Below, in pieces: positions 1 to 64,000 of a DNA stretch of 64,000 bases (position 1 is its first letter; every line of letters begins with the position of its first letter). A model generated the notes under the pieces. It was not told the DNA's origin and did not search any database. It saw only the letters and a program-made list of their open reading frames with translations. The DNA comes from Solirubrobacter pauli. Its GTDB lineage: Bacteria > Actinomycetota > Thermoleophilia > Solirubrobacterales > Solirubrobacteraceae. The stretch covers positions 62,001-126,000 of the forward strand of contig NZ_RBIL01000003.1 of assembly GCF_003633755.1 (NCBI RefSeq), written 5' to 3'. A program made the position numbers and the translations under genes.

Positions 1-2380
1 AGGAGTCCGGGCCGGGCAGGATGTCGGCCGCCATCCGGGTCCCCGCGGGCGTGCCGTCGGTCTTCCACAGCTCGCGCCCGTGCTCGGGGTCCCACGCGCT
101 GAACCAGACGGTGTCTCCGAACGCGGTGAAGTCGAGCGGGGCGTGCTCGTTGTCGTCGAACGGGAAGAAGCGCAGCGCCACGGTGCCGGCCGGGGTGCCG
201 TCGGTGCGGTACAGGGTCATCCCCTGCCGGTCCGGGTCGCTGCTCCACGCCGTGATGTACGTGTAGCGGCCGGTCTCCCACGCGTAGGGCCACGAGACGG
301 CGCCCCCGATCGGCAACGGCTGCAGCCCGCCGCCGCTCAGGTCCGTGGAGTACCAGCGCGTGCCGAACGCGGACGTCCCGGCGACGAAGACGACCCGGTC
401 TCCGGCACGCGTCATGCCGCGCGGGACGCTGCCGGTCTTGCCCGGCTCGAGGTCGGCGAGCAGCTCGGCACGCGTGGCGGTCTCGTCGAGGCGGTAGAGC
501 TCGGTGCCGAGCGTGGAGTCGTCGGGCGAGCCGAGCTCCATCCCGGCGAGGAAGCCGCCCGGGACCGCCACGCCGGCGATCGAGCGGCCGGTGGGCAGGC
601 GCGCGGTGCGCGTCCCGTCCGTCCAGATCGAGTCCCAGTAGCCACTCGTGACCAGCATCGAGCGGTCGCCGTTGACGGCCACGGGCTCGCCCGCGTAGGT
701 CTCGCCGAGCGAGTAGGTGCCGGCCGCGGTGCCGTCGGTGCGCCACAGCTCGCCGTCCGTGCCGAACACGAACGCGGCGCCGACTCGTCCGAGTCCGAGG
801 AAGCCGTTGAAGGGCCCGGCGATCGGACGCGTGCCGGCCGCCGTGCCGTCGCTCTGGTAGAGCAGGCGGTCGTTGCCGCCGAGGAAGTACGCGGTGGTGC
901 CGTCCGAGTCCATCCAGACGGGGTCGAGCGGCGCGCCGGTGCTGTCGAGCGCGCGTACGGTCGTCGTGCCGGCGGCCGTGCCGTCGGTCACCCACAGCTC
1001 GCCGCGCTCGGCGGTCGGGAACAGGACCCGCGCGCCGACCCGTGCGGCACCGTACGGCTCCGAGCCCTTCGGCAGCGGGTTGACGTCGCCGAGCTGGCCC
1101 GTGCCGCCCGGTGTGCCGTCGGAGCGGTGCAGCTCGAGATCGCCGTGCTCCGTCCAGGCCGGATAGACCACGCCGTTGCGCGTCTTGGCCATCCGGTACG
1201 TCCAGTCTCCGTGGAGGACCTCGCCGGGCACCCGCTGCATGCCGGTCGCGCCGGCGAGCCAGAGCACGCGCTCGCCGTCTTCCTCGCGCTCGTCGTACGC
1301 CCAGAAGAGCACGGTGCCCGGACCGGCGGCGGTGATCCGCGTGAGCCCGTACGCGGGCCCGGGCACGACCGCGGCGGTCTGCCCGTCCCAGCGCGCGAGC
1401 CGCGTCCGCGACCCACTGCTCCCGGTCCAGAAGATCGTGCTGCCGGAGCGCTCGATGTCCTGCTCTCCCCCGGTCTCGCTCCACGCGGGCGGCGGGCCGC
1501 CGAGCGTCGTGACGCCGTCGGCGGCCGTCCAGCGGCGGAGGCCGTCCTCGGCGGCGAAGTAGACGGCGTCGCCGATCGCCCGCAGCGGCGCGTACTCGAG
1601 CCCCGGCGAGACGACGGTGCTCTTGGTCTCGCCGCGCCGCAGCACCACGAGGCTGCCGCCGGAGCCGTACGACGCCAGGTGCCCGTCCGTGGTCTTGACC
1701 GGCGCGAAGCCGACGCCCGGATACACCTCCTGCGTGCCCTCGCGGGTGCCGTCGGTGAGGTACTGCGAGTACGTGCCCGTGAGCAGGACCTTGCCGTCGA
1801 CGGCCGCGCTGACGGTGAGCTGCCGCCCCAGCTGCGGGTCGTCGAACAGGTCGAGCTTCTTCGCACCGCTGGGGCGCAGGTGCCAGAGCTCCGGTTCGCC
1901 GCTGTAGGCGTCCGGCTGCACGAAGAGCACGCCGTCGCCGAGCGGCTGGAACCGCTGTCGGACCGGCTCGTTCTCCGCCGCGGCGGTGCGGGCCTTCATC
2001 CCGGAAGCCGTCCGGAAGTCCACCAGCCGACGCGTGCCGGCGCTGGTCCCGTCGGTTCGCCAGACGCCGTTCACGGTGTAGAAGTACGCGAGGTCGCCGA
2101 CCGCCTCGAGCGCGACCGGGAACGAGCCCTCGGGCCCTGGCACGAGGTCGCTCACGAGCTGCGTGCCCGCCGCCGTCCCGTCTGTCCGCCACAGCTCGCG
2201 CCCGTGGATCGCGTCCTCGGCGCTGAACACCGCGGTGCCGTCGGCCAGCGCGACCACGTCCGCGGGGTCGGAGGGCTGGGTCCACGTCCCGAGTGCCTTG
2301 AGCAGGCCGACATCGTCCTGGGCAGCGGCGGGCGCCGCCAGCGCCAGCAGAGCGGTCACGACTCCGATGAACATGCGCAC
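1..2380 (-). CDS. Secreted ELWxTDGT-repeat protein (C-terminus beyond window)
   Basis: This is an exported, presumably extracellular repeat protein; the substrate or partner is unknown. The reverse strand reads open across the region. It repeatedly encodes ELW-x-TDGT-x-x-GT units (for example ELWVTDGTAAGT near 1000 and ELWRTDGTAAGT near 2190), a dozen or more copies roughly 40-50 residues apart. ELW repeats are predicted to form a propeller-like fold. The N-terminus has a signal peptide, a hydrophobic stretch ending in APAAAQ. I chose GTG at 2380; ATG at 2374 is two codons inside and equally possible. The forward-strand 792-residue open frame over the same region is an antisense artefact of the GC bias. 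The stop codon lies left of the window, so the gene is partial. Confidence 0.85.
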   Translation of the reverse strand, partial: MRMFIGVVTALLALAAPAAAQDDVGLLKALGTWTQPSDPADVVALADGTAVFSAEDAIHGRELWRTDGTAAGTQLVSDLVPGPEGSFPVALEAVGDLAYFYTVNGVWRTDGTSAGTRRLVDFRTASGMKARTAAAENEPVRQRFQPLGDGVLFVQPDAYSGEPELWHLRPSGAKKLDLFDDPQLGRQLTVSAAVDGKVLLTGTYSQYLTDGTREGTQEVYPGVGFAPVKTTDGHLASYGSGGSLVVLRRGETKSTVVSPGLEYAPLRAIGDAVYFAAEDGLRRWTAADGVTTLGGPPPAWSETGGEQDIERSGSTIFWTGSSGSRTRLARWDGQTAAVVPGPAYGLTRITAAGPGTVLFWAYDEREEDGERVLWLAGATGMQRVPGEVLHGDWTYRMAKTRNGVVYPAWTEHGDLELHRSDGTPGGTGQLGDVNPLPKGSEPYGAARVGARVLFPTAERGELWVTDGTAAGTTTVRALDSTGAPLDPVWMDSDGTTAYFLGGNDRLLYQSDGTAAGTRPIAGPFNGFLGLGRVGAAFVFGTDGELWRTDGTAAGTYSLGETYAGEPVAVNGDRSMLVTSGYWDSIWTDGTRTARLPTGRSIAGVAVPGGFLAGMELGSPDDSTLGTELYRLDETATRAELLADLEPGKTGSVPRGMTRAGDRVVFVAGTSAFGTRWYSTDLSGGGLQPLPIGGAVSWPYAWETGRYTYITAWSSDPDRQGMTLYRTDGTPAGTVALRFFPFDDNEHAPLDFTAFGDTVWFSAWDPEHGRELWKTDGTPAGTRMAADILPGPDS

Positions 2381-2465
2381 GGGGCGATCATGGCGCGCTC
2401 ACGAGCCCGCCGCGCCGATCAACGTTCCGCCGGAACTTCGAACGCGAGGAACCGTTGAGGTTCCC

Positions 2466-3761
2466 GTGCTCGTTCGTGCGACGATGATTGCGATGGCGGT
2501 GCTTGTCGCGCCGGCACAGGCGACGACGACCGTGGAGGTCCGTTCGACGCGGTCGGTCAACGAGAAGGGCATCGACTTCAGCACGTCGGCGCTGCGCGTC
2601 CGCGGCGGTGACGAGGCCAACGACCTGCGGCTCGCGCCCGCCGAGGACGGCGCGGTGATCGTCGCCGACACGGCCGGCGTCACGCCCGGTCCCGGATGCA
2701 CGGCGCAGGCCGACGGGAGCGCGCGGTGCCTCCTCCCGTACACGGCGATCGCCGCCCAGGTCGACGTCGCCGACGGGGACGACCACGTGCTCGTGACGGC
2801 CGGCAGCGCGGAGGTGTCCGGCGGGGCCGGCACCGACACGCTCGAAGGCCCGTCCGGGCCGTACCAGTACGGCAACGTGCTCGACGGCGGGTCGGGAGAC
2901 GACGTCCTCCGTGGCAGCGGCGTGCTCAGGGGCGGGACGGGCCGTGACGTGCTGCAGGGCGGCGCGGGCGACGACGTCCTCAACGGCGACGGCGGCCCGA
3001 CGCTCGAGCCGGACGTGATCGATGGCGGCGACGGCACCTTCGACCGCGTGCTGTACGCCGGCACGTCGACGCCGGTGCAGGTCGACCTGGCCGACCCCGG
3101 ACGCGACGGCGGCGACCTCGTCACGAACGTCGAGAGCGCCGTGGGCGGTGCGGGGGACGACCGCCTCGCCGGCACCGACGGCGTCAACTGGCTCGACGGC
3201 GGCGGCGGGGACGACGTGATCGTCGGCCGCGGCGGAGCCGACCGCCTGGAGGGCGGCTCCGGCGACGACCGCATCGATGGCGGCGCGGGCGCGGACCGGC
3301 TCGAAGGCGGGCCGGGACGCGACCGGCTCAGCGGCGGAGACGGCGCCGACAGCCTGGAGCCGGGCGGCACGCGTGGAGCCAACGACTGCGGCCGCGGAGC
3401 GGACCGGCTGGTCGACCCGGGGTCCCACATGCGCGTCGGCGCCGACTGCGAGCGCCTGCTCGTGGACCTCTTCGTCCTGACGCGCGTGCGCCGAGGGAGC
3501 GCGCTGCGCTTCGCGTTGCAGTGGGACGACACCAACATCTTCCCGCCTTGCCGCACGAACGTCAGCGTCAGGCACGGCACGCGGACGGTCGCGAGCAAGA
3601 GCATCCGCGCACCCGACGGCCGGCGGCACCGCGTCGCCGTCCCGCTGCCGCGCAGCGCCCGACGCGCACCGCTGCGTGTCACGTTCCGCACGTCCGAAGG
3701 CTGCCGGAAGCGCTCCGGCGGCGACCTGGCCGGCGCGTTCGTCCTCGGCCCGCCGGCGTAG
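2466..3761 (+). CDS. Secreted RTX-type (hemolysin-type calcium-binding) repeat protein
   Basis: This is a likely exported calcium-binding beta-roll protein of 431 residues. After a short signal peptide (hydrophobic core then APAQA) comes a small N-terminal region. From about residue 120 to 310 there are many GGxGxDxL nonapeptides (GGAGTDTLEG, GGSGDDVLRG, GGAGDDVLNG, GGSGDDRIDG), the RTX signature that binds calcium between turns. The C-terminal ~110 residues form a separate domain with scattered cysteines. GTG 2466 was chosen because it gives a clean signal peptide and follows a TTGAGG-like ribosome site; a longer in-frame extension to 2163 would antisense the neighbouring gene. It is divergent from the ELW-repeat gene, and the 85-bp gap holds both promoters. 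Confidence 0.85.
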   Translation: MLVRATMIAMAVLVAPAQATTTVEVRSTRSVNEKGIDFSTSALRVRGGDEANDLRLAPAEDGAVIVADTAGVTPGPGCTAQADGSARCLLPYTAIAAQVDVADGDDHVLVTAGSAEVSGGAGTDTLEGPSGPYQYGNVLDGGSGDDVLRGSGVLRGGTGRDVLQGGAGDDVLNGDGGPTLEPDVIDGGDGTFDRVLYAGTSTPVQVDLADPGRDGGDLVTNVESAVGGAGDDRLAGTDGVNWLDGGGGDDVIVGRGGADRLEGGSGDDRIDGGAGADRLEGGPGRDRLSGGDGADSLEPGGTRGANDCGRGADRLVDPGSHMRVGADCERLLVDLFVLTRVRRGSALRFALQWDDTNIFPPCRTNVSVRHGTRTVASKSIRAPDGRRHRVAVPLPRSARRAPLRVTFRTSEGCRKRSGGDLAGAFVLGPPA

Positions 3762-3764
3762 GGT

Positions 3765-4517
3765 TCAGATGACCAGCCGCTTGCGGTACTCGCGGCCGGT
3801 CGTGTCGCGCCACGTGATCTCGTCGAGCCCGCGCTGCTGGAACTCCAGCCGGTTGTCCCGGACCCGGCGCTGGACCTGCGCCCCGGACTTCAGGTGCAGG
3901 GTGATGCGCTCGACGCCGTCGGGGAACAGCAGGAAGTAGATCGGCGGGGCGCCGCGGGGCGCCTTGGTGCGCGACCACATCGGCGACGCGAGCGTCGGAA
4001 AGCCGGGACTGCAGCTGACGCCGAACGTCCGGCCCCGCGACCGGGCGACGGTGCAGAGCCCCGGCTTGCCGTCCCACAGGCCGGGCATCAGGTACTCCTC
4101 GAAGTTGTCGCGCCGCTTGACCCGGCGCGCGAGCGACCAGTCCACCCGCTGCGGCACGAGCCGCAAGTTCGGCTTCGGGCGCTCAGCGAGGCGATCGGAG
4201 GCGCGCGGGGGGCGCCGGAAGATCCCCAGCGTGCGCTGCGCCTCGGCACGCGCCTCGTCCAGCGTCGCCGCGGGCGTGCTCGGGTCGCGCCGGCTGGGCG
4301 TGAACGGGTTGGGCGCAGCCGTCTCGGTGGGCGCGGGCGTGGTGACGGCCGGCACCTCGTCGCGGTGCCGGTCACCGCCGGCGAGCACCACGCCGGCGGC
4401 CCCGGCGGCGACCGCCGCGGGCATCGCGAGCCGCAGCGCCAGCCACCGGCGACGGCGCCGCACCGTGCGCTCGGCCACGCCCCGGACGAGCTCGCGCAGC
4501 TCCGGTACGTCAGACAT
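3765..4517 (-). CDS. Single-pass membrane protein downstream of an ECF sigma factor
   Basis: The function is unknown. It is a 250-residue protein with a basic cytoplasmic N-terminus (RRRRR around residue 20), one membrane segment at about 30-47, and a Pro/Thr-rich linker. The outside domain has two cysteines (GLCTVARS, GVSCSPG). It overlaps the upstream sigma gene by 8 bp, so the two are almost certainly cotranscribed and translationally coupled. That is the usual place for an anti-sigma factor. However, the N-terminus lacks the His-x3-Cys-x2-Cys zinc motif of the common anti-sigma domain, so an anti-sigma role is only inferred from position. The gene ends close to the convergent RTX gene. 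Confidence 0.75.
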   Translation of the reverse strand: MSDVPELRELVRGVAERTVRRRRRWLALRLAMPAAVAAGAAGVVLAGGDRHRDEVPAVTTPAPTETAAPNPFTPSRRDPSTPAATLDEARAEAQRTLGIFRRPPRASDRLAERPKPNLRLVPQRVDWSLARRVKRRDNFEEYLMPGLWDGKPGLCTVARSRGRTFGVSCSPGFPTLASPMWSRTKAPRGAPPIYFLLFPDGVERITLHLKSGAQVQRRVRDNRLEFQQRGLDEITWRDTTGREYRKRLVI

Positions 4518-5064
4518 CGTCGTGCTCCACGATCGTTCTCAGGGTCAACAGCCCGCGGCTGACGTGCTTGCGCGCGACGAGCGCCGAGCACCGCATGCGC
4601 TCCGCCAGCTCCGGATAGCTCAGCTCCTCGATCACCCGCGCGCGCACCGCCTCGGCCTCGCGCGGACGCAGCTGCGCGAGCAGTTCCTCCGCCGTCCGGC
4701 TGCCCAGCTGGTCGACGCGCTCGAGCCGCTCGTCGAGCAGCTCCAGCCGCGGCGCGCCCAGCTTGCGTCGCGCCCGCGCCTCCACCTCGCCGCGCTGGAT
4801 CGAGCGCAACAGCTTGTGCCGCGCGATCCCGAGCAACCACGCCACCGCCGGCCCCTCCGACGCCCGATAGCGCTTGACGGACGCGAGCGCCGCGACGAAC
4901 GTCTCGGCGGCCAGGTCGATCGCGACGTCCGACGACGCCGTGCGCTTGCGCAGATACCCGAGCACCAACCGCTCGTGGCGCAGGTAGAACTGATCGAACG
5001 CCGCCGCCTGCCGCGGCGTCAACCGCAGCAGCTCCTCGTCGCTCAGATGGGTCAGATCAGCCAC
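4510..5064 (-). CDS. ECF-type RNA polymerase sigma factor
   Basis: This sigma-70-family factor of 184 residues should direct RNA polymerase to a small regulon. Region 2 is visible at about residues 25-95 (QFYLRHERLVLGYL, then AAETFVAALASVKRYR, with GPAVAWLLGIARHKL for promoter melting). Region 4 lies at 130-180 with a helix-turn-helix (LSYPELAERMRCSALVARKHVSRGL). The start is GTG at 5064. The downstream membrane protein overlaps by 8 bp, suggesting a sigma/regulator pair. Divergent transcription of a small membrane gene starts at 5188, and the 123-bp gap between them should carry the promoters. Confidence 0.88.
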   Translation of the reverse strand: MADLTHLSDEELLRLTPRQAAAFDQFYLRHERLVLGYLRKRTASSDVAIDLAAETFVAALASVKRYRASEGPAVAWLLGIARHKLLRSIQRGEVEARARRKLGAPRLELLDERLERVDQLGSRTAEELLAQLRPREAEAVRARVIEELSYPELAERMRCSALVARKHVSRGLLTLRTIVEHDDV

Positions 5065-5108
5065 TACTCATCGCTTCACGCTGCGTCCCGAAACGTGACA
5101 CGCAGCCT

Positions 5109-5125
5109 GACGCCCGTCGGGCGTC
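5109..5125. repeat. Short hairpin in the sigma / membrane-protein divergent gap
   Basis: A perfect 7-bp stem (GACGCCC / GGGCGTC) with a 3-nt loop sits midway between the start of the ECF sigma gene (5064) and that of the small membrane gene (5188). It could be an operator or simply a GC-rich palindrome; there is no T-run, so it is not a typical terminator. Confidence 0.35.
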
Positions 5126-5187
5126 GCGGGCATGGCCGACCGCGGCCCGGGGTACGTGCGTCGCATGCCCGCGAACCCGCATCGCGC

Positions 5188-5496
5188 ATGAGCACTCGCG
5201 TGGCGCTCGCGATCGGCCTCGTGTGCGTGCTCGCCACGTTCCTGTTCCTGCACACGGGATCGCGCGCGGCCGAGCTGTGCGCACGCGACGGCGCGGCGGT
5301 TCCGGATGGGCTTTCCTGGTGGCCCCCTGGGGCGCGCTGCGCCGGTGGCGAGCCGGTCCGCGCCACGACGAGGTTCGACCCCGTCGCCGGGCTGGCGGTC
5401 CCTGGGATCGCGCTGCTGGCGTTCGGCGCGGCGGCGCTCGTCGAGTCGCCACGACGCCGCCGCCCGACAGGATCGGGCGGGGCGCGCGAAGTTTGA
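5188..5496 (+). CDS. Small two-TM membrane protein
   Basis: This is a 102-residue protein of unknown function. The N-terminus (MSTRVALAIGLVCVLATFLF) is a membrane segment or uncleaved signal anchor. A second hydrophobic segment lies at about 68-86, followed by a basic tail (PRRRRP). Between them is an exported loop with two cysteines. ATG 5188 is the only start that removes the overlap with the sigma gene; the frame extending back to 3964 is antisense to real genes. It ends 46 bp before the c-di-GMP enzyme and could share its transcript. Confidence 0.6.
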   Translation: MSTRVALAIGLVCVLATFLFLHTGSRAAELCARDGAAVPDGLSWWPPGARCAGGEPVRATTRFDPVAGLAVPGIALLAFGAAALVESPRRRRPTGSGGAREV

Positions 5497-5542
5497 CCTG
5501 CTGACCGCTCAAGTTCGCTTGCCGTCGGACGATCTCCCAGGC

Positions 5543-7201
5543 GTGGTCCGCCGGCCATCAGCACTGTTCACGGTCGCCGTCTGGGGCGGCGTGCTCGCTG
5601 TGCTGGGAATGGCCTGCGCGCTGGTGATCGACGCGCGCGGCGCCGCCGCGGCCTCGCGCCAGGCGTCGGCCAGCGACCGCATCAGCTACGCGCTGCGGGA
5701 GGCGTACGTCGCCCACAGCCGCGAGCAGAGCGCGCTGCTCACGCGCGACGAGACCGCGCACGAGCGGGCCTCGGATGACGTCGACGCGGCGCTGGCCGAG
5801 GCGGGGTCCGCCGCGACGAGCCTGCGGTCCGACCATGACTCCTACCGGCGCTTCGCCGACCCGGTGTTCGACGACTCCGCGAGCGCGGACGTGGCACGCG
5901 CGCTGGCCGCGTACCTCGGGAACGCGCTCGGCCGTGAGGCGGACGCCGCCACCGATCGGGCGCGCGGCCTCGGCGAGCAGGCGAGCGCGAAGCTGGACAC
6001 CGTCATCCGCGGCGCGATGATCGTGATCGTCACCGCGGCGTGCATCTTCACGCTGCTCGGCCTGCTGCTGCGCGCGCAGCGGCGGCGGCTCAGCGCCGCC
6101 CGGGCGGCGGAGCTCGAGCGCCTCGCGGAGATGGCCAGCTCGGACCCGCTGACCGGCCTGCGCAACCACCGGGTCTTCCACGAGGACCTCGCGCGCGAGC
6201 TGCAGCACGCCAGCCGCACCGGGCTGCCGCTCGCGCTGGCGCTGGTCGACCTCGACGACCTCAAGACGCTCAACGACACGCACGGCCACCAGGCCGGGGA
6301 CGAGCGGATCCGCGCGCTCGCCGACACGCTGCGCGCGACGATGCGCGGCGCCGACCAGGCCTACCGCATCGGCGGGGACGAGTTCGCCGTCATCCTCCCC
6401 GACACGCGGGCGTGGGGCGCGCTCGAGTTCGCGCAGCGGCTGCGGGCCGCGCTGCCCGGCTTCACCGCCACGGCCGGCATCGCCGAAGCCGAGACGTTGC
6501 GCCCCCGCGACGAGCTCATCCGCGAGGCCGACATGGCGCTGCTGCGCGCGAAGGCGCTGCGCCAGCACGTCGCGGTCTACACGGTCGAGATGGCCCCGAA
6601 GAGCGATGCGCCGCGGGTCGACGAGCGGCACACCCAGACGCTCGCCTCCGCGCTCGCGCGCGCCGTGGACGCGAAGGACTCGTACACGCGCAGCCACTGC
6701 CAGACCGTGTCCGAGCTCGCCGCGCTGATCGCCACCGAGCTCGGCTTCACCGGCGACCGGCTGGCCCGCATGCGGCTCGCCGGCCTGCTGCACGACGTCG
6801 GCAAGATCGGCGTCCCGGACCACATCCTCAACAAGCCCGCCGCGCTCACCGACGACGAGTACAAGGTCATGCAGGCGCACGCCGTGCTCGGGTTCGAGAT
6901 CGTGCAGGCCGCGGGCCTCCCCCAGGAGGCGCAGTGGGTGCGCCACCACCACGAGCGCGTCGACGGCCGCGGCTACCCGGACGGGCTCGCCGGCGACGCG
7001 ATCCCGCCCGAGTCGCGCATCATCCTCGTCGCCGACGCCTACGAGGCGATGACGTCCGATCGCCCGTACCGCAACGCTCCCGGGCAGACCTTCGCCGTCG
7101 AGGAGCTGCAGCGCGGCGCCGGCACGCAGTTCGACGCGCGTGTCGTCGAGGCGCTCTGCCGCGTGGTCGACCGGCTCGGTCAGACGCACGCCGCGCGCTG
7201 A
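5543..7201 (+). CDS. Membrane GGDEF / HD-GYP c-di-GMP enzyme
   Basis: This is a two-headed cyclic-di-GMP enzyme of 552 residues: the GGDEF half makes c-di-GMP from GTP and the HD-GYP half hydrolyses it. TM1 at about 10-28 and TM2 at about 160-185 flank an exported helical sensor region. GGDEF is intact at residues 277-281 (YRIGGDEFAVILP). It is preceded by RGAD five residues upstream, which matches the RxxD product-inhibition site. The HD pair is at 417-418 (HDVGKIGVPDHIL), with HHERVDGRGYPDGL at about 470-483. GTG 5543 was chosen because earlier starts overlap the preceding gene and precede TM1 with an unlikely basic stretch. Both active sites look complete, so which activity dominates cannot be told. 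The 3' end overlaps the convergent 2H gene by 22 bp. Confidence 0.9.
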   Translation: MVRRPSALFTVAVWGGVLAVLGMACALVIDARGAAAASRQASASDRISYALREAYVAHSREQSALLTRDETAHERASDDVDAALAEAGSAATSLRSDHDSYRRFADPVFDDSASADVARALAAYLGNALGREADAATDRARGLGEQASAKLDTVIRGAMIVIVTAACIFTLLGLLLRAQRRRLSAARAAELERLAEMASSDPLTGLRNHRVFHEDLARELQHASRTGLPLALALVDLDDLKTLNDTHGHQAGDERIRALADTLRATMRGADQAYRIGGDEFAVILPDTRAWGALEFAQRLRAALPGFTATAGIAEAETLRPRDELIREADMALLRAKALRQHVAVYTVEMAPKSDAPRVDERHTQTLASALARAVDAKDSYTRSHCQTVSELAALIATELGFTGDRLARMRLAGLLHDVGKIGVPDHILNKPAALTDDEYKVMQAHAVLGFEIVQAAGLPQEAQWVRHHHERVDGRGYPDGLAGDAIPPESRIILVADAYEAMTSDRPYRNAPGQTFAVEELQRGAGTQFDARVVEALCRVVDRLGQTHAAR

Positions 7202-7704
7202 GCGCCGGCGAACGACCACGCGCCGAGCGGCGCCCACGGGCCGCCCGCGTACGCGTGCAGCGCAAGGCCGGTCAGCGTGAACGCGCGCGGCTCCAGACGC
7301 GCACGCAGCACCTCCTCGACCGCGCGGGCCCGCTCCGGCGTGACCTTGTTGCAGACCGTGACGTGCGGCCGCAGCGGCTGCTCGTCCTGGCGCGTGAGCC
7401 GGCCCGTCCAGCGCGCGGCGAGGTCGGCGCGCAACGCGACCAGCGCCGGCGCGTGCACGTCGACGGCCACGCCGCGCCCGAGGAAGCGCAGCCGCTCGGC
7501 GCGGGCGGCGAGCGGCGGCGTCCGCGCCGCGACCGTCGCCAGCTCGGCCGCGATCGCGTCGTGGTCCTCGCCCGGCAGCGCGTGGAAGAGCGTGAGGTGC
7601 GCGGCGAGGTGGTTGCGCTCGGCCGGGAAGAACTCCGCGCGCCAGGCGTCCAGCCACGCCTGCTCGGGCGGCGGCAGCACGGCCGTGAGGATGAGCGGGC
7701 GCAC
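7180..7704 (-). CDS. 2H phosphoesterase / 2'-5' RNA ligase family protein
   Basis: This is a 174-residue protein with the two His-x-Thr/Ser signatures of the 2H superfamily: HLTLFHAL (about residues 37-44) and HVTVCNKV (about 110-117). Family members cleave or form 2'-5' or cyclic phosphodiester bonds in RNA or nucleotides; the substrate here is unknown. GTG 7704 is preferred: it lies 5 bp after the stop of the MATE exporter and gives the usual family N-terminus (RPLILTAVLPPPEQ), whereas the longer frame would overlap the exporter. The two genes probably form one transcript. Confidence 0.8.
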   Translation of the reverse strand: MRPLILTAVLPPPEQAWLDAWRAEFFPAERNHLAAHLTLFHALPGEDHDAIAAELATVAARTPPLAARAERLRFLGRGVAVDVHAPALVALRADLAARWTGRLTRQDEQPLRPHVTVCNKVTPERARAVEEVLRARLEPRAFTLTGLALHAYAGGPWAPLGAWSFAGAQRAACV

Positions 7705-7709
7705 GTCGG

Positions 7710-8993
7710 TCAGCCTGCCCGGGCGCTCAGGCGCGCGAACAACGCCGACTGGGCGAGCACGAGCGCCGCGTTCGCGCCGGCGACGGCCGCCCACAGCGCT
7801 TCGAGGCCGCCGGCGTTCGTGACCGGCACGGCCACCACGGCGAGCACGCCGTAGCCCGCCGCGAAGGCGACGAAGCTCGCCGACGCGCGTTGCAGGCCGA
7901 CGAGGCCGAAGCCGGCGACCGCCTGCACGGCGTCGGCCAGCACCGCGACGGCGACCAGCGGCAGCAGGTCCACGACGACGTCGGCGACGGCCGGGTCATC
8001 CGTGAACACGCCGATCACCGGCCCGTGGAAGACCGCCACCACACTCCCGGCGAGGACGACCGCCGCGACGACCACCCGCACGCCCGCGCGCACCGGCTCA
8101 CGGGCCGCCGCGGGCGACCGCGCCTGCGCGACGTGCGGGACCACGGCCTGGCCGACCGCGACCGCCGCGGCGAAGACGAGGTTCGCCAGCGACAGCGCGA
8201 CCGTGTGCGCGGCGGCCGCGTCGACGCCCTGGCGGGTCGCCGCGAGCGCCACGACGCCCAGCACCGCGAACTTCACGAGCACGGTCGCCGCGAGCGGGAT
8301 GCCCACGCGCGCGAGCCCGACGACCGCGCCGGGGTCCGGCCGGCCGATCCGCACGGCCGCCGCTCCGAGGTCGGTCGCGCGGGCGACGGTGAAGTGCACG
8401 AGCACGGCGTACACGGCGGTCGAGGCCAGCATCGCCCAACCCGTGCCGACGAGCCCGAGCTCGGGGAACGGTCCGGGCCCGCGCACCAGCAGCAGCGTGC
8501 CCGCGATCCCCACGCCGGTCGCCGCGAGCCCCGCGCGGAAGACCAGCCCGGCCCGGCCGAGTGCGATCGCGGCCGCCGAGCCGGTCGCCTGCACCGCGGT
8601 CAGCAGCACGCTCGCGGCGAGCAGGACGAGCAGCGCGGCCGGCACCTGCGCGACCTTCTCGGGCGCGCCGACGAGGCGTCCGACGGCGCGCGTGCACAGC
8701 ACCGCGGCCGCGCCGACCGCGCCGACCGCGAGCGCCAGCCACATCGAGGCGCGCACGCTCGCGCGCAGGCGTGCCGGATCGGTGGCCGCCCGCGCGAGCG
8801 CCGGCGCGACGCCCCGCTGCGCACCCGTGACGACGGTGATCGCCGGGATGAAGACGGCCATCGCGGCCGTGAAGCGCGCCAGCGCGGTCGTGTCGTAGCG
8901 CCCGAGCACCGCGGCGTCGACGGTCGCGCCGATCGTCGTGGCCACGACCGCCAGGTAGATCGGCACAGCGCTCCGGGCGATCCGCGACGTCAC
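7710..8993 (-). CDS. MATE-family multidrug exporter
   Basis: This is a polytopic inner-membrane protein of 427 residues with about 12 hydrophobic segments. It is arranged as two similar halves, typical in length for the MATE (DinF/NorM) family of cation-coupled exporters. Characteristic stretches are the N-terminal PIYLAVVATTIGATVDAAVLG and a second-half helix with LVFAAAVAVGQAVVPHVAQA. The substrate cannot be predicted. The start is GTG 8993 with GAGGAA just upstream. It leads a likely two-gene unit with the 2H phosphoesterase. It is divergent from the secreted protein at 9052; the gap is only 58 bp. Confidence 0.85.
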   Translation of the reverse strand: MTSRIARSAVPIYLAVVATTIGATVDAAVLGRYDTTALARFTAAMAVFIPAITVVTGAQRGVAPALARAATDPARLRASVRASMWLALAVGAVGAAAVLCTRAVGRLVGAPEKVAQVPAALLVLLAASVLLTAVQATGSAAAIALGRAGLVFRAGLAATGVGIAGTLLLVRGPGPFPELGLVGTGWAMLASTAVYAVLVHFTVARATDLGAAAVRIGRPDPGAVVGLARVGIPLAATVLVKFAVLGVVALAATRQGVDAAAAHTVALSLANLVFAAAVAVGQAVVPHVAQARSPAAAREPVRAGVRVVVAAVVLAGSVVAVFHGPVIGVFTDDPAVADVVVDLLPLVAVAVLADAVQAVAGFGLVGLQRASASFVAFAAGYGVLAVVAVPVTNAGGLEALWAAVAGANAALVLAQSALFARLSARAG

Positions 8994-9039
8994 TTCCTCA
9001 CAGGTTCAGCGAATCCGCCCCGACCCCTCTCCACTCAGG

Positions 9040-9052
9040 TACGTTCTCGGTG
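9040..9052 (+). promoter_or_regulatory. Predicted -10 box for a leaderless transcript
   Basis: TACGTT at 9040-9045 is followed by six bases and then GTG 9052. A TANNNT box placed this close puts the transcription start on the start codon, as expected for leaderless mRNA. No convincing -35 is visible. Confidence 0.5.
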
Positions 9053-10086
9053 TGCGACGCCGGCTCGCGATCGTCGTCTCGGCCCTGGTGCTCGGCGCGC
9101 CGGCCGGCGCACTCGCGCAGCAGCCGCTCGGCCTCGTCGACCAGACGCTGGCCTGGCGGGACCGCGACACGCTTCAGCCGGCCGGTCCGGCGATCGCGGT
9201 CGCGGAGGCGCACACGGCGCCGGTCATGGGCCCGCACGGGCAGCGCTTCGCGCTCGGCGTGTCGTCACCCGGCGAGCCCGGCATCCCGACCACGGGACGC
9301 GGACGGGTCGGCCTGTGGGTCGTCGACGCGCAGCGGCTGCAGCTCCAGCACCAGGTCCGCGCCGGCATCGCCGCCGAGGCGGTCGTGTTCCCGGGGATGA
9401 TCGGCGCGGTGCTGCAGGACGGGACGTTGCTGGTCGTCGACCCCGACAGCGGGCGGATCGTCACCCGGAGACGGGTCGGCTTCTCGTTCGGCACGCCGGA
9501 GGGCGTGCACGTGGCCGGCCGGGGCGTGCTGGTCAACGAGGTCCGGCGCGGGCGCGGCGTCGAGGTGGCGGTCGTGACCGCGAGCGGCCGCGTGCGGACC
9601 CGGTTCGTGCGCCTGCCGGGCGTCCACCGCACGGTCGCGCTCGCGGCCGGCGACGGCCGCGCGTACATCGTCGGCCACCGGCGGATCGCGGTCCTGGACC
9701 CCAGGACGCTGCGCGTGTCCACCCGTCGCTTCGACGGCACGGCGACGAGCGCCGCCTACGCCGACGGCGCGCTCGCGGTCGGCGGTCCGCGCGGCCTGCG
9801 CCTCTACGACACCACCACCTGGCGAGCGCTGGCGCGGGACGAGCGCAGCACGCACGTCTACGCGTCCGGCGGCACGTTCATCGCCGGCGGCGACGGGCGC
9901 GTCTCGGCGCTCACCCGCGACGGGCGGACGGCGTGGAGCACGGCGGGGAACGCGGTGGCGGTCGCGGCTGGGCGCGTCTACGCGAGCCCGGCGGTGCTCG
10001 ACGCCGCCACCGGCCAGCGCGTCGGCACACACCCGGAGACCCACACCGTGCTCCGCGTGGTCGACGTTACGACACCGTCTCGGTGA
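9052..10086 (+). CDS. Secreted protein, probable beta-propeller
   Basis: This is an exported protein of 344 residues with a clear signal peptide (MRRRLAIVVSALVLGAP, cleavage near ALAQ). The mature part is a series of short beta-strand units with repeating phrases such as GTLLVVDPDSGRIVTRR, GRAYIVGHRRIAVLDPRTL, GALAVGGPRGLRLYD and GRVSALTRDGRTAWST. This resembles PQQ/quinoprotein-type propeller blades. No catalytic motif is visible, so a binding or scaffolding role is an inference. The gene ends 20 bp inside the convergent collagen-like gene. Confidence 0.7.
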   Translation: MRRRLAIVVSALVLGAPAGALAQQPLGLVDQTLAWRDRDTLQPAGPAIAVAEAHTAPVMGPHGQRFALGVSSPGEPGIPTTGRGRVGLWVVDAQRLQLQHQVRAGIAAEAVVFPGMIGAVLQDGTLLVVDPDSGRIVTRRRVGFSFGTPEGVHVAGRGVLVNEVRRGRGVEVAVVTASGRVRTRFVRLPGVHRTVALAAGDGRAYIVGHRRIAVLDPRTLRVSTRRFDGTATSAAYADGALAVGGPRGLRLYDTTTWRALARDERSTHVYASGGTFIAGGDGRVSALTRDGRTAWSTAGNAVAVAAGRVYASPAVLDAATGQRVGTHPETHTVLRVVDVTTPSR

Positions 10087-10744
10087 TCGAGCCGACCTGC
10101 AGCGCGGTGATGCGCGTGTTGGACGCGCTGAACTTGACGGCGCCGAAGGCGCAGTCGAGGCTGACCGTGGTCGGTGCCGGGAGCGTCACCGCCCAGGTGA
10201 TGGAGACCGCCTGCTCATGGGAGAGGCCGCCGGAGGCGCTCGCGGCCTTGTAGAGGTGCAGGGTGCGCTGGAACGCCTGGGTGTCGGCGCGCGTGAGGTG
10301 GCATTCGACGCTGCGCGAGACGTCGGCGACGAACGTCACGGGCGCGAGCTCCGTCGAGGCGGTGAGGACGTAGCTGCCGGCCGGCAGGTCGAGGGTGCGG
10401 ATCGTCGCGCCGGAGTCGCAGCCGCCGGCGGGGCAGTTGAGCGTGTTCTGCGTCGCCGAGCGGGCGACGAACGCCTCGGACGGGCCACGCGCGCCGGCCG
10501 GGCCCGCGGGGCCGGCGGGACCGGCAGCGCCCGCGGCACCGGTCGCGCCCGCCGGGCCGGTCTTGCCCAGGAGCGACTTGCGCGCCTTGGCCGACAGGTC
10601 GGCGGCCTCGAGCGAGCCGTTCTTGACCTGCGCGCTGGACTTGATCAGCACCTTGGTGGCCGCCGTCGCGGTGCCGGCGGTCGCGGCGACGAGGGCGATC
10701 ACGGCGACGAGGAGCGCAGGGCTCGAGCGAAGGGTTCGAAGCAT
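10067..10744 (-). CDS. Secreted protein with collagen-like Gly-x-y linker
   Basis: This is a 225-residue exported protein. The N-terminal signal peptide (LLVAVIALVAATAGTATAA) precedes a short helical region. A collagen-like stretch of Gly-Pro-Ala / Gly-Ala-Thr triplets follows at about residues 63-90. The C-terminal beta-rich domain of about 130 residues contains four cysteines (NCPAGGCDSG, VECHL, LDCAF). Proteins of this design are abundant in Solirubrobacterales; their function is unknown. ATG 10744 is chosen over an upstream in-frame ATG because it starts right before the signal peptide. Confidence 0.8.
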   Translation of the reverse strand: MLRTLRSSPALLVAVIALVAATAGTATAATKVLIKSSAQVKNGSLEAADLSAKARKSLLGKTGPAGATGAAGAAGPAGPAGPAGARGPSEAFVARSATQNTLNCPAGGCDSGATIRTLDLPAGSYVLTASTELAPVTFVADVSRSVECHLTRADTQAFQRTLHLYKAASASGGLSHEQAVSITWAVTLPAPTTVSLDCAFGAVKFSASNTRITALQVGSITETVS

Positions 10745-10814
10745 GCCGGGAACTGTCGCCCACGCAGACCGCGCCAACGTCGGGAAGCCGTCCCTGATCT
10801 TTGCGGCGTGCGGT

Positions 10815-10840
10815 CAGCCGAACCCCTCGGGGTGCGGCTG
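10815..10840. repeat. Strong hairpin between divergent genes
   Basis: A 12-bp stem with one mismatch (CAGCCG..CCCC / GGGG..CGGCTG) and a two-base loop lies in the 184-bp gap between the collagen-like gene and the phosphate permease. Both genes start outward from here, so it is more likely regulatory or a leader structure than a terminator. Confidence 0.4.
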
Positions 10841-10928
10841 GGTCGCCGCACCTCACCGGCTGCTCATGGTCGTGAAGGTTCGGTGACCGACCCGCTGGGA
10901 GGCCCGTTCGGCGGGGATGGTCGCGGCC

Positions 10929-12050
10929 ATGAACGACGTCTTGCTGTTCGTCGTGGTGGGGGCCGCGCTGGCGTTCGACTTCACGAACGGGTTCCACGAC
11001 ACCGCGAACGCCATGGCGACCACGATCGCCACGCGTGCCCTGCCCGCCAAGCAGGCCCTCGGGCTCGCCGCCTCGCTGAACTTCGTCGGTGCCTTCCTCT
11101 CGATCAGCGTCGCCGCGACGATCGCGAGCGGGATCGTCGACCAGGGGCAGATCGCGCTGCCGATCATCTTCGCCGGCCTGCTCGGCGCGATCGGCTTCAA
11201 CCTGACGACCTGGTACCTCGGGCTGCCCTCGTCCTCGAGCCACGCCCTGATCGGCGGCATGGTCGGCGCGATGCTCGCCGCGGTCGGGAGCTCCGGCGTG
11301 GAGTGGGCGGGCATCCTGGAGAAGGTGCTGATCCCGGGCGTGTTCGCCGTGGTGATCGCGGGCGCCGTGGCCGTGATCGGCACGAAGATCGCCTACCGGT
11401 TCCTGCGCGACATCGGCGCGGACACGGCCACGCGCGGGTACCGGCTCGGGCAGATCGGCTCCGCGTCGCTCGTGTCGCTCGGCCATGGCACCAACGACGC
11501 GCAGAAGTCGATGGGCATCATCGTCCTCGCCCTCGTCGCCAACGGGAACCTCAGCGCGGACGACTTCACCGTGCCGCTATGGGTGAAGCTCGGCTGCGCG
11601 AGCGCCATCGCCGCGGGCACGTTCATGGGCGGCTGGCGGATCATCGACACGCTCGGCAAGAAGGTCACGGGCGACATCACACCGCCACAGGGCTTCTCGG
11701 CCGAGGCGTCCGGCGCGACGCTGATCCTCGGCTCATCGTACTTCGGCTACCCGCTCTCCACCACGCAGGTGGTCTCCGGTGCCGTCGTCGGCTCGGGGAT
11801 CGGGCGGGGCGAGAGCGAGGTCAACTGGAGCATCGCGGGCCGCATGGGCATCGCCTGGCTGCTGACTCTCCCGGGCGCCGCGGCGGTCGCCGCGGCCGCC
11901 TACGGCGTCGTCTCGGTGCTGGGTGACACGGCCGGCCCGGTCGTCGTCGGCGCGCTCGCGCTGGCGGGCTCGGTCGCGCTGTTCCTCAAGACGCGCCGCG
12001 AGGACTCCACGGACGCGGGCCTCAACGACCTGAAGGCGGTGCCGGCATGA
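10929..12050 (+). CDS. pit: Low-affinity inorganic phosphate transporter (PiT family)
   Basis: This is a cation-coupled phosphate permease of the inner membrane, 373 residues and about 10 TM segments. Both PiT signature copies are present: FTNGFHDTANAMATTI near the N-terminus and GHGTNDAQKSMGII in the second half, the inverted-repeat binding sites for phosphate and cation. ATG 10929 (MNDVLLFVVV) follows a GGCGGGG tract by about 10 bases; ATG 10917 four codons upstream is the alternative. The next gene overlaps by 4 bp (ATGA), giving a three-gene operon to 12804. Confidence 0.92.
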   Translation: MNDVLLFVVVGAALAFDFTNGFHDTANAMATTIATRALPAKQALGLAASLNFVGAFLSISVAATIASGIVDQGQIALPIIFAGLLGAIGFNLTTWYLGLPSSSSHALIGGMVGAMLAAVGSSGVEWAGILEKVLIPGVFAVVIAGAVAVIGTKIAYRFLRDIGADTATRGYRLGQIGSASLVSLGHGTNDAQKSMGIIVLALVANGNLSADDFTVPLWVKLGCASAIAAGTFMGGWRIIDTLGKKVTGDITPPQGFSAEASGATLILGSSYFGYPLSTTQVVSGAVVGSGIGRGESEVNWSIAGRMGIAWLLTLPGAAAVAAAAYGVVSVLGDTAGPVVVGALALAGSVALFLKTRREDSTDAGLNDLKAVPA

Positions 12051-12292
12051 ACGTGCTCGCGGAGCTCGTCGCCTGGGGCGATCTCGGCAAGGTCGTCGCG
12101 GTCGGCCTCCTCGGCGGGGTCGGCCTCGTCGTCACCTGGGGCCTGCTGCTGCTCGGGCTGGAGCGGACGCAGGAGATTCGAGCCGGTGCGCGGACCGGCA
12201 CGGTCGCCGGCTACGGCGCCGTCGCGCTCCTCGGCGCGGTCGGCACGCTCGCGCTGCTGGGCCTGGGGCTATGGGCGATCACGCAGAAGTGA
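12047..12292 (+). CDS. Small two-TM membrane protein in the pit operon
   Basis: This is an 81-residue protein made almost entirely of two hydrophobic segments, at about 14-38 and 55-77, joined by a basic loop (RAGARTG). The function is unknown. It overlaps pit by 4 bp (ATGA), so it is translationally coupled to the phosphate permease and may be an accessory subunit or regulator. Confidence 0.7.
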   Translation: MNVLAELVAWGDLGKVVAVGLLGGVGLVVTWGLLLLGLERTQEIRAGARTGTVAGYGAVALLGAVGTLALLGLGLWAITQK

Positions 12293-12804
12293 CCGCCCCC
12301 ACCCGCGCGCAGCTGAAGGTCCTGCGCCACCTGCACGCCATCCACGAGCGGGAGCGGGCGCTCGTGCCCGAGATCCAGGCGCAGCTCTCCGCCGCTCCGC
12401 CCGGCGGCTACCGCGACGAGCTGGTCGCCCACCTCGACGAGACGCGCGTCCACATCACGGCGCTCGCCGACCGCCTCACCGAGCTCGGGTACCGCAACGG
12501 CTCGGTGCTCTCGGGCGTCGCGTCGCTCGTGCAGGCGGGGCTCGCGCAGGCGACGGCGCGACGGCTCACACCGCTCGACCTGCTGCGGCCGGCCGATCCC
12601 GCCGACCGGATCCTCCAGCGTGCCCGACACGCGGCGGCGGCGCACGCGGCGAACATCGCCGACTACCGGGCGCTGGACCGGATCGCCGGCCACGCGGGCG
12701 ACATCCGCACCCAGGCCCTGGCCGCCCGGCTCGGCGCCCAGGAGCAGGAGCGCTTCGACGCGATCATCGCCGCGATCCCGGCCCTGACGGACGCGCTCGG
12801 ATAG
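12289..12804 (+). CDS. All-helical protein, possibly ferritin-like, in the pit operon
   Basis: This is a soluble protein of 171 residues, almost entirely alpha-helical with regular Glu/His spacing (HAIHERERALVPEI, YRDELVAHLDETRVHITAL, HAANIADYRALDR, LGAQEQERFDAIIAAI). The pattern recalls four-helix ferritin-like/YciE-type proteins, but a metal site cannot be proved by eye. GTG 12289 overlaps the previous stop as GTGA; ATG 12271, six codons upstream, is also possible. In many bacteria a PhoU-like helical protein accompanies pit; this is not obviously PhoU. Confidence 0.65.
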   Translation: MTAPTRAQLKVLRHLHAIHERERALVPEIQAQLSAAPPGGYRDELVAHLDETRVHITALADRLTELGYRNGSVLSGVASLVQAGLAQATARRLTPLDLLRPADPADRILQRARHAAAAHAANIADYRALDRIAGHAGDIRTQALAARLGAQEQERFDAIIAAIPALTDALG

Positions 12805-12894
12805 CCGCTGACACTTCTCGGACCGGGGTGGTGTGCGAACCGCCCCGCCCTGGGCAGCCCGGGCCCAAGTGCACCACAAACCGGAGAAGAGCCG

Positions 12895-14076
12895 ATGAAG
12901 GCAGTGACGTGGCACGGGAAGCGCGACGTGCGCGTGGACACGGTCCCGGACCCGACGATCCAGGAGCCGACGGACGCGATCGTGCGGATCACCTCGTCGG
13001 GGATCTGCGGGTCGGACCTGCACCTGTACGAGACGCTCGGCCCGTTCATGAACGAGGGCGACATCCTCGGCCACGAGCCGATGGGCATCGTCGAGGCGGT
13101 CGGCGCCGGCGCGGGCGACCTGGCCGTCGGCGACCGGGTCGTGATGCCGTTCCAGATCTCGTGCGGGCACTGCTACATGTGCGACCAGCACCTGTACACG
13201 CAGTGCGAGACGACCCAGGTCCGCGAGGAGGGCATGGGCGCCGCGCTGTTCGGGTTCTCCAAGCTCTACGGGGCGGTCGCGGGCGGCCAGGCGGAGCTGC
13301 TGCGCGTGCCGCAGGCGCAGAACACCACGATCAAGGTCCCGCACGGCCCGCCGGACGAGCGGTTCGTCTTCCTCTCGGACGTCCTCCCCACCGCCTGGCA
13401 GGCGGTCGAGTACGCCGCGATCCCCGACGGCGGCACGGTCGTGATCCTCGGGCTCGGCCCGATCGGCGCGATGGCCTCCCGGATCGCCCACCACCGCGGG
13501 CACCGCGTGATCGGCGTCGACCTGGTGCCCGACCGCCTCGCCCGCGAGGCCGCGCGCGGCATCGAGATCGTCGACCTCGCCCTCCACGAGGACGACCTCG
13601 GCGACGTGCTGCGCGAGATGACGGGCGGGCGCGGCCCGGACTCGGTGATCGACGCGGTCGGCATGGAGGCGCACGGCGCGCCGGTCGGCAAGCTCGCGCA
13701 CCAGCTCGTCGGCCTGCTGCCGGACGCCGTCGGCGAGAAGGTGATGGAGCAGGGCGGGATCGACCGGCTCAGCGCGCTGCACGCGTCGATCGACATCGTC
13801 CGCCGCGGCGGCACGATCTCGATCATCGGCGTCTACGGCGGCACCGCCGACCCGATGCCGATGCTCACGCTCTTCGACAAGCAGATCCAGGTCCGCATGG
13901 GCCAGGCCAACGTCAAGCGCTGGGTCGACGACATCATGCCGCTGCTGATGGACGGCGACCCGCTCGACGCGGAGAGCTTCGCGACGCACACGCTGCCGCT
14001 CGACGAGGCGCCCGGCGCCTACGAGATGTTCCAGAAGAAGGAGGACGGCGCGATCAAGATCCTGCTCAAGCCGTAG
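12895..14076 (+). CDS. Zinc-dependent alcohol/formaldehyde dehydrogenase (MDR family)
   Basis: This is a medium-chain dehydrogenase of 393 residues that should oxidise an alcohol or aldehyde adduct with NAD(P). The catalytic zinc ligands appear in GICGSDLH (Cys38) and GHEPMG (His-Glu, about 59-60). The structural-zinc lobe is CGHCYMCDQHLYTQC at about 90-104. The Rossmann motif GLGPIGAMAS follows at about 184-193. The length and the longer insert after the NAD domain fit the glutathione-independent formaldehyde dehydrogenase-like subgroup. A good ribosome site (GGAGAAGAG) precedes ATG 12895. It stands alone, so the substrate is not indicated by context. Confidence 0.88.
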   Translation: MKAVTWHGKRDVRVDTVPDPTIQEPTDAIVRITSSGICGSDLHLYETLGPFMNEGDILGHEPMGIVEAVGAGAGDLAVGDRVVMPFQISCGHCYMCDQHLYTQCETTQVREEGMGAALFGFSKLYGAVAGGQAELLRVPQAQNTTIKVPHGPPDERFVFLSDVLPTAWQAVEYAAIPDGGTVVILGLGPIGAMASRIAHHRGHRVIGVDLVPDRLAREAARGIEIVDLALHEDDLGDVLREMTGGRGPDSVIDAVGMEAHGAPVGKLAHQLVGLLPDAVGEKVMEQGGIDRLSALHASIDIVRRGGTISIIGVYGGTADPMPMLTLFDKQIQVRMGQANVKRWVDDIMPLLMDGDPLDAESFATHTLPLDEAPGAYEMFQKKEDGAIKILLKP

Positions 14077-14117
14077 AACCGAGCAGGAATGGAGAAGCGC
14101 CGGCGGCCCGCCGGCCG

Positions 14118-14130
14118 TAGCCTCGCCGCA
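14118..14130 (+). promoter_or_regulatory. Predicted -10 box for a leaderless transcript
   Basis: TAGCCT at 14118-14123 stands six bases before ATG 14130, the same geometry as at 9040, 34579 and 35199. This would start the mRNA at the ATG itself. Confidence 0.45.
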
Positions 14131-14585
14131 TGACCTACACCGTGGACTTCAAGGACGTCTCGACCGTCGGCCTCGAGGCGTCGCCGCACGCGGACGCGCT
14201 CGCCGGGCTCCGGGCCAACGAGGCTCGCTACTTCAAGAACAAGTACGACCACGAGTTCACGCTGGAGCCCGCGGATGAAGCCGCGGAGACGGTCGCCTGG
14301 GTGCACCGGATCCTCGCCGAGGAGCGGGACCTGTCGATCGCCTCACCGCCGCTGGAGGCGACGGCGTTCGAGGCCGGCGGCATCCGCTTCGCCTACGTGT
14401 TCTACGAGAGCGGCCTGGCGATCAACGTCATGTACGGCCCCGACAAGCGGGCCGTCGGCTTCAAGCTCTCGGACGGGATGGAGATCCCGGAGGAGCTGGC
14501 GGACACGTTCAAGTTCGCGCGCCAGAAGTCCAAGCTCGCCGGGACGATCCGCGGCAGCTTCTTCGTGATCAAGGGCGAGTACTGA
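14130..14585 (+). CDS. Uncharacterised 151-residue soluble protein
   Basis: I do not recognise the family. It is a cytoplasmic-looking protein with no signal or membrane segment. An N-terminal part (residues 1-50) contains EARYFKNKYDHEF. A C-terminal alpha/beta part includes FAYVFYESGLAINVMYGPDKRAV and ends in a basic region (FARQKSKLAGTIRG). Codon use is typical of the genome, so it is probably a real gene. It appears monocistronic: a leaderless-type -10 box precedes it, and a strong hairpin begins right after its stop. Confidence 0.6.
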   Translation: MTYTVDFKDVSTVGLEASPHADALAGLRANEARYFKNKYDHEFTLEPADEAAETVAWVHRILAEERDLSIASPPLEATAFEAGGIRFAYVFYESGLAINVMYGPDKRAVGFKLSDGMEIPEELADTFKFARQKSKLAGTIRGSFFVIKGEY

Positions 14586-14623
14586 CTCGCACGCCCGCTC
14601 ACAGGTGTGAGCGGGCGTGTGAG
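14586..14623 (+). terminator. Perfect long hairpin after the 14130 gene
   Basis: ACGCCCGCTCACA at 14591-14603 and its exact complement at 14606-14618 are separated by GG. The stem extends outward with one wobble pair to about 18 bp. It starts immediately after the stop at 14585. There is no T-run, so intrinsic termination would rest on the stem alone; a role as RNA end protector or regulator of the next gene is also possible. Confidence 0.55.
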
Positions 14624-14667
14624 CGGCGTGCGACCGTGCTGCGAGACGAGTGGCCGAAGTTGAAGCC

Positions 14668-16128
14668 ATGACCACGACCTCGACCGCCTCGCCGTCGCGC
14701 ACGTACACGTCGCTGCGCGCGGCGTGGATCCCACTCGCCGCCCTCTGCCTCGCCTTCTTCGTCGAGATGGTCGACAACACGCTGTTGTCGATCGCGCTGC
14801 CCACGATCGGCCGGGACCTCGGCAGCGGCACGACGGAGCTGCAGTGGGTCACCGGCGCCTATTCACTGACGTTCGGCGGCCTGCTCCTCACGGCCGGATC
14901 GGTGGCCGACCGGCTGGGCCGCCGGCGGGTGCTGCTGGTCGGCCTCGCCGTCTTCGGGCTGCTGAGCCTGTGCGTCGTCTTCGTGTCCAGCGCCGGTGAG
15001 CTGATCGCGCTCCGCGCCGCGCTCGGCCTCGCGGCGGCGGCGATGGCGCCGATCACCAACTCGCTCGTGTTCCGGCTGTTCGATGACAAGGCGCTGCGGA
15101 TGCGCGCGATCACCGTGATGATCGTCGTCGGCATGTCCGGGTTCATCCTCGGCCCGCTGCTGGGCGGCACCGCGCTCGCCCACGTCCGCTGGGAGTGGCT
15201 GCTGCTGATCAACGCGCCGATCGCGCTGATCGCGGCGGTCGGCGTCCGGCTGGGCGTCGCCGCCGACCGCCCGGAGGACCTCACCCACGACCGCCTGGAC
15301 CTCCCGGGCGCCGCGCTCAGCGTCGCCACCATCGGCCTGGCCTGCTACTCGCTCACCAGCGGGGTCGAGCACGGCTGGCTCTCCGCACCGACGGTCGCGT
15401 CCGTTCTCGGTGCCGTCGCGGCCGGGTTCGCCTTCGTGCGCCACGAGCGGCGCACCGCATCACCGATGCTCGACCTGCGCCTGTTCTCCAACGGCACCGT
15501 CCGCGGCGCGGCGATCGCGCAGACCGGGACGTCGATCGCCATGGCCAGCGTGATGTTCGGGCTGATCCTGCACTTCCAGTACGCCTACGGCTGGAGCCCG
15601 GTGAAGGCCGGCCTCGCGAACCTCCCGATCATCGTGACCATGCTCGTCGCCACGCCGCTGTCCGAGGCACTCGCCAAGCGGTACGGCCACCGGATCGCCT
15701 GCGTGATCGGCGCCGCGCTGCTCGCCACCGCGCTCGCCGGCCTGTCCTGGGGCGTCGGCCACGGCTACTTCCCGATCGCGGTCTCGATGGTGCTGATGAC
15801 CGTCGGGCTGCGCACCGTGATGACGATCTGCGCCGTCGCCCTGATCGACGCGATGCCGAGCAACCGCACCTCGATCGGCGCCGCGCTCAACGACACCGCG
15901 CAGGAGGTCGGCACCAGCGTCGGCACCGCGCTGGTCGGCACGCTGATCGCCGCGCTCGTGACCACCCAGCTGCCGGTCGGCACGTGGAGCGCTGACCTCG
16001 TCGCCTCGTTCTTCCACGGCGAGCAGATCACCTACGGCATCCTCGCGGTGATCGTCGGCCTGGTCGCCGGCGGCGGCGCGCTGACGCTGACCGACTCGCG
16101 CAGCGTCGAGGAGCCGGCGATGGCCTAG
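14668..16128 (+). CDS. MFS multidrug exporter (DHA2 / 14-TM type)
   Basis: This is a proton-driven drug exporter of the inner membrane, 486 residues with about 14 hydrophobic segments. Motif A appears as GSVADRLGRRRVLLVG after TM2. A motif C-like glycine-rich helix (GMSGFILGPLLGGTAL) lies in TM5, the antiporter signature. ATG 14668 is used rather than GTG 14650 because GAAG lies just ahead and the hydrophilic leader is then of normal length. The substrate is unknown. It ends 4 bp inside the convergent sensor kinase gene. Confidence 0.88.
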   Translation: MTTTSTASPSRTYTSLRAAWIPLAALCLAFFVEMVDNTLLSIALPTIGRDLGSGTTELQWVTGAYSLTFGGLLLTAGSVADRLGRRRVLLVGLAVFGLLSLCVVFVSSAGELIALRAALGLAAAAMAPITNSLVFRLFDDKALRMRAITVMIVVGMSGFILGPLLGGTALAHVRWEWLLLINAPIALIAAVGVRLGVAADRPEDLTHDRLDLPGAALSVATIGLACYSLTSGVEHGWLSAPTVASVLGAVAAGFAFVRHERRTASPMLDLRLFSNGTVRGAAIAQTGTSIAMASVMFGLILHFQYAYGWSPVKAGLANLPIIVTMLVATPLSEALAKRYGHRIACVIGAALLATALAGLSWGVGHGYFPIAVSMVLMTVGLRTVMTICAVALIDAMPSNRTSIGAALNDTAQEVGTSVGTALVGTLIAALVTTQLPVGTWSADLVASFFHGEQITYGILAVIVGLVAGGGALTLTDSRSVEEPAMA

Positions 16129-17207
16129 AAGGCCACCGTCACGCGCAGGCCGCCCTCGGGGCGGGGGTCGAGCTTGAGCGTGCCGTCGTGGGCCTCGGCG
16201 ATGCTCTTGACGATCGCCAGGCCGAGGCCGACGCCGGCGTGGTCGGTGTGGAGCCGCTCGGAGCCGCGGCGAAACGGCTCGACGAGCGTCGCCACCAGCT
16301 GCGGTGACAGCACCTCGCCGGTGTTCTCCACCGTCAGCAGCGCGCGCTCGCCCTCGGTGGCGGTCGTCACCCACACGTTCCCGCCGGCGACGTTGTGGAC
16401 GATCGCGTTGTGCACGAGGTTCGTGGTCAGCTGCAGCAGCAGCGCGTGCGAGCCGACCGCCGGCGTCAGCTCGCCGGCGGTCTCGACGGTCAGGCCCCGC
16501 TCCTCCGCGAGCGGCAGCAGCGTCTCCACGGCCTCCTCGGCGATCAGCGACAGGTCGACGGGCTCGCGGACGAACGACCGCTGGTCGGCGCGGCTGAGCA
16601 GCAGCAGCGCCTCGGTCAGGTCGATCGCGCGTGTGTTGACCGCACGCAGGCGCTCGACGAGCTCGCCGTGGTCGCTCCCGCCGTCCCTGCGCGCCACGTC
16701 CAGCAGCGTCTGCGTGATCGCCAGCGGCGTGCGCAGCTCGTGCGAGGCGTTGGCGGCGAAGCGCTGCTGCTCGGCGACGTGGGCTTCGAGCCGCGCGAGC
16801 ATGCCGTCGAACGCGTCGGCGAGCTCGCGGAACTCGTCCTTGCGGCCTTCGAGCGCGATGCGGTGCGACAGCGACCCGGTGGCGGCCACGCGCGTCGCGT
16901 CGGTGATCCGGGTCAGCGGCGCGAGCATGCGGCCGGCGAGGAACCAGCCGCCGAGCAGGCTGAAGACGAGCAGGAACCCCATCACCGCGGCCGCTCGCGG
17001 AGCGAACACGCGCAGCAGGCCGGATCGGACCGGGAAGACGCCGTTGTTGTCGAGCCGGTCCGCGTTGATCAGCATCGCCCGGTCGGGGACGTAGCGCAGC
17101 AGGAACAGCCACACCGCGCCCAGCAGCAGCGCGCCGGCGACCATCAGGAACCCCGCGTAGCTGAGCGTGAGCTTGAGGCGGACGCTCAGGCCGGGCGCCC
17201 TATCCAC
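16125..17207 (-). CDS. Two-component sensor histidine kinase
   Basis: This is a membrane sensor kinase of 360 residues. TM1 is at about 14-37, a short exported loop follows, and TM2 is at about 72-92. A HAMP linker (LAGRMLAPLTRITDATRVAA) comes next. HisKA has the phospho-accepting His in ASHELRTPLAITQ (about residue 155). The ATPase domain has the N box NLVHNAIVHN and G box GVGLGLAIVKSIAEAHDG. The sensing loop is only about 35 residues, so the signal may be read within or near the membrane, as in intramembrane-sensing kinases. The gene overlaps the regulator by 8 bp. It lies opposite a VanY/ABC operon that it may control. Confidence 0.92.
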   Translation of the reverse strand: MDRAPGLSVRLKLTLSYAGFLMVAGALLLGAVWLFLLRYVPDRAMLINADRLDNNGVFPVRSGLLRVFAPRAAAVMGFLLVFSLLGGWFLAGRMLAPLTRITDATRVAATGSLSHRIALEGRKDEFRELADAFDGMLARLEAHVAEQQRFAANASHELRTPLAITQTLLDVARRDGGSDHGELVERLRAVNTRAIDLTEALLLLSRADQRSFVREPVDLSLIAEEAVETLLPLAEERGLTVETAGELTPAVGSHALLLQLTTNLVHNAIVHNVAGGNVWVTTATEGERALLTVENTGEVLSPQLVATLVEPFRRGSERLHTDHAGVGLGLAIVKSIAEAHDGTLKLDPRPEGGLRVTVAF

Positions 17208-17874
17208 CCTCGCTCCCGGTCGCGATCCGGTAGCCCGAGCCGGCCACGGTGGCGATGATCCACGGCTCGCCGAGGCGCTTGCGCAGGCCGGAGACCGTGA
17301 TCCGCACGGCGTTGGTGAACGGGTTGGCGTTCTCGTCCCAGGCGCGTTCGAGCAGCTCCTCCGCGCTGACGACGCCGCCCTCCGCGGCGACGAGCACCTC
17401 GAGCACGGCGAACTGCTTGCGCGTGAGCGCGACGTACCGGCCGTCGCGGAACACCTCGCGCCGGAACGGGTCCAGCCGCAGCCCCGCGAGCTCGCGCACC
17501 GGCGGCCGGTTGTGCGCGCGCCGGCGGTCCAGCGCGCGCAGGCGCAGGACGAGCTCCTGGAGCTCGAACGGCTTCGTCAGGTAGTCGTCGGCGCCGAGCT
17601 CGAACCCGGAGGCCTTGTCGTCGAGCCGGTCGGCGGCGGTCAGCATCAGGATCGGCATGCCGCTGCCGGAGGCGACGATCCGCCGGGCGACCTCGTCGCC
17701 GCTCGGGCCGGGGATGTCGCGGTCGAGCACCGCGATGTCGTAGGTGTTGACGGCGAGCTGCTCCAGCGCGGTGTCGCCGTCGCCCGCGATGTCCGCCGCG
17801 ATCGCTTCCAGGCGGAGCCCGTCACGGATGGCCTCGGCCATCAGGGGCTCGTCCTCGACGAGCAGCACACGCAT
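17200..17874 (-). CDS. OmpR-family response regulator
   Basis: This is a 224-residue DNA-binding regulator, first gene of the two-component operon. The receiver domain has acidic pocket residues (VEDE at 7-10), a phosphorylation Asp in YDIAVLDRDIPG (about residue 51), Thr in MLTAADR, and the conserved Lys in YLTKPFE. The C-terminal winged helix (about 125-220) contains LTRKQFAVLEVL and TVSGLRKRLG. It should bind direct repeats spaced about 11 bp, and exactly such a repeat lies 20-39 bp upstream of its own start (17894-17913). Confidence 0.93.
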   Translation of the reverse strand: MRVLLVEDEPLMAEAIRDGLRLEAIAADIAGDGDTALEQLAVNTYDIAVLDRDIPGPSGDEVARRIVASGSGMPILMLTAADRLDDKASGFELGADDYLTKPFELQELVLRLRALDRRRAHNRPPVRELAGLRLDPFRREVFRDGRYVALTRKQFAVLEVLVAAEGGVVSAEELLERAWDENANPFTNAVRITVSGLRKRLGEPWIIATVAGSGYRIATGSEGG

Positions 17875-17893
17875 GCCCCGAGGCTAACGAGCG

Positions 17894-17913
17894 GGCGTAT
17901 CGCCGGCGTATCG
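17894..17913. promoter_or_regulatory. Tandem direct repeat, candidate OmpR-type regulator site
   Basis: GGCGTATCG occurs at 17894-17902 and again at 17905-17913, an 11-bp repeat unit matching one helical turn, which is the spacing bound by OmpR-family dimers. A weaker inverted copy (CGGCATACG) follows at about 17919. The site lies in the 86-bp gap between the regulator gene and the VanY operon, so one site could control both. Confidence 0.6.
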
Positions 17914-17960
17914 AAAACGGCATACGGGCCGGCAACGGCCGCTCGCCTTCACTGCGCGGC

Positions 17961-18554
17961 GTGACCCGCAGCTCAGCAGCCCGCGCCCGGCACCGCCGGC
18001 GCCGCGCAGGCCTCGTCCTCGCGCTCGCCGCGTGCGTCGTGGCGATCGCGGACCAGTGGCCGGCGCCCGCGCCGTCCACGGCGTCCTCGGTCCCGCTCGC
18101 CACGCCGGAGCCCGTGGCCCGCCGTGAGCGGCGCGCGCCCGTGGCCGCGGTCGGCGGTGCCGTCGCCGGGCTCGACCCCGCGTTGCGCACGGCGCTGCGC
18201 CGGGCGGCGGGCGCGGCGGCCCGTGACGGCGTCGCCATCTCCGTCAACAGCGGGCGGCGCACGCCCGAGCACCAGGCGCAGCTGCTGCGCGACGCCGTCG
18301 CCCGGTACGGCTCGCTCGCAGAGGCGTCCCGCTGGGTGGCGACGCCCGAGACGTCCCCGCACGTGTCGGGCGACGCCGTGGACGTCGCGCCCGACGCGGC
18401 CCGCGCGTGGCTGTCCGCGCACGGCGCCACCTACGGGCTGTGCCGGATCTACGCCAATGAGCCGTGGCACTTCGAGCTGCGCCCGCAGGCGGTCGGCACC
18501 GGCTGCCCGCCCACGTACGCAGACCCCACGCACGACCCGAGGATGCAGCAGTGA
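17961..18554 (+). CDS. VanY-type D-alanyl-D-alanine carboxypeptidase (M15B)
   Basis: This is a zinc peptidase that trims the terminal D-Ala of peptidoglycan stem peptides outside the membrane, 197 residues. The N-terminus is a basic signal anchor (RRRRAGLVLALAACVVAIA). The peptidase domain has SGRRTPEHQAQLL, the zinc motif SPHVSGDAVDV (His and Asp ligands) and the final EPWHFE with the catalytic Glu and third ligand His. GTG 17961 starts the frame. The next gene overlaps its stop (GTGA), making this the first of five coupled genes to 21931. Its position opposite a two-component system recalls cell-wall-antibiotic resistance loci, but there are no VanH/A/X genes here. Confidence 0.85.
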   Translation: MTRSSAARARHRRRRAGLVLALAACVVAIADQWPAPAPSTASSVPLATPEPVARRERRAPVAAVGGAVAGLDPALRTALRRAAGAAARDGVAISVNSGRRTPEHQAQLLRDAVARYGSLAEASRWVATPETSPHVSGDAVDVAPDAARAWLSAHGATYGLCRIYANEPWHFELRPQAVGTGCPPTYADPTHDPRMQQ

Positions 18555-19048
18555 AGATGACGTTTCTCGCCCTGGCGGTCGCCCTGACCGCCGCCGGCTG
18601 CTCGAGCTCCGCCGACGAGGGCAGCAGCGGCCGTCCAACGGCCGGCAAGCAGGCCGTGACGTTCTCCGCGTGCATGCGCGACCACGGCGTCAAGGACTTC
18701 CCGGACCCCGACGCGTCCGGCGAGCTGACCATCGACGGCGTGCTCAACGGCTCGTCGCTGGACCCGGAGGCGCCGGCGTGGAAGCAGGCGATCGCCGCGT
18801 GCAAGGACCTCCAGCCGGCCGGGTTCACGGGTCGCAAGCGGACGGCAGAGGAGCAGAAGCCGGCGCTCGCGTTCGCCCAGTGCATCCGCGACCACGGCGT
18901 CAAGGACTTCCCGGACCCCACGGAGGACTCGCCGCTGGTCGACACGAACCGGATCCCTTCCACCAACTCGGAGGGCGGCATGGCCGCGCTCAACGCCGCG
19001 ATGGACGAGTGCGGCGAACTCGCGAGGAAAGCGATCGAAGGCCGATGA
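18551..19048 (+). CDS. Lipoprotein with a duplicated RDHGVKDFPDP motif
   Basis: This is a 165-residue lipoprotein with a lipobox-like signal (FLALAVALTAAGCSSS). The mature part contains two near-identical units, ACMRDHGVKDFPDPDASGE and QCIRDHGVKDFPDPTEDSP, about 75 residues apart, each with one cysteine; the protein is therefore an internal duplication. Its function is unknown. GTG 18551 sits 8 bases after GAGG and overlaps the VanY stop. The following adaptor gene overlaps in turn (ATGA). The coupling suggests it works with the VanY peptidase and exporter at the membrane surface, possibly as a binding subunit. Confidence 0.78.
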   Translation: MKMTFLALAVALTAAGCSSSADEGSSGRPTAGKQAVTFSACMRDHGVKDFPDPDASGELTIDGVLNGSSLDPEAPAWKQAIAACKDLQPAGFTGRKRTAEEQKPALAFAQCIRDHGVKDFPDPTEDSPLVDTNRIPSTNSEGGMAALNAAMDECGELARKAIEGR

Positions 19049-20060
19049 GGACCGCCGCGGTGGGCCTCCTCGCGTTGATCGCCGTCGGCTGCGGCGCCGA
19101 CCAGCCGTCCTCGGACGCACGCCCGAGCGCCCCGAGCACGGAGCCGGTCCGGCTGGGCGAGCTGTCGGCGACGGTCTCCCTGAACGGGACGCTGGCCCAC
19201 CGCGCGCGCCCCGACGGCTCGCCGTACGTCGCCATCAACCAGGCCCGCGGCGTCTACACCCGGCTCCCCGCGGAAGGCGACCGGATCCGCTGCGGCGACG
19301 TGCTCTACCGCGTCGACGATCGCCCGGTGCTGCTGCTCTGCGGCACCGTCCCGGCCTATCGCGGCCTGCGCCGCGGTGATCGGGGGACGGACGTCCGCCA
19401 GCTCAACCGGGTCCTGCGCGGCGTCTCCGGCCGCCGCTTCACGGCGAGGACGCGCACGGCGCTCAGGCGCCTGCAGCGCGAGCACGGCGCCGCGGCCACC
19501 GGGCGGCTCGCGCTCGGCGCCGCCGTCGTGCTCCCGCGAGCCGTGCGGATCGCCAAGGTGACCGCGAAGCTCGGCGGCCTCGCCCGGCCGGGCGCACCCG
19601 TCGTGCAGGCCACCTCCGACACGCTGCAGGTCCAGGTGAGCCTCGAGCCGACCCAGCTCGCAGACGTCAAGCCGGGCGACCGCGCCCAGGTCACCCTCCC
19701 CGACAACACGTCGGCGGAGGGCACGCTGGTCCGGGTCGGCACGGTCGCGCGCACCGACGACAAGGCCGGGACCGCGAGCGTGCCGGCGTTCGTGCGCCTC
19801 GACGACCCCCGCCGGGCGCGCGGGCTCGACCGGGCGCCCGTGCAGGTGCAGCTCACGACCACGGGCGTCGAGCGCGCGCTCAACGTCCCGGTCACCGCGC
19901 TCGTCGGGAAGGCCGGCGGCGGGTTCGCCGTCGAGGTCGTGCGCCCCGATGGGAGGCGCGCGCTGGTCGCGGTGCGGCTGGGCCGGTTCGACACCGCGCA
20001 CGGGCGGGTCGCGGTCGAAGGCGCGCTGCACGCGGGCGATCCGGTCGTGGTGCCGTCGTT

Positions 20061-20064
<4 letters not shown>
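19045..20064 (+). CDS. Membrane-fusion/adaptor lipoprotein with peptidoglycan-binding domain
   Basis: This is a 339-residue adaptor for the ABC exporter encoded next. The lipoprotein signal ends in LIAVGCGAD. The middle contains a peptidoglycan-binding-type helical domain ([16 protein letters not shown] ... [16 protein letters not shown], about 110-155). It is followed by MacA/HlyD-like barrel and beta regions ([24 protein letters not shown]). Such proteins are seen in Gram-positive MacAB-like systems, where they link the permease to the cell wall. The start ATG overlaps the lipoprotein stop by 4 bp. Confidence 0.82.
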
Positions 20065-20725
<661 letters not shown>

Positions 20726-20729
<4 letters not shown>

Positions 20730-21931
20730 GCGGCCGTCTGCGCTTCGGGGACGGGCTGCGCGTGGCGAGCGTCGGGCTGCGCGCCCGGCCGCTGCGCGCC
20801 GCGCTGTCCGCGCTCGGGATCGCGATCGGGACCGCCGCGATCGTGGCGGTGCTCGGGCTGTCCGCGTCCTCCCAGGCCGGGCTGCTGGCCGAGATCGACC
20901 GGCTCGGGACGAACCTGCTCACGCTCGAGGCCGGCCAGGGCTTCACGGGCGGCAAAGCGCAGCTGCCCGTCGAGGCGCCGGTGCGGGTCACGCACCTCGG
21001 GGACGTGCGCCGGCTCGCGCACACCGCCCTGGTCGAGGACGCGCACGTGTACCGCAGCTCGCTCGTCCCGGCCGCCAACACCGGCGGGGTCCAGGTCCGC
21101 GCGACGAGCCTCAACCTGCCGTCCGTGCTCGCCACCGGGATCGCGCGCGGCGCGTGGCTGAACGCGGCCACGGCGCGCGTCCCGGTGACGGTGCTCGGCG
21201 CGGCCGCCGCGGAGCGGCTCGGCGTCGACCGCGTCCACCCCGGCCAGCGGCTCTGGCTGGGCGGGCAGTGGTTCAACGTGGCGGGCATCCTGCGGCCGTC
21301 GCCGCTCGAGCCCGACATCGACAGCAGCGCCCTGGTCGGCTACCCCGCTGCCGCGCGCTATCTCGGATACGTCAGCCCGGCCCGCCAAGCCGGTCCGCCG
21401 AGCGCGATCTACGTGCGCGCCACGACCGACCGCGTCGCGGCGGTGCAGACGCGGCTGGCGCCGACCGCCAACCCGTACGCGCCCAACGAGGTGAACGTCA
21501 GCCAGCCGTCCGACGCGCTCACCGCCCGGGCGGCCGCGGCCGGCGCGTTCGACAGCCTGTTCCTCGGGCTGGGCGTGGTGGCGCTGATCGTCGGCGCGGT
21601 CGGCGTGGCCAACATCATGGTCATCTCGGTGCTCGAGCGCCGCTCGGAGATCGGCCTGCGCCGCGCGCTCGGGGCGACGAAGGGGCAGATCCGGACGCAG
21701 TTCCTCGGCGAGTCGGTGCTGCTGGCCGTGCTCGGCGGGGTCGTCGGCGTGCTGGCCGGAGCGGCCGCCACCGCGGTGTACGCGGGCGCGAAGGGCTGGG
21801 CCGTCGTCATCCCGGCCGAGGCGTGGGCCGGCGGCATCGCGGCCGCGCTGCTGATCGGCGCGGGCGCGGGCCTGCTGCCGGCCGTGCGCGCTTCGCGGCT
21901 GCCGCCCACCGTGGCGCTGCGGACCGCGTGA
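20726..21931 (+). CDS. FtsX-like ABC permease (MacB type)
   Basis: This is a 401-residue inner-membrane permease with four TM segments: one N-terminal at about 22-45, a large exported MacB-PCD domain, then three at the C-terminus. Family phrases include [49 protein letters not shown] and the closing [17 protein letters not shown]. It partners with the preceding ATPase and adaptor. Together they probably export or release a peptide or lipid-linked compound, or transmit force across the envelope. GTG 20726 overlaps the ATPase stop. The operon ends here, convergent with the LuxR-type regulator. Confidence 0.9.
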
Positions 21932-21940
21932 CGGCGCGCG

Positions 21941-24700
21941 TCAGGCGCGGGCGAGCCCGTCGTCGACGGTGAGCGGGAGCGCGTCCCGCAGCGCCCGCCG
22001 CGAGCTGATGCCGAGCTTGCTGAACACCTTCTTGAGGTGCCACTCGACCGTGCGCGGCGAGAGGAACAGCTCGGCGCCGATCTCCGGATTGGACAGCCCG
22101 TCGCGCGCGAGCCGGGCGATGTGCTGCTCCTGCGGGGTGAGGTCGTCGCGCGTGTCGTCGCGCCGGGCGCGCACCTTCTCCCCCGTGGCGAGCAGCTCGC
22201 GCCGCGTGCGCTCGACGAAGCCCTCCGCGCCCATGGCCAGGAACGCCTCGCGGGCCACGCGCAGCTGCTCGCGTGCGTCCACGCGCCGCCCTTCGCGGCG
22301 CAGCCACTCGCCGTACAGGAGGCGGGAGCGCGCGAGCTCGAGGCGGACACGCGTGCGCCCGAGCCGCTCGATCGACTCGAGGTACCAGCGCTCGGCCTCC
22401 TCGCCGCCCAGCAGCGCGCGCACCCGCGCGTCGATGCCCAGCGCCCAGTCACCCGGCGGGTCCGGCGTGTGCTCCTCCAGCCGCGCGAGCGCCGCGCGGA
22501 CCAGCGCCTCGTCCCCGACCCGCGAGGCCGCTTCGGCCAGCTCGCCGACGACGAACGGCGTGTACGCGAGGTCGCCGCGCGTGTAGGCGCGCCGCGCGGC
22601 CTCGAGCGCCGCGTCGTAGCGGGCGAGGCCGTTGTAGAGCACGGCCGCCTCGCAGTCGGCGAACTGGACGACGCGGCCCATCCCCAGCGCCTGCGCCTCA
22701 CGCGTCTCGCGCTCGATCAGCTTGAGCGTCAGCGCCTCCTGGCCACGCCAGGCGGTCAGCAGCATCTCGGTGTAGAGCACGGGCGTGGTGCCGGTCGCCT
22801 CGGCGATCGCACGCACCTCCTCGATCGCTTGCGCCGCGCCGGCGAGGTCGCCGTCGAGCACCCGTACCCGCACGAGCGAGGCCAGGCCGAACTGCAGCAG
22901 CACGAGCGCTCCCATGTCGCGCGCGACCTGCACGTGCCGCGTCACGAGCGCGTGCCAGCCGTCGGCGTCCCACAGCTCCATCGCGGCGATCGATCCGGAC
23001 CGCGACCCGGTGAGCCACAGCCAGCGGCCGACGTCGTCGCCGACGTCCAGCGCCAGCGCCGCGTCCACCGCCGCGCGCAGCGCGGGCGCCGCCGCCGCGT
23101 AGCCCTCGCACACGCGGGTCGCGAGCGCGTCCACGAGCAGCCGCACCGGCTCCGGAGCGTCCGGGGCCGGCGGCGCGGCCAGCGCGGCGGCCGACGCCTC
23201 GCGCAACGGGCCGGGCCCCGCCCACATCCCCGCGCCGAGCGCCTTCAGATGGGTGGTGAGCGCGCGCGTGGCGTCCAGCGCGTCGAGCTGCCGCGCCGCG
23301 TGGCTGAGCCGCTCGGCGGCCTCCCCCGCACGCCGCTGGTCGAACGCGATCTCGCCGCGCAGCTGCTCGATCTCCGCCGCCTGGAACGCGCTCACGGGCC
23401 CCGCCTCGATCGCGACGAGCAGTCCGAGCGCGGCGTCCAGCGCGCCCGCGTCGCGCTTGGCCCGCGCCGCGGCGACCAGCCGGCGTGCGCGCGCCTCGGG
23501 CTCGGGCGTGAGCGTCCCGGCGGTCTCCAGGAACGCCGCGGCCGCCGCGATGCCGCCGCGGGCCAGCGCGCGTCCGGCCGAGTGCTCGAGCTCCTGGGCG
23601 ACGTGCTCGTCCGGCGCGGCGGTCGCCTGCGCGCGGTGCCACGCGCGCCGGTCGGGGTCGTGCTCGGCGTCGGTGGCCTCGGCCAGCGCGAAGTGCACGG
23701 CCTGCCGCTCCTCCGGCGTGGCCGACCGGTAGGCGGCGGAGCGCACCGACGGATGGCGGAACCGCACCTGCGCGCCGATCTCCAGCAGGCCGGCGTCCGC
23801 CGCGGCGCCCGCCGCCTCCGGCCCGATCCCGAGTCGGCCGGCCGCGCGCCACAGCAGCAGCGGCTCGCCGACCGGATCGGCCGCCGCGAGTTGCAGGAGG
23901 CGCCGGGTGGCGGTCGGGAGCGAGTCGAGCCGGCGCTGGAAGCTGTCCTCGAGCACGGCCGGGCCGGGCCGTCCGAACCCGCCCGCCAGCTCGGCCGCGC
24001 TCATCCCGCGGGGAAGCTCCAGCAGCGCGAGCGGGTTGCCACGCGTCTCGGCGATGAGCCGCTCGCGCACGTGGTCGTCCAACCGCCCCGGGACGACCGT
24101 CGCCAGCAACGCGCGCGCGTCCTCGTGCCCGAGCCCTTTCAGCCACAGCTCCGGCAACCCCGGCAGCCGCCGCGGCTCGCTCGGCTCGCGGACGCCGAAC
24201 ACCATCGCCACGTGCTCGGCGAGCAGGCGCCGCGCGACGAAGCCGAGCACCTGCGCCGACGCCTCGTCGAGCCACTGCAGGTCGTCGACCAGGCACAGCA
24301 GCGGCTGCGTGTCGGCGACGTGGGCGAGCAGCGTGAGCGTGGCCAGGCCGACCAGGAAGCGGTCGCGCGGCGCGCCGGACGCCAGGCCGAACGACACCTG
24401 CAGCGCGTCCTGCTGCGGAGCCGGCAGGGCGTCGAGCTCGTCGAGGAGCGGGCCGCACAGCTGGTGCAGGCCCGCGAACGGCAGCTCCATCTCGGACTCG
24501 ACGCCGCCGACCTGCAGCACGCGGAACCCGTCCGCCGCGCCGGCCGTGTGCTGCAGGAGCGCGGTCTTGCCGACCCCGGCCTCCCCGCGCAGCACGAGCG
24601 CGCCGCTGCGTCCCACGCGGGCACCGTCGAGCAGCCGCTCCAGCGTCTCGCGCTCGCTGGAGCGGCCTCGGAAGGCGGGCGGGCGCGGGGCGGCGGCCAT
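21941..24700 (-). CDS. Large ATP-binding LuxR-type transcription regulator (LAL/MalT-like)
   Basis: This is a 919-residue regulator. The N-terminal AAA/STAND ATPase has Walker A GEAGVGKTALL (about 37-47) and Walker B LLCLVDDLQWLD. A long middle region of TPR-like helical repeats follows. The C-terminal LuxR helix-turn-helix is LTPQEQHIARLARDGLSNPEIGAELF continuing to FLSPRTVEWHLKKVFSKL. ATP and ligand binding usually release the DNA-binding domain. ATG 24700 is preferred because an AGG lies about 10 bases upstream; GTG 24733 has a purine tract abutting it. The gene lies 42 bp downstream-facing from the subtilase 3' end but on its own transcript. A paralogue is at 35211. Confidence 0.88.
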   Translation of the reverse strand: MAAAPRPPAFRGRSSERETLERLLDGARVGRSGALVLRGEAGVGKTALLQHTAGAADGFRVLQVGGVESEMELPFAGLHQLCGPLLDELDALPAPQQDALQVSFGLASGAPRDRFLVGLATLTLLAHVADTQPLLCLVDDLQWLDEASAQVLGFVARRLLAEHVAMVFGVREPSEPRRLPGLPELWLKGLGHEDARALLATVVPGRLDDHVRERLIAETRGNPLALLELPRGMSAAELAGGFGRPGPAVLEDSFQRRLDSLPTATRRLLQLAAADPVGEPLLLWRAAGRLGIGPEAAGAAADAGLLEIGAQVRFRHPSVRSAAYRSATPEERQAVHFALAEATDAEHDPDRRAWHRAQATAAPDEHVAQELEHSAGRALARGGIAAAAAFLETAGTLTPEPEARARRLVAAARAKRDAGALDAALGLLVAIEAGPVSAFQAAEIEQLRGEIAFDQRRAGEAAERLSHAARQLDALDATRALTTHLKALGAGMWAGPGPLREASAAALAAPPAPDAPEPVRLLVDALATRVCEGYAAAAPALRAAVDAALALDVGDDVGRWLWLTGSRSGSIAAMELWDADGWHALVTRHVQVARDMGALVLLQFGLASLVRVRVLDGDLAGAAQAIEEVRAIAEATGTTPVLYTEMLLTAWRGQEALTLKLIERETREAQALGMGRVVQFADCEAAVLYNGLARYDAALEAARRAYTRGDLAYTPFVVGELAEAASRVGDEALVRAALARLEEHTPDPPGDWALGIDARVRALLGGEEAERWYLESIERLGRTRVRLELARSRLLYGEWLRREGRRVDAREQLRVAREAFLAMGAEGFVERTRRELLATGEKVRARRDDTRDDLTPQEQHIARLARDGLSNPEIGAELFLSPRTVEWHLKKVFSKLGISSRRALRDALPLTVDDGLARA

Positions 24701-24742
24701 GTCGTCGCAACCTACTAAAGGCCGCTGCCCCACTCCCGAGCG

Positions 24743-25948
24743 CTAGTCGCTCTGCCCCCAGAGCAGCGTCGGGGCCACGACCTTCGCGCCCGGGAAGTCG
24801 GCCGGCGCCGTCGCCGAGAGCGACTGCAGGAGCGTCACGGCGTCCACCGCGCTGATCCCGCCCGCGGCCATCAGGGCGGCGAGCTGGCCGACGACCAGCG
24901 GCGTGGAGAACGACGTGCCGCCCCAGCGCGCCCAGCCGCCGTACGGCTGCGGCTGCTGGGTCCACTCGAGGTACGGGCCCTCGTTGAGGCCGCGCGCGAC
25001 GAAGTCGACCCACGTGCCGTAGTTGCTGTACGCGGCCCGCGCCCACTGGTTGTTGACGCGCACGACCGCGCCGACCGACACCGTGCGGTCGGTGTCGGCG
25101 GCCGGGTACCACGGCCGGTCGTCGTCCTCGTTGCCGGCCGCGGCGACGATCACCACGCCCTCGTTCTGCAGCGTCTCCAGCGCGTAGCCGATCGCCAGCG
25201 GCGGCTCGTCGAACAGCGTGTAGTAGCCGAGCGACAGGTTGACCAGGTGCGGGATCTCGCCGCTGATCATGATCTGGTGCAGCTGGGTCAGCAGCGTCGT
25301 GTCGGTGCCGATGCCGTTGCCGTCGAGCACCACCCGCGGCGTCATGATCGTCGCGCCGGGGGCGACGCGGAGGATCTGGCCGATCACGAACGTGCAGTGG
25401 CCCGCGGCCGGGGCCAGGTCGCCGGAGAGCGGCGGGTCCTCGGGCGGCGGCACCGACGGCACCGGCGGCGGGAAGACCGGGTCGACCTTCGGCGACGCGT
25501 TGTAGGCCGTGTCGAGCACCAGGACCTTGATGCCGGCGCCGATCGCGCTCGGGACGATGTCCAGGTCCGGCATCGTCACCGGATCGGGCACCGCGTACAC
25601 GCCGCCGCGCATCTGCGGCGCGCCGTGGATGTAGTTGGGCTGGACGATGAGCGGCTCTTCCTCGCTGCTGGAGGCGCGCGGCTTGCTCTCGCCCACGAGG
25701 ACCTTCATGGCGTCTTCGACGAGGTCCTCGGGGCTCGTGTCGCCCTCCGGCGTGAGCCGCAGGAGCTTGAACGGCCCCATCGGCGGCGCCTTCTCGTCGA
25801 CGGTCGCCTCGATGCCGACCGCCTTGAGCGCCTCCTGGACCGCTTGAATCGACTGGTCCCCCACGATGAGGACGTCGGGCTCGTACACCGGCCCCGATGG
25901 ATCCGGGTCCTGGCGCGACGAATCGCCCGTCCCGCGGTAGCGCTGCAT
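24743..25948 (-). CDS. Cytoplasmic subtilisin-family (S8) serine protease
   Basis: This is a 401-residue subtilase with an intact triad: Asp146 (VLVLDTAYN), His184 (GHCTFVIG) and Ser346 (GGTSFSTP), plus oxyanion Asn273 (AAAGNED). Residues 21-110 resemble an I9-like prodomain ending in VQPNYIHG, so autoprocessing is possible. There is no signal peptide or membrane segment, so it should act inside the cell, unlike most subtilases. ATG 25948 follows a textbook ribosome site (GGAGACGATC); the longer frame to 26272 would overlap the sigma gene. It is divergent from a sigma/TPR-CHAT operon with a 90-bp shared control region, which suggests the two proteases belong to one regulatory module. Confidence 0.88.
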   Translation of the reverse strand: MQRYRGTGDSSRQDPDPSGPVYEPDVLIVGDQSIQAVQEALKAVGIEATVDEKAPPMGPFKLLRLTPEGDTSPEDLVEDAMKVLVGESKPRASSSEEEPLIVQPNYIHGAPQMRGGVYAVPDPVTMPDLDIVPSAIGAGIKVLVLDTAYNASPKVDPVFPPPVPSVPPPEDPPLSGDLAPAAGHCTFVIGQILRVAPGATIMTPRVVLDGNGIGTDTTLLTQLHQIMISGEIPHLVNLSLGYYTLFDEPPLAIGYALETLQNEGVVIVAAAGNEDDDRPWYPAADTDRTVSVGAVVRVNNQWARAAYSNYGTWVDFVARGLNEGPYLEWTQQPQPYGGWARWGGTSFSTPLVVGQLAALMAAGGISAVDAVTLLQSLSATAPADFPGAKVVAPTLLWGQSD

Positions 25949-25980
25949 GATCGTCTCCTGGTTGTTCTGAGGCTGGACCG

Positions 25981-26010
25981 GCACGCTAACCGAGGGCCGC
26001 GATAGCGTGC
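25981..26010. promoter_or_regulatory. Inverted repeat in the subtilase/sigma divergent promoter
   Basis: GCACGCTA at 25981-25988 and its exact complement TAGCGTGC at 26003-26010 are 14 bp apart. Each arm reads TAGCGTGC towards one of the two genes, ending about 28 bp before the sigma ATG and 32 bp before the protease ATG. It could be a dimer operator, or two copies of one promoter element read by the same sigma factor in opposite directions. Confidence 0.55.
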
Positions 26011-26038
26011 ATGTCGAGAATGCCGTTGAAGAAGCACC

Positions 26039-26599
26039 ATGGGTGAGACCGGGGATCTCGTCGAGCGTGCACGCGACGGCGATCGGGATGCCTGGAACGA
26101 GTTGGTGGACCGGTTCGCCCGGATGGTCCTCGCGGTCGCCGCGTCGAACGGCGTCCGCCCCGCCGACCGCGACGACGTGGCCCAGGTCACGTGGCTCAAG
26201 CTCGCTCAAAACCTTGACCGCATCGAACGTCCGGACGCAGTCGGGGCATGGCTCGCGATGACGTGCCGCCACGAGGCACTGCGCGTGCGCGCGCGGGGCG
26301 CGCGCGAGATCCCGGTCGAGGACGAGGCCTTCGCGAGGCTCGCCGACGACACCGACGTCGAGGACGAAGCACTGCGCTCGATCCCCGACAACGAACTTCC
26401 CGCGGCGTTCGCAAAATTGTCAGATCGCTGTCAAACGCTGCTGCGGCTGCTGCTGCTGGAGCGCCCGTACAGCGAGATCTCCGAGATCCTGGGCATGCCC
26501 ATCGGCGGCATCGGCCCGACCCGTTCGCGCTGCCTGGACAAGCTCCGGCGGCTCCTGCCGAACGCTTCCGGTATCACGCGGTCCTCGAAGGACTCTTAA
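26039..26599 (+). CDS. Sigma-70 family factor of the protease module
   Basis: This is a 186-residue ECF-like sigma factor. Region 2 lies at about 10-90 (DGDRDAWNELVDRFARMVLAV; DRDDVAQVTWLKLAQNLDRI; VGAWLAMTCRHEALR). An acidic linker of about 25 residues (VEDEAFARLADDTDVEDEA) follows. Region 4 is at 125-175 (LSDRCQTLLRLLLLERPYSEISEIL, then GGIGPTRSRCLDKLRRLL). GAAGAAG precedes ATG 26039. It is followed after 4 bp by the 144-residue protein and then the TPR-CHAT protease. There is no anti-sigma gene of the usual kind, so its control may be proteolytic. Confidence 0.88.
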   Translation: MGETGDLVERARDGDRDAWNELVDRFARMVLAVAASNGVRPADRDDVAQVTWLKLAQNLDRIERPDAVGAWLAMTCRHEALRVRARGAREIPVEDEAFARLADDTDVEDEALRSIPDNELPAAFAKLSDRCQTLLRLLLLERPYSEISEILGMPIGGIGPTRSRCLDKLRRLLPNASGITRSSKDS

Positions 26600-26603
26600 C
26601 GGT

Positions 26604-27038
26604 ATGGATCACTTCAGCGACGACCAGCTCATGGCCCTCTTGGCCGCCGGCGACGTTGTGCCGCAGGCGTCGGAGAGCTCGCTGGAGCTCGCGCGCATGG
26701 CCTTCGACTGGCGCACCCTGGACGCCGAGCTCGCCGAGCTCGTGGCCGACTCCGCGCTCGAGCAGGCGGTCGCGCTTCGTGCCGCCGCCACACCGCGGCT
26801 CGTGAGCTTCGAGGGCCGGGACGTGTCGGTCGAGCTCGAGATCGCCGCCCGCGACGAGGAGCGCGTCATCACGGGGCAGCTGTTCCCGCCGCAGGAGGCC
26901 ACGGTCGAGGTGGTCCGGCCGGTCGGCGCGCCGCTCACGGTCGACACCGACGTGGATGGGCGCTTCGTCGTCGAGGTCAAGGCCGGCCCGGTGGCGTTCG
27001 ACGTCCTCTCCATCCGCACGGACTGGTTGGTGACCTGA
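26604..27038 (+). CDS. Beta-rich protein between sigma factor and CHAT protease
   Basis: This is a 144-residue protein of unknown function. Residues 1-60 are helical and acidic (MDHFSDDQLMALLAAGD ... AFDWRTLDAELAELVADSAL). Residues 66-144 form a beta-sandwich-like domain (VSFEGRDVSVELEIAARDEE, ITGQLFPPQEATVEVVRP, DVDGRFVVEVKAGPVAFDVL), resembling carboxypeptidase-regulatory/transthyretin-like folds. A GAAGGA tract lies 11 bp before ATG 26604, and the next gene begins at its stop. Placement suggests a partner of the sigma factor (anti-sigma-like tether) or a CHAT substrate. The N-terminus begins like a short anti-sigma helix (SDDQLMALL) but has no zinc ligands. These roles are inference only. 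Confidence 0.8.
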   Translation: MDHFSDDQLMALLAAGDVVPQASESSLELARMAFDWRTLDAELAELVADSALEQAVALRAAATPRLVSFEGRDVSVELEIAARDEERVITGQLFPPQEATVEVVRPVGAPLTVDTDVDGRFVVEVKAGPVAFDVLSIRTDWLVT

Positions 27039-29755
27039 CCGCGCTGGCCCTCGCAGAACGCGCGCTGACGCTCGTCCAGAACGACGTCGAAGCGGCGGAC
27101 CGAGACGCGGCGCAGGCCCTCGAGCTTGCGCGCGAGCTGGAAGACCACGAAGCCGCGGCGGTCGCCGAGCGCGCCCGTGGGCTCATCCTCGTCGAACGCG
27201 GCGCCTCCGACGAGGCCGTGAAGGTGCTGCGCGGCGCCGTTCGCCTCGCCACGACGGCGGGCTTGCCCGTGCGCGCCGCCCAGGCGCGCTTCAGCCTCGC
27301 GTGGGCGCTCGCGTTGTGCGGGCGCGGCCGGGACGGGCTGCACGAGCTCGACCTCGCCCGCCCCGACCTCGACGGGCTGGACCTCGCGCGCGTGGAGATG
27401 CAGCACGGGATGGTGCTGCACAAGCTCGACCAGCACGCGACCGCGCTCGAGCACTACCGGCGCGCGCTCGTCGGCTTCCGCCGCCACGCGGACCGCCAGT
27501 GGGAGGCGCGCGTGCTCTGCAACCGCGGCATCCTGCACGCCGAGCGCGGCGCCTTCGCGATGGCCCGCGCCGACTTCACGCGCTCGGAGGCGCTCGAGCG
27601 CGAGGACGGCAACCTCCTCGGCGCCGCGCACATGGTCCAGAACCTCGGCTGGCTGGCGTCGATCGAGGGCCATGCGCCGGCCGCGTTCGCCGCCTATGAC
27701 CGCGCCGAGACCGCGATCCGCGCCGCCGGCGGGACGCTCACCGTGCTGGCGCTGGATCGGATCGCGTTGCTGCGGTCCGTCGCCCTGCACGACGAGGCGC
27801 GCGGCGTCGCGGAGCGCACGATCGCCGACCTCCAGCGCGGCGGCATGAGCGCGTACCGCGCGGAGGCCGCGCTCGAGCTGGCGGAGATCGCGCTGCGCCA
27901 GGGCGACCCGGCCGCCGCGCTCGCGCACGCCCGGCGCGCCCGTGACGCCTTCCGGCGCCAGGAGCGCCCACGCTGGAGCCTGCTGGCCGAGCTCGCGATC
28001 GTACGCGCCGCGCACGCGTCCGGCCAGCGCACGCGCGAGCAGCTCGCACGTGTCGAGACCGTGGCCGCGGCACTCGAGGCGGACGGCTGGCGCACGCTGG
28101 CCGTCGAGGCGCGCGTGGTGCACGCGGAGCTCGCGATCGCGCTCGGCGAGACCGGCACGGCCCGTGCGGTCGTGGCCAGGACCACGGGCGCGCGTGACCG
28201 CGGCGCCCCCGGCGGGCGGATCGCGGCGTGGCACGCCGAAGCGCTGCTGCGCGTGCACGAGGGACGTCCCGCGGCGGCTTCCCGGGCCGTGAACGCCGGC
28301 CTCAACGTGCTCGAGCAGCACCGCGCCGTGCTGGGCGCGACCGAGCTGCGCGCCCGGGCGGGCGTGCACGGCGAAGGGCTGGCGCGCATCGGCGTCCGCC
28401 TGGCCCTGGACCGCGGCGACGCCCGCGCGGTGCTCGCCGCGGCCGAGCGCCACCGGACGCAGGCGCTGCAGCTCCCGCCGGTGCGGCCGCCGGTCGACCC
28501 CGTCCTGGCCGGACTGCTCGGCGAGCTGCGCCACAGCGCGATGCGCCTCGACGAGGCGCGCCTGGAGGGCGAGGACACACGCGCGGCGGCGGCGCAGCTC
28601 GCGCGGCTCGAGCGCTCGATCGTCCAGCGCGCGCGCCACGCCGGCGCATGGGAAGCGCCGGACGCGTTCTCCGCCGCGGGGCTGGCCCCCGTGCTCGGCG
28701 AGCGGGCGCTGCTGGAGCTCGTCGAGGCCGACGGCCACCTGTACGCGGTCACGCTCGCCCGCGGCCGCGCGCGCCTGCACGCGGTCGGCACGCTCGCGGA
28801 GGCCCAGCAGCAGCTCGAGAGCCTGCGCTTCGCGCTGTTACGCCTCGTCGCCGGCCACGGCACCGCCCGCGGACGAGCGGCTTACGCAACGATGCGCGAC
28901 GCCGCCGCGGCGAGCCTCGAGGCGCAGCTCGCGCCGGCGCTCGCCGCCACGCGCGGGTTGCCGCTCGTGCTCGTGCCCACGCGGTCACTGCACACCTTGC
29001 CCTGGGCGGCGCTGCCGACGCTGCGCGAGCGGCCGTTCTCCGTCGCGCCGTCGGCGGCGCTGTGGCAGCGAGCGGCGACGAGCGCCCGCGCCGCGGGCGC
29101 CTCCGCGCCCGCAATCGCCGTGCCTGCAGCCGCCCCCGCGCCCGCAACCGCCGCTCCCGCGCCGGCCGCGGCCGCCCCGGCGCCCACCCCCGCGCACGCC
29201 GTCCCCGCGGTCGCCTCTCCCCTCGGCGGCACCCTCGCCGTCGCCGGCCCGGATCTCGCCTTGGCGCGGGAGGAGGTCGAGGCGGTCGCCGAGGCCGTGG
29301 GCGGCGCGACGATGCTCACGGGCGAGGCGGCGAGCGCCGCCGCGACGCTCGCCGCGCTCGACGGGTGCGCGCACGCCCACATCGCCGCGCACGGCACGTT
29401 CCGCGCGGACAACCCGCTGTTCTCGTCGCTGCAGCTGGCGGACGGCCCGCTGACCGTGTTCGACCTCGAGACGCTCAAGGACGCGCCACGGCGGATGGTC
29501 CTGTTCGCGTGCGACGCGGGCATCGCCGACGTGCAGCCGGGCGACGAGCTGATGGGCCTGACCGCCGCGCTGCTCGGGCTCGGCACCGCGACCGTGGTCG
29601 CCAGCGTCCTTCCGCTTCCGGATGCGGTGAGCGCGGCGCTCGCGCCGCAGCTCGCCCGCCGGCTGGCCGCGGGCGAGCCCGCCGACGCCGCGCTCGCCGC
29701 GCTGCGCGCCGACGAGCCGGGCGCGGTCGGGCTCGTGTGCTTCGGCGCCGGCTGA
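27035..29755 (+). CDS. TPR-CHAT caspase-like protease
   Basis: This is a clan CD cysteine protease of about 906 residues. About 550 residues of helical TPR-like repeats are followed by a C-terminal CHAT domain. The catalytic pair is intact: His in HIAAHGTF (about residue 786) and Cys in LFACDAG (about 826). An Ala/Pro-rich insert of about 40 residues (about 688-730) lies inside the CHAT region. TPR helices continue upstream of the first ordinary start codon (GTG 27218). The frame is open back to the previous gene with no ATG, GTG or TTG, so the likely start is CTG 27035, overlapping the upstream TGA as CTGA. If CTG is not used, translation would begin at 27218 and lose about 61 helical residues. 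Known TPR-CHAT proteases are activated by a sensor and cleave a neighbouring protein. Confidence 0.85.
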   Translation: MTALALAERALTLVQNDVEAADRDAAQALELARELEDHEAAAVAERARGLILVERGASDEAVKVLRGAVRLATTAGLPVRAAQARFSLAWALALCGRGRDGLHELDLARPDLDGLDLARVEMQHGMVLHKLDQHATALEHYRRALVGFRRHADRQWEARVLCNRGILHAERGAFAMARADFTRSEALEREDGNLLGAAHMVQNLGWLASIEGHAPAAFAAYDRAETAIRAAGGTLTVLALDRIALLRSVALHDEARGVAERTIADLQRGGMSAYRAEAALELAEIALRQGDPAAALAHARRARDAFRRQERPRWSLLAELAIVRAAHASGQRTREQLARVETVAAALEADGWRTLAVEARVVHAELAIALGETGTARAVVARTTGARDRGAPGGRIAAWHAEALLRVHEGRPAAASRAVNAGLNVLEQHRAVLGATELRARAGVHGEGLARIGVRLALDRGDARAVLAAAERHRTQALQLPPVRPPVDPVLAGLLGELRHSAMRLDEARLEGEDTRAAAAQLARLERSIVQRARHAGAWEAPDAFSAAGLAPVLGERALLELVEADGHLYAVTLARGRARLHAVGTLAEAQQQLESLRFALLRLVAGHGTARGRAAYATMRDAAAASLEAQLAPALAATRGLPLVLVPTRSLHTLPWAALPTLRERPFSVAPSAALWQRAATSARAAGASAPAIAVPAAAPAPATAAPAPAAAAPAPTPAHAVPAVASPLGGTLAVAGPDLALAREEVEAVAEAVGGATMLTGEAASAAATLAALDGCAHAHIAAHGTFRADNPLFSSLQLADGPLTVFDLETLKDAPRRMVLFACDAGIADVQPGDELMGLTAALLGLGTATVVASVLPLPDAVSAALAPQLARRLAAGEPADAALAALRADEPGAVGLVCFGAG

Positions 29756-29763
29756 CCGCGCGC

Positions 29764-30354
29764 TCAGAACACGCGGCTGAGGACGGACGTCAACGCCACC
29801 TCGCCGGCGATCCCCAGCGGCACCGTCAACCCGAGCCAGCGCAACCCATCCAGGCGTCCGCGGCCGGCCACGAGCGCGAGCGTCGCGCCGATCGCGATCC
29901 ACAGGACGCCGGCGACGTAGCGCCGCTCCTGGAGCAGGAACGCGTACGCGCCCTCGGCGACGAAGACGCCCGCGAGCACGGCGACGCCGAGCTCCCTCCG
30001 CCCCGGCTCACCCACGCGCCAGAGCCGGCCCGCCGCGCCGAACACCGGCCCGCCGACGACCGCGCACGCCGTCCAGAACACCACGAGCGACGCCGTGGTG
30101 CCGATGTCCTGCAGGACGTTGACCGCGTAGTAGCCGGCCAGCTGGAACGCGCACGTGACGGCTCCCGCCACCGCGGCCTGGCCCCGTCCGGCCGCCACGG
30201 CGCCGACGAGGAACGGCGCGAGCAGCCAGGTGCTGATCGAGTTCGGGAACGCTTCCAGCGTCCGGTCGAGCTGGGCCTGGCCGAACGCGCCGAGCGCGCC
30301 GAAGGTCAGGCCGAGGGCGACCGCGGCGAGCGGCGCGGAGAGGCGTCCGGACAT
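29764..30354 (-). CDS. DUF6518-like six-TM membrane protein
   Basis: This is a 196-residue integral membrane protein with about six hydrophobic segments and few charged residues. The pattern RTLEAFPNSISTWLLAPFLVGA after the first helix resembles a family annotated DUF6518 in actinobacteria; I am moderately sure of that name and no function is known. It ends 8 bp from the convergent CHAT gene and may be unrelated to it. Alternatives are any small polytopic protein of unknown role. Confidence 0.65.
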   Translation of the reverse strand: MSGRLSAPLAAVALGLTFGALGAFGQAQLDRTLEAFPNSISTWLLAPFLVGAVAAGRGQAAVAGAVTCAFQLAGYYAVNVLQDIGTTASLVVFWTACAVVGGPVFGAAGRLWRVGEPGRRELGVAVLAGVFVAEGAYAFLLQERRYVAGVLWIAIGATLALVAGRGRLDGLRWLGLTVPLGIAGEVALTSVLSRVF

Positions 30355-30430
30355 GGGGCGCGGAGCGTACGCACGCGCCGTGCGGGTCCGGTCAGAACTC
30401 GGTGCAGATCTCGTGCAAGCGGGCCCGCGG

Positions 30431-30511
30431 CTACTTGTTCATGAACGCGCTGCCGGCCAGGAAGCTGATGATCACGGCGAACAGGCAGATGGCGACGAGG
30501 GTCGAGTTCAT
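30431..30511 (-). CDS. Very small membrane peptide downstream of the oxidoreductase
   Basis: This is a 26-residue open frame on the reverse strand (MNSTLVAICLFAVIISFLAG, then SAFMNK). It consists of one membrane helix with a polar start and a basic end. It begins 28 bp after the stop of the quinone-oxidoreductase-like gene in the same direction. The ribosome site is weak. The clean hydrophobic-helix composition argues for a real small membrane protein, but a frame this short can occur by chance. Confidence 0.45.
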   Translation of the reverse strand: MNSTLVAICLFAVIISFLAGSAFMNK

Positions 30512-30539
30512 GCAGGCAGCGTACCGTCGCCACCCGCCG

Positions 30540-31508
30540 TCACGTCACGACGACGAGCTTCCCGGCCGCTTCGTCGGCTTCCATCGCGCGGTGCGCCTCG
30601 ACGATCTCGTCGAGCGGATACGCACGGACGCCCGGGAGCGTGAGCCGGCCGCGCTCGAGGTCGTCGAGGAAGGACTGCAGGACCGCCGGCGGGAGGTCCG
30701 CGGCGTCGCCGCTGTAGACCGTGAGCCGCACGCCCGTCGGGATGTAGTCCATCGGGTACCAGTCGGGAACGGTCCAGACCGCGCTGAGCATCCCGGTGAA
30801 GCAGACGGTTCCGCCGACGCGGGTGGCGAGCAACGTGTCGCGCATCGCGTCGGTGCCGACGAGCTCGAGCGCGAGGTCGACCCCGCCCGGCACGAGCCGC
30901 CAGACCGCCTCGGCGACCTCGCCGCCGTCCACCAGCGGATGGTCGACACCCGCGCGGCGCAGCACGTCGAAGCGCTCCTCGCGCCGGGTCGTGGCGAGCA
31001 CCGTGAGCCCGCGGTCCTTGGCCAGCAGCGCCGCCGCCTGCCCGACCGAGGACGTGCCGCCGCGGATCAGCAGCGTCTGACCGGGCTGCGCGTCGAGGGC
31101 GACCGTGAGCGACCCGTACGCGGTCTGGAGCATCTCCGGCACCGCGCCGATCGTCGCCCAGTCCAGGCCGGACTCGAACGGGATCACCTGCGTGGCCGGG
31201 ACGCACGTGTACTCGGCGTAGCCGCCGTCGAACGCGCGGCCCATCCCGCCCATCATCGCCGCGACCTGCTGCCCTTCGCGGAACTCCCCGCCGGGCGCGG
31301 ACGCCACGACGCCGACGGCCTCGATGCCGAGCACGCGCGGGAACTCCACCCCGGGCGAGTGGCCGAGCCGCGTGAACAGCTCCGACCGGTTCAGGCCGAA
31401 CGCCCTGACGTCGATCAGGACCCAGCCCGGCTCCGGCTGCGGGACCGGCAGGTGACGCAGCTGCAGCGCCTCGGGCGGCCCGGGCGCGTCGAGGACGACG
31501 GCGCGCAT
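30540..31508 (-). CDS. Zinc-free quinone-oxidoreductase-like MDR dehydrogenase
   Basis: This is a 322-residue NADPH-dependent reductase of the quinone oxidoreductase branch of the MDR family. The N-terminus (RAVVLDAPGPPEALQLRHLPVP) and the catalytic fold motif FGLNRSELFTRLG are typical. The nucleotide motif RGGTSSVGQAAALLAK replaces the usual AAAGGVG phrase. No zinc-binding Cys cluster is present. ATG 31508 overlaps the stop of a 41-residue gene by ATGA; GTG 31511 is one codon upstream. The operon with a DsbA-family protein suggests redox detoxification. Confidence 0.85.
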   Translation of the reverse strand: MRAVVLDAPGPPEALQLRHLPVPQPEPGWVLIDVRAFGLNRSELFTRLGHSPGVEFPRVLGIEAVGVVASAPGGEFREGQQVAAMMGGMGRAFDGGYAEYTCVPATQVIPFESGLDWATIGAVPEMLQTAYGSLTVALDAQPGQTLLIRGGTSSVGQAAALLAKDRGLTVLATTRREERFDVLRRAGVDHPLVDGGEVAEAVWRLVPGGVDLALELVGTDAMRDTLLATRVGGTVCFTGMLSAVWTVPDWYPMDYIPTGVRLTVYSGDAADLPPAVLQSFLDDLERGRLTLPGVRAYPLDEIVEAHRAMEADEAAGKLVVVT

Positions 31509-31633
31509 CACTCCTCGTCGGCGTCCGGCTCCGCCGGCGGCCGCTCGGCCGGCTGCGCGGCGACCGGCACCGCGCAGACGTCACCCTCGCAGCTCGCCGC
31601 CGACGGGTCGCCGAGCATCTCGAAGGCGCTCAC
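31508..31633 (-). CDS. Small Cys-pair protein between DsbA-like and oxidoreductase genes
   Basis: This is a 41-residue frame starting at GTG 31633 inside the stop of the DsbA-like gene (GTGA) and ending inside the start of the oxidoreductase (ATGA). It reads SAFEMLGDPSAASCEGDVCA followed by a Pro/Ala/Glu-rich acidic tail ending in DADEE. The CEGDVC pair could be redox active or bind metal. Perfect coupling on both sides is strong evidence that it is translated. I know no function for it. Confidence 0.6.
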   Translation of the reverse strand: MSAFEMLGDPSAASCEGDVCAVPVAAQPAERPPAEPDADEE

Positions 31634-32280
31634 GACGCCACCCCGGCGCGCTCGTCCTGGACCTGCTTGAGGGCGGCCGCGAACGTCTCCGGCGCCTGCG
31701 CGCCCGACACGCCGTACTTGCCGTCGATCACGAAGAACGGGACGCCGCGGATGCCGTAGCGCATCGCCTGCTCCTGGTCGGCGCGGACGGCGTCCACGTA
31801 CTCGTTCGCCTCCAGCGCGCGCAGCGCGTCCTCGCGGTCCAGCCCGACCTCGGCGGCCAGGTCGGCGAGATCCTCGGCGCGACCCACGTGCCGGCCCTCG
31901 ACGAAGTACGCGCTCAGCAGCCGCTCCTTGAGCTCGACCTGCTTGCCGTGCGCCTTCGCGTAGTGCAGGAGCTGGTGCGCCTTGACGGTGTTGGTGTGCT
32001 GCAGCGCGTCGAAGTCGTAGTCGAGGCCGACCTCGGCCGCGATGCCCTTGACCTGCGCGAGCATCGGCTCGACCTGCGCGGCGGGCATGCCCTTGTGCGC
32101 GACCAGGAAGTCGATCTCGGAGCCCTCGAAGTCCACCGGCGTGTCCGGAGCGAGCTCGAACGAGTGGTATTCGACCTCGACGTCGAAGCCCTCGGCCCCC
32201 GTCTCGAACTTGCGCTTGCCGATGAAGCACCACGGGCAGGCGATGTCGGACCACACGTCGACCTTGATCACGTCACTCAT
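31630..32280 (-). CDS. DsbA-family thiol oxidoreductase (FrnE-like)
   Basis: This is a 216-residue cytoplasmic thioredoxin-fold protein with active site CPWC (SDIACPWCFIGKRKFE, about residues 15-18), a helical insert, and the cis-Pro loop GIRGVPFFVIDGKYG. This arrangement matches FrnE/DsbA-like oxidoreductases rather than exported DsbA, as there is no signal peptide. It starts the dsbA-like / small protein / oxidoreductase operon. A role in disulfide reduction or isomerisation of a small-molecule substrate under oxidative stress is an inference. Confidence 0.9.
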   Translation of the reverse strand: MSDVIKVDVWSDIACPWCFIGKRKFETGAEGFDVEVEYHSFELAPDTPVDFEGSEIDFLVAHKGMPAAQVEPMLAQVKGIAAEVGLDYDFDALQHTNTVKAHQLLHYAKAHGKQVELKERLLSAYFVEGRHVGRAEDLADLAAEVGLDREDALRALEANEYVDAVRADQEQAMRYGIRGVPFFVIDGKYGVSGAQAPETFAAALKQVQDERAGVAS

Positions 32281-32317
32281 ACTTCAGAAAGTATAGTGCC
32301 GCTCGACGCGGGTGCGA

Positions 32318-32959
32318 TCAGCGCTTGTGGCGGCTCATGACGGCCAGGAACTGGTCGGTCTCGAGCGGCGGCACCGTCATCGGCGTGGGCGTCCGCTCGC
32401 GGGCGAGGCCGTCGACCAGCAGCGTCAGCGTGCGCTCGTAGTACTCGGGCGAGACGTCGCGCGTGATGTCGGCGATCGCGCTGACGGCCTGGTGGATCAT
32501 CGGGATGTCGAAGGCGCCCACGTCCTCGCGCAGGGCGCCCGCCGCCTTCGCCCGTTCGAGCAGCGCGCCGGCGAGCGGCTGGATGATCGAGCGGAACTCG
32601 GCCACCTTCTCGCGCCCGCGGTCGCTGGAGAGCACGACGTCCTTGAGGCCCCGGTCCGTGGCGTGCATCCGCGCCACCGTCACCACGAAGTACTTGAACG
32701 CCTCCCACGGATCGTCGATCTCGTGCGCGTCGCGCGCGGCCTGGACCATGCGCTCGAACTTGGTCTCGAAGACGGCCTCGACGAGCGACTCGCGGTCCGG
32801 GAAGCGCCGGTAGAAGGTGCCGATCCCGACGCCCGCGGCCGCGGCGATGTCCTCCACCGCGACGTCGACGCCGCGCTCGGCGAACAGCGTCTTCGCCGCC
32901 TCGACGATGCGCTGGCGGTTGCGCTCGGCATCAGCGCGAAGGGGGCGGGCGGCGGTCAT
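32318..32959 (-). CDS. TetR-family repressor, divergent from an MFS exporter
   Basis: This is a 213-residue TetR regulator. The N-terminal helix-turn-helix is RQRIVEAAKTLFAERG ... TFYRRFPDRESLVEAVFE (about 12-60), followed by a ligand-binding helical domain. ATG 32959 is used; the longer frame to 33067 would cross the control region and the MFS start. It is divergent from the MFS exporter at 33056, the classic arrangement for drug-inducible export. Two nested inverted repeats in the gap are candidate operators. A possible -10 (TATGCT on the reverse strand) lies about 11 bases before the ATG. Confidence 0.9.
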   Translation of the reverse strand: MTAARPLRADAERNRQRIVEAAKTLFAERGVDVAVEDIAAAAGVGIGTFYRRFPDRESLVEAVFETKFERMVQAARDAHEIDDPWEAFKYFVVTVARMHATDRGLKDVVLSSDRGREKVAEFRSIIQPLAGALLERAKAAGALREDVGAFDIPMIHQAVSAIADITRDVSPEYYERTLTLLVDGLARERTPTPMTVPPLETDQFLAVMSRHKR

Positions 32960-32979
32960 GTGAGAGACCCAGCATAGAC

Positions 32980-33045
32980 GAAGTGGAAGGAGACCCTCCA
33001 GTTCTGCTAGCTTGTGTCGATAACCGGAATACAAGCTTCCACTTC
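32980..33045. promoter_or_regulatory. Nested inverted repeats, candidate TetR operators
   Basis: GAAGTGGAAG at 32980-32989 is exactly complemented by CTTCCACTTC at 33036-33045. Inside it, AGCTTGT at 33009-33015 pairs with ACAAGCT at 33031-33037 across 15 bp. Both lie in the 96-bp tetR/MFS gap and would cover promoters of both genes. Confidence 0.55.
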
Positions 33046-33055
33046 CCCTCCCCAG

Positions 33056-34519
33056 ATGCCTCCTCACTCAGATCCCAATCACTCCCGCCGCTGGCTGATC
33101 CTCGGGATCATCGCCGTGGCGCAGCTGATGGTCGTCCTCGACGCGACCATCGTGAACATCGCCCTGCCGTCCGCGCAGCAGGACCTCGGCTTCTCCAACG
33201 ACGCGCGCCAGTGGATCGTCACCGCGTACGCGCTCGCGTTCGGCTCCCTGCTGCTGCTCGGCGGCCGCCTCGGCGACCTCTTCGGCCGCAAGTGGACCTT
33301 CATCGGCGGCCTGATCGGCTTCTCCGTCGCGTCCGCCGTCGGCGGTGCAGCCGACTCCTTCGGCGTGCTCGTCGGCGCCCGTGCCGCCCAGGGCGTGTTC
33401 GGCGCGCTCCTCGCCCCGTCCGCGCTCGCGCTGCTCGCGACGACGTTCACCGACCCCGCCGAGCGCGGCAAGGCGTTCGGCATCTTCGGCGCGATCGCCG
33501 GCACCGGCGCGGCGATCGGCCTGCTGCTCGGCGGCATCCTCACCGAGGTGCTCAGCTGGCGCTGGTGCCTGTACGTGAACCTCGTGATCGCGCTCCCCGC
33601 CGCGATCGCCGCGTTCCGCCTGCTGACGAACGTCGCCCACCCGGCCCGTCCGCGCATCGACGTGCCCGGCGCCGTGCTCGCGACGACCGGCCTGTTCGCG
33701 CTCGTCTACGGCTTCTCGAACTCCGAGACCCACTCGTGGGGCCACCCGGTCACGATCGTGATGCTCGTGGCGGCCGCTCTGCTGCTGACCGGCTTCTTCC
33801 TCGTCGAGCGCCGCGTCGCGCACCCGCTGCTCCCTCTGCGCGTCCTCGCCGACCGCACCCGTGGCGGCGCGTTCGCCGGCATCGGCATCGCGGGCATCGC
33901 GCTGTTCGCGCTGTTCCTCTTCCTCACGTACTACATGCAGACCACGCTCGACTTCTCGCCGATCCAGACCGGCCTCGGCTTCCTGCCGATGTCGGCGGCG
34001 ATCATCGTCACCGCGCAGCTCGTCAGCCAGCGCCTGCTGCCCAAGTTCGGCCCGCGCCCCCACATGTTCGTCGGCATGCTCCTCGGCGCGAGCGCGATGC
34101 TCATCCTCACGCAGCTGCACACCGACTCCAGCTACGCCACGCACGTCCTCCCCGCCCTGATCCTGATGGGCGTCGGCATGGGCAACATCTTCCCGCCCGC
34201 GTTCCAGTCGGCCACGTTCGGCGTCGACCGCGCCGACACCGGCGTCGCCTCCGCGATGGTCAACACCATGCAGCAGGTCGGCGGCTCGGTCGGCACGGCG
34301 CTGCTGAGCTCGATCTTCGCCAGCGCCGTCACCTCCTACGCGAACGGCCACGCCAAGACGCCGGCCCTCGCCGAGACGGCCACCGTCCACGGCTACACCG
34401 TCGCCTTCTGGGTCGCCGCGGGCGTGTTCGCCCTCGGGGCGCTCGTCGTCGGCGCGGTCATCCCGTCGATCAAGCTCGAGCCGGCCCACGGCGTGGCCGA
34501 GCCGGTCGCCGCCCACTAG
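33056..34519 (+). CDS. MFS multidrug exporter (DHA2 / 14-TM type)
   Basis: This is a 487-residue proton-coupled exporter with about 14 TM segments. Motif D-like LMVVLDATIVNIALPSAQQDLG lies in TM1, motif A GGRLGDLFGRKWTFIGG after TM2, and an antiporter motif C region GTGAAIGLLLGGIL in TM5, as in QacA/EmrB-type pumps. ATG 33056 is chosen over GTG 33014 because the latter lies inside the inverted repeats. It is likely repressed by the divergent TetR. A hairpin follows the stop. Confidence 0.9.
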   Translation: MPPHSDPNHSRRWLILGIIAVAQLMVVLDATIVNIALPSAQQDLGFSNDARQWIVTAYALAFGSLLLLGGRLGDLFGRKWTFIGGLIGFSVASAVGGAADSFGVLVGARAAQGVFGALLAPSALALLATTFTDPAERGKAFGIFGAIAGTGAAIGLLLGGILTEVLSWRWCLYVNLVIALPAAIAAFRLLTNVAHPARPRIDVPGAVLATTGLFALVYGFSNSETHSWGHPVTIVMLVAAALLLTGFFLVERRVAHPLLPLRVLADRTRGGAFAGIGIAGIALFALFLFLTYYMQTTLDFSPIQTGLGFLPMSAAIIVTAQLVSQRLLPKFGPRPHMFVGMLLGASAMLILTQLHTDSSYATHVLPALILMGVGMGNIFPPAFQSATFGVDRADTGVASAMVNTMQQVGGSVGTALLSSIFASAVTSYANGHAKTPALAETATVHGYTVAFWVAAGVFALGALVVGAVIPSIKLEPAHGVAEPVAAH

Positions 34520-34535
34520 CCCGTTCCGCTCGTGG

Positions 34536-34558
34536 TCGCCCCGGGTTCGCCGGGGCGA
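34536..34558 (+). terminator. Hairpin after the MFS gene
   Basis: TCGCCCCGG and its complement CCGGGGCGA flank a 5-base loop, beginning 17 bp after the MFS stop. There is no T-run, so intrinsic termination is likely but not certain. Confidence 0.5.
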
Positions 34559-34578
34559 TCCTGCGGTCGCCGCGGCAG

Positions 34579-34591
34579 TACGCTCAGTCCA
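34579..34591 (+). promoter_or_regulatory. Predicted -10 box for a leaderless transcript
   Basis: TACGCT at 34579-34584 lies six bases before ATG 34591, the same geometry as the other leaderless candidates in this window. Confidence 0.45.
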
Positions 34592-34785
34592 TGGCCGACA
34601 TCAAGCGGATCGAGCGCGGGTGGATCTACATCGACGGCCGGCGCGGGGACGATGGCAGGCTGGTGTTCGGCACCGGGGACGAGCTGCGGCTCAACCCGGT
34701 CGAAGCGCTGCAGGAACGGGACCAGGTCCCCGTCAGCGCGGCGCTGAAGGCGTCGGTGCAGCGGCTCGTCTTCTGGCGACGCTGA
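34591..34785 (+). CDS. Small basic protein of unknown function
   Basis: This is a 64-residue soluble protein (MADIKRIERGWIYIDGRRGD ... LQERDQVPVSAALKASVQRL ... WRR). It looks like a short beta-hairpin followed by a helix. I do not recognise it. The start is supported by a -10 box six bases upstream; the much longer frame back to 32983 is a shadow of the MFS gene. It lies between the MFS terminator and a small membrane gene. Confidence 0.5.
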   Translation: MADIKRIERGWIYIDGRRGDDGRLVFGTGDELRLNPVEALQERDQVPVSAALKASVQRLVFWRR

Positions 34786-34800
34786 AGGCTCAATCAGGTC

Positions 34801-35130
34801 ATGCTCGGCGCACTTCGGCGCGTACCGGCCACCGCGGCCGTCGCCCTGTTCTACCTCGTCCTCATCGTGGCGAGCCTGGCCCTGCAGGACGGCGCGGTCG
34901 AGGTCGTCGGCGTCGGCACGCTGCTGCTCTTGCTGGCCTATTGCTGCCTGCGTCGGAGCCGGCGCGTCGAGGTGTTCCTGTGCGCCGCCGCCCCCGGGGG
35001 ATTCGGGACGCTCCTGCACGACGTCACCGGCGCCTCACCGAAGTGGGGTCTCGTGCTCGTCCCGATCATGTTCGGGCAGCTCGTGGCCATCGACCGGGCC
35101 GATCGTCGCGAACGACAGCCGACGCCCTGA
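34801..35130 (+). CDS. Small membrane protein
   Basis: This is a 109-residue protein with about three hydrophobic segments (ATAAVALFYLVLIVASLAL; VVGVGTLLLLLAYCCL; WGLVLVPIMFGQLVAI) and a basic loop (RRSRRVE). It starts 15 bp after the preceding small gene and may share its transcript. No family is recognised. Confidence 0.5.
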   Translation: MLGALRRVPATAAVALFYLVLIVASLALQDGAVEVVGVGTLLLLLAYCCLRRSRRVEVFLCAAAPGGFGTLLHDVTGASPKWGLVLVPIMFGQLVAIDRADRRERQPTP

Positions 35131-35174
35131 CCGCTGCGCGAGCAGTCGGCCAGGCGGGATGATCATCGCCGCGG

Positions 35175-35213
35175 TTGACTGCGCAGCGGGCGATTAATTA
35201 GGTTGGCACCGTG
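35175..35213 (+). promoter_or_regulatory. Leaderless promoter of the second LuxR-type regulator
   Basis: TTGACT at 35175-35180 and TAGGTT at 35199-35204 are 18 bp apart and resemble housekeeping -35/-10 boxes. The expected start of transcription, six to seven bases after the -10, falls on GTG 35211, so the mRNA should lack a leader. The AT-rich ATTAATTA between them stands out in this GC-rich DNA. Confidence 0.6.
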
Positions 35214-37934
35214 CTCGTCGGCCGTGGCCGTGAACGTGCCGACATGGATCGCGTGCTGGCGGGGATTCGCGCCGGCGAGAGCCGTGCCGTGCTCGTGCGG
35301 GGAGAGCCGGGAGTCGGCAAGACCGCGCTGCTCGACTATCTCGCGGATCAGGCTGCGGCCTGTCAGGTCGTCCGGGCCGCGGGGGTCGAGTCCGAGATGG
35401 AGCTGGCGTTCGCCGGCCTCCACCAGCTCTGCGGGCCCTTGCTCGGACTGCGCGAGCGGCTGCCCGGCCCGCACCGCGATGCGCTCGACGCGGCGTTCGG
35501 CCTGCGCGGCGAGAGCTCGCCGGATCGCTTCTTCGTCGGTCTCGCGACGCTCGGCCTGTTGTCGGAGGCCGCTGACGAGCGGCCGCTCGTCTGCATCGTC
35601 GATGACGCGCAGTGGCTGGACGAGGCGTCGGCGCAGGCGCTCGCGTTCGTCGCGCGGCGCCTCTCCATGGAAGCGGTGGCCCTGGTGTTCGCGTCGCGTG
35701 ACGAACGCGACTCCGGTGCCACCCATGAGCTGGTGCTCAAAGGGCTCTCTGACGAAGACTCCCGCTCCTTGCTGCGCGCGTCGATCCGCGTGCCGCTCGA
35801 TGCTCGGGTCCGCGACCGGATCGTCTCGGAATCGCGGGGCAACCCGCTCGCCCTGCTGGAGCTGCCGCGCGGCTTGGAGGCTGCGGAGCTCGGGGGCGAT
35901 GGACTCGCCGGCACCGCTCCGCCGCTCACGGGTCGGATCGAAGGCAGCTTCCTGCTGCGCTTCAAGTCGCTGCCGCCGGCGGAGCGGCAGCAGCTGTTGT
36001 TGGCCGCGGCTGAGCCGCTGGGCGACGCCACGCTCCTGCGGCTGGCCGCCGACCGGCTCGGGATCGCTCTCGACGCTGTGAGGCCCGGCGCCGCCGTCGA
36101 GCTGTGCGAGTTCGGCTCGCGCGTGCGCTTCCGCCACCCACTCGTGCGTTCGGCCATCTATCGCGCGGCATCGGCCGAGGAACGCCGAGTGGTGCATCGC
36201 GCGCTCGCGGACGTCACCGACCCCGCGGTCGATCCTGACCGTCGCGCGTGGCATCGGGCGCAGGCGGCGACCGGGGACGACGAGGACGTCGCCGCCGAGC
36301 TGGAGCGCTCGGCCGACCGCGCGAAGGGACGCGGCGGCTTCGCCGCCGCCGCGGCGTTCCTGGAGCGTGCCGCCGACCTCAGCCCGCAACCCGCACCGCG
36401 TGCGGGTCGGGCACTGGCCGCGGCGCAGGCCAAGCTGCGGGCGGGCGCCCCCGAAGCGGCGCTGACGTTGCTGGCGAGAGCCGAAGCCGGGCCGCTCGAC
36501 GAGCTCCAGCAGGCCCGGGCGCTCCTCCTGCGCGCCCAGGTGTCCTTCGCGGCGGGCGGAGTCGTCGGCAGCGACGACGCGGCGGCGCTGCTGCTGAACG
36601 CCGCGAAGCGATTCGAGCCGCTCGACATCCACCTCGCCCGGGAGACGTACCTGGACGCGCTCTGCGCCGTGCTCTTCAGCGGTCCCGCAGCCGGCAGCCT
36701 CCGGCAGGCCGACGTCGCGCGCGCGGCGCTCGATGCCACCCGTTCCCCCGAACCCCCGCGGGCCGCCGGCCTGCTGCTCGAGGGGCTGACGACGCAGATT
36801 CTGTCGGGCTTCACCGCCGCCGTGCCGCTGCTGCGGCGGGCCTTGATCGCGTTCGACAGCGACGACCTGTCGCAGGTCGAAGGGCTCAGCTGGGGCTGGC
36901 TGGCCAGCCAGGTCGGCGCGGCGATCTGGGAGCACGACCTCCAGCACGCGGTCGCCACGCGTCACGTCCAGATGGCCCGCGAGGCAGGCGCCCTCGTCGT
37001 GCTCCCGCTGCCCTTGCTCCAGCTGGCCGGGATCTGGCTTCGCCAAGGAGATCGCGCCGCGGTGGCCGGCGCCCACGAGGAGATCATCGCGGCGCACGAG
37101 GCCACGGGCAGCAAGCCCGCGCCGTACCTCGCGCTCGTGAAGGCCGCCTATCAGGGGAGCGAGGCCGAGTTCCTGTCGATCTTCGAGGAGAGCTCCAGCC
37201 AGTCGCAGGCCCGTGGGAACGCGCAGCTCGGCGTTCACTGGGCGTTCGCGATCTTCTACAACGCCCTCGGTCGCCACCACGACGCGCTGGCTGCCGCCCA
37301 GCGCGCGTACGAGGATCCGCAGCCGATCGACAACTCGGCCTGGATGCTGCACGAGTTGATCGAGGCCGCGGCGTTGAGCGGCCGGCCGGACGCCGGAGCC
37401 GCCGCGATGCGACAGCTGTCGGAGCGGGCTCAGGCCAGCGGAACCGATTGGGCCTTGGGCGTCGAGGCCCGCTCACGCGCGTTGCTCTCCGGCGACGACT
37501 CGCGTGAAGCGTTGCACCGGGAGGCGATCGACCGCCTCGGAGGCCCCGGCACGCGGATCGAGCACGCCCGGGCGTATCTGATCTACGGCGAGTGGCTGGC
37601 TCGCATGCGCCGCACCCGCGCCGCCAGAGAGGCGCTCGGCACGGCACACGAGATGTTCGTCGGCATGGGCGTCGAGGGCTTCGCGAACCGCGCCGCCGAT
37701 GCGCTCCAGAAGACCGGGGTCGCCGTCGCACGCGACCGGTCGAGCCCCACCGACGGCCTGACCCCGCGAGAGGCCCAGATCGCGCGATTGGCGGCCTCAG
37801 GCCTGTCCAACCAGGAGATCGGCGGACGCCTCTTCCTCAGCCCCCGCACCGTCGAGTACCACCTGCACAAGGTCTTCTCGAAGCTCAGCATCAGCTCACG
37901 CCGACAACTCGCGGCCGCGCTTCCCGAGACGTGA
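35211..37934 (+). CDS. Large ATP-binding LuxR-type transcription regulator (LAL), second copy
   Basis: This is a 907-residue STAND-type regulator with Walker A GEPGVGKTALLDYL (about 32-45), Walker B LVCIVDDAQWLD, a long helical-repeat middle and a C-terminal LuxR HTH (LTPREAQIARLAASGLSNQE ... LSPRTVEYHLHKVFSKL). It is clearly paralogous to the gene at 21941-24700: both share GVESEMEL-AFAGLHQLCGPLL after Walker A and a near-identical HTH. GTG 35211 is backed by a leaderless promoter. Codon use is a little less GC-extreme than its paralogue. The target genes are unknown; the downstream neighbours are small membrane proteins. Confidence 0.9.
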   Translation: MLVGRGRERADMDRVLAGIRAGESRAVLVRGEPGVGKTALLDYLADQAAACQVVRAAGVESEMELAFAGLHQLCGPLLGLRERLPGPHRDALDAAFGLRGESSPDRFFVGLATLGLLSEAADERPLVCIVDDAQWLDEASAQALAFVARRLSMEAVALVFASRDERDSGATHELVLKGLSDEDSRSLLRASIRVPLDARVRDRIVSESRGNPLALLELPRGLEAAELGGDGLAGTAPPLTGRIEGSFLLRFKSLPPAERQQLLLAAAEPLGDATLLRLAADRLGIALDAVRPGAAVELCEFGSRVRFRHPLVRSAIYRAASAEERRVVHRALADVTDPAVDPDRRAWHRAQAATGDDEDVAAELERSADRAKGRGGFAAAAAFLERAADLSPQPAPRAGRALAAAQAKLRAGAPEAALTLLARAEAGPLDELQQARALLLRAQVSFAAGGVVGSDDAAALLLNAAKRFEPLDIHLARETYLDALCAVLFSGPAAGSLRQADVARAALDATRSPEPPRAAGLLLEGLTTQILSGFTAAVPLLRRALIAFDSDDLSQVEGLSWGWLASQVGAAIWEHDLQHAVATRHVQMAREAGALVVLPLPLLQLAGIWLRQGDRAAVAGAHEEIIAAHEATGSKPAPYLALVKAAYQGSEAEFLSIFEESSSQSQARGNAQLGVHWAFAIFYNALGRHHDALAAAQRAYEDPQPIDNSAWMLHELIEAAALSGRPDAGAAAMRQLSERAQASGTDWALGVEARSRALLSGDDSREALHREAIDRLGGPGTRIEHARAYLIYGEWLARMRRTRAAREALGTAHEMFVGMGVEGFANRAADALQKTGVAVARDRSSPTDGLTPREAQIARLAASGLSNQEIGGRLFLSPRTVEYHLHKVFSKLSISSRRQLAAALPET

Positions 37935-37974
37935 TCGTCGTGCACTCGAGGACCTCACGAACGGACGCCGGGTC

Positions 37975-38400
37975 TTGATCTGGCCCACCCGCTTCCTCTT
38001 GCCCCTGCTGGCGGTGGCGATTCCGGTGCAGGTCTGGATCGATCGCGGACCGTTGTTCGGACTGGTCGCCGCTGCGACGTTCCCGCCGATGTTCCTGCTG
38101 ACGACCTTCGCCCGGGAGTGGCTGCTGAAGCCCCGTCCGCCGGGCCCACGCCTGCTCGCGCTCGCCGGCCCACTCCCGATCCTGCCGTTGGCGTTCGTCA
38201 CGACCGGCTGGCTTCTCGACCTCTCACCCAAAGCTGCGCTGCTCGTCGGCGTCGCTCTCTATCTGCCGTTGGCGCTGCTGGGCGCGATACGCCACCCCGG
38301 ACCGCAGGGCCCTGCACTGGTGAACGGATGCCGGAGCGTTGACTTGATCTTCCTCGCGAACGAGCCTCCGTGGATCGCTGCCGAGCTCGAGCGAGGCTAG
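37975..38400 (+). CDS. Four-TM membrane protein of unknown function
   Basis: This is a 141-residue protein starting at TTG 37975. It has hydrophobic segments at about 5-20, 28-45, 60-80 and 85-105, and a polar C-terminus ending in PPWIAAELERG. No motif is recognised. It starts 40 bp after the LuxR-type regulator in the same direction and may be its target or passenger. The start codon is uncertain. Confidence 0.5.
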   Translation: MIWPTRFLLPLLAVAIPVQVWIDRGPLFGLVAAATFPPMFLLTTFAREWLLKPRPPGPRLLALAGPLPILPLAFVTTGWLLDLSPKAALLVGVALYLPLALLGAIRHPGPQGPALVNGCRSVDLIFLANEPPWIAAELERG

Positions 38401-38403
38401 CCG

Positions 38404-38712
38404 CTAGTCACTGCCGCGGGAACGGCGCCCACGGAAACGAGTGACAACCACGACGCCAACCCACCACACGGTCATCAGCGCGCCAAACCACGCGCCCTTC
38501 CTGAGGGATGCCTCGAAGTCGTCGGCCCGGCCGAGCACCCACGTCACCAGCGTCATCAGCAAGGCGCCGCCCACACCCTGCAACAGCACGAACACCAACA
38601 CGCCACGCCACCCGAGCGACAGCCAGACGGGATCCTCACGCACCGAATCTGACGGCTGAGGACCGCGTACCGCAGGCACCCACGCCGCATACCCCGCCGA
38701 CCGCGGCACCAT
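38404..38712 (-). CDS. Two-TM membrane protein of unknown function
   Basis: This is a 102-residue frame with two hydrophobic segments (WRGVLVFVLLQGVGGALLMTL and GALMTVWWVGVVVVTRF) and a basic C-terminus (RGRRSRGSD). The surrounding DNA is lower in GC and codon bias is weak, so it could be a decaying or recently acquired gene. It is convergent with the 37975 gene, 3 bp apart. Confidence 0.45.
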   Translation of the reverse strand: MVPRSAGYAAWVPAVRGPQPSDSVREDPVWLSLGWRGVLVFVLLQGVGGALLMTLVTWVLGRADDFEASLRKGAWFGALMTVWWVGVVVVTRFRGRRSRGSD

Positions 38713-38769
38713 GCGAACGAGGAGTCACTGCAAGAGCCGCGGCAACGCCGGCGACGAAGCGGCGCTCGG

Positions 38770-38943
38770 TCAGAGAACGAGCCCGGCGAGCGCGGCGACC
38801 AAGGCACACGCTGCGATCGCGGCCAGCCAACCCCAGTGCACGGGAGGGGTGGTTCCGGTCCTCCGCCGCGCGCGCTCACGCAGGAGCACATACAGCGCGA
38901 GAAACGCCGCGATCGAAATCACGATGCTCAGGATCTGCGTCAC
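38770..38943 (-). CDS. Small two-TM membrane protein
   Basis: This is a 57-residue frame from GTG 38943 with two membrane helices: TQILSIVISIAAFLALYVLL, then after a basic turn (RERARRRTG) WGWLAAIAACALVAALAGLV. An ATG at 38985 would add an arginine-rich leader that fits less well. The function is unknown. It is divergent from the 39012 gene. Confidence 0.5.
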   Translation of the reverse strand: MTQILSIVISIAAFLALYVLLRERARRRTGTTPPVHWGWLAAIAACALVAALAGLVL

Positions 38944-39011
38944 TCGACACCCGATACCCGGCCGCCGCCGTGGCAGTCTCGACAACGCGCGGTCCGGGTA
39001 CTCGTTACGCC

Positions 39012-39497
39012 GTGCAATGGCTCGGGCTGTCGCTGACGATCCTGCTGGCCGCGCTGTTCATCGGTACTTGGGTCTGGACCCTGCGCCGGCACGCGCAAGC
39101 AGGCGGGATGTTCGACTGGGCCCGGCCGCGAGTCGCCCGGCTGGAGCTCCCGTGTTCGGCCGAAGGCACACGTGAGCTGATCTACGACGGGCTGCTGGAC
39201 GCGCTCGGCACGAGAACGCCTCGACGCAAGAAGCACCGCGATGACTTCAGGATCGTCTCGCACCTGGATGGGGACTTCGGTCCCGGGTCCGCGCGATTCC
39301 GGTTCGAGCTCGAACCGGTGTCGGACTCCCGGACGCGGCTGACGATCTCCCTGGCGTCCCAATCGCACGGTGGCGAGACCGGCGCCCCGGACCCGGCTGA
39401 AGCGCCGGCGCGTGTGCGTCAAGTCGACCGCCTGGCGACGTGGATCGCCGAGCACGGACGAGGGGAACTGCTCGAGACTCGCTGGGGCCGCCCGTGA
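39012..39497 (+). CDS. Membrane-anchored protein of unknown function
   Basis: This is a 161-residue protein: one N-terminal TM helix (LGLSLTILLAALFIGTWVWTL), then a soluble alpha/beta domain of about 120 residues (LELPCSAEGTRELIYDGLLD; FRIVSHLDGDFGPGSARFRF; SRTRLTISLASQSHGGE). The strand-rich layout loosely recalls START/SRPBCC-like folds but this is not established. GTG 39012 is chosen; GTG 38970 would add a polar leader that overlaps the divergent gene's promoter. Confidence 0.5.
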   Translation: MQWLGLSLTILLAALFIGTWVWTLRRHAQAGGMFDWARPRVARLELPCSAEGTRELIYDGLLDALGTRTPRRKKHRDDFRIVSHLDGDFGPGSARFRFELEPVSDSRTRLTISLASQSHGGETGAPDPAEAPARVRQVDRLATWIAEHGRGELLETRWGRP

Positions 39498-39565
39498 TCG
39501 CCATCGTGTCGCGCCAGCCGGCCCGACCCGCCGGCTGCCTGGTCGCTGCGCAGTCAGGAGTCCTG

Positions 39566-39579
39566 TAGTGTCCCGGACA
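39566..39579 (+). promoter_or_regulatory. Predicted -10 box for a leaderless transcript
   Basis: TAGTGT at 39566-39571, preceded by TG in an extended -10 arrangement, lies seven bases before ATG 39579. A similar TGTAGTGT occurs at 40467-40474 before the next secreted-protein gene. Confidence 0.45.
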
Positions 39580-40397
39580 TGGCGCGATGGCTCCCTCTCT
39601 TCGTCGTGGCCCTCACGTTCGCATGTGCGAGCCCGGCCAGCGCCGACGAGCAGGTCGCGTCCGGCGGAGCCGTCACCGCCACCTTCTCGTTCGACGTCGA
39701 CGACGAGACCGGATACAGCGACCTGCGACTCACGATCTCGCGCGGCGGCGCGATGCTCTACGACGCGCCGGTGAGCGCGGAGAACTGCGAGGAACCGGGG
39801 TGCCGGCCTGGCAATTTCGAGGACGACTCGGTTGCGGTCGCCGATCTCGACGGCGACTCAGAGCCGGAGGTCGTGCTCAGCCTCTACTGGGGCGGTGCGC
39901 ACTGCTGCACCATCGTCCAGGTCTTCAGCTTCGACGGCGGCAGCTATCGAGTGGCCGAGCGCAATCTCGGCAACCCCGGCTTCCGTCTGGACGACGTCGA
40001 TGACGACGGCACCACCGAAGCCGTGACCAACGACGATCGCTTCGCCTACCGCTACACCGCCTACGCCTTCTCGATCTTGCCCGTCCAGGTACTCGCCTGG
40101 GACGGACGACGGTGGCACGACGACACGTCCACGCACATGGATCTCGTCCGAAGCGACCTACGCCGCACCTGGCGACTGCTCAAGAGCGCCCGACGCCACG
40201 ACTACGAGACGCGCGGGGCGGCAGCCGCCTGGGCCGCCAACCGGTATCGCCTCGGCAAACGCCGCGGCACGCTGAGATCGCTGCGGCGCATGGCCCGCGC
40301 GGGAAAGCTGGAAGGCTTCCCGCCTCGCAGCCCCAGCACGTTCGTGGCCGAACTCGACCGGTTCCTGGTTCGCTCCGGCTACACCGGGCGCGGCTGA
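39579..40397 (+). CDS. Secreted FG-GAP/VCBS-like protein
   Basis: This is a 272-residue exported protein. The signal peptide ends near ACASPASADE. The mature part contains calcium-binding-like loops, DLDGDSEPEVV and DVDDDGTTEAV, typical of FG-GAP/VCBS propeller units, and a cysteine cluster (ENCEEPGC; GGAHCCT). The C-terminal third is a basic helical region (RDLRRTWRLLKSARRHD-like). The function is unknown; binding of a surface ligand or polysaccharide is a guess from the fold. Confidence 0.65.
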   Translation: MARWLPLFVVALTFACASPASADEQVASGGAVTATFSFDVDDETGYSDLRLTISRGGAMLYDAPVSAENCEEPGCRPGNFEDDSVAVADLDGDSEPEVVLSLYWGGAHCCTIVQVFSFDGGSYRVAERNLGNPGFRLDDVDDDGTTEAVTNDDRFAYRYTAYAFSILPVQVLAWDGRRWHDDTSTHMDLVRSDLRRTWRLLKSARRHDYETRGAAAAWAANRYRLGKRRGTLRSLRRMARAGKLEGFPPRSPSTFVAELDRFLVRSGYTGRG

Positions 40398-40487
40398 TCC
40401 ACACCTCGCGTGGGCGTAGCGCGCTCGTCGATGAGCAACGCCTCCGGCACGCCCGGTACGGCGACTTGTAGTGTGCGGAGCCGCCCC

Positions 40488-40898
40488 GTGAAGCAACTCC
40501 TCGTCCTCGCCACCGCCCTCGCATTGGGCGCCTGCGGCGGCGACGTCCCGCGAGGGTGCACTCTCAAGGACTGCGTCAGCGGAGCGACCGTGCTGCTGCC
40601 TCGCGTGGACGCTCCCGACGGCGAGACGCTCGCCGTACGGGTCTGCGCAGACGGGCGGTGCCAGGACGGCCAGATGCAGCCGGCTTCGAGCTCGGACTTG
40701 CAGGCAGACGTCGCGGTCCCGCTCGAGGGCGGAGCGGTCGAGCTCGAGATCACCGTGCGCGACGAGCGCGGCATGCTGGTGGCTCGAGGCCGAGGCGCTG
40801 CGACCGTCCATGTGACCTACCTGAACGGACCCGACTGCCCGCCCGTCTGCCGTCGCGTCCGAGTCCGCTTGGCCGACGGGCAACTTGTGACCGCTTAG
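40488..40898 (+). CDS. Cysteine-rich lipoprotein
   Basis: This is a 136-residue lipoprotein: the signal VKQLLVLATALALGACGGD has a lipobox Cys. The mature part is beta-rich with three further Cys pairs (GCTLKDC, VCADGRC, DCPPVC), probably disulfide-bonded outside the cell. GTG 40488 follows GCGGAG; TAGTGT about 14 bp upstream is a candidate -10. The longer frame from 40410 lacks a signal peptide. The function is unknown. Confidence 0.65.
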   Translation: MKQLLVLATALALGACGGDVPRGCTLKDCVSGATVLLPRVDAPDGETLAVRVCADGRCQDGQMQPASSSDLQADVAVPLEGGAVELEITVRDERGMLVARGRGAATVHVTYLNGPDCPPVCRRVRVRLADGQLVTA

Positions 40899-40966
40899 AG
40901 GCGCTGTGCGCGAGACGAGCAGGAAGAGCGGCGCGCGCCCAGGCGTCGACGCTGTGCGGCGACGAG

Positions 40967-41004
40967 CCGACACCATGTCGGTATCTTTGTCGACATGCTG
41001 TCGA
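40967..41004. promoter_or_regulatory. Twin palindromes flanking a -10 box, candidate TetR operators
   Basis: CCGACA-CCA-TGTCGG at 40967-40981 and TCGACA-TGC-TGTCGA at 40990-41004 are perfect 6-bp-arm palindromes with centres 23 bp apart. A TATCTT -10 box sits at 40982-40987 exactly between them. A repressor on both would bury the promoter. The TetR gene at the end of this operon (42818) is the natural candidate. Confidence 0.65.
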
Positions 41005-41024
41005 TTCGATTTGTGTCGGGCTAG
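40995..41024 (+). CDS. Possible nine-codon leader peptide
   Basis: ATG 40995 begins a frame MLSIRFVSG ending at TAG 41022-41024, six bases before the permease GTG 41030. The -10 box TATCTT ends seven bases before this ATG, the leaderless geometry seen elsewhere here. Translation and termination of this mini-frame could feed ribosomes into the permease start. It is very short, so this is tentative. Confidence 0.3.
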   Translation: MLSIRFVSG

Positions 41025-41029
41025 GGCAC

Positions 41030-42148
41030 GTGTTCCTCGCGCTGCGAGATCTGTCCTTCGCCCGCGGCCGTTTCGCGCTGATGGGGTTGGTGGTGACGCT
41101 GATCGCGTTCCTGACCGTGCTGCTCAGCGGCTTGTCGGTCGGGCTGGTCAACGACGGCGTCTCGGGGCTGCAACGGATGCCGGTGACCGCGTTCGCCTTC
41201 CAAGCGGATGTCGCCAAGGACTCGGCGTTCTCTCGTAGTGCCGTGGATCTCGACCGGGTCGGCGTGTGGGCACGCCGGCCCGGGGTCACCGCCGCGGCTC
41301 CATTCGGCAACACCCTGGTCAACGCGCGTAGCAATAAAGGCGTCGAGATCGACCTCGCGCTGTTCGGCGTTCAGACGGGTTCGTTCCTGGACCCCGACGT
41401 CGGCCGCGGCTCACGCCTGGCAGGCGACCGTGAAGTCGTGATCTCGAGGACGGCGGCCGAGCAGGGCGTCGAGATCGGCGACACCCTCACCCTGGAGCCC
41501 GCGGGCACCGCCTTGAACGTCGTCGGGGTGCTGGCCGACCAACACACGTTCGGACACGTCGACGTCGCCTATCTGCCGCTGTCGAGCTGGCAAGAGATCG
41601 CCGGCGGCGTGCGTCCCGGCGACGAGGTACCTGAGCACGTGTACTCGCAGGCCACCGCGGTGGCGATCCGCGGCGATACCGACCTCGCCGCCGGAGACCG
41701 AGTGGCGGGAACGAGCGCGATGACGCTGAAGGACGCATTCGGCGCGTCGCCGGGCTACACCGCCGAGACCTCCACCTTGCTGCTCATCCAGGTCTTCCTC
41801 TACGCGATCTCGGCCCTCGTCGTGGGCGCCTTCTTCACGGTCCTGACGATCCAGCGCAAGCACGAGCTCGCGGTGATCCGTGCCCTGGGAGCGAGCACCG
41901 GCTACCTGTTGCGCGACAGCATCCTGCAGTCCCTCGTGTTGCTCGTGGTCTCCGCCGGCGCCGGGCTCGGGCTGGGGGTGCTGGCGGGCGCAGCGCTGTC
42001 ATCCACACCGATGCCGTTCGCGCTGGAGGCCGGCCCGATCGCGGCGGCCACGGCGCTGCTCCTCGCCCTCGGACTCGCCGGCGCCGCGGTCGCCGTCGTA
42101 CGCGTAGCCCGGGTCGACCCGCTGATCGCCCTGGGAGCCAACCGATGA
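41030..42148 (+). CDS. FtsX-like ABC permease
   Basis: This is a 372-residue permease of the MacB/FtsX fold: N-terminal TM (FALMGLVVTLIAFLTVLLSGL), a large exported domain, then three TM helices (LIQVFLYAISALVVGAFFTVL; SLVLLVVSAGAGLGLGVLAG; ALLLALGLAGAAVAVVRVA). The cytoplasmic coupling phrase IQRKHELAVIRALGASTGYLL is diagnostic. GTG 41030 lies just after twin palindromes. The ATPase gene overlaps by 4 bp and a TetR gene follows, so this is a self-regulated export operon with unknown substrate. Confidence 0.88.
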   Translation: MFLALRDLSFARGRFALMGLVVTLIAFLTVLLSGLSVGLVNDGVSGLQRMPVTAFAFQADVAKDSAFSRSAVDLDRVGVWARRPGVTAAAPFGNTLVNARSNKGVEIDLALFGVQTGSFLDPDVGRGSRLAGDREVVISRTAAEQGVEIGDTLTLEPAGTALNVVGVLADQHTFGHVDVAYLPLSSWQEIAGGVRPGDEVPEHVYSQATAVAIRGDTDLAAGDRVAGTSAMTLKDAFGASPGYTAETSTLLLIQVFLYAISALVVGAFFTVLTIQRKHELAVIRALGASTGYLLRDSILQSLVLLVVSAGAGLGLGVLAGAALSSTPMPFALEAGPIAAATALLLALGLAGAAVAVVRVARVDPLIALGANR

Positions 42149-42813
42149 CCGCCGTGTCGCTCAACGCCGTCACGCTGCTCTACGGCGACGGAGCGGAGAC
42201 GGTCACCGCGCTCGATCACGTCGACCTCGAGGTCGAGCCGGGTGAACTCGTGGCCGTGGTCGGGCCGTCCGGCTCCGGGAAGTCGAGCCTGCTCGCCGTC
42301 GCCGGGGCGCTGACCGCCCCCAGCTCTGGCTCCGTGCGCATCGGGGACGTCGACCTCATCGGGCTACCGCCCCGCCAGGCCGCCGCGATCCGGCGTCAGC
42401 GGATCGGGTTCGTCTTCCAGAGCGCGAACCTCATCCCCGCGCTGACCTGCCTCGACCAGGTCCGGCTACCGCTCACGTTCGGCAAGTTCTCGGACCCGCG
42501 CGACCCGCGTGAGCTGCTCGCCGAGGTCGGCATGGAGCACAAGGCCGACCGCCGACCGCACCAGCTCTCCGGAGGTGAGCGCCAGCGCGTCGGCATCGCG
42601 CGCGCCCTTGTCGCCCGCCCCCGGCTGCTGCTCGTCGACGAACCCACGGCGGCACTGGACCGCCAGCGCAGCCAGGAGGTCGTCGCGCTCTTGGCCCGCG
42701 AGGCGCACGATCACGGCGTCGGCACCATCATGGTCACCCACGACCATGATGTCCTCCACCACTGCGACCGAACGCTCGAGATGACCGACGGACGACTCGA
42801 ACCGCTGACCTGA
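42145..42813 (+). CDS. ABC transporter ATP-binding protein
   Basis: This is a 222-residue ATPase partner of the preceding FtsX-like permease. Walker A is GPSGSGKSS, the Q-loop VFQSANLIPALT, the signature [15 protein letters not shown], Walker B LLLVDEPTAALD and the H-loop VTHDHD; all are present. ATG overlaps the permease stop (ATGA). It belongs to the same MacB-like class as 20061-20729 but has no adaptor gene beside it. Confidence 0.92.
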   Translation: MTAVSLNAVTLLYGDGAETVTALDHVDLEVEPGELVAVVGPSGSGKSSLLAVAGALTAPSSGSVRIGDVDLIGLPPRQAAAIRRQRIGFVFQSANLIPALTCLDQVRLPLTFGKFSDPRDPRELLAEVGMEHKADRRPHQLSGGERQRVGIARALVARPRLLLVDEPTAALDRQRSQEVVALLAREAHDHGVGTIMVTHDHDVLHHCDRTLEMTDGRLEPLT

Positions 42814-42817
42814 CGTC

Positions 42818-43423
42818 GTGCCGCGCATCCGAGCCGCCACCGTCGTCGAGCACCACGCACTCCAGCGCCGCGCACTGCTGGACGCCGCGCGCGCCCTGCT
42901 GGCCGAGACGCCGCAGAAGCCGTCGATGGGCACGGTCGGTCGACGGGCAGGGCTGGCCCGCAGCAGCGTCTACCAGTACTTCGCGTCGAGCGACGAGTTG
43001 CTCGCCGGCCTCATCGCGGAGATCTTCCCTGACTGGGCCCGACAGGTCCTGAACCGCATGGACGCCGCGACCGGACCCGGGGAACGCGTCTGGGCCTACG
43101 TCGAAGCCAACGTGGACCTGTTCGCCAGCTCCGAGCGCGCCGTCGCCCGGGCACTGAGGGAGGTCGTCGAGCCCCACGTCCTGCAAGGACCGATGGAGGA
43201 CTTCCACCGCCAGCTCCAAGTCCCGCTGCGCCAAGCGCTGACCGACTTCGGCGAACCCGAGCCCGAAGCAATGGCCGAGCACATCGACTCGCTGATCATG
43301 CAGGCCTCCCGTGGGCTCACCGCCGACGAGCGATCCGAGACCTCAGCTACGCGGGACGTCGTCCTCGGCCGACTTCGTCGCCTTCTCGGCGGCTTCCTGG
43401 GTCTGGACCCGAATCACGGATGA
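42818..43423 (+). CDS. TetR-family regulator of the ABC operon
   Basis: This is a 201-residue regulator starting at GTG 42818, four bases after the ATPase stop. The N-terminal HTH reads LQRRALLDAARALLAETPQK, then VGRRAGLARSSVYQYFASSDELL. The C-terminal domain is helical. As the last gene of the operon whose promoter carries twin palindromes, it is the probable autorepressor. Confidence 0.88.
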   Translation: MPRIRAATVVEHHALQRRALLDAARALLAETPQKPSMGTVGRRAGLARSSVYQYFASSDELLAGLIAEIFPDWARQVLNRMDAATGPGERVWAYVEANVDLFASSERAVARALREVVEPHVLQGPMEDFHRQLQVPLRQALTDFGEPEPEAMAEHIDSLIMQASRGLTADERSETSATRDVVLGRLRRLLGGFLGLDPNHG

Positions 43424-43485
43424 ACCGGCGCGCGACGCAGCTCCCTTCCGTGGCGCTGCGTCCCCCGGTTCGTTCAGTACCAACG

Positions 43486-43507
43486 GAACTCTATATAGGT
43501 AGAGTTC
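43486..43507. promoter_or_regulatory. Palindrome at the PadR gene, candidate PadR operator
   Basis: GAACTCTA at 43486-43493 and TAGAGTTC at 43500-43507 are exact complements around TATAGG. The 22-bp element ends four bases before ATG 43512 and contains the TATATA -10-like core, so binding would block both transcription and start-codon access. Confidence 0.65.
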
Positions 43508-43511
43508 GGTC

Positions 43512-43805
43512 ATGGCCCGCCGTTTCTCACCCCAGACGATCGCGGTGCTGGCCGCACTCGCCGGCCGCCCACAAGAGTGGCGTTACGGGTATGAGCTCGG
43601 CAAGGACGTCGATCTCCGGGCCGGGACCCTGTACCCCATCCTGATGCGGCTGACCAACCGCGGGTTGCTCGAGACCACGTGGGAGGTCGACCCGCCGCCC
43701 GGCCGTCCGCCGCGGCACCTGTATCGGCTCAGCGCGGCGGGCGCGTCCGTGGCCAGCGAGGCCGCGGCGCTCCCACTCCCGCGACCGATCGCGAGGCCGG
43801 CGTGA
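43512..43805 (+). CDS. PadR-family transcription regulator
   Basis: This is a 97-residue winged-helix regulator: FSPQTIAVLAALAGRPQEWRYGYEL, then LRAGTLYPILMRLTNRGLLETTWE (recognition helix and wing), ending in PRHLYRLSAAGASVA. It is shorter than most PadR proteins because the C-terminal dimerisation helix is brief. ATG 43512 sits directly behind a perfect palindrome, suggesting autorepression. The membrane-protein gene that follows overlaps its stop (GTGA), a common pairing for small PadR regulators. Confidence 0.88.
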   Translation: MARRFSPQTIAVLAALAGRPQEWRYGYELGKDVDLRAGTLYPILMRLTNRGLLETTWEVDPPPGRPPRHLYRLSAAGASVASEAAALPLPRPIARPA

Positions 43806-44506
43806 CCGTCCGCGTGCTCGCGCTGCTGGTCCGGCTGCTTGCACGTGACGGCTGGGGCCGCGCGATGCTCGCCGAAGTCGCGGCGCTCGAGGAGCCCCGG
43901 GCGCAGCGACGCTTCGCCCTCGGGTGCGTCGGCGCGTTGCTCACCCGCTCTGCGTCGTGGCTGCGGATCAGCGGGGTGCTCCTCGTGGCCGCAGTCCCGA
44001 CGTTGCTCTTCGCCGGTCCCGGAGGAAGCGGTGACGTAGCCGGGCTGGCGATCGCCGGCACCGCGATCGCGGTGTGCCTGGTCGCCGTCGTGCACGTCGA
44101 GCAGATGCCGGTCGTCGCCCGGGCGGCGTGTGCCGGAGGATGCCTCTGGTGGGCCGGTCTTCTCGCGTCGGAGGCCGTGCGTTCGCATCCGCAGTGGGCG
44201 CTCGCGCTCCTCGCCGCGTGCGTGGCGGCCGCCGCCTGGCGCGGTGGGTTGCTCGCGGCCCTCGGCGCCGCATTCGTCACCTGCTTGGCGATCTTCGTCG
44301 TCGCCGTCGGGACCTACGCCGTGCTCCCACAACTGGCGCCGGCGGTAGCGCCCGCCAACGCAGTCCACCCCGTGATCGAGAACCAGATCGAGTCCACCGA
44401 CCCGTACGTCGGAGAGCTGTTGCTGGCAGCGCTGTTCGGGATCGTGTTGATCGCAGCGATCCGCACGACCGCCGGCCCGATGGCCCAGCCCCCGAGAAAC
44501 AGATAG
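43802..44506 (+). CDS. Multi-TM membrane protein coupled to PadR
   Basis: This is a 234-residue protein. A soluble N-terminal region (about 1-45: LARDGWGRAMLAEVAALEEPRAQRRFALG) is followed by about five or six TM helices. The N-terminal helix with a Met-Leu-Ala-Glu pattern resembles the cytoplasmic helical part often found on PadR-linked membrane proteins. GTG 43802 overlaps the PadR stop. It is probably the regulated partner; its activity is unknown. Confidence 0.72.
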   Translation: MTVRVLALLVRLLARDGWGRAMLAEVAALEEPRAQRRFALGCVGALLTRSASWLRISGVLLVAAVPTLLFAGPGGSGDVAGLAIAGTAIAVCLVAVVHVEQMPVVARAACAGGCLWWAGLLASEAVRSHPQWALALLAACVAAAAWRGGLLAALGAAFVTCLAIFVVAVGTYAVLPQLAPAVAPANAVHPVIENQIESTDPYVGELLLAALFGIVLIAAIRTTAGPMAQPPRNR

Positions 44507-44603
44507 TCGACATCCAGCCCCGGCGCCGAGCGCCACGACCGGGGCTTGGCGAGGCGGCCTGCATGCACGCCACGCATCGCTGAACGGAACAAGCGACTAC
44601 GGC

Positions 44604-44762
44604 TCAGCGCGGCATCTTGTTGTCGAGCCGCTTGTGTGCCAGCCGCCGAGCCTTGGCTTCCTGACGCTTGATTGCTTGTTCGCCCGCCCCGTCTCGCCGG
44701 TGCGCGCGACGCTCGGCCCTCCGGTCCCTAAGCCCCTGTGCCCACTTGCTGATCGCGCCCAT
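44604..44762 (-). CDS. Small highly basic protein
   Basis: This is a 52-residue reverse-strand frame, MGAISKWAQGLRDRRAERRA followed by more Arg/Lys-rich helix to LDNKMPR. An AGCGAGG ribosome-type site lies five bases before ATG 44762. The composition suggests a helical nucleic-acid- or ribosome-associated small protein, but there is no recognised family. It is convergent with the PadR-unit membrane gene (98 bp gap, nothing else seen there). Confidence 0.45.
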   Translation of the reverse strand: MGAISKWAQGLRDRRAERRAHRRDGAGEQAIKRQEAKARRLAHKRLDNKMPR

Positions 44763-44792
44763 GCTCGCCTCGCTTGCCGTCGTTGGACGAAC

Positions 44793-45182
44793 CTACGCCC
44801 GGTCCCACAGAGGAGTCAACCGATCCACGCGGGTGAGGGACGGAAGCGATGCCGTTCCACTGTCCGCGCACACCGACGGCGCAGCGCCTGTCCGCGAATA
44901 GCGCAACCGTCGAGGCCGACTCTCCTCGACGACATGAAACCCCTGCATGCCCATCCGAAGGACCATCTCTCGTTGGGCCAAAGCAAAGGCGGACGAACAG
45001 GACGCGCGCGCGGCGCCGACGACCACCCAGCGCACCACGCCCCGAACGGTCCGAAGATCGCCCTTGAGCTCGTCTTGGTCGGCAATCTCATCTCCGGGCA
45101 ACGGCCCGACAAGGCCGAAGTAGATCAGCACTCGCCGGCGAACGCCGCTGCGCGGGACCGCGTCAGGCATGCCGCTGTACAT
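44793..45182 (-). CDS. Doubtful membrane-protein frame in a low-GC gap
   Basis: This is a 129-residue frame whose middle part (RRRVLIYFGLVGPLPGDEIA, DLRTVRGVVRWVVVGAARAS) looks like membrane protein with charged loops. The last 40 residues look random, as does the start. The DNA is lower in GC and lacks strong codon bias, so this may be a decayed gene or chance. Confidence 0.25.
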   Translation of the reverse strand: MYSGMPDAVPRSGVRRRVLIYFGLVGPLPGDEIADQDELKGDLRTVRGVVRWVVVGAARASCSSAFALAQREMVLRMGMQGFHVVEESRPRRLRYSRTGAAPSVCADSGTASLPSLTRVDRLTPLWDRA

Positions 45183-45579
45183 ACCCCGAACACCACGCTG
45201 GGACTGTTCCGGCGACGGGATGTTCGGGCCCGGGTTGCGTCGACGACTTCCGGAGGTAACCCACGCGTCAGCGTGGTCGTTCGCGGGCTTCGTCCGGGCG
45301 CGTCACGCCGCACGCCGGGGTAGACGCTCGTGGGTCCTGGGACCGGACCCTGGTGTTCGCGGGTAGCTCAAGAGCAGGCCCCACCTTGGCTCAGCCGCCG
45401 TCGCGAGACCCTGCGCCGTCTCAGGCGCTGGCCGCGTGAGCGCGTGTATGGAAGACCGACCCGAGGACTGCCGCAACGCACGCCAGCATGCACCCGCGGG
45501 CAATCACGGCAAAGGGTCAACACCTCCGAGTTCGTCAAGACCGGGATAGGCGAACCGCTGCGCCTGCGAGGATTCGTAC
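45183..45579. other. Gene-poor, lower-GC stretch
   Basis: I see no convincing gene here on either strand. GC is visibly lower than the genome average and frames lack codon bias. It may be remnant DNA between the PadR unit and the 45580 gene; no repeat, tRNA or insertion sequence was found. Confidence 0.5.
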
Positions 45580-46380
45580 GTGATCCTTCTCCGCGGGCTC
45601 GTCACTCGTTGGCTGACTGACGACCCCCAACCGGGGCTGGTGGAGATCCAATTCGATGACGTCGATGGACGCGCTCACCGTTTCGTCGAGAAGTCCGCGG
45701 TCATCGACAGTGTCGGCGCGGTCCACCCGGGCGCCGACTATCCCATCGCCATCGGGATTGCCTGCCGGCCTCACGACCAGCGCTACCGCCCCGACAAGGA
45801 CGACCCGATCAACTCGGTCGACCTGTCGCCGTGGGGCGTGGGCGACGAGGGAGCTCTGTACTCGGTCGACCGGGAAGCCCTGGCCTGGGCGCCTCCGGCG
45901 ACGTACTCGGACCTCTCGGTTGTGGCCCGGCAGGCGGTGGCGCTCGTGACGTTCCGCCGCTGGCGGGCGACGGTCGGGTTGGTGGCACCCGAGCTCGATG
46001 CGCTCGAGCAGCACCTCTGGCGTTTCGCCACCGTCGTTCCCGAGACCTTCGACGCCTGGTACGAGGCTGACGGCCTCATGACGTTGGAACCGTCCGACCC
46101 GCTTCCCGCTCGCCTCCGCGGCGCGATCGAGAGTGCCGGCTCGGACCCGGGCCACGTCAGGTCGGCGATCGACGCGCTGGTCGAGATCACCTACGGCGGG
46201 TTATTCGGCGGGATCCAGAGCGGATCCTCGCTCGAGCAGTTGAACACGGTGGTCGAGTTCGCCGCGCGTCAAGGCATCACGCCGGCGCCCGCGGACCCGT
46301 TCATCGACAGTCTCTGGATCGACGATGACTGGGGCCGTCCAAGCGCCACGCTCGTCAGCCAGTGGCGCGACGTCGACTAG
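45580..46380 (+). CDS. Uncharacterised two-part soluble protein
   Basis: This is a 266-residue cytoplasmic protein starting at GTG 45580. Residues 1-65 form a beta-rich unit (LLRGLVTRWLTDDPQPGLVE ... YPIAIGIACRP). Residues 85-266 form a second, mostly helical unit with aromatic landmarks (VVPETFDAWYEADGLMTLE; ITYGGLFGGIQSGSSLEQL; LWIDDDWGRPSA). The two parts look joined. The acidic, Trp-rich character resembles some polymorphic-toxin immunity proteins, but no toxin gene is next to it, so this is speculative. Confidence 0.6.
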   Translation: MILLRGLVTRWLTDDPQPGLVEIQFDDVDGRAHRFVEKSAVIDSVGAVHPGADYPIAIGIACRPHDQRYRPDKDDPINSVDLSPWGVGDEGALYSVDREALAWAPPATYSDLSVVARQAVALVTFRRWRATVGLVAPELDALEQHLWRFATVVPETFDAWYEADGLMTLEPSDPLPARLRGAIESAGSDPGHVRSAIDALVEITYGGLFGGIQSGSSLEQLNTVVEFAARQGITPAPADPFIDSLWIDDDWGRPSATLVSQWRDVD

Positions 46381-46501
46381 GTCGCCGGTCTGCGGTTTCC
46401 CGCGAGCGATCCGCGCGCTTCTCCGGACCGTGCAGGCCCCGCAGTTCCCGACACTGATCTCAGCTACCAACCACCGCAGTTGAGAGAAGGGGTGAAGGGC
46501 C

Positions 46502-47059
46502 ATGAGGAAGCTCTTCCAGTACGGCGGAATCGCCGCCAGCGCAATCTTGATCGCCTTCGGCATCGGCGCCATCTACATGGGTGTCGACGGCCGCGGCTAC
46601 GTCCGGGACAACCTGGCCGCCGAGAAGATCGTCGGCACCGAGGACTCGACGATCCCCGGCCAGCTGGTCGACACCGGCGCCGAGGCGCAGGCCTTCGCCA
46701 AGGTCATGCGCACACACACGCTCGAGTCCACGGGCGGCAAGACCTACAGCGAGATGGGCCGCTTCCTCACCGCCGACGGCAAGGACACCAACGACGAGGC
46801 CGCGGCCGCCAAGGACCAGGCCGGCAAGCCCGTCGAGAACGGGCTCCGCAACCTGTGGGTGACCGAGACCGCCCTCACGACCGCGCTGAACACCGCGTAC
46901 TTCGCCGAGCAGGTGTCCCTCTTCGCGATCGTCATGGGCGTCGCGATGCTCCTGGCCGGCGCGGGCTTCGGCGTCCTGAGCTTCAAGGCCCTCGCTCCCG
47001 CCGCGCAACGTGAAGGGACCAAGGCGCGGGCGGGCACGGCTGCGGTGACCTCCGCCTGA
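46502..47059 (+). CDS. Two-TM membrane protein
   Basis: This is a 185-residue protein: N-terminal TM (GGIAASAILIAFGIGAIYMG), an exported loop of about 110 residues rich in Thr/Ala/Glu (EDSTIPGQLVDTGAEAQAFA; MGRFLTADGKDTNDEAAAA), then a second TM (LFAIVMGVAMLLAGAGFGVL). A strong ribosome site (GAGAGAAGGGG) precedes ATG 46502. The function is unknown; similar proteins occur as paralogues in Solirubrobacterales, as far as I recall. A classical terminator follows. Confidence 0.72.
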   Translation: MRKLFQYGGIAASAILIAFGIGAIYMGVDGRGYVRDNLAAEKIVGTEDSTIPGQLVDTGAEAQAFAKVMRTHTLESTGGKTYSEMGRFLTADGKDTNDEAAAAKDQAGKPVENGLRNLWVTETALTTALNTAYFAEQVSLFAIVMGVAMLLAGAGFGVLSFKALAPAAQREGTKARAGTAAVTSA

Positions 47060-47084
47060 CCTGCACGAGTTCCCCTCCGCACAC

Positions 47085-47123
47085 ACCGCCGCTCCGGCCT
47101 GGCCGGGGCGGCGGTCGTCGTTT
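47085..47123 (+). terminator. Intrinsic terminator after the 46502 gene
   Basis: ACCGCCGCTCCGGC at 47085-47098 pairs with GCCGGGGCGGCGGT at 47102-47115 (14 bp, one wobble) around a CTG loop, followed by CGTCGTTT. It ends at the start of the VanZ-like gene, whose ATG 47125 sits on its tail. Confidence 0.75.
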
Positions 47124-47124
47124 A

Positions 47125-47487
47125 ATGGCGGCCCGAATGCAGACGCTCGCGCGGTTCGGGCCGCCGCTGCTCCTCATGGCCGTGATCTTCGGCCTGTCCG
47201 CACAGCCGAGTCTGGGCACCGGCCTCGGCACCTGGGACACGATCCTGCGCAAAGGCGCGCACATGACCGAGTTCGGCCTGCTCTGGTGGCTGTGGTGGCG
47301 CGCCTTCGGCTACCGGCGGGCGGCGGTCGCCGTCGTGATCACGCTGGTGTACGCGGCCAGCGACGAGCTCCACCAGCGGTTCGTGGACGGTCGTCACGGC
47401 TCGCCGGTGGACTGGTTGATCGACGCGGCCGGCGTGGCCGTGGCGATCGCGCTGACCCGGCGCTTCCGGGCGCGCGCGTCGCGATGA
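47125..47487 (+). CDS. VanZ-family membrane protein
   Basis: This is a 120-residue VanZ-like protein with about four TM helices. The family signature is clear: AHMTEFGLLWWLWWRAFG, then ASDELHQRFVDGRHGSPVDW, then LIDAAGVAVAI. VanZ-type proteins affect glycopeptide or lipid handling at the membrane; the biochemical role is not settled. ATG 47125 lies on the terminator tail, so ATG 47137 (MQTLARFGPP) is an equally good start. Confidence 0.85.
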   Translation: MAARMQTLARFGPPLLLMAVIFGLSAQPSLGTGLGTWDTILRKGAHMTEFGLLWWLWWRAFGYRRAAVAVVITLVYAASDELHQRFVDGRHGSPVDWLIDAAGVAVAIALTRRFRARASR

Positions 47488-47609
47488 TTCTTTTTCGTCC
47501 AGAGGGCTCAAGGTCTTGCCGAACGCTGCCGATAAGACCGCGAAAATCCCTCCCCGAGCCCGCTCCGCCGTCTCTATCGCGCGCCCCTCAACCCTCCTGA
47601 GAGCCCCTT

Positions 47610-49349
47610 TTGCGATCACCACTCCCCCACTTGCGTGCCCTCCTCCTCGCCGTGCTGGCCGCGCTGGCGATCACGCTGGTCCCGTCGGCCGCGGCCCAGG
47701 CCGCGCCGTGCCCGGCGCTGGCGGACGTGAGCCATCCGTTCGCGCCCGCGTACGCACCGGACTCGCTCCCCGACTTCAAGCAGTACTGCACCGCCCCGGG
47801 CTACGAGCTCACCGCGGGCGACCAGGAGCGCATCCTCGCCGAACACGTGCGCGCGACGTTCGTGACGGAGGCCGAGGGCCGCGTCGCGTGTGCGCCTGAG
47901 AACGACTGCGACTTCTCCGACAACGTCGACTGGGTCGGGACCCAGTTCAACTACCCGTCGGGTCCGACGCAGATCACCTACTACACCGATCCCGCAGCGT
48001 TCCCGGGGCATCAGAACCTCGCCTGCTCCTATGAGGCCACGATCACCGGACTCACCGGTGCCGGCAACTACACGATCCAGGACCTCTCCTCGTCGTGCGA
48101 CTACTACATCCCCGCCGCGACCCAGGCGTGGACGTGGGCGGGCCCGAAGCTGCCGGCGACCGCCCGGGCCCAGAAGTGGGAGACCTGCGCGCCGTCCGAG
48201 TGCGAGGACTTCCCGGTCCGGCACGTCGGCACCGCCGAGAAGGCCGCCGCCGAGGAGTACGCCAAGCCGCACTGGATCGCCAACGTCCAGCCCTGGGACG
48301 CCTCCACGTACTACGCGGGCAGCGTGAAGTCCACCGGCTCGCCCGGCAACTGGACCGTCTACGTCAACGTCTATCGCGACCAGTACAACTGCGAGTACCG
48401 GGCGACCGTCACCGGCAACGAGGCCGACCCGACCGTGACCCCGGTCGGCAGCCCCGTCTGCGCCACCGCCGTCGACGAGTTCTGCTCCCGCTACCTCACC
48501 AACGAGGGCCAGATCCTCGGCATGGAGGGTGCGCTCGTCCCGTCGCCTCCAAGCACCGACTGGCTGACCCGTGACGGCTTCGCCTTCACCCTCGTCGACG
48601 CCAACCCGTGCGTCTCCAGCGACCCGATGATCCGCAGCACCGCCGAGTACATCAGCACCGTCGAGAACCGGGCGGACTTCTCGAGCCGCGCCACGTCCGC
48701 CGGCGCCCGCAAGAGCGGCAGCGGGTTCCACTTCTCCGGCACCACCGCCACCTACAAGGACGCCAACGACCTCTGGCACCTGACCACCGTCTCCTACATC
48801 CGCCCGGAGAACGGCAACTACGCGGACCTCGGCTACTACTGCGTCTACACCGGCACCTTCTCGGGCGATTACGCGACCGGCATCTACACCCGCACCGGCA
48901 CCCCGTCGTGCGGCTACTACGCCAACACCGTCCCCGCGCTGAGCGCCTGGCAGGACTCCGAGCCGCCCGCCGGGCTCGCGCTCCCGCCCAACGCCCAGTG
49001 GCGCGGCACCTTCATCGCCCGCACCTACCCCTGGGAGCACATCTGGTCCAAGGGCGAGGCCGAGGAGCTCGCGCTCGTCAACGTCGCCTGGCCGGCCTGG
49101 AACGCCGACTGGGGTTCCACCCACGGCCAGTACGCCTCCTACAACACCACCGACACGCTCTACAGCATCGGCAGCACCAAGACCAGCGGCCGCGTCAACG
49201 ACTGGACGGTCTACGTGAGCATCGTGAAGGACACCGGGTCGGGCACGAGCTTCAGCTGCGAGTACAAGGTCCGGGCGTACGTGGACCCGGTCACCGACAT
49301 CCGCCAGACGACCGCTCTGTCGAGCCCGGTCTGCGGCACCAACTCCTAG
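47610..49349 (+). CDS. Secreted protein with four Cys-containing repeats
   Basis: This is a 579-residue exported protein. The signal peptide is LRALLLAVLAALAITLVPSA, cleaved near AQAAPC. The mature protein consists of four related units of about 130 residues. Each has an aromatic strand block and a Cys near its end (ACSYEATITG; NCEYRATVTG; YYCVYTGTFSG; SCEYKVRAYV), and each closes with SPVC- or TPSC-like text. Trp/Tyr-rich strands suggest a secreted beta domain binding carbohydrate or the surface. TTG 47610 follows GAGAG by seven bases. A terminator-like hairpin follows. No enzyme motif is seen. Confidence 0.72.
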   Translation: MRSPLPHLRALLLAVLAALAITLVPSAAAQAAPCPALADVSHPFAPAYAPDSLPDFKQYCTAPGYELTAGDQERILAEHVRATFVTEAEGRVACAPENDCDFSDNVDWVGTQFNYPSGPTQITYYTDPAAFPGHQNLACSYEATITGLTGAGNYTIQDLSSSCDYYIPAATQAWTWAGPKLPATARAQKWETCAPSECEDFPVRHVGTAEKAAAEEYAKPHWIANVQPWDASTYYAGSVKSTGSPGNWTVYVNVYRDQYNCEYRATVTGNEADPTVTPVGSPVCATAVDEFCSRYLTNEGQILGMEGALVPSPPSTDWLTRDGFAFTLVDANPCVSSDPMIRSTAEYISTVENRADFSSRATSAGARKSGSGFHFSGTTATYKDANDLWHLTTVSYIRPENGNYADLGYYCVYTGTFSGDYATGIYTRTGTPSCGYYANTVPALSAWQDSEPPAGLALPPNAQWRGTFIARTYPWEHIWSKGEAEELALVNVAWPAWNADWGSTHGQYASYNTTDTLYSIGSTKTSGRVNDWTVYVSIVKDTGSGTSFSCEYKVRAYVDPVTDIRQTTALSSPVCGTNS

Positions 49350-49371
49350 GGCGCCACCGCGTTCACCCGCA

Positions 49372-49401
49372 CGGGGGATGCCGCCGCACGCGGCTCCCCC
49401 G
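49372..49401 (+). terminator. Hairpin after the secreted four-repeat gene
   Basis: CGGGGGA-T-GCCGC pairs with GCGGCTCCCCCG around CGCAC (12 bp with one bulged T), beginning 23 bp after the stop at 49349. A second 9-bp hairpin (GCGGCGCCC) follows at 49442-49465 and could serve the opposing VOC gene. Confidence 0.55.
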
Positions 49402-49556
49402 CGCGCCTTAGCTTCGACCCAGGACCATGCCCGGGTATGGTGCGGCGCCCTCTCGGGGGCGCCGCCGGCCACCTTGCCCCCGTGGTCGTCCTCTCAACTT
49501 GCGCGTCGTCGAGATGGTGCGCGCGGGCCGCACCTTCGCCTCATGCACCGCCCGCT

Positions 49557-49913
49557 TCAGCGCGCGGAGACCTCGAACAGCACCCCGTCGACAGCGGTGA
49601 AGTAGAAGCCGTAGGTTCCGCGCATCCGGCGCGGCGCCCTGGGCACATCGAGTCCGGCCGCGGTGAGGCGGGCGTACTCGACGTCCACCGCTTCCTCGTC
49701 GTCGACGAGGAAGCCGACGTGGAACCCGCTCGGGTAGTGCGGTGCGGACTCGCGCGCCCGCATCAGCACGAGCACGAATCCGTCGGCCCCGTCGAGAACG
49801 GTGAGCCCGGGGTGCCGGGTCCGGACCGAGAACGGGAAGTACGTCGTGAACCACGTCTGGGCGGCGTCCAGGTCGGACACGACGAGGTTGAGGTGATTCA
49901 GGCAAACGGGCAT
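49557..49913 (-). CDS. Glyoxalase/VOC-family protein
   Basis: This is a 118-residue VOC-fold protein (two beta-alpha-beta-beta-beta units): LNHLNLVVSDLDAAQTWFTT at the start, then GFHVGFLVDDEEAVDVEYAR and TYGFYFTAVDGVLFEVSAR. The potential metal ligands are the His of LNHLN, the His of GFHVGF and the terminal Glu. The fold includes lactoylglutathione lyases, dioxygenases and resistance proteins; the substrate is unknown. It is a stand-alone gene. Confidence 0.85.
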   Translation of the reverse strand: MPVCLNHLNLVVSDLDAAQTWFTTYFPFSVRTRHPGLTVLDGADGFVLVLMRARESAPHYPSGFHVGFLVDDEEAVDVEYARLTAAGLDVPRAPRRMRGTYGFYFTAVDGVLFEVSAR

Positions 49914-50008
49914 GGCAAAGCCGTCCTTGCCGCCCGTCGTGTGGGTGTGCGCGCCCGTTCTGCGGCGTACTTCTGAGGCTGCGCTGCGGCTGAGGTTAGC
50001 TCAACGGG

Positions 50009-50413
50009 TCACAGCAGCGCAGCGGCGCACACGACCTGCGCGGTCCAGGCGATCGTGCGGAGCCAGTTCGCGCGGACGAGCCGGCTGATCGCCCGCTGGC
50101 CCGCCTGACGTTCGAGTCGGCCGTGCAGGGGCGCGAAGACGAGGCCCGTCAGCACGAACACGCCCACAGCGAGCGCCGCGTTCAAGGCGCTCAAGCGCGA
50201 AGGCTCCTGGAGCGCGAGGACGATGGCGACGCCGACGCTCGACAGCATCAGCGGCGCCGCCACCCACGTGATCCGACGGCGATGCTCGGCGCCATAGGGC
50301 TGCCACTCGCTCGCCCCGACCAGCGCGAAGAGCGGGTAGAGCACGAGCTGCACGGTCCAGATCAAGCCGGCGAGCGCGGCCGCCAGGACGAGGTTGGTCA
50401 GCTCCCAGCTCAC
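50009..50413 (-). CDS. Four-TM membrane protein (DUF1772-like)
   Basis: This is a 134-residue membrane protein from GTG 50413 with four hydrophobic helices (NLVLAAALAGLIWTVQLVLYP; RRITWVAAPLMLSSVGVAIVL; AALAVGVFVLTGLVFAPLHG; WLRTIAWTAQVVCAAALL). The pattern resembles DUF1772/anthrone-oxygenase-like membrane proteins, but the family is not certain. It lies 31 bp downstream of the SigJ-like gene and may be cotranscribed. Confidence 0.65.
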   Translation of the reverse strand: MSWELTNLVLAAALAGLIWTVQLVLYPLFALVGASEWQPYGAEHRRRITWVAAPLMLSSVGVAIVLALQEPSRLSALNAALAVGVFVLTGLVFAPLHGRLERQAGQRAISRLVRANWLRTIAWTAQVVCAAALL

Positions 50414-50444
50414 ACGGCTGATACGCCTCCACGCCGCGTTCGGC

Positions 50445-51308
50445 TCAGCCGCCCTCGACGCTTCCGAGCTTCTCCGGGTTGCGGATGATGTGGACGCGCG
50501 TGATGTGCCCGTCCCGCACGCTGATGGACAGCACGGTGAGCGTTCCGTCGCGCGCATCGCGGGCGATGAGCCCGGCGCGACCGTTGACCGTGACCGGGCG
50601 CAGCGTCAGCGGGTTGTGGTCGCGCGAGGCGATCAGCGCGCGCGCCACCCGGTCGGCGCCGAGCAGCGGCGTGCGCGACGCGTTGACGATCCCGCCGCCG
50701 TCGCTGACCATCACCACGTCGGGATCCAGGAGCGCGACGAGGTCGCGTACGTCGCCGCCCTCCAGCGCGGAGGTGAACGCGCTGAAGACCTCCCGGTGCT
50801 CCTCCGGCGACGGGTCGAAGCGGGCGCCCTCGCTCTCGACGTGCCGGCGGGCGCGCGACGCCAGTTGACGAACCGCGGCCTCGCCCCGCCCGACGACCCG
50901 GCCGACCTCGCCGAAGGAGTATCCGAACACGTCATGCAGGACGAACGCGGTCCGCTCGGCCGGAGAGAGCTTCTCCAGCACCACGAGCAGTGCCAGCGAG
51001 ATGCTCTCGTCGAGGGTGAGTCGGTCCTCCGGCGTCAGCCCGTCGACGACGGGTTCGGGCAGCCACGGGCCAACGTACGTCTCCCGGCGCATACGCGCGC
51101 TGCCCAGGACGTCGAGTGCGCGTCGGGCGACGACCTGCGCCAGGTAGGCGCGCAGGTCGTCGATCTCGGAACGCTCCACGCGTTGGAGCCGGAACCACGC
51201 GTCCTGCACGACGTCCTCGGCGTCGACCAGCGAGCCGAGCACGCCGTACGCCACGCGACGCAGGTACGGTCGCAGCTGCTCGAACTCCGCCGCCAGCGGC
51301 TCGCTCAC
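50445..51308 (-). CDS. SigJ-like ECF sigma factor with SnoaL-like C-terminal domain
   Basis: This is a 287-residue ECF41-type sigma factor. Region 2 is FEQLRPYLRRVAYGVLGSLV, then EDVVQDAWFRLQR. Region 4 is LSPAERTAFVLHDVFGYSFG, then GRGEAAVRQLASRARRHV. An NTF2/SnoaL-like domain of about 110 residues follows (FSAFTSALEGGDVRDLVALL ... VHIIRNPEKL). In this class the C-terminal domain regulates the sigma factor itself, so no separate anti-sigma is needed. GTG 51308 overlaps the stop of the upstream FMN reductase gene (GTGA). ECF41 sigma factors are typically next to an oxidoreductase, carboxymuconolactone decarboxylase or similar gene, as here. Confidence 0.9.
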   Translation of the reverse strand: MSEPLAAEFEQLRPYLRRVAYGVLGSLVDAEDVVQDAWFRLQRVERSEIDDLRAYLAQVVARRALDVLGSARMRRETYVGPWLPEPVVDGLTPEDRLTLDESISLALLVVLEKLSPAERTAFVLHDVFGYSFGEVGRVVGRGEAAVRQLASRARRHVESEGARFDPSPEEHREVFSAFTSALEGGDVRDLVALLDPDVVMVSDGGGIVNASRTPLLGADRVARALIASRDHNPLTLRPVTVNGRAGLIARDARDGTLTVLSISVRDGHITRVHIIRNPEKLGSVEGG

Positions 51309-51952
51309 GCGGCCATCCGCATGGTCGTCCAGAGGCCGTCGATCTCCGCCTCGGCAGCCGCCATCGACGCATCGCGCACGGGCTCCAGCCCTTCGGTGGC
51401 CGGCACCAGCCCGGCCCAGCGCAGATCGGCGAAGATGAACCGCGGCTCCAGGCCGGTCATCGACAGGCCGTACCCCAGCCACGCGGACGCGTGATCCCAG
51501 CCCTCCTTCGGCGTGCCGGGCCCGAACCCGCCGCCACGGGCGCTGATCACGATCAGCTCACGGCCGCCCAGCAGCCCTCGGCCGGTGGTCATGCTGAAGG
51601 TCACGTCCGGGATGATCAGATGGTCCACCCACGCTTTCACCGAGCTCGGTGCAGCGAAGTTGTACAACGGCATCCCGAGCAGCAGCACGTCGGCGGCCTC
51701 GACCTCAGCCGCGAGTTCCAGGCCGAGACGCCACGAAGCGGATTGCGCCTCGGTGTGCTCGCTCAGGGCGACGTGACGCGCTGCGCCACCCGCGCTGTCG
51801 AAGTGCGGGATCGGGTTGGCGCCAAGGTCGCGATAGGTCACCGTGCCGACGGGGTTCGCGGCGAGCCAGCGGTCACGTGCGCGAGCCGTGAGGCGCCGGC
51901 TGGTCGACGCGTCGCCTTGGATGGAGCTGTCGATGTGCAAGAGGTGGGCCAT
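51305..51952 (-). CDS. azoR: FMN-dependent NADH azoreductase/flavodoxin-fold reductase
   Basis: This is a 215-residue flavodoxin-like reductase of the AzoR family. The FMN-phosphate loop is HIDSSIQGDASTSRRLT. The quinone/azo-substrate region MPLYNFAAPSSVKAWVDHLI and the conserved GRGLLGGRELIVISARGG loop are present. It would reduce quinones or azo compounds with NAD(P)H. ATG 51952 follows GGGAG. The SigJ-like sigma gene overlaps its stop, so the reductase is probably part of that sigma factor's regulon. Confidence 0.87.
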   Translation of the reverse strand: MAHLLHIDSSIQGDASTSRRLTARARDRWLAANPVGTVTYRDLGANPIPHFDSAGGAARHVALSEHTEAQSASWRLGLELAAEVEAADVLLLGMPLYNFAAPSSVKAWVDHLIIPDVTFSMTTGRGLLGGRELIVISARGGGFGPGTPKEGWDHASAWLGYGLSMTGLEPRFIFADLRWAGLVPATEGLEPVRDASMAAAEAEIDGLWTTMRMAA

Positions 51953-52031
51953 GGTCGTTCGTCTCCCGGATTCGGTGCTGTCGCGGGGGTGACGACGCGG
52001 ACGAACGAGATGTGACACGCGAGCCGGGGAT

Positions 52032-52496
52032 CTAGGGCGCGGCGCCGGCGCGTACGTGGCGCAGCACCGCGTCGGCGACGTCCGCGGGCGATGCCGTCGT
52101 GTCGACGATCAGGTCGGCGGAGCGCCGCAGCAGCGGCTCGACGGTCGCGAGGTCGTCGAGGACCTGGGCTCGCTCGGATGCGTTCCGGCCATACGGGTTC
52201 GAGCGTCTCTCGCGCAGACGTTCGACGAGCAGTGCCTCCGGGGCGGTCAGGAGCACGCGCACGTCGAACGTCAGCTGCGCCTGCTCCTCCGAGCAGCCGG
52301 CGAAGAAGAGCAGGCCGTGGTCGTGCCGCTCGAGCAGATCACGCACCGGCTGAAGTCGCCAGCCCCAGCGGCCGTCGGCGCGCGGCTCGCTGAAGCCGTC
52401 GTCATCGGCGTCGTAGGCCGTGTGGCCACGCCGCCGGAGCTCCTGCACGAGCGTCGACTTCCCCACGCCGGACATGCCGGTCAGCAGCACCCGCAC
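52032..52496 (-). CDS. Small P-loop nucleotide kinase-like protein
   Basis: This is a 154-residue P-loop protein with Walker A GMSGVGKST at residues 7-15, an acidic motif DADDDGFSE and the lid-like region LRERRSNPYGRNASER. The size and layout match small-molecule or nucleoside kinases (shikimate/gluconate/adenylate kinase-like). The substrate is not evident. GTG 52496 is the start. It is a single gene, 24 bp from the TetR gene's 3' end upstream. Confidence 0.8.
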   Translation of the reverse strand: MRVLLTGMSGVGKSTLVQELRRRGHTAYDADDDGFSEPRADGRWGWRLQPVRDLLERHDHGLLFFAGCSEEQAQLTFDVRVLLTAPEALLVERLRERRSNPYGRNASERAQVLDDLATVEPLLRRSADLIVDTTASPADVADAVLRHVRAGAAP

Positions 52497-52520
52497 GAAC
52501 CGCAGCGTAGGCCCTCGCGG

Positions 52521-53213
52521 TCACGGTGCGGCCCAGTCCACGTCGATGGCGGCGAGCAGGCCGGCGAGGAACGTGCCGACGGTGGCGTTCAGCGCCGTGG
52601 GGAACGAGGTGACGAAGAAGGACAGGTCCGGTTCCCGGTCCAGTGCGGCACGCACCGTCGGAGCCGGGTGGCTCTGCGTCCAGATGGCGCCGGCGAGCAT
52701 GACGATGGTCCTCGCGGCTTGCGTCGATCGCCGCTCGTCGAGCTCTGGGAGCGCGCGTCGCAGCAGCTCCGCGAGAGCGAGGAGGTTCTCGCGCGCGCTG
52801 AACTTGAACTGGGTCGCGACCTCGACGGACACGTTGCGCTCGAGCACCCCCGCCTGAGCGCTGAGGAGCTCGCACAGCATCGGCTGGGCGTCGAAGCACT
52901 CGGTGATCGCGGCGGAGACCGCCCGGCATCGCTCGGATGCGGAGCGCGACGCGTCGAGACGTGACGGGAGCGCGACCCGCAACTCCTCGAGGAACCGCTG
53001 CGCGAGCCGGTTGAGCAGCTCCAGCAGGACGGCTTCAAGCGTTTCGAAGTACCGGACCACGTTGGACTTCGCGAGCCCGACCCGGCGGCTGAGCTCTCTC
53101 AACGTGAGCTCGGACACCGACATCTCCTCGAGCATCGCCGTCGCCGCCCGGAGGATGTCCTCCTGTCGTTGCCGTCGCTGGTCCGCGGTACGGGCGCGCT
53201 GGAAGCCATCCAC
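52521..53213 (-). CDS. TetR-family repressor, divergent from two SDR genes
   Basis: This is a 230-residue TetR regulator starting at GTG 53213. The N-terminal HTH (RRQRQEDILRAATAMLEEMS, then RRVGLAKSNVVRYFETLEAVL) is followed by a helical effector domain. It is divergent from a pair of short-chain dehydrogenases; a short palindrome in the 110-bp gap (53228-53240) lies right beside its start and is a candidate operator. Induction by the SDR substrate is an inference. Confidence 0.88.
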   Translation of the reverse strand: MDGFQRARTADQRRQRQEDILRAATAMLEEMSVSELTLRELSRRVGLAKSNVVRYFETLEAVLLELLNRLAQRFLEELRVALPSRLDASRSASERCRAVSAAITECFDAQPMLCELLSAQAGVLERNVSVEVATQFKFSARENLLALAELLRRALPELDERRSTQAARTIVMLAGAIWTQSHPAPTVRAALDREPDLSFFVTSFPTALNATVGTFLAGLLAAIDVDWAAP

Positions 53214-53227
53214 GCCCCGAAGATTAC

Positions 53228-53284
53228 AGGACAGCGTCCTCTTGATAAGGAGACGGCGGCCTGTTAATTTCAGGACGCCGGTCT
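53228..53284. promoter_or_regulatory. Palindrome and imperfect second copy, candidate TetR operator
   Basis: AGGAC-AGC-GTCCT at 53228-53240 is a perfect 5-bp-arm palindrome. A related half-site group, CAGGAC followed by GTCTT, lies at 53271-53285. Each is close to one end of the tetR/SDR gap, which is AT-rich in between (CTGTTAATTT). Confidence 0.45.
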
Positions 53285-53323
53285 TTTATTCCGTTCGTCT
53301 GTCTCCCCATCACGGAGGTCCAC

Positions 53324-54142
53324 ATGTCATCGAGGGTCCTGATCACCGGAGCAGGAAGCGGCTTCGGCCGCGGCACCGCGCTGGAGTTGGCCCGTCGCGG
53401 CCACTCGGTCATCGCGGGCGTGCAGATCGCGCCGCAGGCGACCGAGCTGGCCGCGGAAGCGGCCACCGCCGGAGTCGAGCTCGACATCCAGGTGCTCGAC
53501 ACCACCGACGACCGCGACCGGACGAACGTCTTCGCCCGGGAGGTCGACGTCCTGATCAACAACGCGGGCGTGATGGAGGCCGGCCCGGTCGCGGAGATCC
53601 CGATGGACCGGGTTCGCCGCAACTACGAGGTCAACGTGTTCGGAACGCTGGCGATGTGCCAGGGGTTCGCGCCCCAGATGGTCCGTCGGGGAAGCGGCAG
53701 GATCATCAACGTCACGTCGATGGGTGGGCTGATCACGGTGCCGTTCGCCGCGATCTACACGTCGACCAAGCACGCGCTGGAAAGCCTCACCGAAGGCCTC
53801 AAAGACGAGCTGGCCGGGACGGGCGTGGACGTCTGCACCGTCAACCCCGGCCTGTTCGGCACCGGCTTCAACGACCGGGGAGCGGAGACGATGACGCGCT
53901 GGTTCGACCCGGCCCGGACGCTGTCCCGGCCGGAGCTGCTCGCGGGGTTGGGTGGCGCGCTCGCCACTCAGCTCGATCCGCAACTCGTCGTCGACGCGCT
54001 CGTCGGCATCGTCGAGGAGGACTCGCCGAGCTTCCGCAACGTGCTCCCGGAGCAGATCGTCCCGTGGATCCGGGCGATCCAGGAGCGCGCTTGGACCGCC
54101 CGTGGCGGCGACCCCCTGTTCATCGACCCCGCCCGGTCCTGA
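53324..54142 (+). CDS. Short-chain dehydrogenase/reductase
   Basis: This is a 272-residue classical SDR. The NAD(P) motif is LITGAGSGFGRGTA, with NNAGVM for the adenine pocket, catalytic Ser in NVTSMGG, and the YTSTKHALE catalytic Tyr-Lys pair. The C-terminal part (about 200-272) is helical and more variable. Together with the following SDR it is probably controlled by the divergent TetR. The substrate is unknown; the second gene starts 10 bp after its stop. Confidence 0.9.
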   Translation: MSSRVLITGAGSGFGRGTALELARRGHSVIAGVQIAPQATELAAEAATAGVELDIQVLDTTDDRDRTNVFAREVDVLINNAGVMEAGPVAEIPMDRVRRNYEVNVFGTLAMCQGFAPQMVRRGSGRIINVTSMGGLITVPFAAIYTSTKHALESLTEGLKDELAGTGVDVCTVNPGLFGTGFNDRGAETMTRWFDPARTLSRPELLAGLGGALATQLDPQLVVDALVGIVEEDSPSFRNVLPEQIVPWIRAIQERAWTARGGDPLFIDPARS

Positions 54143-54152
54143 GGACAGGACC

Positions 54153-54980
54153 GTGCATCCGAAGATCGCGCTGGTCACCGGCGCTTCGTCAGGCATCGGC
54201 GAGACCACCGCTCGTCACCTGCTGGCGGCCGGCTTCGTCGTCTACGGCGCCGCCCGGCGCATCGACCGGATGGCCGACCTCGCCGCCGCCGGCATGCACA
54301 CGCTGGCGCTCGACGTGACGGACGAGGCCTCCGTTGCCGACGCCGTCGCCCACGTCCTTGCCGAGCAGGGCCGCATCGACGTGCTGGTCAACAACGCCGG
54401 CTACGGCTCGTACGGAGCGCTGGAGGACGTGCCCATGCGCGAAGCCCGGGCCCAGGTCGACGTGAACCTGTTCGGGCTCGCCCACCTGACGCAGCTCGTG
54501 TTGCCCGCGATGCGAGCCCAAGGCAGCGGAACGATCATCAACATCGCGTCGATGGGCGGGCAGTTCGCCACCCCGCTGGGAGCCTGGTACCACGCCAGCA
54601 AGTTCGCCGTCGAGGGGCTCAGCGACGCACTGCGCCTGGAACTGCGGGCGTTCGGGATCGACGTCGTGGTCATCGAGCCCGGCTCGATCCGCACCGAATG
54701 GGGCGCGATCGCCGCCGACAAGCTGCGAGCGACCTCGGGACAAGGGCCGTACCGCGAGCTGGCGATGGCCGTCGCCACCTCCCTCGAGCACAGCTCCCAG
54801 GCCGACGCGCGGTTGACCTCGCCTCCAGAGGTGATCGCCAGGGCGGTGACGAAGGCGGCCAGCGCTCGCCGTCCCCGGACGCGCTACCGCGTCGGGTTCG
54901 GGGCCAGGCCGCTGGTGCTGCTCAGCCGGATCCTGCCGGCGCGAACCTTCGACCGCCTCATCACCCGTGCCGCGAGCTAG
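54153..54980 (+). CDS. Short-chain dehydrogenase/reductase, second copy
   Basis: This is a 275-residue classical SDR with the motifs LVTGASSGIGETTA, NNAGYG, NIASMGG and the catalytic YHASKFAVE. GTG 54153 follows AGGACAGGA, a fair ribosome site, after the first SDR's stop. The two SDRs are related but clearly diverged, so they may act in sequence or on different substrates. A bidirectional hairpin shared with the opposing tRNA gene follows at 55007-55024. Confidence 0.9.
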   Translation: MHPKIALVTGASSGIGETTARHLLAAGFVVYGAARRIDRMADLAAAGMHTLALDVTDEASVADAVAHVLAEQGRIDVLVNNAGYGSYGALEDVPMREARAQVDVNLFGLAHLTQLVLPAMRAQGSGTIINIASMGGQFATPLGAWYHASKFAVEGLSDALRLELRAFGIDVVVIEPGSIRTEWGAIAADKLRATSGQGPYRELAMAVATSLEHSSQADARLTSPPEVIARAVTKAASARRPRTRYRVGFGARPLVLLSRILPARTFDRLITRAAS

Positions 54981-55000
54981 TCGCCGAACCGCGTCAAACG

Positions 55001-55031
55001 AAGAAAGCCGCGCATCTGCGCGGCCTTCTTG
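55001..55031. terminator. Bidirectional terminator between SDR gene and tRNA-His
   Basis: GCCGCGCA at 55007-55014 pairs perfectly with TGCGCGGC at 55017-55024. On the reverse strand the stem is followed by TTTCTTCG, a good intrinsic terminator for the tRNA; on the forward strand by CTTCTT, for the SDR operon. Confidence 0.7.
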
Positions 55032-55034
55032 AGG

Positions 55035-55108
55035 GGTGAGCGACGGGACTCGAACCCGCGACCGCTCGGACCACAACCGAGAGCTCTACCAACTGAGCTA
55101 CGCCCACC
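55035..55108 (-). tRNA. trnH: tRNA-His (GTG anticodon)
   Basis: On the reverse strand a full cloverleaf is readable: acceptor GTGGGCG pairs with CGCTCAC (one G-T pair), then the D-arm TAGCTCAGTTGGTAGAGCT, anticodon stem CTCGG/CCGAG with loop TTGTGGT (anticodon GTG), and T-arm GCGGGTTCGAGTCCCG. The extra G at position -1 opposite C73 is the histidine identity element. CCA is not encoded. The gene lies in the intergenic gap between the SDR pair and the deacetylase. Confidence 0.95.
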
Positions 55109-55179
55109 AAGCGCGAAGCAGTCTAGCGGCGTCCGCGCGGCGCTCTCGGGGAGTGGCGGCGTCGCGAAACCCGATCGCC

Positions 55180-55193
55180 TATCTTCGGCGGCG
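55180..55193 (+). promoter_or_regulatory. Predicted -10 box for a leaderless transcript
   Basis: TATCTT at 55180-55185 lies seven bases before GTG 55193, a good TANNNT match in otherwise GC-rich DNA. Confidence 0.5.
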
Positions 55194-55789
55194 TGTTGGC
55201 GCTGACGTTCGACGATGGACCGGACCCGCGCGGGACGCCGGCGGTGCTGGACGCGCTCGCCGAGGCCGGCGTGAAGGCGACGTTCTTCGTGCTCGCCGAG
55301 CGGGTCCAGGCGCACCCGGAGCTGTTCGCCCGCGTGCGTGCGGACGGACACGACGTGCAGATCCATGGATACGCGCACCTGCGGCATCCGTACACACCGC
55401 GTGAGGATGTGGAAGACGACATCGACCGGGCGCTGACGGTGGTCCCCGGAGTGACGAAGTGGCGGATCCCGTGGGGGCATCTGGCCGCGTACACGCAGGA
55501 GCTGGCCGCGCGGCGCGAGCTGCAGATCGTCGGGTGGGACGCGGACACGCACGACTGGCGTGGGGACAGCGCCGAGGAGATGCTCGCGCGGCTCGAAGCC
55601 GGGCTCGAACCGGGCAGCATCGTGCTCGCCCATGACGGCGTCGGGACCGGCGCGCGTCGCCAGGACGCGCGGGAGACGGCGAAGCTGATCGGGCCGTTGG
55701 TCGCGTCCGCGCGCACGCGCGGACTCGAACCCGGGCCGCTGCGCGAGGAGTGGCCGGTGCCGATCCCGCTGGGGAACCCGAACCTGTGA
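55193..55789 (+). CDS. Polysaccharide deacetylase (NodB domain)
   Basis: This is a 198-residue NodB-type deacetylase without signal peptide. Motif 1 is LTFDDGPDPRG with the catalytic Asp pair, motif 2 HGYAHLRH supplies metal His ligands, and motif 5 is VLAHDGVG. It should hydrolyse N-acetyl groups from an intracellular sugar or lipid-linked glycan. GTG 55193 is supported by the -10 box. The next gene overlaps its stop (GTGA), so it is coupled to the acyl-CoA-dehydrogenase-like gene. This pairing suggests that the NodB protein may fill the place of the PIG-L deacetylase often seen beside such genes. Confidence 0.86.
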   Translation: MLALTFDDGPDPRGTPAVLDALAEAGVKATFFVLAERVQAHPELFARVRADGHDVQIHGYAHLRHPYTPREDVEDDIDRALTVVPGVTKWRIPWGHLAAYTQELAARRELQIVGWDADTHDWRGDSAEEMLARLEAGLEPGSIVLAHDGVGTGARRQDARETAKLIGPLVASARTRGLEPGPLREEWPVPIPLGNPNL

Positions 55790-56697
55790 GCGACGTCCTC
55801 GAAGCGATCGCGGCGAACGCCGCGCACCTCGACGCGCAGCCCGCGTTCCCGACCGCGGCGATGGAAGGACTGACGCAGCTCGAAGCGCCCGCGTCCAGGG
55901 CCGACGAGTGGGCTCTCGTGCGGCAGGTCGCCAAGGCGGACGGCTCTGTGGGCCGGATCTTCGAGGGCCACCTGAACGCGCAGGAGCGGCTGCGGCTCGA
56001 CGGGATCGACCCGGAGAACCACTGGCTCGGCGTGTGGGGTGCGGACCCAGCGCCCGGCGAGGGCGAGCCGGCCGACATCCGCGACGACCGCCTCCACGGC
56101 ACGAAGGTGTTCTGCTCGGGCGCGGGTGGGCTCACGCGCGCGCTCGTGATCGCCACGGGCACGTTGGTCTACGTGGACCTGTCCGACCCCGACCGGGTCG
56201 AGGTGGATCGGTCGTGGTACCGGGGGCAGGGCATGCGGGCGTCCGAGTCGCACCGCGTGCACTTCCACGGCGTGCCGATCCTGGCGACGCTCACGCCGCT
56301 GACGACGGAGCCGTACCTGAGCGGCGACGCCATCCGCACGGCGGCCGCGTGGGCGGGGATCGTGGACAGCGGCGTCGAGTCGGCCCTGCAGCAGCTGCGC
56401 GCGGACGACTTGAAGGCGCACGCGGCGGGCCGGATGGTGGTCGCGCAGCAGACGATCGACCGCTGGTTCGAGTACGCGGCGACCGCGCCGGACCTCACGC
56501 AGGTGTCGATCCCGCTGCGGCAGGCGGTCGCCGACGCCGGCGCGACGGCCTTCAGGCACGCCGCGCGGGCCGCCGGGTCACGCCCGTTCGCGACGGGCAC
56601 GGCGCTCGACCGTGCCCGTCGTGACTTCGAGCTGTTCGTGCTCCAGCATCGCCTCGATCCGCTCGTGGCGAGGCTGGGACGCGAGCGGATCGGCTAG
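55786..56697 (+). CDS. Short acyl-CoA-dehydrogenase-like flavoprotein
   Basis: This is a 303-residue protein with the acyl-CoA dehydrogenase fold, shorter than the usual 380. Landmarks are VRQVAKADGSVGRIFEGHLN, the beta domain with GTKVFCSGAGG and SHRVHFHGVPI, and C-terminal helices ending in TALDRARRDFELFVLQHRLD. The usual catalytic Glu is not visible to me, so true dehydrogenase activity is uncertain. GTG 55786 overlaps the deacetylase stop. In other bacteria such divergent proteins sit beside a PIG-L deacetylase, NodS-like methyltransferase and glycosyltransferase. Confidence 0.75.
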   Translation: MSDVLEAIAANAAHLDAQPAFPTAAMEGLTQLEAPASRADEWALVRQVAKADGSVGRIFEGHLNAQERLRLDGIDPENHWLGVWGADPAPGEGEPADIRDDRLHGTKVFCSGAGGLTRALVIATGTLVYVDLSDPDRVEVDRSWYRGQGMRASESHRVHFHGVPILATLTPLTTEPYLSGDAIRTAAAWAGIVDSGVESALQQLRADDLKAHAAGRMVVAQQTIDRWFEYAATAPDLTQVSIPLRQAVADAGATAFRHAARAAGSRPFATGTALDRARRDFELFVLQHRLDPLVARLGRERIG

Positions 56698-58208
56698 TCC
56701 GAGGCGTGGTTGCCGTCGAACCGCTTGGCCTTGGACTTGTCGCGGGCGGCCTTGCGGGAGCCGTCGGGGAACAGGCCGGTCTTGGACGTCGCGAGCGTGA
56801 GCGTGGCGTGCGCCGCCGCGTCGCTCATCTCGTTCAGGGCGTTCACGTTGAGGTTGTTCATCGTGTCGCAGGCCTGGTGGTAGCAGGGGTCGTAGGCGAG
56901 CCCCGCCGTGCCGCCGAAGATCGCGGCCTGCTCGGGGGTCTTGATGCCCTCGGCGCCCGTGAACAGGCCACCGGCGGGGATGCCCACCGCGATGAACGGG
57001 CCGTAGTCCGAGCGGCCGGAGAACTCCGTCGGCTCGGACGCGAGGCCCTGGCCGGCGAAGTAGCGCGTGAACACCGACTCGATCTCGCCCGAGCCGGGAG
57101 GACCGGCGACCGGGGTGTCGCTGCCGTCGCCGTCGTAGACGAAGCGCACGTAGTTGGGCGAGCCGACCATGTCGAAGTTCAGGTTCGCGTAGATCTGCGT
57201 GAGCTTCTCGGCGGGCAACGTCGTGACGTAGTGCTCGGAGCCGAGCAGGCCGGACTCCTCGGCGCCCCAGAACGCGAAGCGCACGGCGCGGCGCGGCTTG
57301 ACCTTCTGCTCGCTCATCGCCTCGGCGATCTCGAGGATGGTCGCGCTGCCCGAGCCGTTGTCGTTGATCCCGGGGCCCTCGATCACGGAGTCCAGGTGCG
57401 CGCCGACGACGACCGTCTGGTCGGCGTTGCCGGCCTTGGTGTCCGCGAGCAGGTTCTTGGTCTGGCGCGTCTCGGACTCCGTCGACGTGGTCACCTCGAC
57501 GGTGACGTCCGCCCCGCCGCGCAACTGCAGCGCGAGCGCCGAGCCGTCGTCGTAGGTCAGGCCGACCGTCGGCAGCGTCTTCGGGGCGCCGAGCGTGCCG
57601 GCCATCAGCCCCGTGCGACCCGGCTGGCCCTCGTTGAAGATGATCACGGCCTTCGCGCCGGCGGCGGCCGCGTTGTCGACCTTGACGCCGAAGTCACAGC
57701 CACCGCGCTGGATGAGCGCGACGTTGCCCGTGGTGAAGCCCGCGAAGTCCGCGGCCTCGCAGCCCGCGGTGGAGCTCGGCTCGGGCGTCGGCGGCACGAG
57801 GTTGTCCTTGACCTCCTGCAGCTTCGCCGTGACCGTGCCGGAGCCGGAGTACTCGAAGGTCTCCGTCTCGTAGTCCTTCGCGGTCGGCGACACCTGCGAC
57901 AGCGACGCCGGCCCGAGCTCGCGGAAGAACGCGAAGTCGAACGACTGCTCGGTGACCTTGTAGCCGGCCTTCTGCAGTCGCTGCTTGGCGTACGCCACCG
58001 ACGCGTCGTAGCCCGGCGTGCCCGAGGCCCGCGTGCCGCCGTTGGCGTTCGCGATCCCCTGGAACGCCCGCTCATGCTGCAGGATCCCGTTGACCGTGAC
58101 CGCGTCACGCAGCTTCTTCGAGTTGACCTCGTCGATGCCGAAGGCCGTCGACGGAAGGCACAGCGAAGCCGTGAGCGCGCCCAGAGCGAGCGCTCTCCGA
58201 TGAGACAT
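56694..58208 (-). CDS. Secreted M28 metallo-aminopeptidase with PA domain
   Basis: This is a 504-residue exported zinc peptidase. The signal peptide is ALALGALTASLCLPSTAFG. A protease-associated insert lies at about 130-240 (ALIQRGGCDFGVKVDNAAAA). The M28 core has HLDSV, GINDNGSG, the catalytic EE of WGAEESGLLGSEH, NFDMVGS and the final ligand in CYHQACD. All five zinc ligands and the catalytic Glu are present. It overlaps the convergent 55786 gene by 4 bp. It likely releases N-terminal residues from peptides for nutrition. Confidence 0.92.
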   Translation of the reverse strand: MSHRRALALGALTASLCLPSTAFGIDEVNSKKLRDAVTVNGILQHERAFQGIANANGGTRASGTPGYDASVAYAKQRLQKAGYKVTEQSFDFAFFRELGPASLSQVSPTAKDYETETFEYSGSGTVTAKLQEVKDNLVPPTPEPSSTAGCEAADFAGFTTGNVALIQRGGCDFGVKVDNAAAAGAKAVIIFNEGQPGRTGLMAGTLGAPKTLPTVGLTYDDGSALALQLRGGADVTVEVTTSTESETRQTKNLLADTKAGNADQTVVVGAHLDSVIEGPGINDNGSGSATILEIAEAMSEQKVKPRRAVRFAFWGAEESGLLGSEHYVTTLPAEKLTQIYANLNFDMVGSPNYVRFVYDGDGSDTPVAGPPGSGEIESVFTRYFAGQGLASEPTEFSGRSDYGPFIAVGIPAGGLFTGAEGIKTPEQAAIFGGTAGLAYDPCYHQACDTMNNLNVNALNEMSDAAAHATLTLATSKTGLFPDGSRKAARDKSKAKRFDGNHASD

Positions 58209-58276
58209 TTCCTCAATCTCCCGTTTGAGGGTGTGTACCTACGCGCCGCGAACACCCCTGCCCACGACGCTGAAAG

Positions 58277-58834
58277 ATGAGAGTAGTGCGAGAACGCGTC
58301 CGTCCCGAGTTCTTCGACGATCTCTACGCGTCGAATCCCGATCCGTGGGACTTCCAGACGAGCCCGTACGAGACGGCGAAGTACGCGGCCACGATCGCCG
58401 CGCTCGAAGGCCGCCGCTTCAAGAACACCCTGGAAATCGGCTGCTCGATCGGGGTCCTCACCCAGCAGCTCAAGCACTGGACGGACGAGCTGCTGGCGAT
58501 CGACGTGAGCGCCGCCGCACTCGACGGTGCGCGTGCCCGAAATCCCGGCGTCGACTTCCAGCGACGGGAGATCCCAGAGGACTACCCGGACGGCGACTTC
58601 GACCTCGTCGTCGCCTCCGAGGTGCTCTATTACCTCGACCGCCCCGCATTGCGTGACACGATCGAGCGCTTTGCGGGCACACTGCTCGCTGTGCACTGGC
58701 GCGGCCCCACCGAGCGATACCCGTTCACGGGTGACGAGGTCCACGCGCAGCTGAGCGAGCGCTTCGGCGCACCGGCCTACAGCGCGTGGACGGACAAGTA
58801 CGCCCTCGACCGGTGGGACGCATGCGGCTCGTGA
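58277..58834 (+). CDS. NodS-like SAM-dependent methyltransferase
   Basis: This is a 185-residue class I methyltransferase resembling nodulation protein S: the N-terminal YASNPDPWDFQTSPYETAKY is very typical of this family. It is followed by motif I LEIGCSIGVLTQQL and LVVASEVLYYLD. NodS N-methylates an amino sugar of a lipo-oligosaccharide; the substrate here is unknown. The FAD reductase gene overlaps by 13 bp. Grouping with a deacetylase (55193) and a glycosyltransferase (59943) suggests decoration of a glycan. Confidence 0.88.
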   Translation: MRVVRERVRPEFFDDLYASNPDPWDFQTSPYETAKYAATIAALEGRRFKNTLEIGCSIGVLTQQLKHWTDELLAIDVSAAALDGARARNPGVDFQRREIPEDYPDGDFDLVVASEVLYYLDRPALRDTIERFAGTLLAVHWRGPTERYPFTGDEVHAQLSERFGAPAYSAWTDKYALDRWDACGS

Positions 58835-59946
58835 TCGTCGGCGGCGGGCCCGCCGGGCTCGCCGCCGCCCGCGGCTACCGGGACGCCGGAGGCACCGGCG
58901 ACGTCACGCTGCTCACGCCCGAGCTCGTCCTCCCCTACCAGCGCCCACCGCTGTCGAAGGACTTCCTGCGCGGCGAGGTCGACGACAGCGACCTGCCGAT
59001 CGAGGCCGAAGCCTGGTACGCCGAGCACGGCGTGACCGTCCGCCTCGGCGCCGAGGTCGCGACGCTCGACGCGGCCTCGAAGACGCTCACGCTCGGCTCG
59101 GGCGAGACGCTGAGCTACGACGCGTGCGTGCTGGCCACCGGCGCGGAGCCGTCCATCCTGCCCGTCCCCGGCGCGACCGAGGACTGGGTGCTGGTGCTCC
59201 GCACGCTCGCGACCGCCCGCGTGCTCCGCGACCGTGCCGAGCAGGCGGAGACCGGGCTCGTCGTCGGGTCCGGCTTCATCGGCTGCGAGGTGGCCGCCTC
59301 GCTCGCCATGCGCGGCGTCGCCGTCACGCTCGCCAGCGACGAGGACATCCCGCACGCCTCGCGCCTCGGCGAGGAGGCCGGGCGCCGGATCCAGGGCTGG
59401 CTCGAGGACCTGGGCGTGACGCTGCGGCTCGGGCAGCCGGTCGAGGCGCTGTCCGAGGACGCCGCCGACCTGATCCTGATGGCCGCCGGCGTGACGCCCC
59501 GGGCGGGGCTCGCCGAGACCGCCGGGCTGGACACCCGCGACGGGCGGATCGTCGTCGACGAGCGCATGCGCACGTCCGCCGAGCACGTCTACGCGGCCGG
59601 CGACGTCGCGTTCGCCCGCAACGCGGCCGCCGGCCGGCACCTGGCCGTGGAGCACTGGGGCGAAGCGCTCAACATGGGCGAGATCGCCGGGCGGACGATC
59701 GCCGGCGACGCGGAGGCGCAGTGGGACGTCGCCCCCGGCTTCTGGTCGACGATCGGCACGCACACGCTCAAGTACGTCGCGTGGGGCGACGGGTTCGACG
59801 AAGCGCGGCTGGTCGAGCACGGCGGCGGCGCCTGGACGATCTGGTACGGGACCGAGGGCCGTACCGTCGGCGTGCTCACCCATGAACGCGACGACGACTA
59901 CGAGACCGGACGCCAGCTGATCGAGGCGGGCGCCCCGCTGCCTTGA
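58822..59946 (+). CDS. FAD/NAD(P)-dependent oxidoreductase (ferredoxin-reductase-like)
   Basis: This is a 374-residue two-nucleotide flavoprotein. The FAD motif is VIVGGGPAGLAAARGYR, the NAD(P) motif VVGSGFIGCEVAASLA, the linker ATGAEPSILPVPG and the late FAD motif HVYAAGDVAFARN. The layout matches rhodocoxin/putidaredoxin-type ferredoxin reductases. ATG 58822 overlaps the methyltransferase by 13 bp; the glycosyltransferase overlaps its end by 4 bp. It is thus in the middle of the glycan-modifying operon, possibly supplying electrons to an oxidase not seen here. Confidence 0.87.
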   Translation: MRLVIVGGGPAGLAAARGYRDAGGTGDVTLLTPELVLPYQRPPLSKDFLRGEVDDSDLPIEAEAWYAEHGVTVRLGAEVATLDAASKTLTLGSGETLSYDACVLATGAEPSILPVPGATEDWVLVLRTLATARVLRDRAEQAETGLVVGSGFIGCEVAASLAMRGVAVTLASDEDIPHASRLGEEAGRRIQGWLEDLGVTLRLGQPVEALSEDAADLILMAAGVTPRAGLAETAGLDTRDGRIVVDERMRTSAEHVYAAGDVAFARNAAAGRHLAVEHWGEALNMGEIAGRTIAGDAEAQWDVAPGFWSTIGTHTLKYVAWGDGFDEARLVEHGGGAWTIWYGTEGRTVGVLTHERDDDYETGRQLIEAGAPLP

Positions 59947-61481
59947 CGGGGTTGCGCGCGTGCGTCGTCGTCCCGGCGCACAACGAAGAAGCGCTGGTCG
60001 GCGCCTGCATCGCGGCGCTGGCCGATCAGCGGGGCGTCGCGCGCGAGGCGTACGAGGTCATCCTCGTGCTGGACCGCTGCACGGACGCGACGGCCGAGCG
60101 GGCGCGCGCCGCGGCGGGCGACACCACCCTCCATGTGATCGACGCGATCGGCACCGGGGTCGGCCACGCGCGCCGCACGGGCATGGACCTCGCCGCCGGC
60201 CGGCTCCCCCACGACGGGCTGATCGCGACCACCGACGCCGACTCCACCCCCGCGCCCGACTGGCTCGCCACGCAGCTGCAGGCGGTGACGGACGGCGCCC
60301 GCGCGATCGGCGGGCGGGTCGAGATCGGCGACCATGACGTCCCGGACGCCGCGCTCGCGCGCCGGCAGGCCGAGATCCCGCGCCGGCACGCCGCGCTGAC
60401 CGGCGAGGGCGCGCGCGAGCACCACCAGTTCTCGGGTGCGTCGCTCGCCGTCACGGTCGACACGTACGTGCAGGTCGGCGCGCTCGAGCCGCGTGACGCG
60501 CTGGAGGACGAGGGCTTCGAGCGCACGCTGCACCGCCACGGCATCCCGATCGAGCGGCTCGCCGCGGTGCGGGTCACGACCTCCGGCCGCCGGATCGGAC
60601 GGGCGCCGCGCGGGCTCGCCGTCGACCTGCGCCGCAACGCCTGGCTGGACGAGCGCAGCTTCCACCACGCCGCCTTCACGGTCGACGCGCTGCTCGCCGC
60701 CAAGCGGCAGACGATCAGCCTCATCCTGCCCACGCGCAACGTGGAGGGCACGCTCGGCCGGATCCTCGACACGATCCCGCGCGCGCTCGTCGACGAGCTG
60801 CTCGTGGTCGACGGGCACTCGACGGACGGCACGATCGACATCGCGACCGAGCGTGGCGTCCGCGCCGTCACCCAGCCCGCGACCGGCAAGGGCGACGCGA
60901 TGTGGCACGGCCTCGCGCACACCACCGGCGAGCTGGTCGTCTATCTGGACGCGGACACGGAGGACTTCACCGAGGCGTTCGTGCTCGGGATGCTCGGACC
61001 GCTGCTGACGGCGCCCGTCGACTTCGTCAAAGGTCACTTCCGGCGCCCGTTCAAGCACGGCGACGCGACCCGGCCGGACGAGGGCGGCCGCGTCACCGAG
61101 CTGCTCGCGCGTCCGTACCTGAACCTGCACTTCCCGCCGCTGGCCGTGTTCCGGCAGCCGCTCGCGGGTGAGATCGGGGCGACGCGCGCGCTGCTGGAGT
61201 CGATCCCGTTCCCGATGGGCTACGGCGTCGAGATCGCGATGCTGATCGACAGCTACCGCGCGGTCGGCCTGGAGCGGATGGCCCAGGTGGACCTCGGCAC
61301 GCGCCAGAACCGCCACCAGTCGCTGGCGGACCTGTCGAAGATGGCGCTCGAGGTGCTCACGGCCGCCGAGCGACGCACCCACGGCGACGTCACCCCGGGC
61401 GCGCTGCTCGTGCCCGCCGCCGGCGACTTCACCTTGAAGACGCCGGTGACCGAGGAGCGCCCGCCGCTGAACGGGCGGTGA
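59943..61481 (+). CDS. gpgS: Fused glycosyltransferase: GT2-like domain plus glucosyl-3-phosphoglycerate synthase
   Basis: This is a 512-residue protein starting at TTG 59943 (4-bp overlap). Residues 1-250 form a GT-A domain (CVVVPAHNEEALVGACIAAL; ATTDADSTPAPDW; HQFSGASLAVT). Residues 255-512 are a second GT-A domain with GpgS/GT81 features: SLILPTRNVEGTLGRILDTI, VVYLDADTEDFTE, VKGHFRRPFK, GRVTELLARPYLNLHFPPLA, GYGVEIAMLIDSYRA and QVDLGTRQNRHQS. GpgS makes glucosyl-3-phosphoglycerate, the first step of glucosylglycerate and related methylated polysaccharide primers. The two catalytic domains in one chain suggest coupled steps. It overlaps the convergent 61429 gene by 53 bp. Confidence 0.85.
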   Translation: MTGLRACVVVPAHNEEALVGACIAALADQRGVAREAYEVILVLDRCTDATAERARAAAGDTTLHVIDAIGTGVGHARRTGMDLAAGRLPHDGLIATTDADSTPAPDWLATQLQAVTDGARAIGGRVEIGDHDVPDAALARRQAEIPRRHAALTGEGAREHHQFSGASLAVTVDTYVQVGALEPRDALEDEGFERTLHRHGIPIERLAAVRVTTSGRRIGRAPRGLAVDLRRNAWLDERSFHHAAFTVDALLAAKRQTISLILPTRNVEGTLGRILDTIPRALVDELLVVDGHSTDGTIDIATERGVRAVTQPATGKGDAMWHGLAHTTGELVVYLDADTEDFTEAFVLGMLGPLLTAPVDFVKGHFRRPFKHGDATRPDEGGRVTELLARPYLNLHFPPLAVFRQPLAGEIGATRALLESIPFPMGYGVEIAMLIDSYRAVGLERMAQVDLGTRQNRHQSLADLSKMALEVLTAAERRTHGDVTPGALLVPAAGDFTLKTPVTEERPPLNGR

Positions 61482-62616
61482 GGCCGGGCGGCGGCGCATC
61501 CCAGCGGGGTTCCGCGGGGCGGGTGCGCGCGGGCGGTGGAGGCTCGGCCGGGCGGACGGGTCGGGCCGGCGCGGTCCGCCAGCGGCGTGCCAGCAGCACG
61601 AGCACGGCTGCGAGCGCCAGCAACAGCAGGATGAGCGGCCATCGCCCGCCGGACGTGTCGCCGGGCGCTGGCGCCTGCTCCGGCGTGCCGACCGCCGATT
61701 CCTGGAGCGGCTTGCGGACGACGGCGCCGACCGCGGCCGAGAGCCGCGCGTCGGTGGCCTGCGCGGCGCGGCGGGCCGCGCGCAGGTGCGGCGCCGACGG
61801 CCCGGTGATGGCCCGCGCGAGCGCCCGGTAGGCGCCGGCCGTCGCGAGCAGCTCCCGCACGAGCGGCTCGCCCGCCGTCCCCGCGACCGGGCGCAAGGCG
61901 TCGGCGGCGTCGGCGTGCGCGTCCGCGAGCCGGAGGGCCGTCGCGTGTTGGGCCGCGCGGCGGTGGGTGGTGCCGAGGGCGGCGCGTTCGTCGCGACGTG
62001 CGCGGTCCAGGCGGGCGAGGGTCCGCGGGAGCTGCAGCTGCAGCGCCACGTCGGGCGCCGGGACGAGCGTCGGTGCGTCACCGACCGTCAGGGAGCCGAT
62101 CCCGCCGGCGCACCACAGCATCGAGCCGGCGTCGTCGATCGGGGACACGCACGCGACGTTGACCACGTGCTCGCGGGCGGGCACCACGGTCACGTCGAGC
62201 GTCTCGTCGCCCTTGCGGTCGACCAGCCCCGTGTACTCCCAAGCGGCGTGCCCGGCCACGTCGACGCTGCGCGGCCGCGGCGAGCGATCGCGGATCCGGG
62301 TGCGGAACGACCGGCCGATCAGCGATGGCCGGTCCGCCGGCTCGACCGTCACGAGCACCCGTTGCGGCAGCGGCGGAGCCGGTGCCAGCACGACCGACGT
62401 CCGGCCGGTGCGCACTGTCTGCCAGGCGCGCGGGACCTCGAGCCGCGCCGGCCCCGCGCTGACGACGCGCATCGCCACCGGCGGCTCCGGCTCCGGCCCC
62501 GCGGCCAGGGCGCGCACGAGCAGACCGCCGGCGAGGCCGAGCGCGAGCGCCGCAGCGCACGCCGCGGCGACTGACGCCGAGCGCCGGCCCGTCCGGGTGC
62601 GCCGGGACCCGCTCAT
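61429..62616 (-). CDS. Membrane-anchored protein with PsbP-like exported domain
   Basis: This is a 395-residue protein: N-terminal TM (VAAACAAALALGLAGGLLVR), then an exported beta-rich domain (about 45-180: RLEVPRAWQTVRTGRTSVVL ... VVNVACVSP ... MLWCAGGIGSLTVG), a long helical region and a C-terminal TM (WPLILLLLALAAVLVLLA) with a basic Pro-rich tail. The exported part is like small PsbP/LpqN-type domains. The function is unknown. It overlaps the upstream gene by 4 bp and the convergent glycosyltransferase by 53 bp. Confidence 0.65.
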   Translation of the reverse strand: MSGSRRTRTGRRSASVAAACAAALALGLAGGLLVRALAAGPEPEPPVAMRVVSAGPARLEVPRAWQTVRTGRTSVVLAPAPPLPQRVLVTVEPADRPSLIGRSFRTRIRDRSPRPRSVDVAGHAAWEYTGLVDRKGDETLDVTVVPAREHVVNVACVSPIDDAGSMLWCAGGIGSLTVGDAPTLVPAPDVALQLQLPRTLARLDRARRDERAALGTTHRRAAQHATALRLADAHADAADALRPVAGTAGEPLVRELLATAGAYRALARAITGPSAPHLRAARRAAQATDARLSAAVGAVVRKPLQESAVGTPEQAPAPGDTSGGRWPLILLLLALAAVLVLLARRWRTAPARPVRPAEPPPPARTRPAEPRWDAPPPGLTARSAAGAPRSPASSR

Positions 62617-63224
62617 CCCGACGAGTCGAAGCCGCCGGAGGAATCGAAGTCGGGCTGCGCCGGGCGCGGCGCCGCCGTGCGCACCGGCGCGGGTCGAGGC
62701 GCGACGGTCGCGGCGGGCGCGGGCCGGGGCGCGACGGTCGCCGCCGGCGCGACGGGCGTGCCGGCCGGCGTGGGCGAGGCGGTCACGACCGGGCGCGGCT
62801 GCGCGGCCCGCGGTCGGGCGGCCGGCCGGCGAGCCGCGCGCGACGTCGCGCGACGCCGCGCCGCGACCGTGAGCCGCGGAAGCGCCGCAACCGGGCTGAG
62901 CCCGGCCGGCGAGGACGTCGCCGCCACGACCGCGTCGGCGCCCACTCCGGCGCCTTCGCCCGAGGCCGCCGCCGCACGCCCGGCCCGACCGCCCGCCGCC
63001 GCGTCTTCGCCTGACGTCGCCGCCGCCCGTCCGGTTCGACCGCCCGCCGTCGCGTCTTCGCCCGGCGCCGCCGGCGCCCGCCCGGCGCCCGTGGCGGGCT
63101 CGTCGCCCGGCGTGGTGGACGTGACGTTCAGCGCCACGACGAAGCCGAGCACCGCGAGCACGATCAGCACCGCCGCGAGCGGGGCGCCGGCCGGTTCGCC
63201 CTGGCGGGTCAGGGCGCCGGGCAT
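62613..63224 (-). CDS. Membrane-anchored low-complexity Ala/Pro/Gly protein
   Basis: This is a 203-residue protein with one N-terminal TM helix (PLAAVLIVLAVLGFVVALNV). A low-complexity tail of Gly/Ala/Pro/Arg repeats follows (EDATAGGRTGRAA-type units; then repeats of ATVAPRPAP) and ends in two copies of FDSSG. It probably spans the cell wall. ATG 63224 is chosen over 63257. It is coupled to 61429-62616 (4-bp overlap) and to the upstream partial gene (16-bp overlap). Confidence 0.55.
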   Translation of the reverse strand: MPGALTRQGEPAGAPLAAVLIVLAVLGFVVALNVTSTTPGDEPATGAGRAPAAPGEDATAGGRTGRAAATSGEDAAAGGRAGRAAAASGEGAGVGADAVVAATSSPAGLSPVAALPRLTVAARRRATSRAARRPAARPRAAQPRPVVTASPTPAGTPVAPAATVAPRPAPAATVAPRPAPVRTAAPRPAQPDFDSSGGFDSSG

Positions 63225-64000
63225 CGGACGGCTCGCCGGGCTCCGGGTGGCAGGCAACGGTCGGTGCGCTTCGGCTCGTCGTCGCGCCGGATGACGATCA
63301 GCGTCGACTTCCCGATGAAGCCGGGCTTGGTGACGCGGATCTCGAGCCGCGTACCGGCGCGCAGCGCGCGCTCGAACGGGCGCAGGCGGCCGGTCGGCTT
63401 GGGCGCCGTGTAGGTCCGGACCGGGCAGTCGGCGCCGCGGCAGCGGACGCGAACCTGCGAGCCCCGGGGCGCGCGCACGCTCAGCAGCGTCACCCGCGCA
63501 CCGCCGGCGATCAGCAGGCCCTTGACCCGGACGACCGGGAACGGGCTCAGGCGCGGAGGCGGCGCCGGGGCGGGGACGACCGTGGGCGCGGGCGTCGGCA
63601 CGGCCGCCGGGGCGACGATCGTCGGCGCGGCCGTGGCGGGAGGCGTCGGGACCGGCGTCGCGGTCCCCACCGGCGTCGCGGTCGGGACGGGCGGCGGCGG
63701 AGGCGGAACGGGCGTCGCGGTCGGGGTGGGCGTCGGCGGCGGTGCGGCCGCCACGGGCGCCGTCGGGTCCGAGCGCTTCTCCACATAGCCCTCGGTGTTG
63801 GTCACCCGCAGCCGGACGCGCAGCACCGAGCCGACGTCCGCCTGCACCGGCCGGTACGTGGCGCTCGTCGCGCGGGCGACGACGTCACAGGACCCGGTCG
63901 TCTTGGCGCAGCGCAGCCAGGCCCAGACCGCGGTCGGCGTGGGGTCGCCCTGCCAGGTCGCCGTCGCCGTGAGCTGCGCTCCCACGCGCGGGGTGCCCGT
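63209..64000 (-). CDS. Secreted protein with Ig-like repeat and Pro/Thr-rich spacer (N-terminus beyond window)
   Basis: The frame is open to the right edge, so the N-terminus is missing. The visible part begins with an Ig-like unit (VGAQLTATATWQGDPTPTAV; WLRCAKTTGSCDVV; DVGSVLRVRLRVTNTEGY). A Pro/Thr/Val spacer of about 70 residues follows. The C-terminal domain ends with KPTGRLRPFERALRAGTRLE and DRCLPPGARRAVRCPAP, with two Cys pairs. Such Ig-like repeats on secreted proteins are common in Solirubrobacterales. It is the first visible gene of a three-gene envelope operon down to 61429. Confidence 0.7.
   Translation of the reverse strand, partial: TGTPRVGAQLTATATWQGDPTPTAVWAWLRCAKTTGSCDVVARATSATYRPVQADVGSVLRVRLRVTNTEGYVEKRSDPTAPVAAAPPPTPTPTATPVPPPPPPVPTATPVGTATPVPTPPATAAPTIVAPAAVPTPAPTVVPAPAPPPRLSPFPVVRVKGLLIAGGARVTLLSVRAPRGSQVRVRCRGADCPVRTYTAPKPTGRLRPFERALRAGTRLEIRVTKPGFIGKSTLIVIRRDDEPKRTDRCLPPGARRAVRCPAP

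Follow-up and report, generated by a model that had tools for sequence, protein, structure and literature searches.

We read a four-gene locus at positions 24743-29755 of the window, a stretch of 64,000 nucleotides from a contig of Solirubrobacter pauli, as a protease-controlled sigma switch of the ECF54 type, in which a 144-residue protein, M144, would act as a soluble anti-sigma factor; we put the probability of this reading at about 55%. ECF54, described in Casas-Pastor 2021 and Huang 2015 as these are cited in PMC8999054, comprises actinobacterial ECF sigma factors whose neighbouring genes encode a carboxypeptidase-like protein, a subtilase and a CHAT protease, and proteolytic control has been proposed for the group (PMC8999054). 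The module itself is not new, as it is already listed as ECF54 in that review. What is new here is that the ECF54 'carboxypeptidase' is reread as a non-enzymatic protein and as the likely missing anti-sigma factor. No experimental study of the module was found in the papers searched. The features of the locus are collected in Table 1.

Table 1. Features of the S. pauli locus, in window coordinates.
Feature	Position	Strand	Remarks
S8 subtilase	24743..25948	-	401 aa from ATG at 25948 (MQRYRG...); Pfam Peptidase_S8 E 7e-18
Inverted repeat GCACGCTA-N14-TAGCGTGC	25981..26010	.	putative regulatory site in the gap from which the subtilase and sigma genes diverge
ECF sigma factor (sigma2 + sigma4), ECF54-type	26039..26599	+	Sigma70_r2 (Pfam); TIGR02937 E 8e-20
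M144, 144 aa	26604..27038	+	family alignment, WRTxDAELAxLxxDS motif; candidate soluble anti-sigma factor
TPR-CHAT protease	27035..29755	+	Pfam CHAT E 8e-27 and TPR matches; start probably CTG 27035

The subtilase carries an intact triad, Asp146/His184/Ser346 when numbered from its ATG, and the three catalytic residues are invariant in 63/63 relatives. No signal peptide or transmembrane segment was found in the protein, and a hydrophobic segment occurs in 0 of 61 family members. A first-pass annotation of the sequence had described a cytoplasmic enzyme with exactly these residues and was correct in this. With the subtilase profile, matches were obtained to both intracellular subtilisins and subtilisin E, and the N-terminal region preceding the catalytic domain may be a pro-domain. 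A longer, mechanically called reading frame up to 26272 was discarded, as its extra part is only antisense to the sigma gene. The sigma factor (186 aa) consists of the sigma2 and sigma4 regions only, both helical in the structure model described below. For the TPR-CHAT protease, the catalytic His (codon 29390-29392) and Cys (codon 29510-29512) are conserved in 61/61 and 62/62 of the family members covering the respective site. The presence at one locus of a sigma factor, a 144-residue protein and a TPR-CHAT protease with intact His/Cys, as first annotated, is confirmed. The first ATG, GTG or TTG in the TPR-CHAT frame is the GTG at 27218, which is too late to be the start: in two species, conserved coding sequence reaches back to the M144 stop. 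The simplest reading is that translation likely starts at CTG 27035, which overlaps the M144 stop as CTGA (27035-27038).

Relatives of M144 were sought on their own, so that the sample is unbiased towards the other three genes. Among the 80 loci recovered, all those with a named group belong to Actinomycetota, and two are metagenome-assembled genomes labelled 'bacterium'. At the 55 loci where M144 has 5 kb or more of sequence to either side, the sigma gene is present in 53, CHAT in 46, the subtilase in 44 and all four genes in 43; a nearby subtilase is missing in 11/55, and gene orders and orientations vary widely. Across 396 evenly sampled genomes of the phylum, a CHAT gene lies within 10 kb of 25/37 M144 places, and 31/33 M144 genomes encode CHAT compared with 81/396 overall (Fisher p 7e-22, uncorrected for kinship). 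Few genomes of the class encode CHAT (7/149), and both CHAT genes of the 7.1 Mb S. pauli genome adjoin M144 copies. With a better profile, M144 was detected in 130/395 sampled Actinomycetes genomes, about one third. The four-gene association is far beyond chance and represents a conserved unit across Actinomycetota; the proposal that these genes form a module, for which a co-occurrence search had been suggested as a check, passed it.

Within this unit, sigma factor and M144 are the constant core. The two genes adjoin in 192/202 M144 copies, on the same strand in 190, a placement directly beside the cognate sigma that is anti-sigma-like. In three genomes with a sigma-M144 pair lacking the proteases, module-type CHAT and S8 genes lie side by side elsewhere. 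The sigma factor of the window is 37-82% identical to those of 79 M144 loci, and its M144 is 74% identical to that of Solirubrobacter phytolaccae. Two candidate observations were set aside. M144, CHAT and S8 each occur exactly twice in the S. pauli genome, a 2:2:2 ratio that is striking at first sight, but the second S8 is not a clear partner because it lies on another contig and has a signal-peptide-like N-terminus. Natural fusions were not used as evidence, as the sole case (L059) is a frameshifted draft sequence.

The ECF54 model sigma factor, SFT86700.1, comes from Geodermatophilus amargosae, and a homologous M144 locus is present in this species. The sigma factor beside M144 at that locus, which may differ from SFT86700.1, is 39.6% identical to the one in the window. 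The window also shows the ECF54 gene context of subtilase, CHAT and carboxypeptidase-like genes, the last of these as a weak PF13620 match in relatives. Given this context and the occurrence of the model species among the M144 loci, the locus most likely belongs to ECF54.

What the literature on ECF54 calls a 'carboxypeptidase' is, judged from sequence, most likely M144. PF13620 (CarboxypepD_reg), a non-enzymatic fold, is the sole recurring Pfam match of the family, and it is found as a weak match in 22/34 relatives (best E 4e-5), while the window copy is below threshold. Pfam shows no peptidase domain in M144, and no membrane segments were found. The protein is predicted to contain two N-terminal helices (residues 7-16 and 25-58), in which the motif WRTxDAELAxLxxDS is nearly invariant throughout the family, followed by a seven-stranded beta-sandwich at the C-terminus. 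A search with the M144 profile against solved structures in the PDB gave no match better than E 0.49, Csx30 included. Where the review names a carboxypeptidase, we thus most likely find a non-enzymatic, regulatory-like domain, and whereas ECF54 is stated there to be without anti-sigma factor (PMC8999054), M144 is predicted here to be one. According to the published proposal, the proteases degrade the sigma factor directly and the 'carboxypeptidase' serves as protease or adaptor. This proposal is stated in PMC8999054 and has a precedent in AntA and ClpXP, the proven case of a proteolysed ECF sigma factor (PMC8999054). However, M144 has no peptidase domain, its only recurring match is to a regulatory-like fold, it is the most constant neighbour of the sigma gene, and in the predicted structure the sigma factor is sequestered by its helices. 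We therefore regard direct degradation of an uninhibited sigma factor as rather unlikely.

The predicted sequestration comes from an AlphaFold2 model of sigma factor and M144 as one chain, joined by Gly-Gly, with an alignment that also contained nine other loci in paired form. This model of a single locus as covalent fusion has a pLDDT of 86 and a pTM of 0.61. Its sigma2 and sigma4 domains superimpose jointly on CnrH/CnrY over 150 residues at 3.2 Å (Z 12.1, TM 0.72), on SigW/RsiW over 155 residues at 4.6 Å and on RpoE/NepR over 152 residues at 4.8 Å; with RNA-polymerase-bound sigma there is no superposition (27 Å). In the control with the sigma factor alone, the folded domains are unchanged, and only one domain can be placed on CnrH (87 residues; whole chain TM 0.55, 8.6 Å). 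Because the fusion adopts the CnrH/CnrY form and the sigma factor alone does not, M144 appears to drive the sequestered arrangement in the prediction. In this covalent single-locus model, M144 is predicted to contact both sigma2 and sigma4. The two N-terminal helices of M144 are predicted to fix sigma2 and sigma4 in the arrangement known from the two-helix anti-sigma factors CnrY (class II) and NepR. M144 differs from these in being soluble and in carrying a C-terminal beta-sandwich; no sequence similarity was found, in a comparison that did not include CnrY itself. Csx30 is absent among the structure matches listed for the fusion model, which excludes nothing.

Covariation between the two proteins was analysed by corrected mutual information for 190 sigma-M144 pairs (effective number 130), with clade-preserving shuffles (n=150) as null. 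Among the 25 strongest couplings, ten connect the M144 helices with sigma2.1/2.2, compared with 2.6 expected by area; the shuffles give a mean of 6.7 ± 1.4 of the top 25 and reach 10 in 3/150. Sigma 48 and M144 26 form the sole pair above the 95% level of the shuffle maxima. Regions 2.1/2.2 are where known anti-sigma factors bind and block RNA polymerase (PMC7406223), and the couplings lend modest support to a sigma-M144 contact. The first-pass idea of M144 as a regulated partner of the sigma factor is made plausible by the fused model and its sigma-alone control, and it gains modestly from covariation. On these grounds, M144 is probably the soluble anti-sigma factor of the ECF54 sigma.

The mechanism that we propose starts from an inactive sigma factor, held by M144, whose two N-terminal helices would wrap around sigma2 and sigma4 and whose beta-sandwich would act as sensor or as docking domain for a protease. 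The CHAT protease would then sense an intracellular signal through its TPR part and become active. CHAT, perhaps with or after the cytoplasmic subtilase, would most likely cut M144 and thereby free the sigma factor, with both the substrate and the order of cuts inferred. Once free, sigma would drive transcription of the locus that encodes it and, in many relatives, also that of the subtilase. If M144 is indeed an anti-sigma factor, a sigma group considered 'orphan' gains a mechanism, namely regulated proteolysis in the cytoplasm and not at the membrane.

In the type III-E Craspase (Cas7-11/Csx29/Csx30/CASP-sigma), a TPR-CHAT protease cuts a proposed sigma inhibitor and frees the sigma factor (PMC10028731). 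The window shares with it a TPR-CHAT protease with intact His/Cys, an ECF sigma factor and a proposed sigma inhibitor; it differs in the additional subtilase and in M144, which is unlike Csx30 in sequence. The CHAT profile matches Csx29 weakly and over the catalytic part only (E 1.4e-5), and a single-sequence PDB search with CHAT returned spurious low-complexity matches only. A scan of the genes around the module, at about 20.0-31.7 kb, found no Cas gene. The Craspase link drawn in the first-pass annotation is an analogy, given the weak Csx29 match and the absence of a sequence match between M144 and Csx30. We regard Craspase as the closest functional parallel, with distant homology of CHAT. 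A wider reading, that a CRISPR-free Craspase analogue operates across Actinomycetota, in which a sensor TPR-CHAT protease reads the trigger through its TPR part and acts with the subtilase, possibly in sequence, on a new type of anti-sigma factor, is tentative and to our judgement falls somewhat short of even odds. If M144 is an anti-sigma factor, the Craspase logic of a CHAT protease cutting an inhibitor to free a sigma factor would represent a general bacterial strategy beyond CRISPR.

The parallel also raises the possibility of a conflict or suicide system, triggered by an invader or by stress, in which the activated protease would kill the cell or bring it to arrest. Craspase works through a TPR-CHAT protease (PMC10028731), and associations of caspase-like proteases with ECF sigma factors occur in bacterial conflict systems (PMC8195603). 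Against this, PADLOC gave weak matches to generic protease models only, there is no repeat array between 15000 and 40000 of the window, the neighbours of the module are ordinary genes, and the conserved module contains no toxic effector. The invader-triggered or suicidal role suggested at first therefore finds no support, and we consider it very unlikely.

Promoter analysis in relatives points to autoregulation. A de novo dyad search upstream of the sigma gene returned GTAT-N17-GCTC at 17 loci compared with about 0.7 in shuffles. The motif GTATC-N15-17-GCTC precedes the sigma gene at 22/79 loci, S8 at 10/60, M144 at 4/82 and CHAT at none. It resembles an ECF -35/-10 pair, so that in relatives the sigma factor probably transcribes the operon to which it belongs and, frequently, the subtilase gene as well. 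The GTATCA promoter is absent at the window locus's own promoters; at the paralogous locus of the same genome, the promoter reads GTATCAGCGCGCGGGCTCGGCGCTCTGT. Such a motif is also compatible with M144 being a protease substrate or adaptor that does not inhibit the sigma factor, which would be governed by its own transcription only, and conservation of M144 alone is no proof of inhibition. The sigma2-sigma4 arrangement seen in the model only with M144 attached and the couplings to sigma2.1/2.2 nevertheless argue for inhibition, and we consider a non-inhibiting M144 unlikely.

GTATCA-N-GCTC occurs at nine sites in the S. pauli genome, mostly not before genes, compared with two for a reversed-pattern control, and seven related genomes show no excess over control. 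A wider sigma regulon defined by the motif was thus dropped as a claim: as the motif is not enriched genome-wide, the claim is limited to autoregulation at the locus. The inverted repeat between the divergent genes is the single match to its pattern in the window, with 0 in 100 shuffles for a pattern picked after sighting, and it is almost unchanged in Solirubrobacter phytolaccae.

At the point where conserved coding of the TPR-CHAT protease gene opens, no ATG, GTG or TTG start is found (27035-27218). The 5' end is explained either by a CTG start that overlaps the stop codon of M144, the candidate soluble anti-sigma factor, as CTGA, or by a -1 frameshift that would yield an M144-CHAT fusion. 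The same arrangement is found in S. phytolaccae, which also carries a near-identical copy of the inverted repeat between the divergent subtilase and sigma genes. This repeat is a possible operator.

The S. pauli genome contains a second sigma-M144-CHAT locus with the GTATCA-N-GCTC promoter motif and no subtilase in its neighbourhood. A second module-type S8 protease is encoded at an unlinked site; its N-terminus is signal-peptide-like, and it apparently represents an exported branch within the module subtilase family. In locus L054, the place beside CHAT otherwise taken by subtilase is occupied by a gene (4162-5733) whose product resembles a trypsin-like protease by eye, judged from a GDSGS motif; no Pfam match was found for this protein. 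Possibly, one protease class has been swapped for another here.

Features in and beside the module and at related S. pauli loci
Feature	Position	Strand	Context
Inverted repeat GCACGCTA-N14-TAGCGTGC	25981-26010		divergent intergenic region
AAA_16-LuxR (LAL-type) regulator	21941-24733	-	adjoins subtilase
Second sigma-M144-CHAT locus	L012 5161-8972		G000:C1
Second module-type S8 protease	L259 4656-6191		G000:C2

In Planotetraspora loci (L040, L041, L043, L044), a GTATCA-N-GCTC motif lies upstream of sigma, and in L040 a gene encoding an AAA/LuxR-like protein begins immediately after it.

As a contrast to the module, the window holds, judged by sequence reading alone, a further ECF-like sigma gene followed by a gene that may encode a membrane anti-sigma factor (3765-5064, minus strand).
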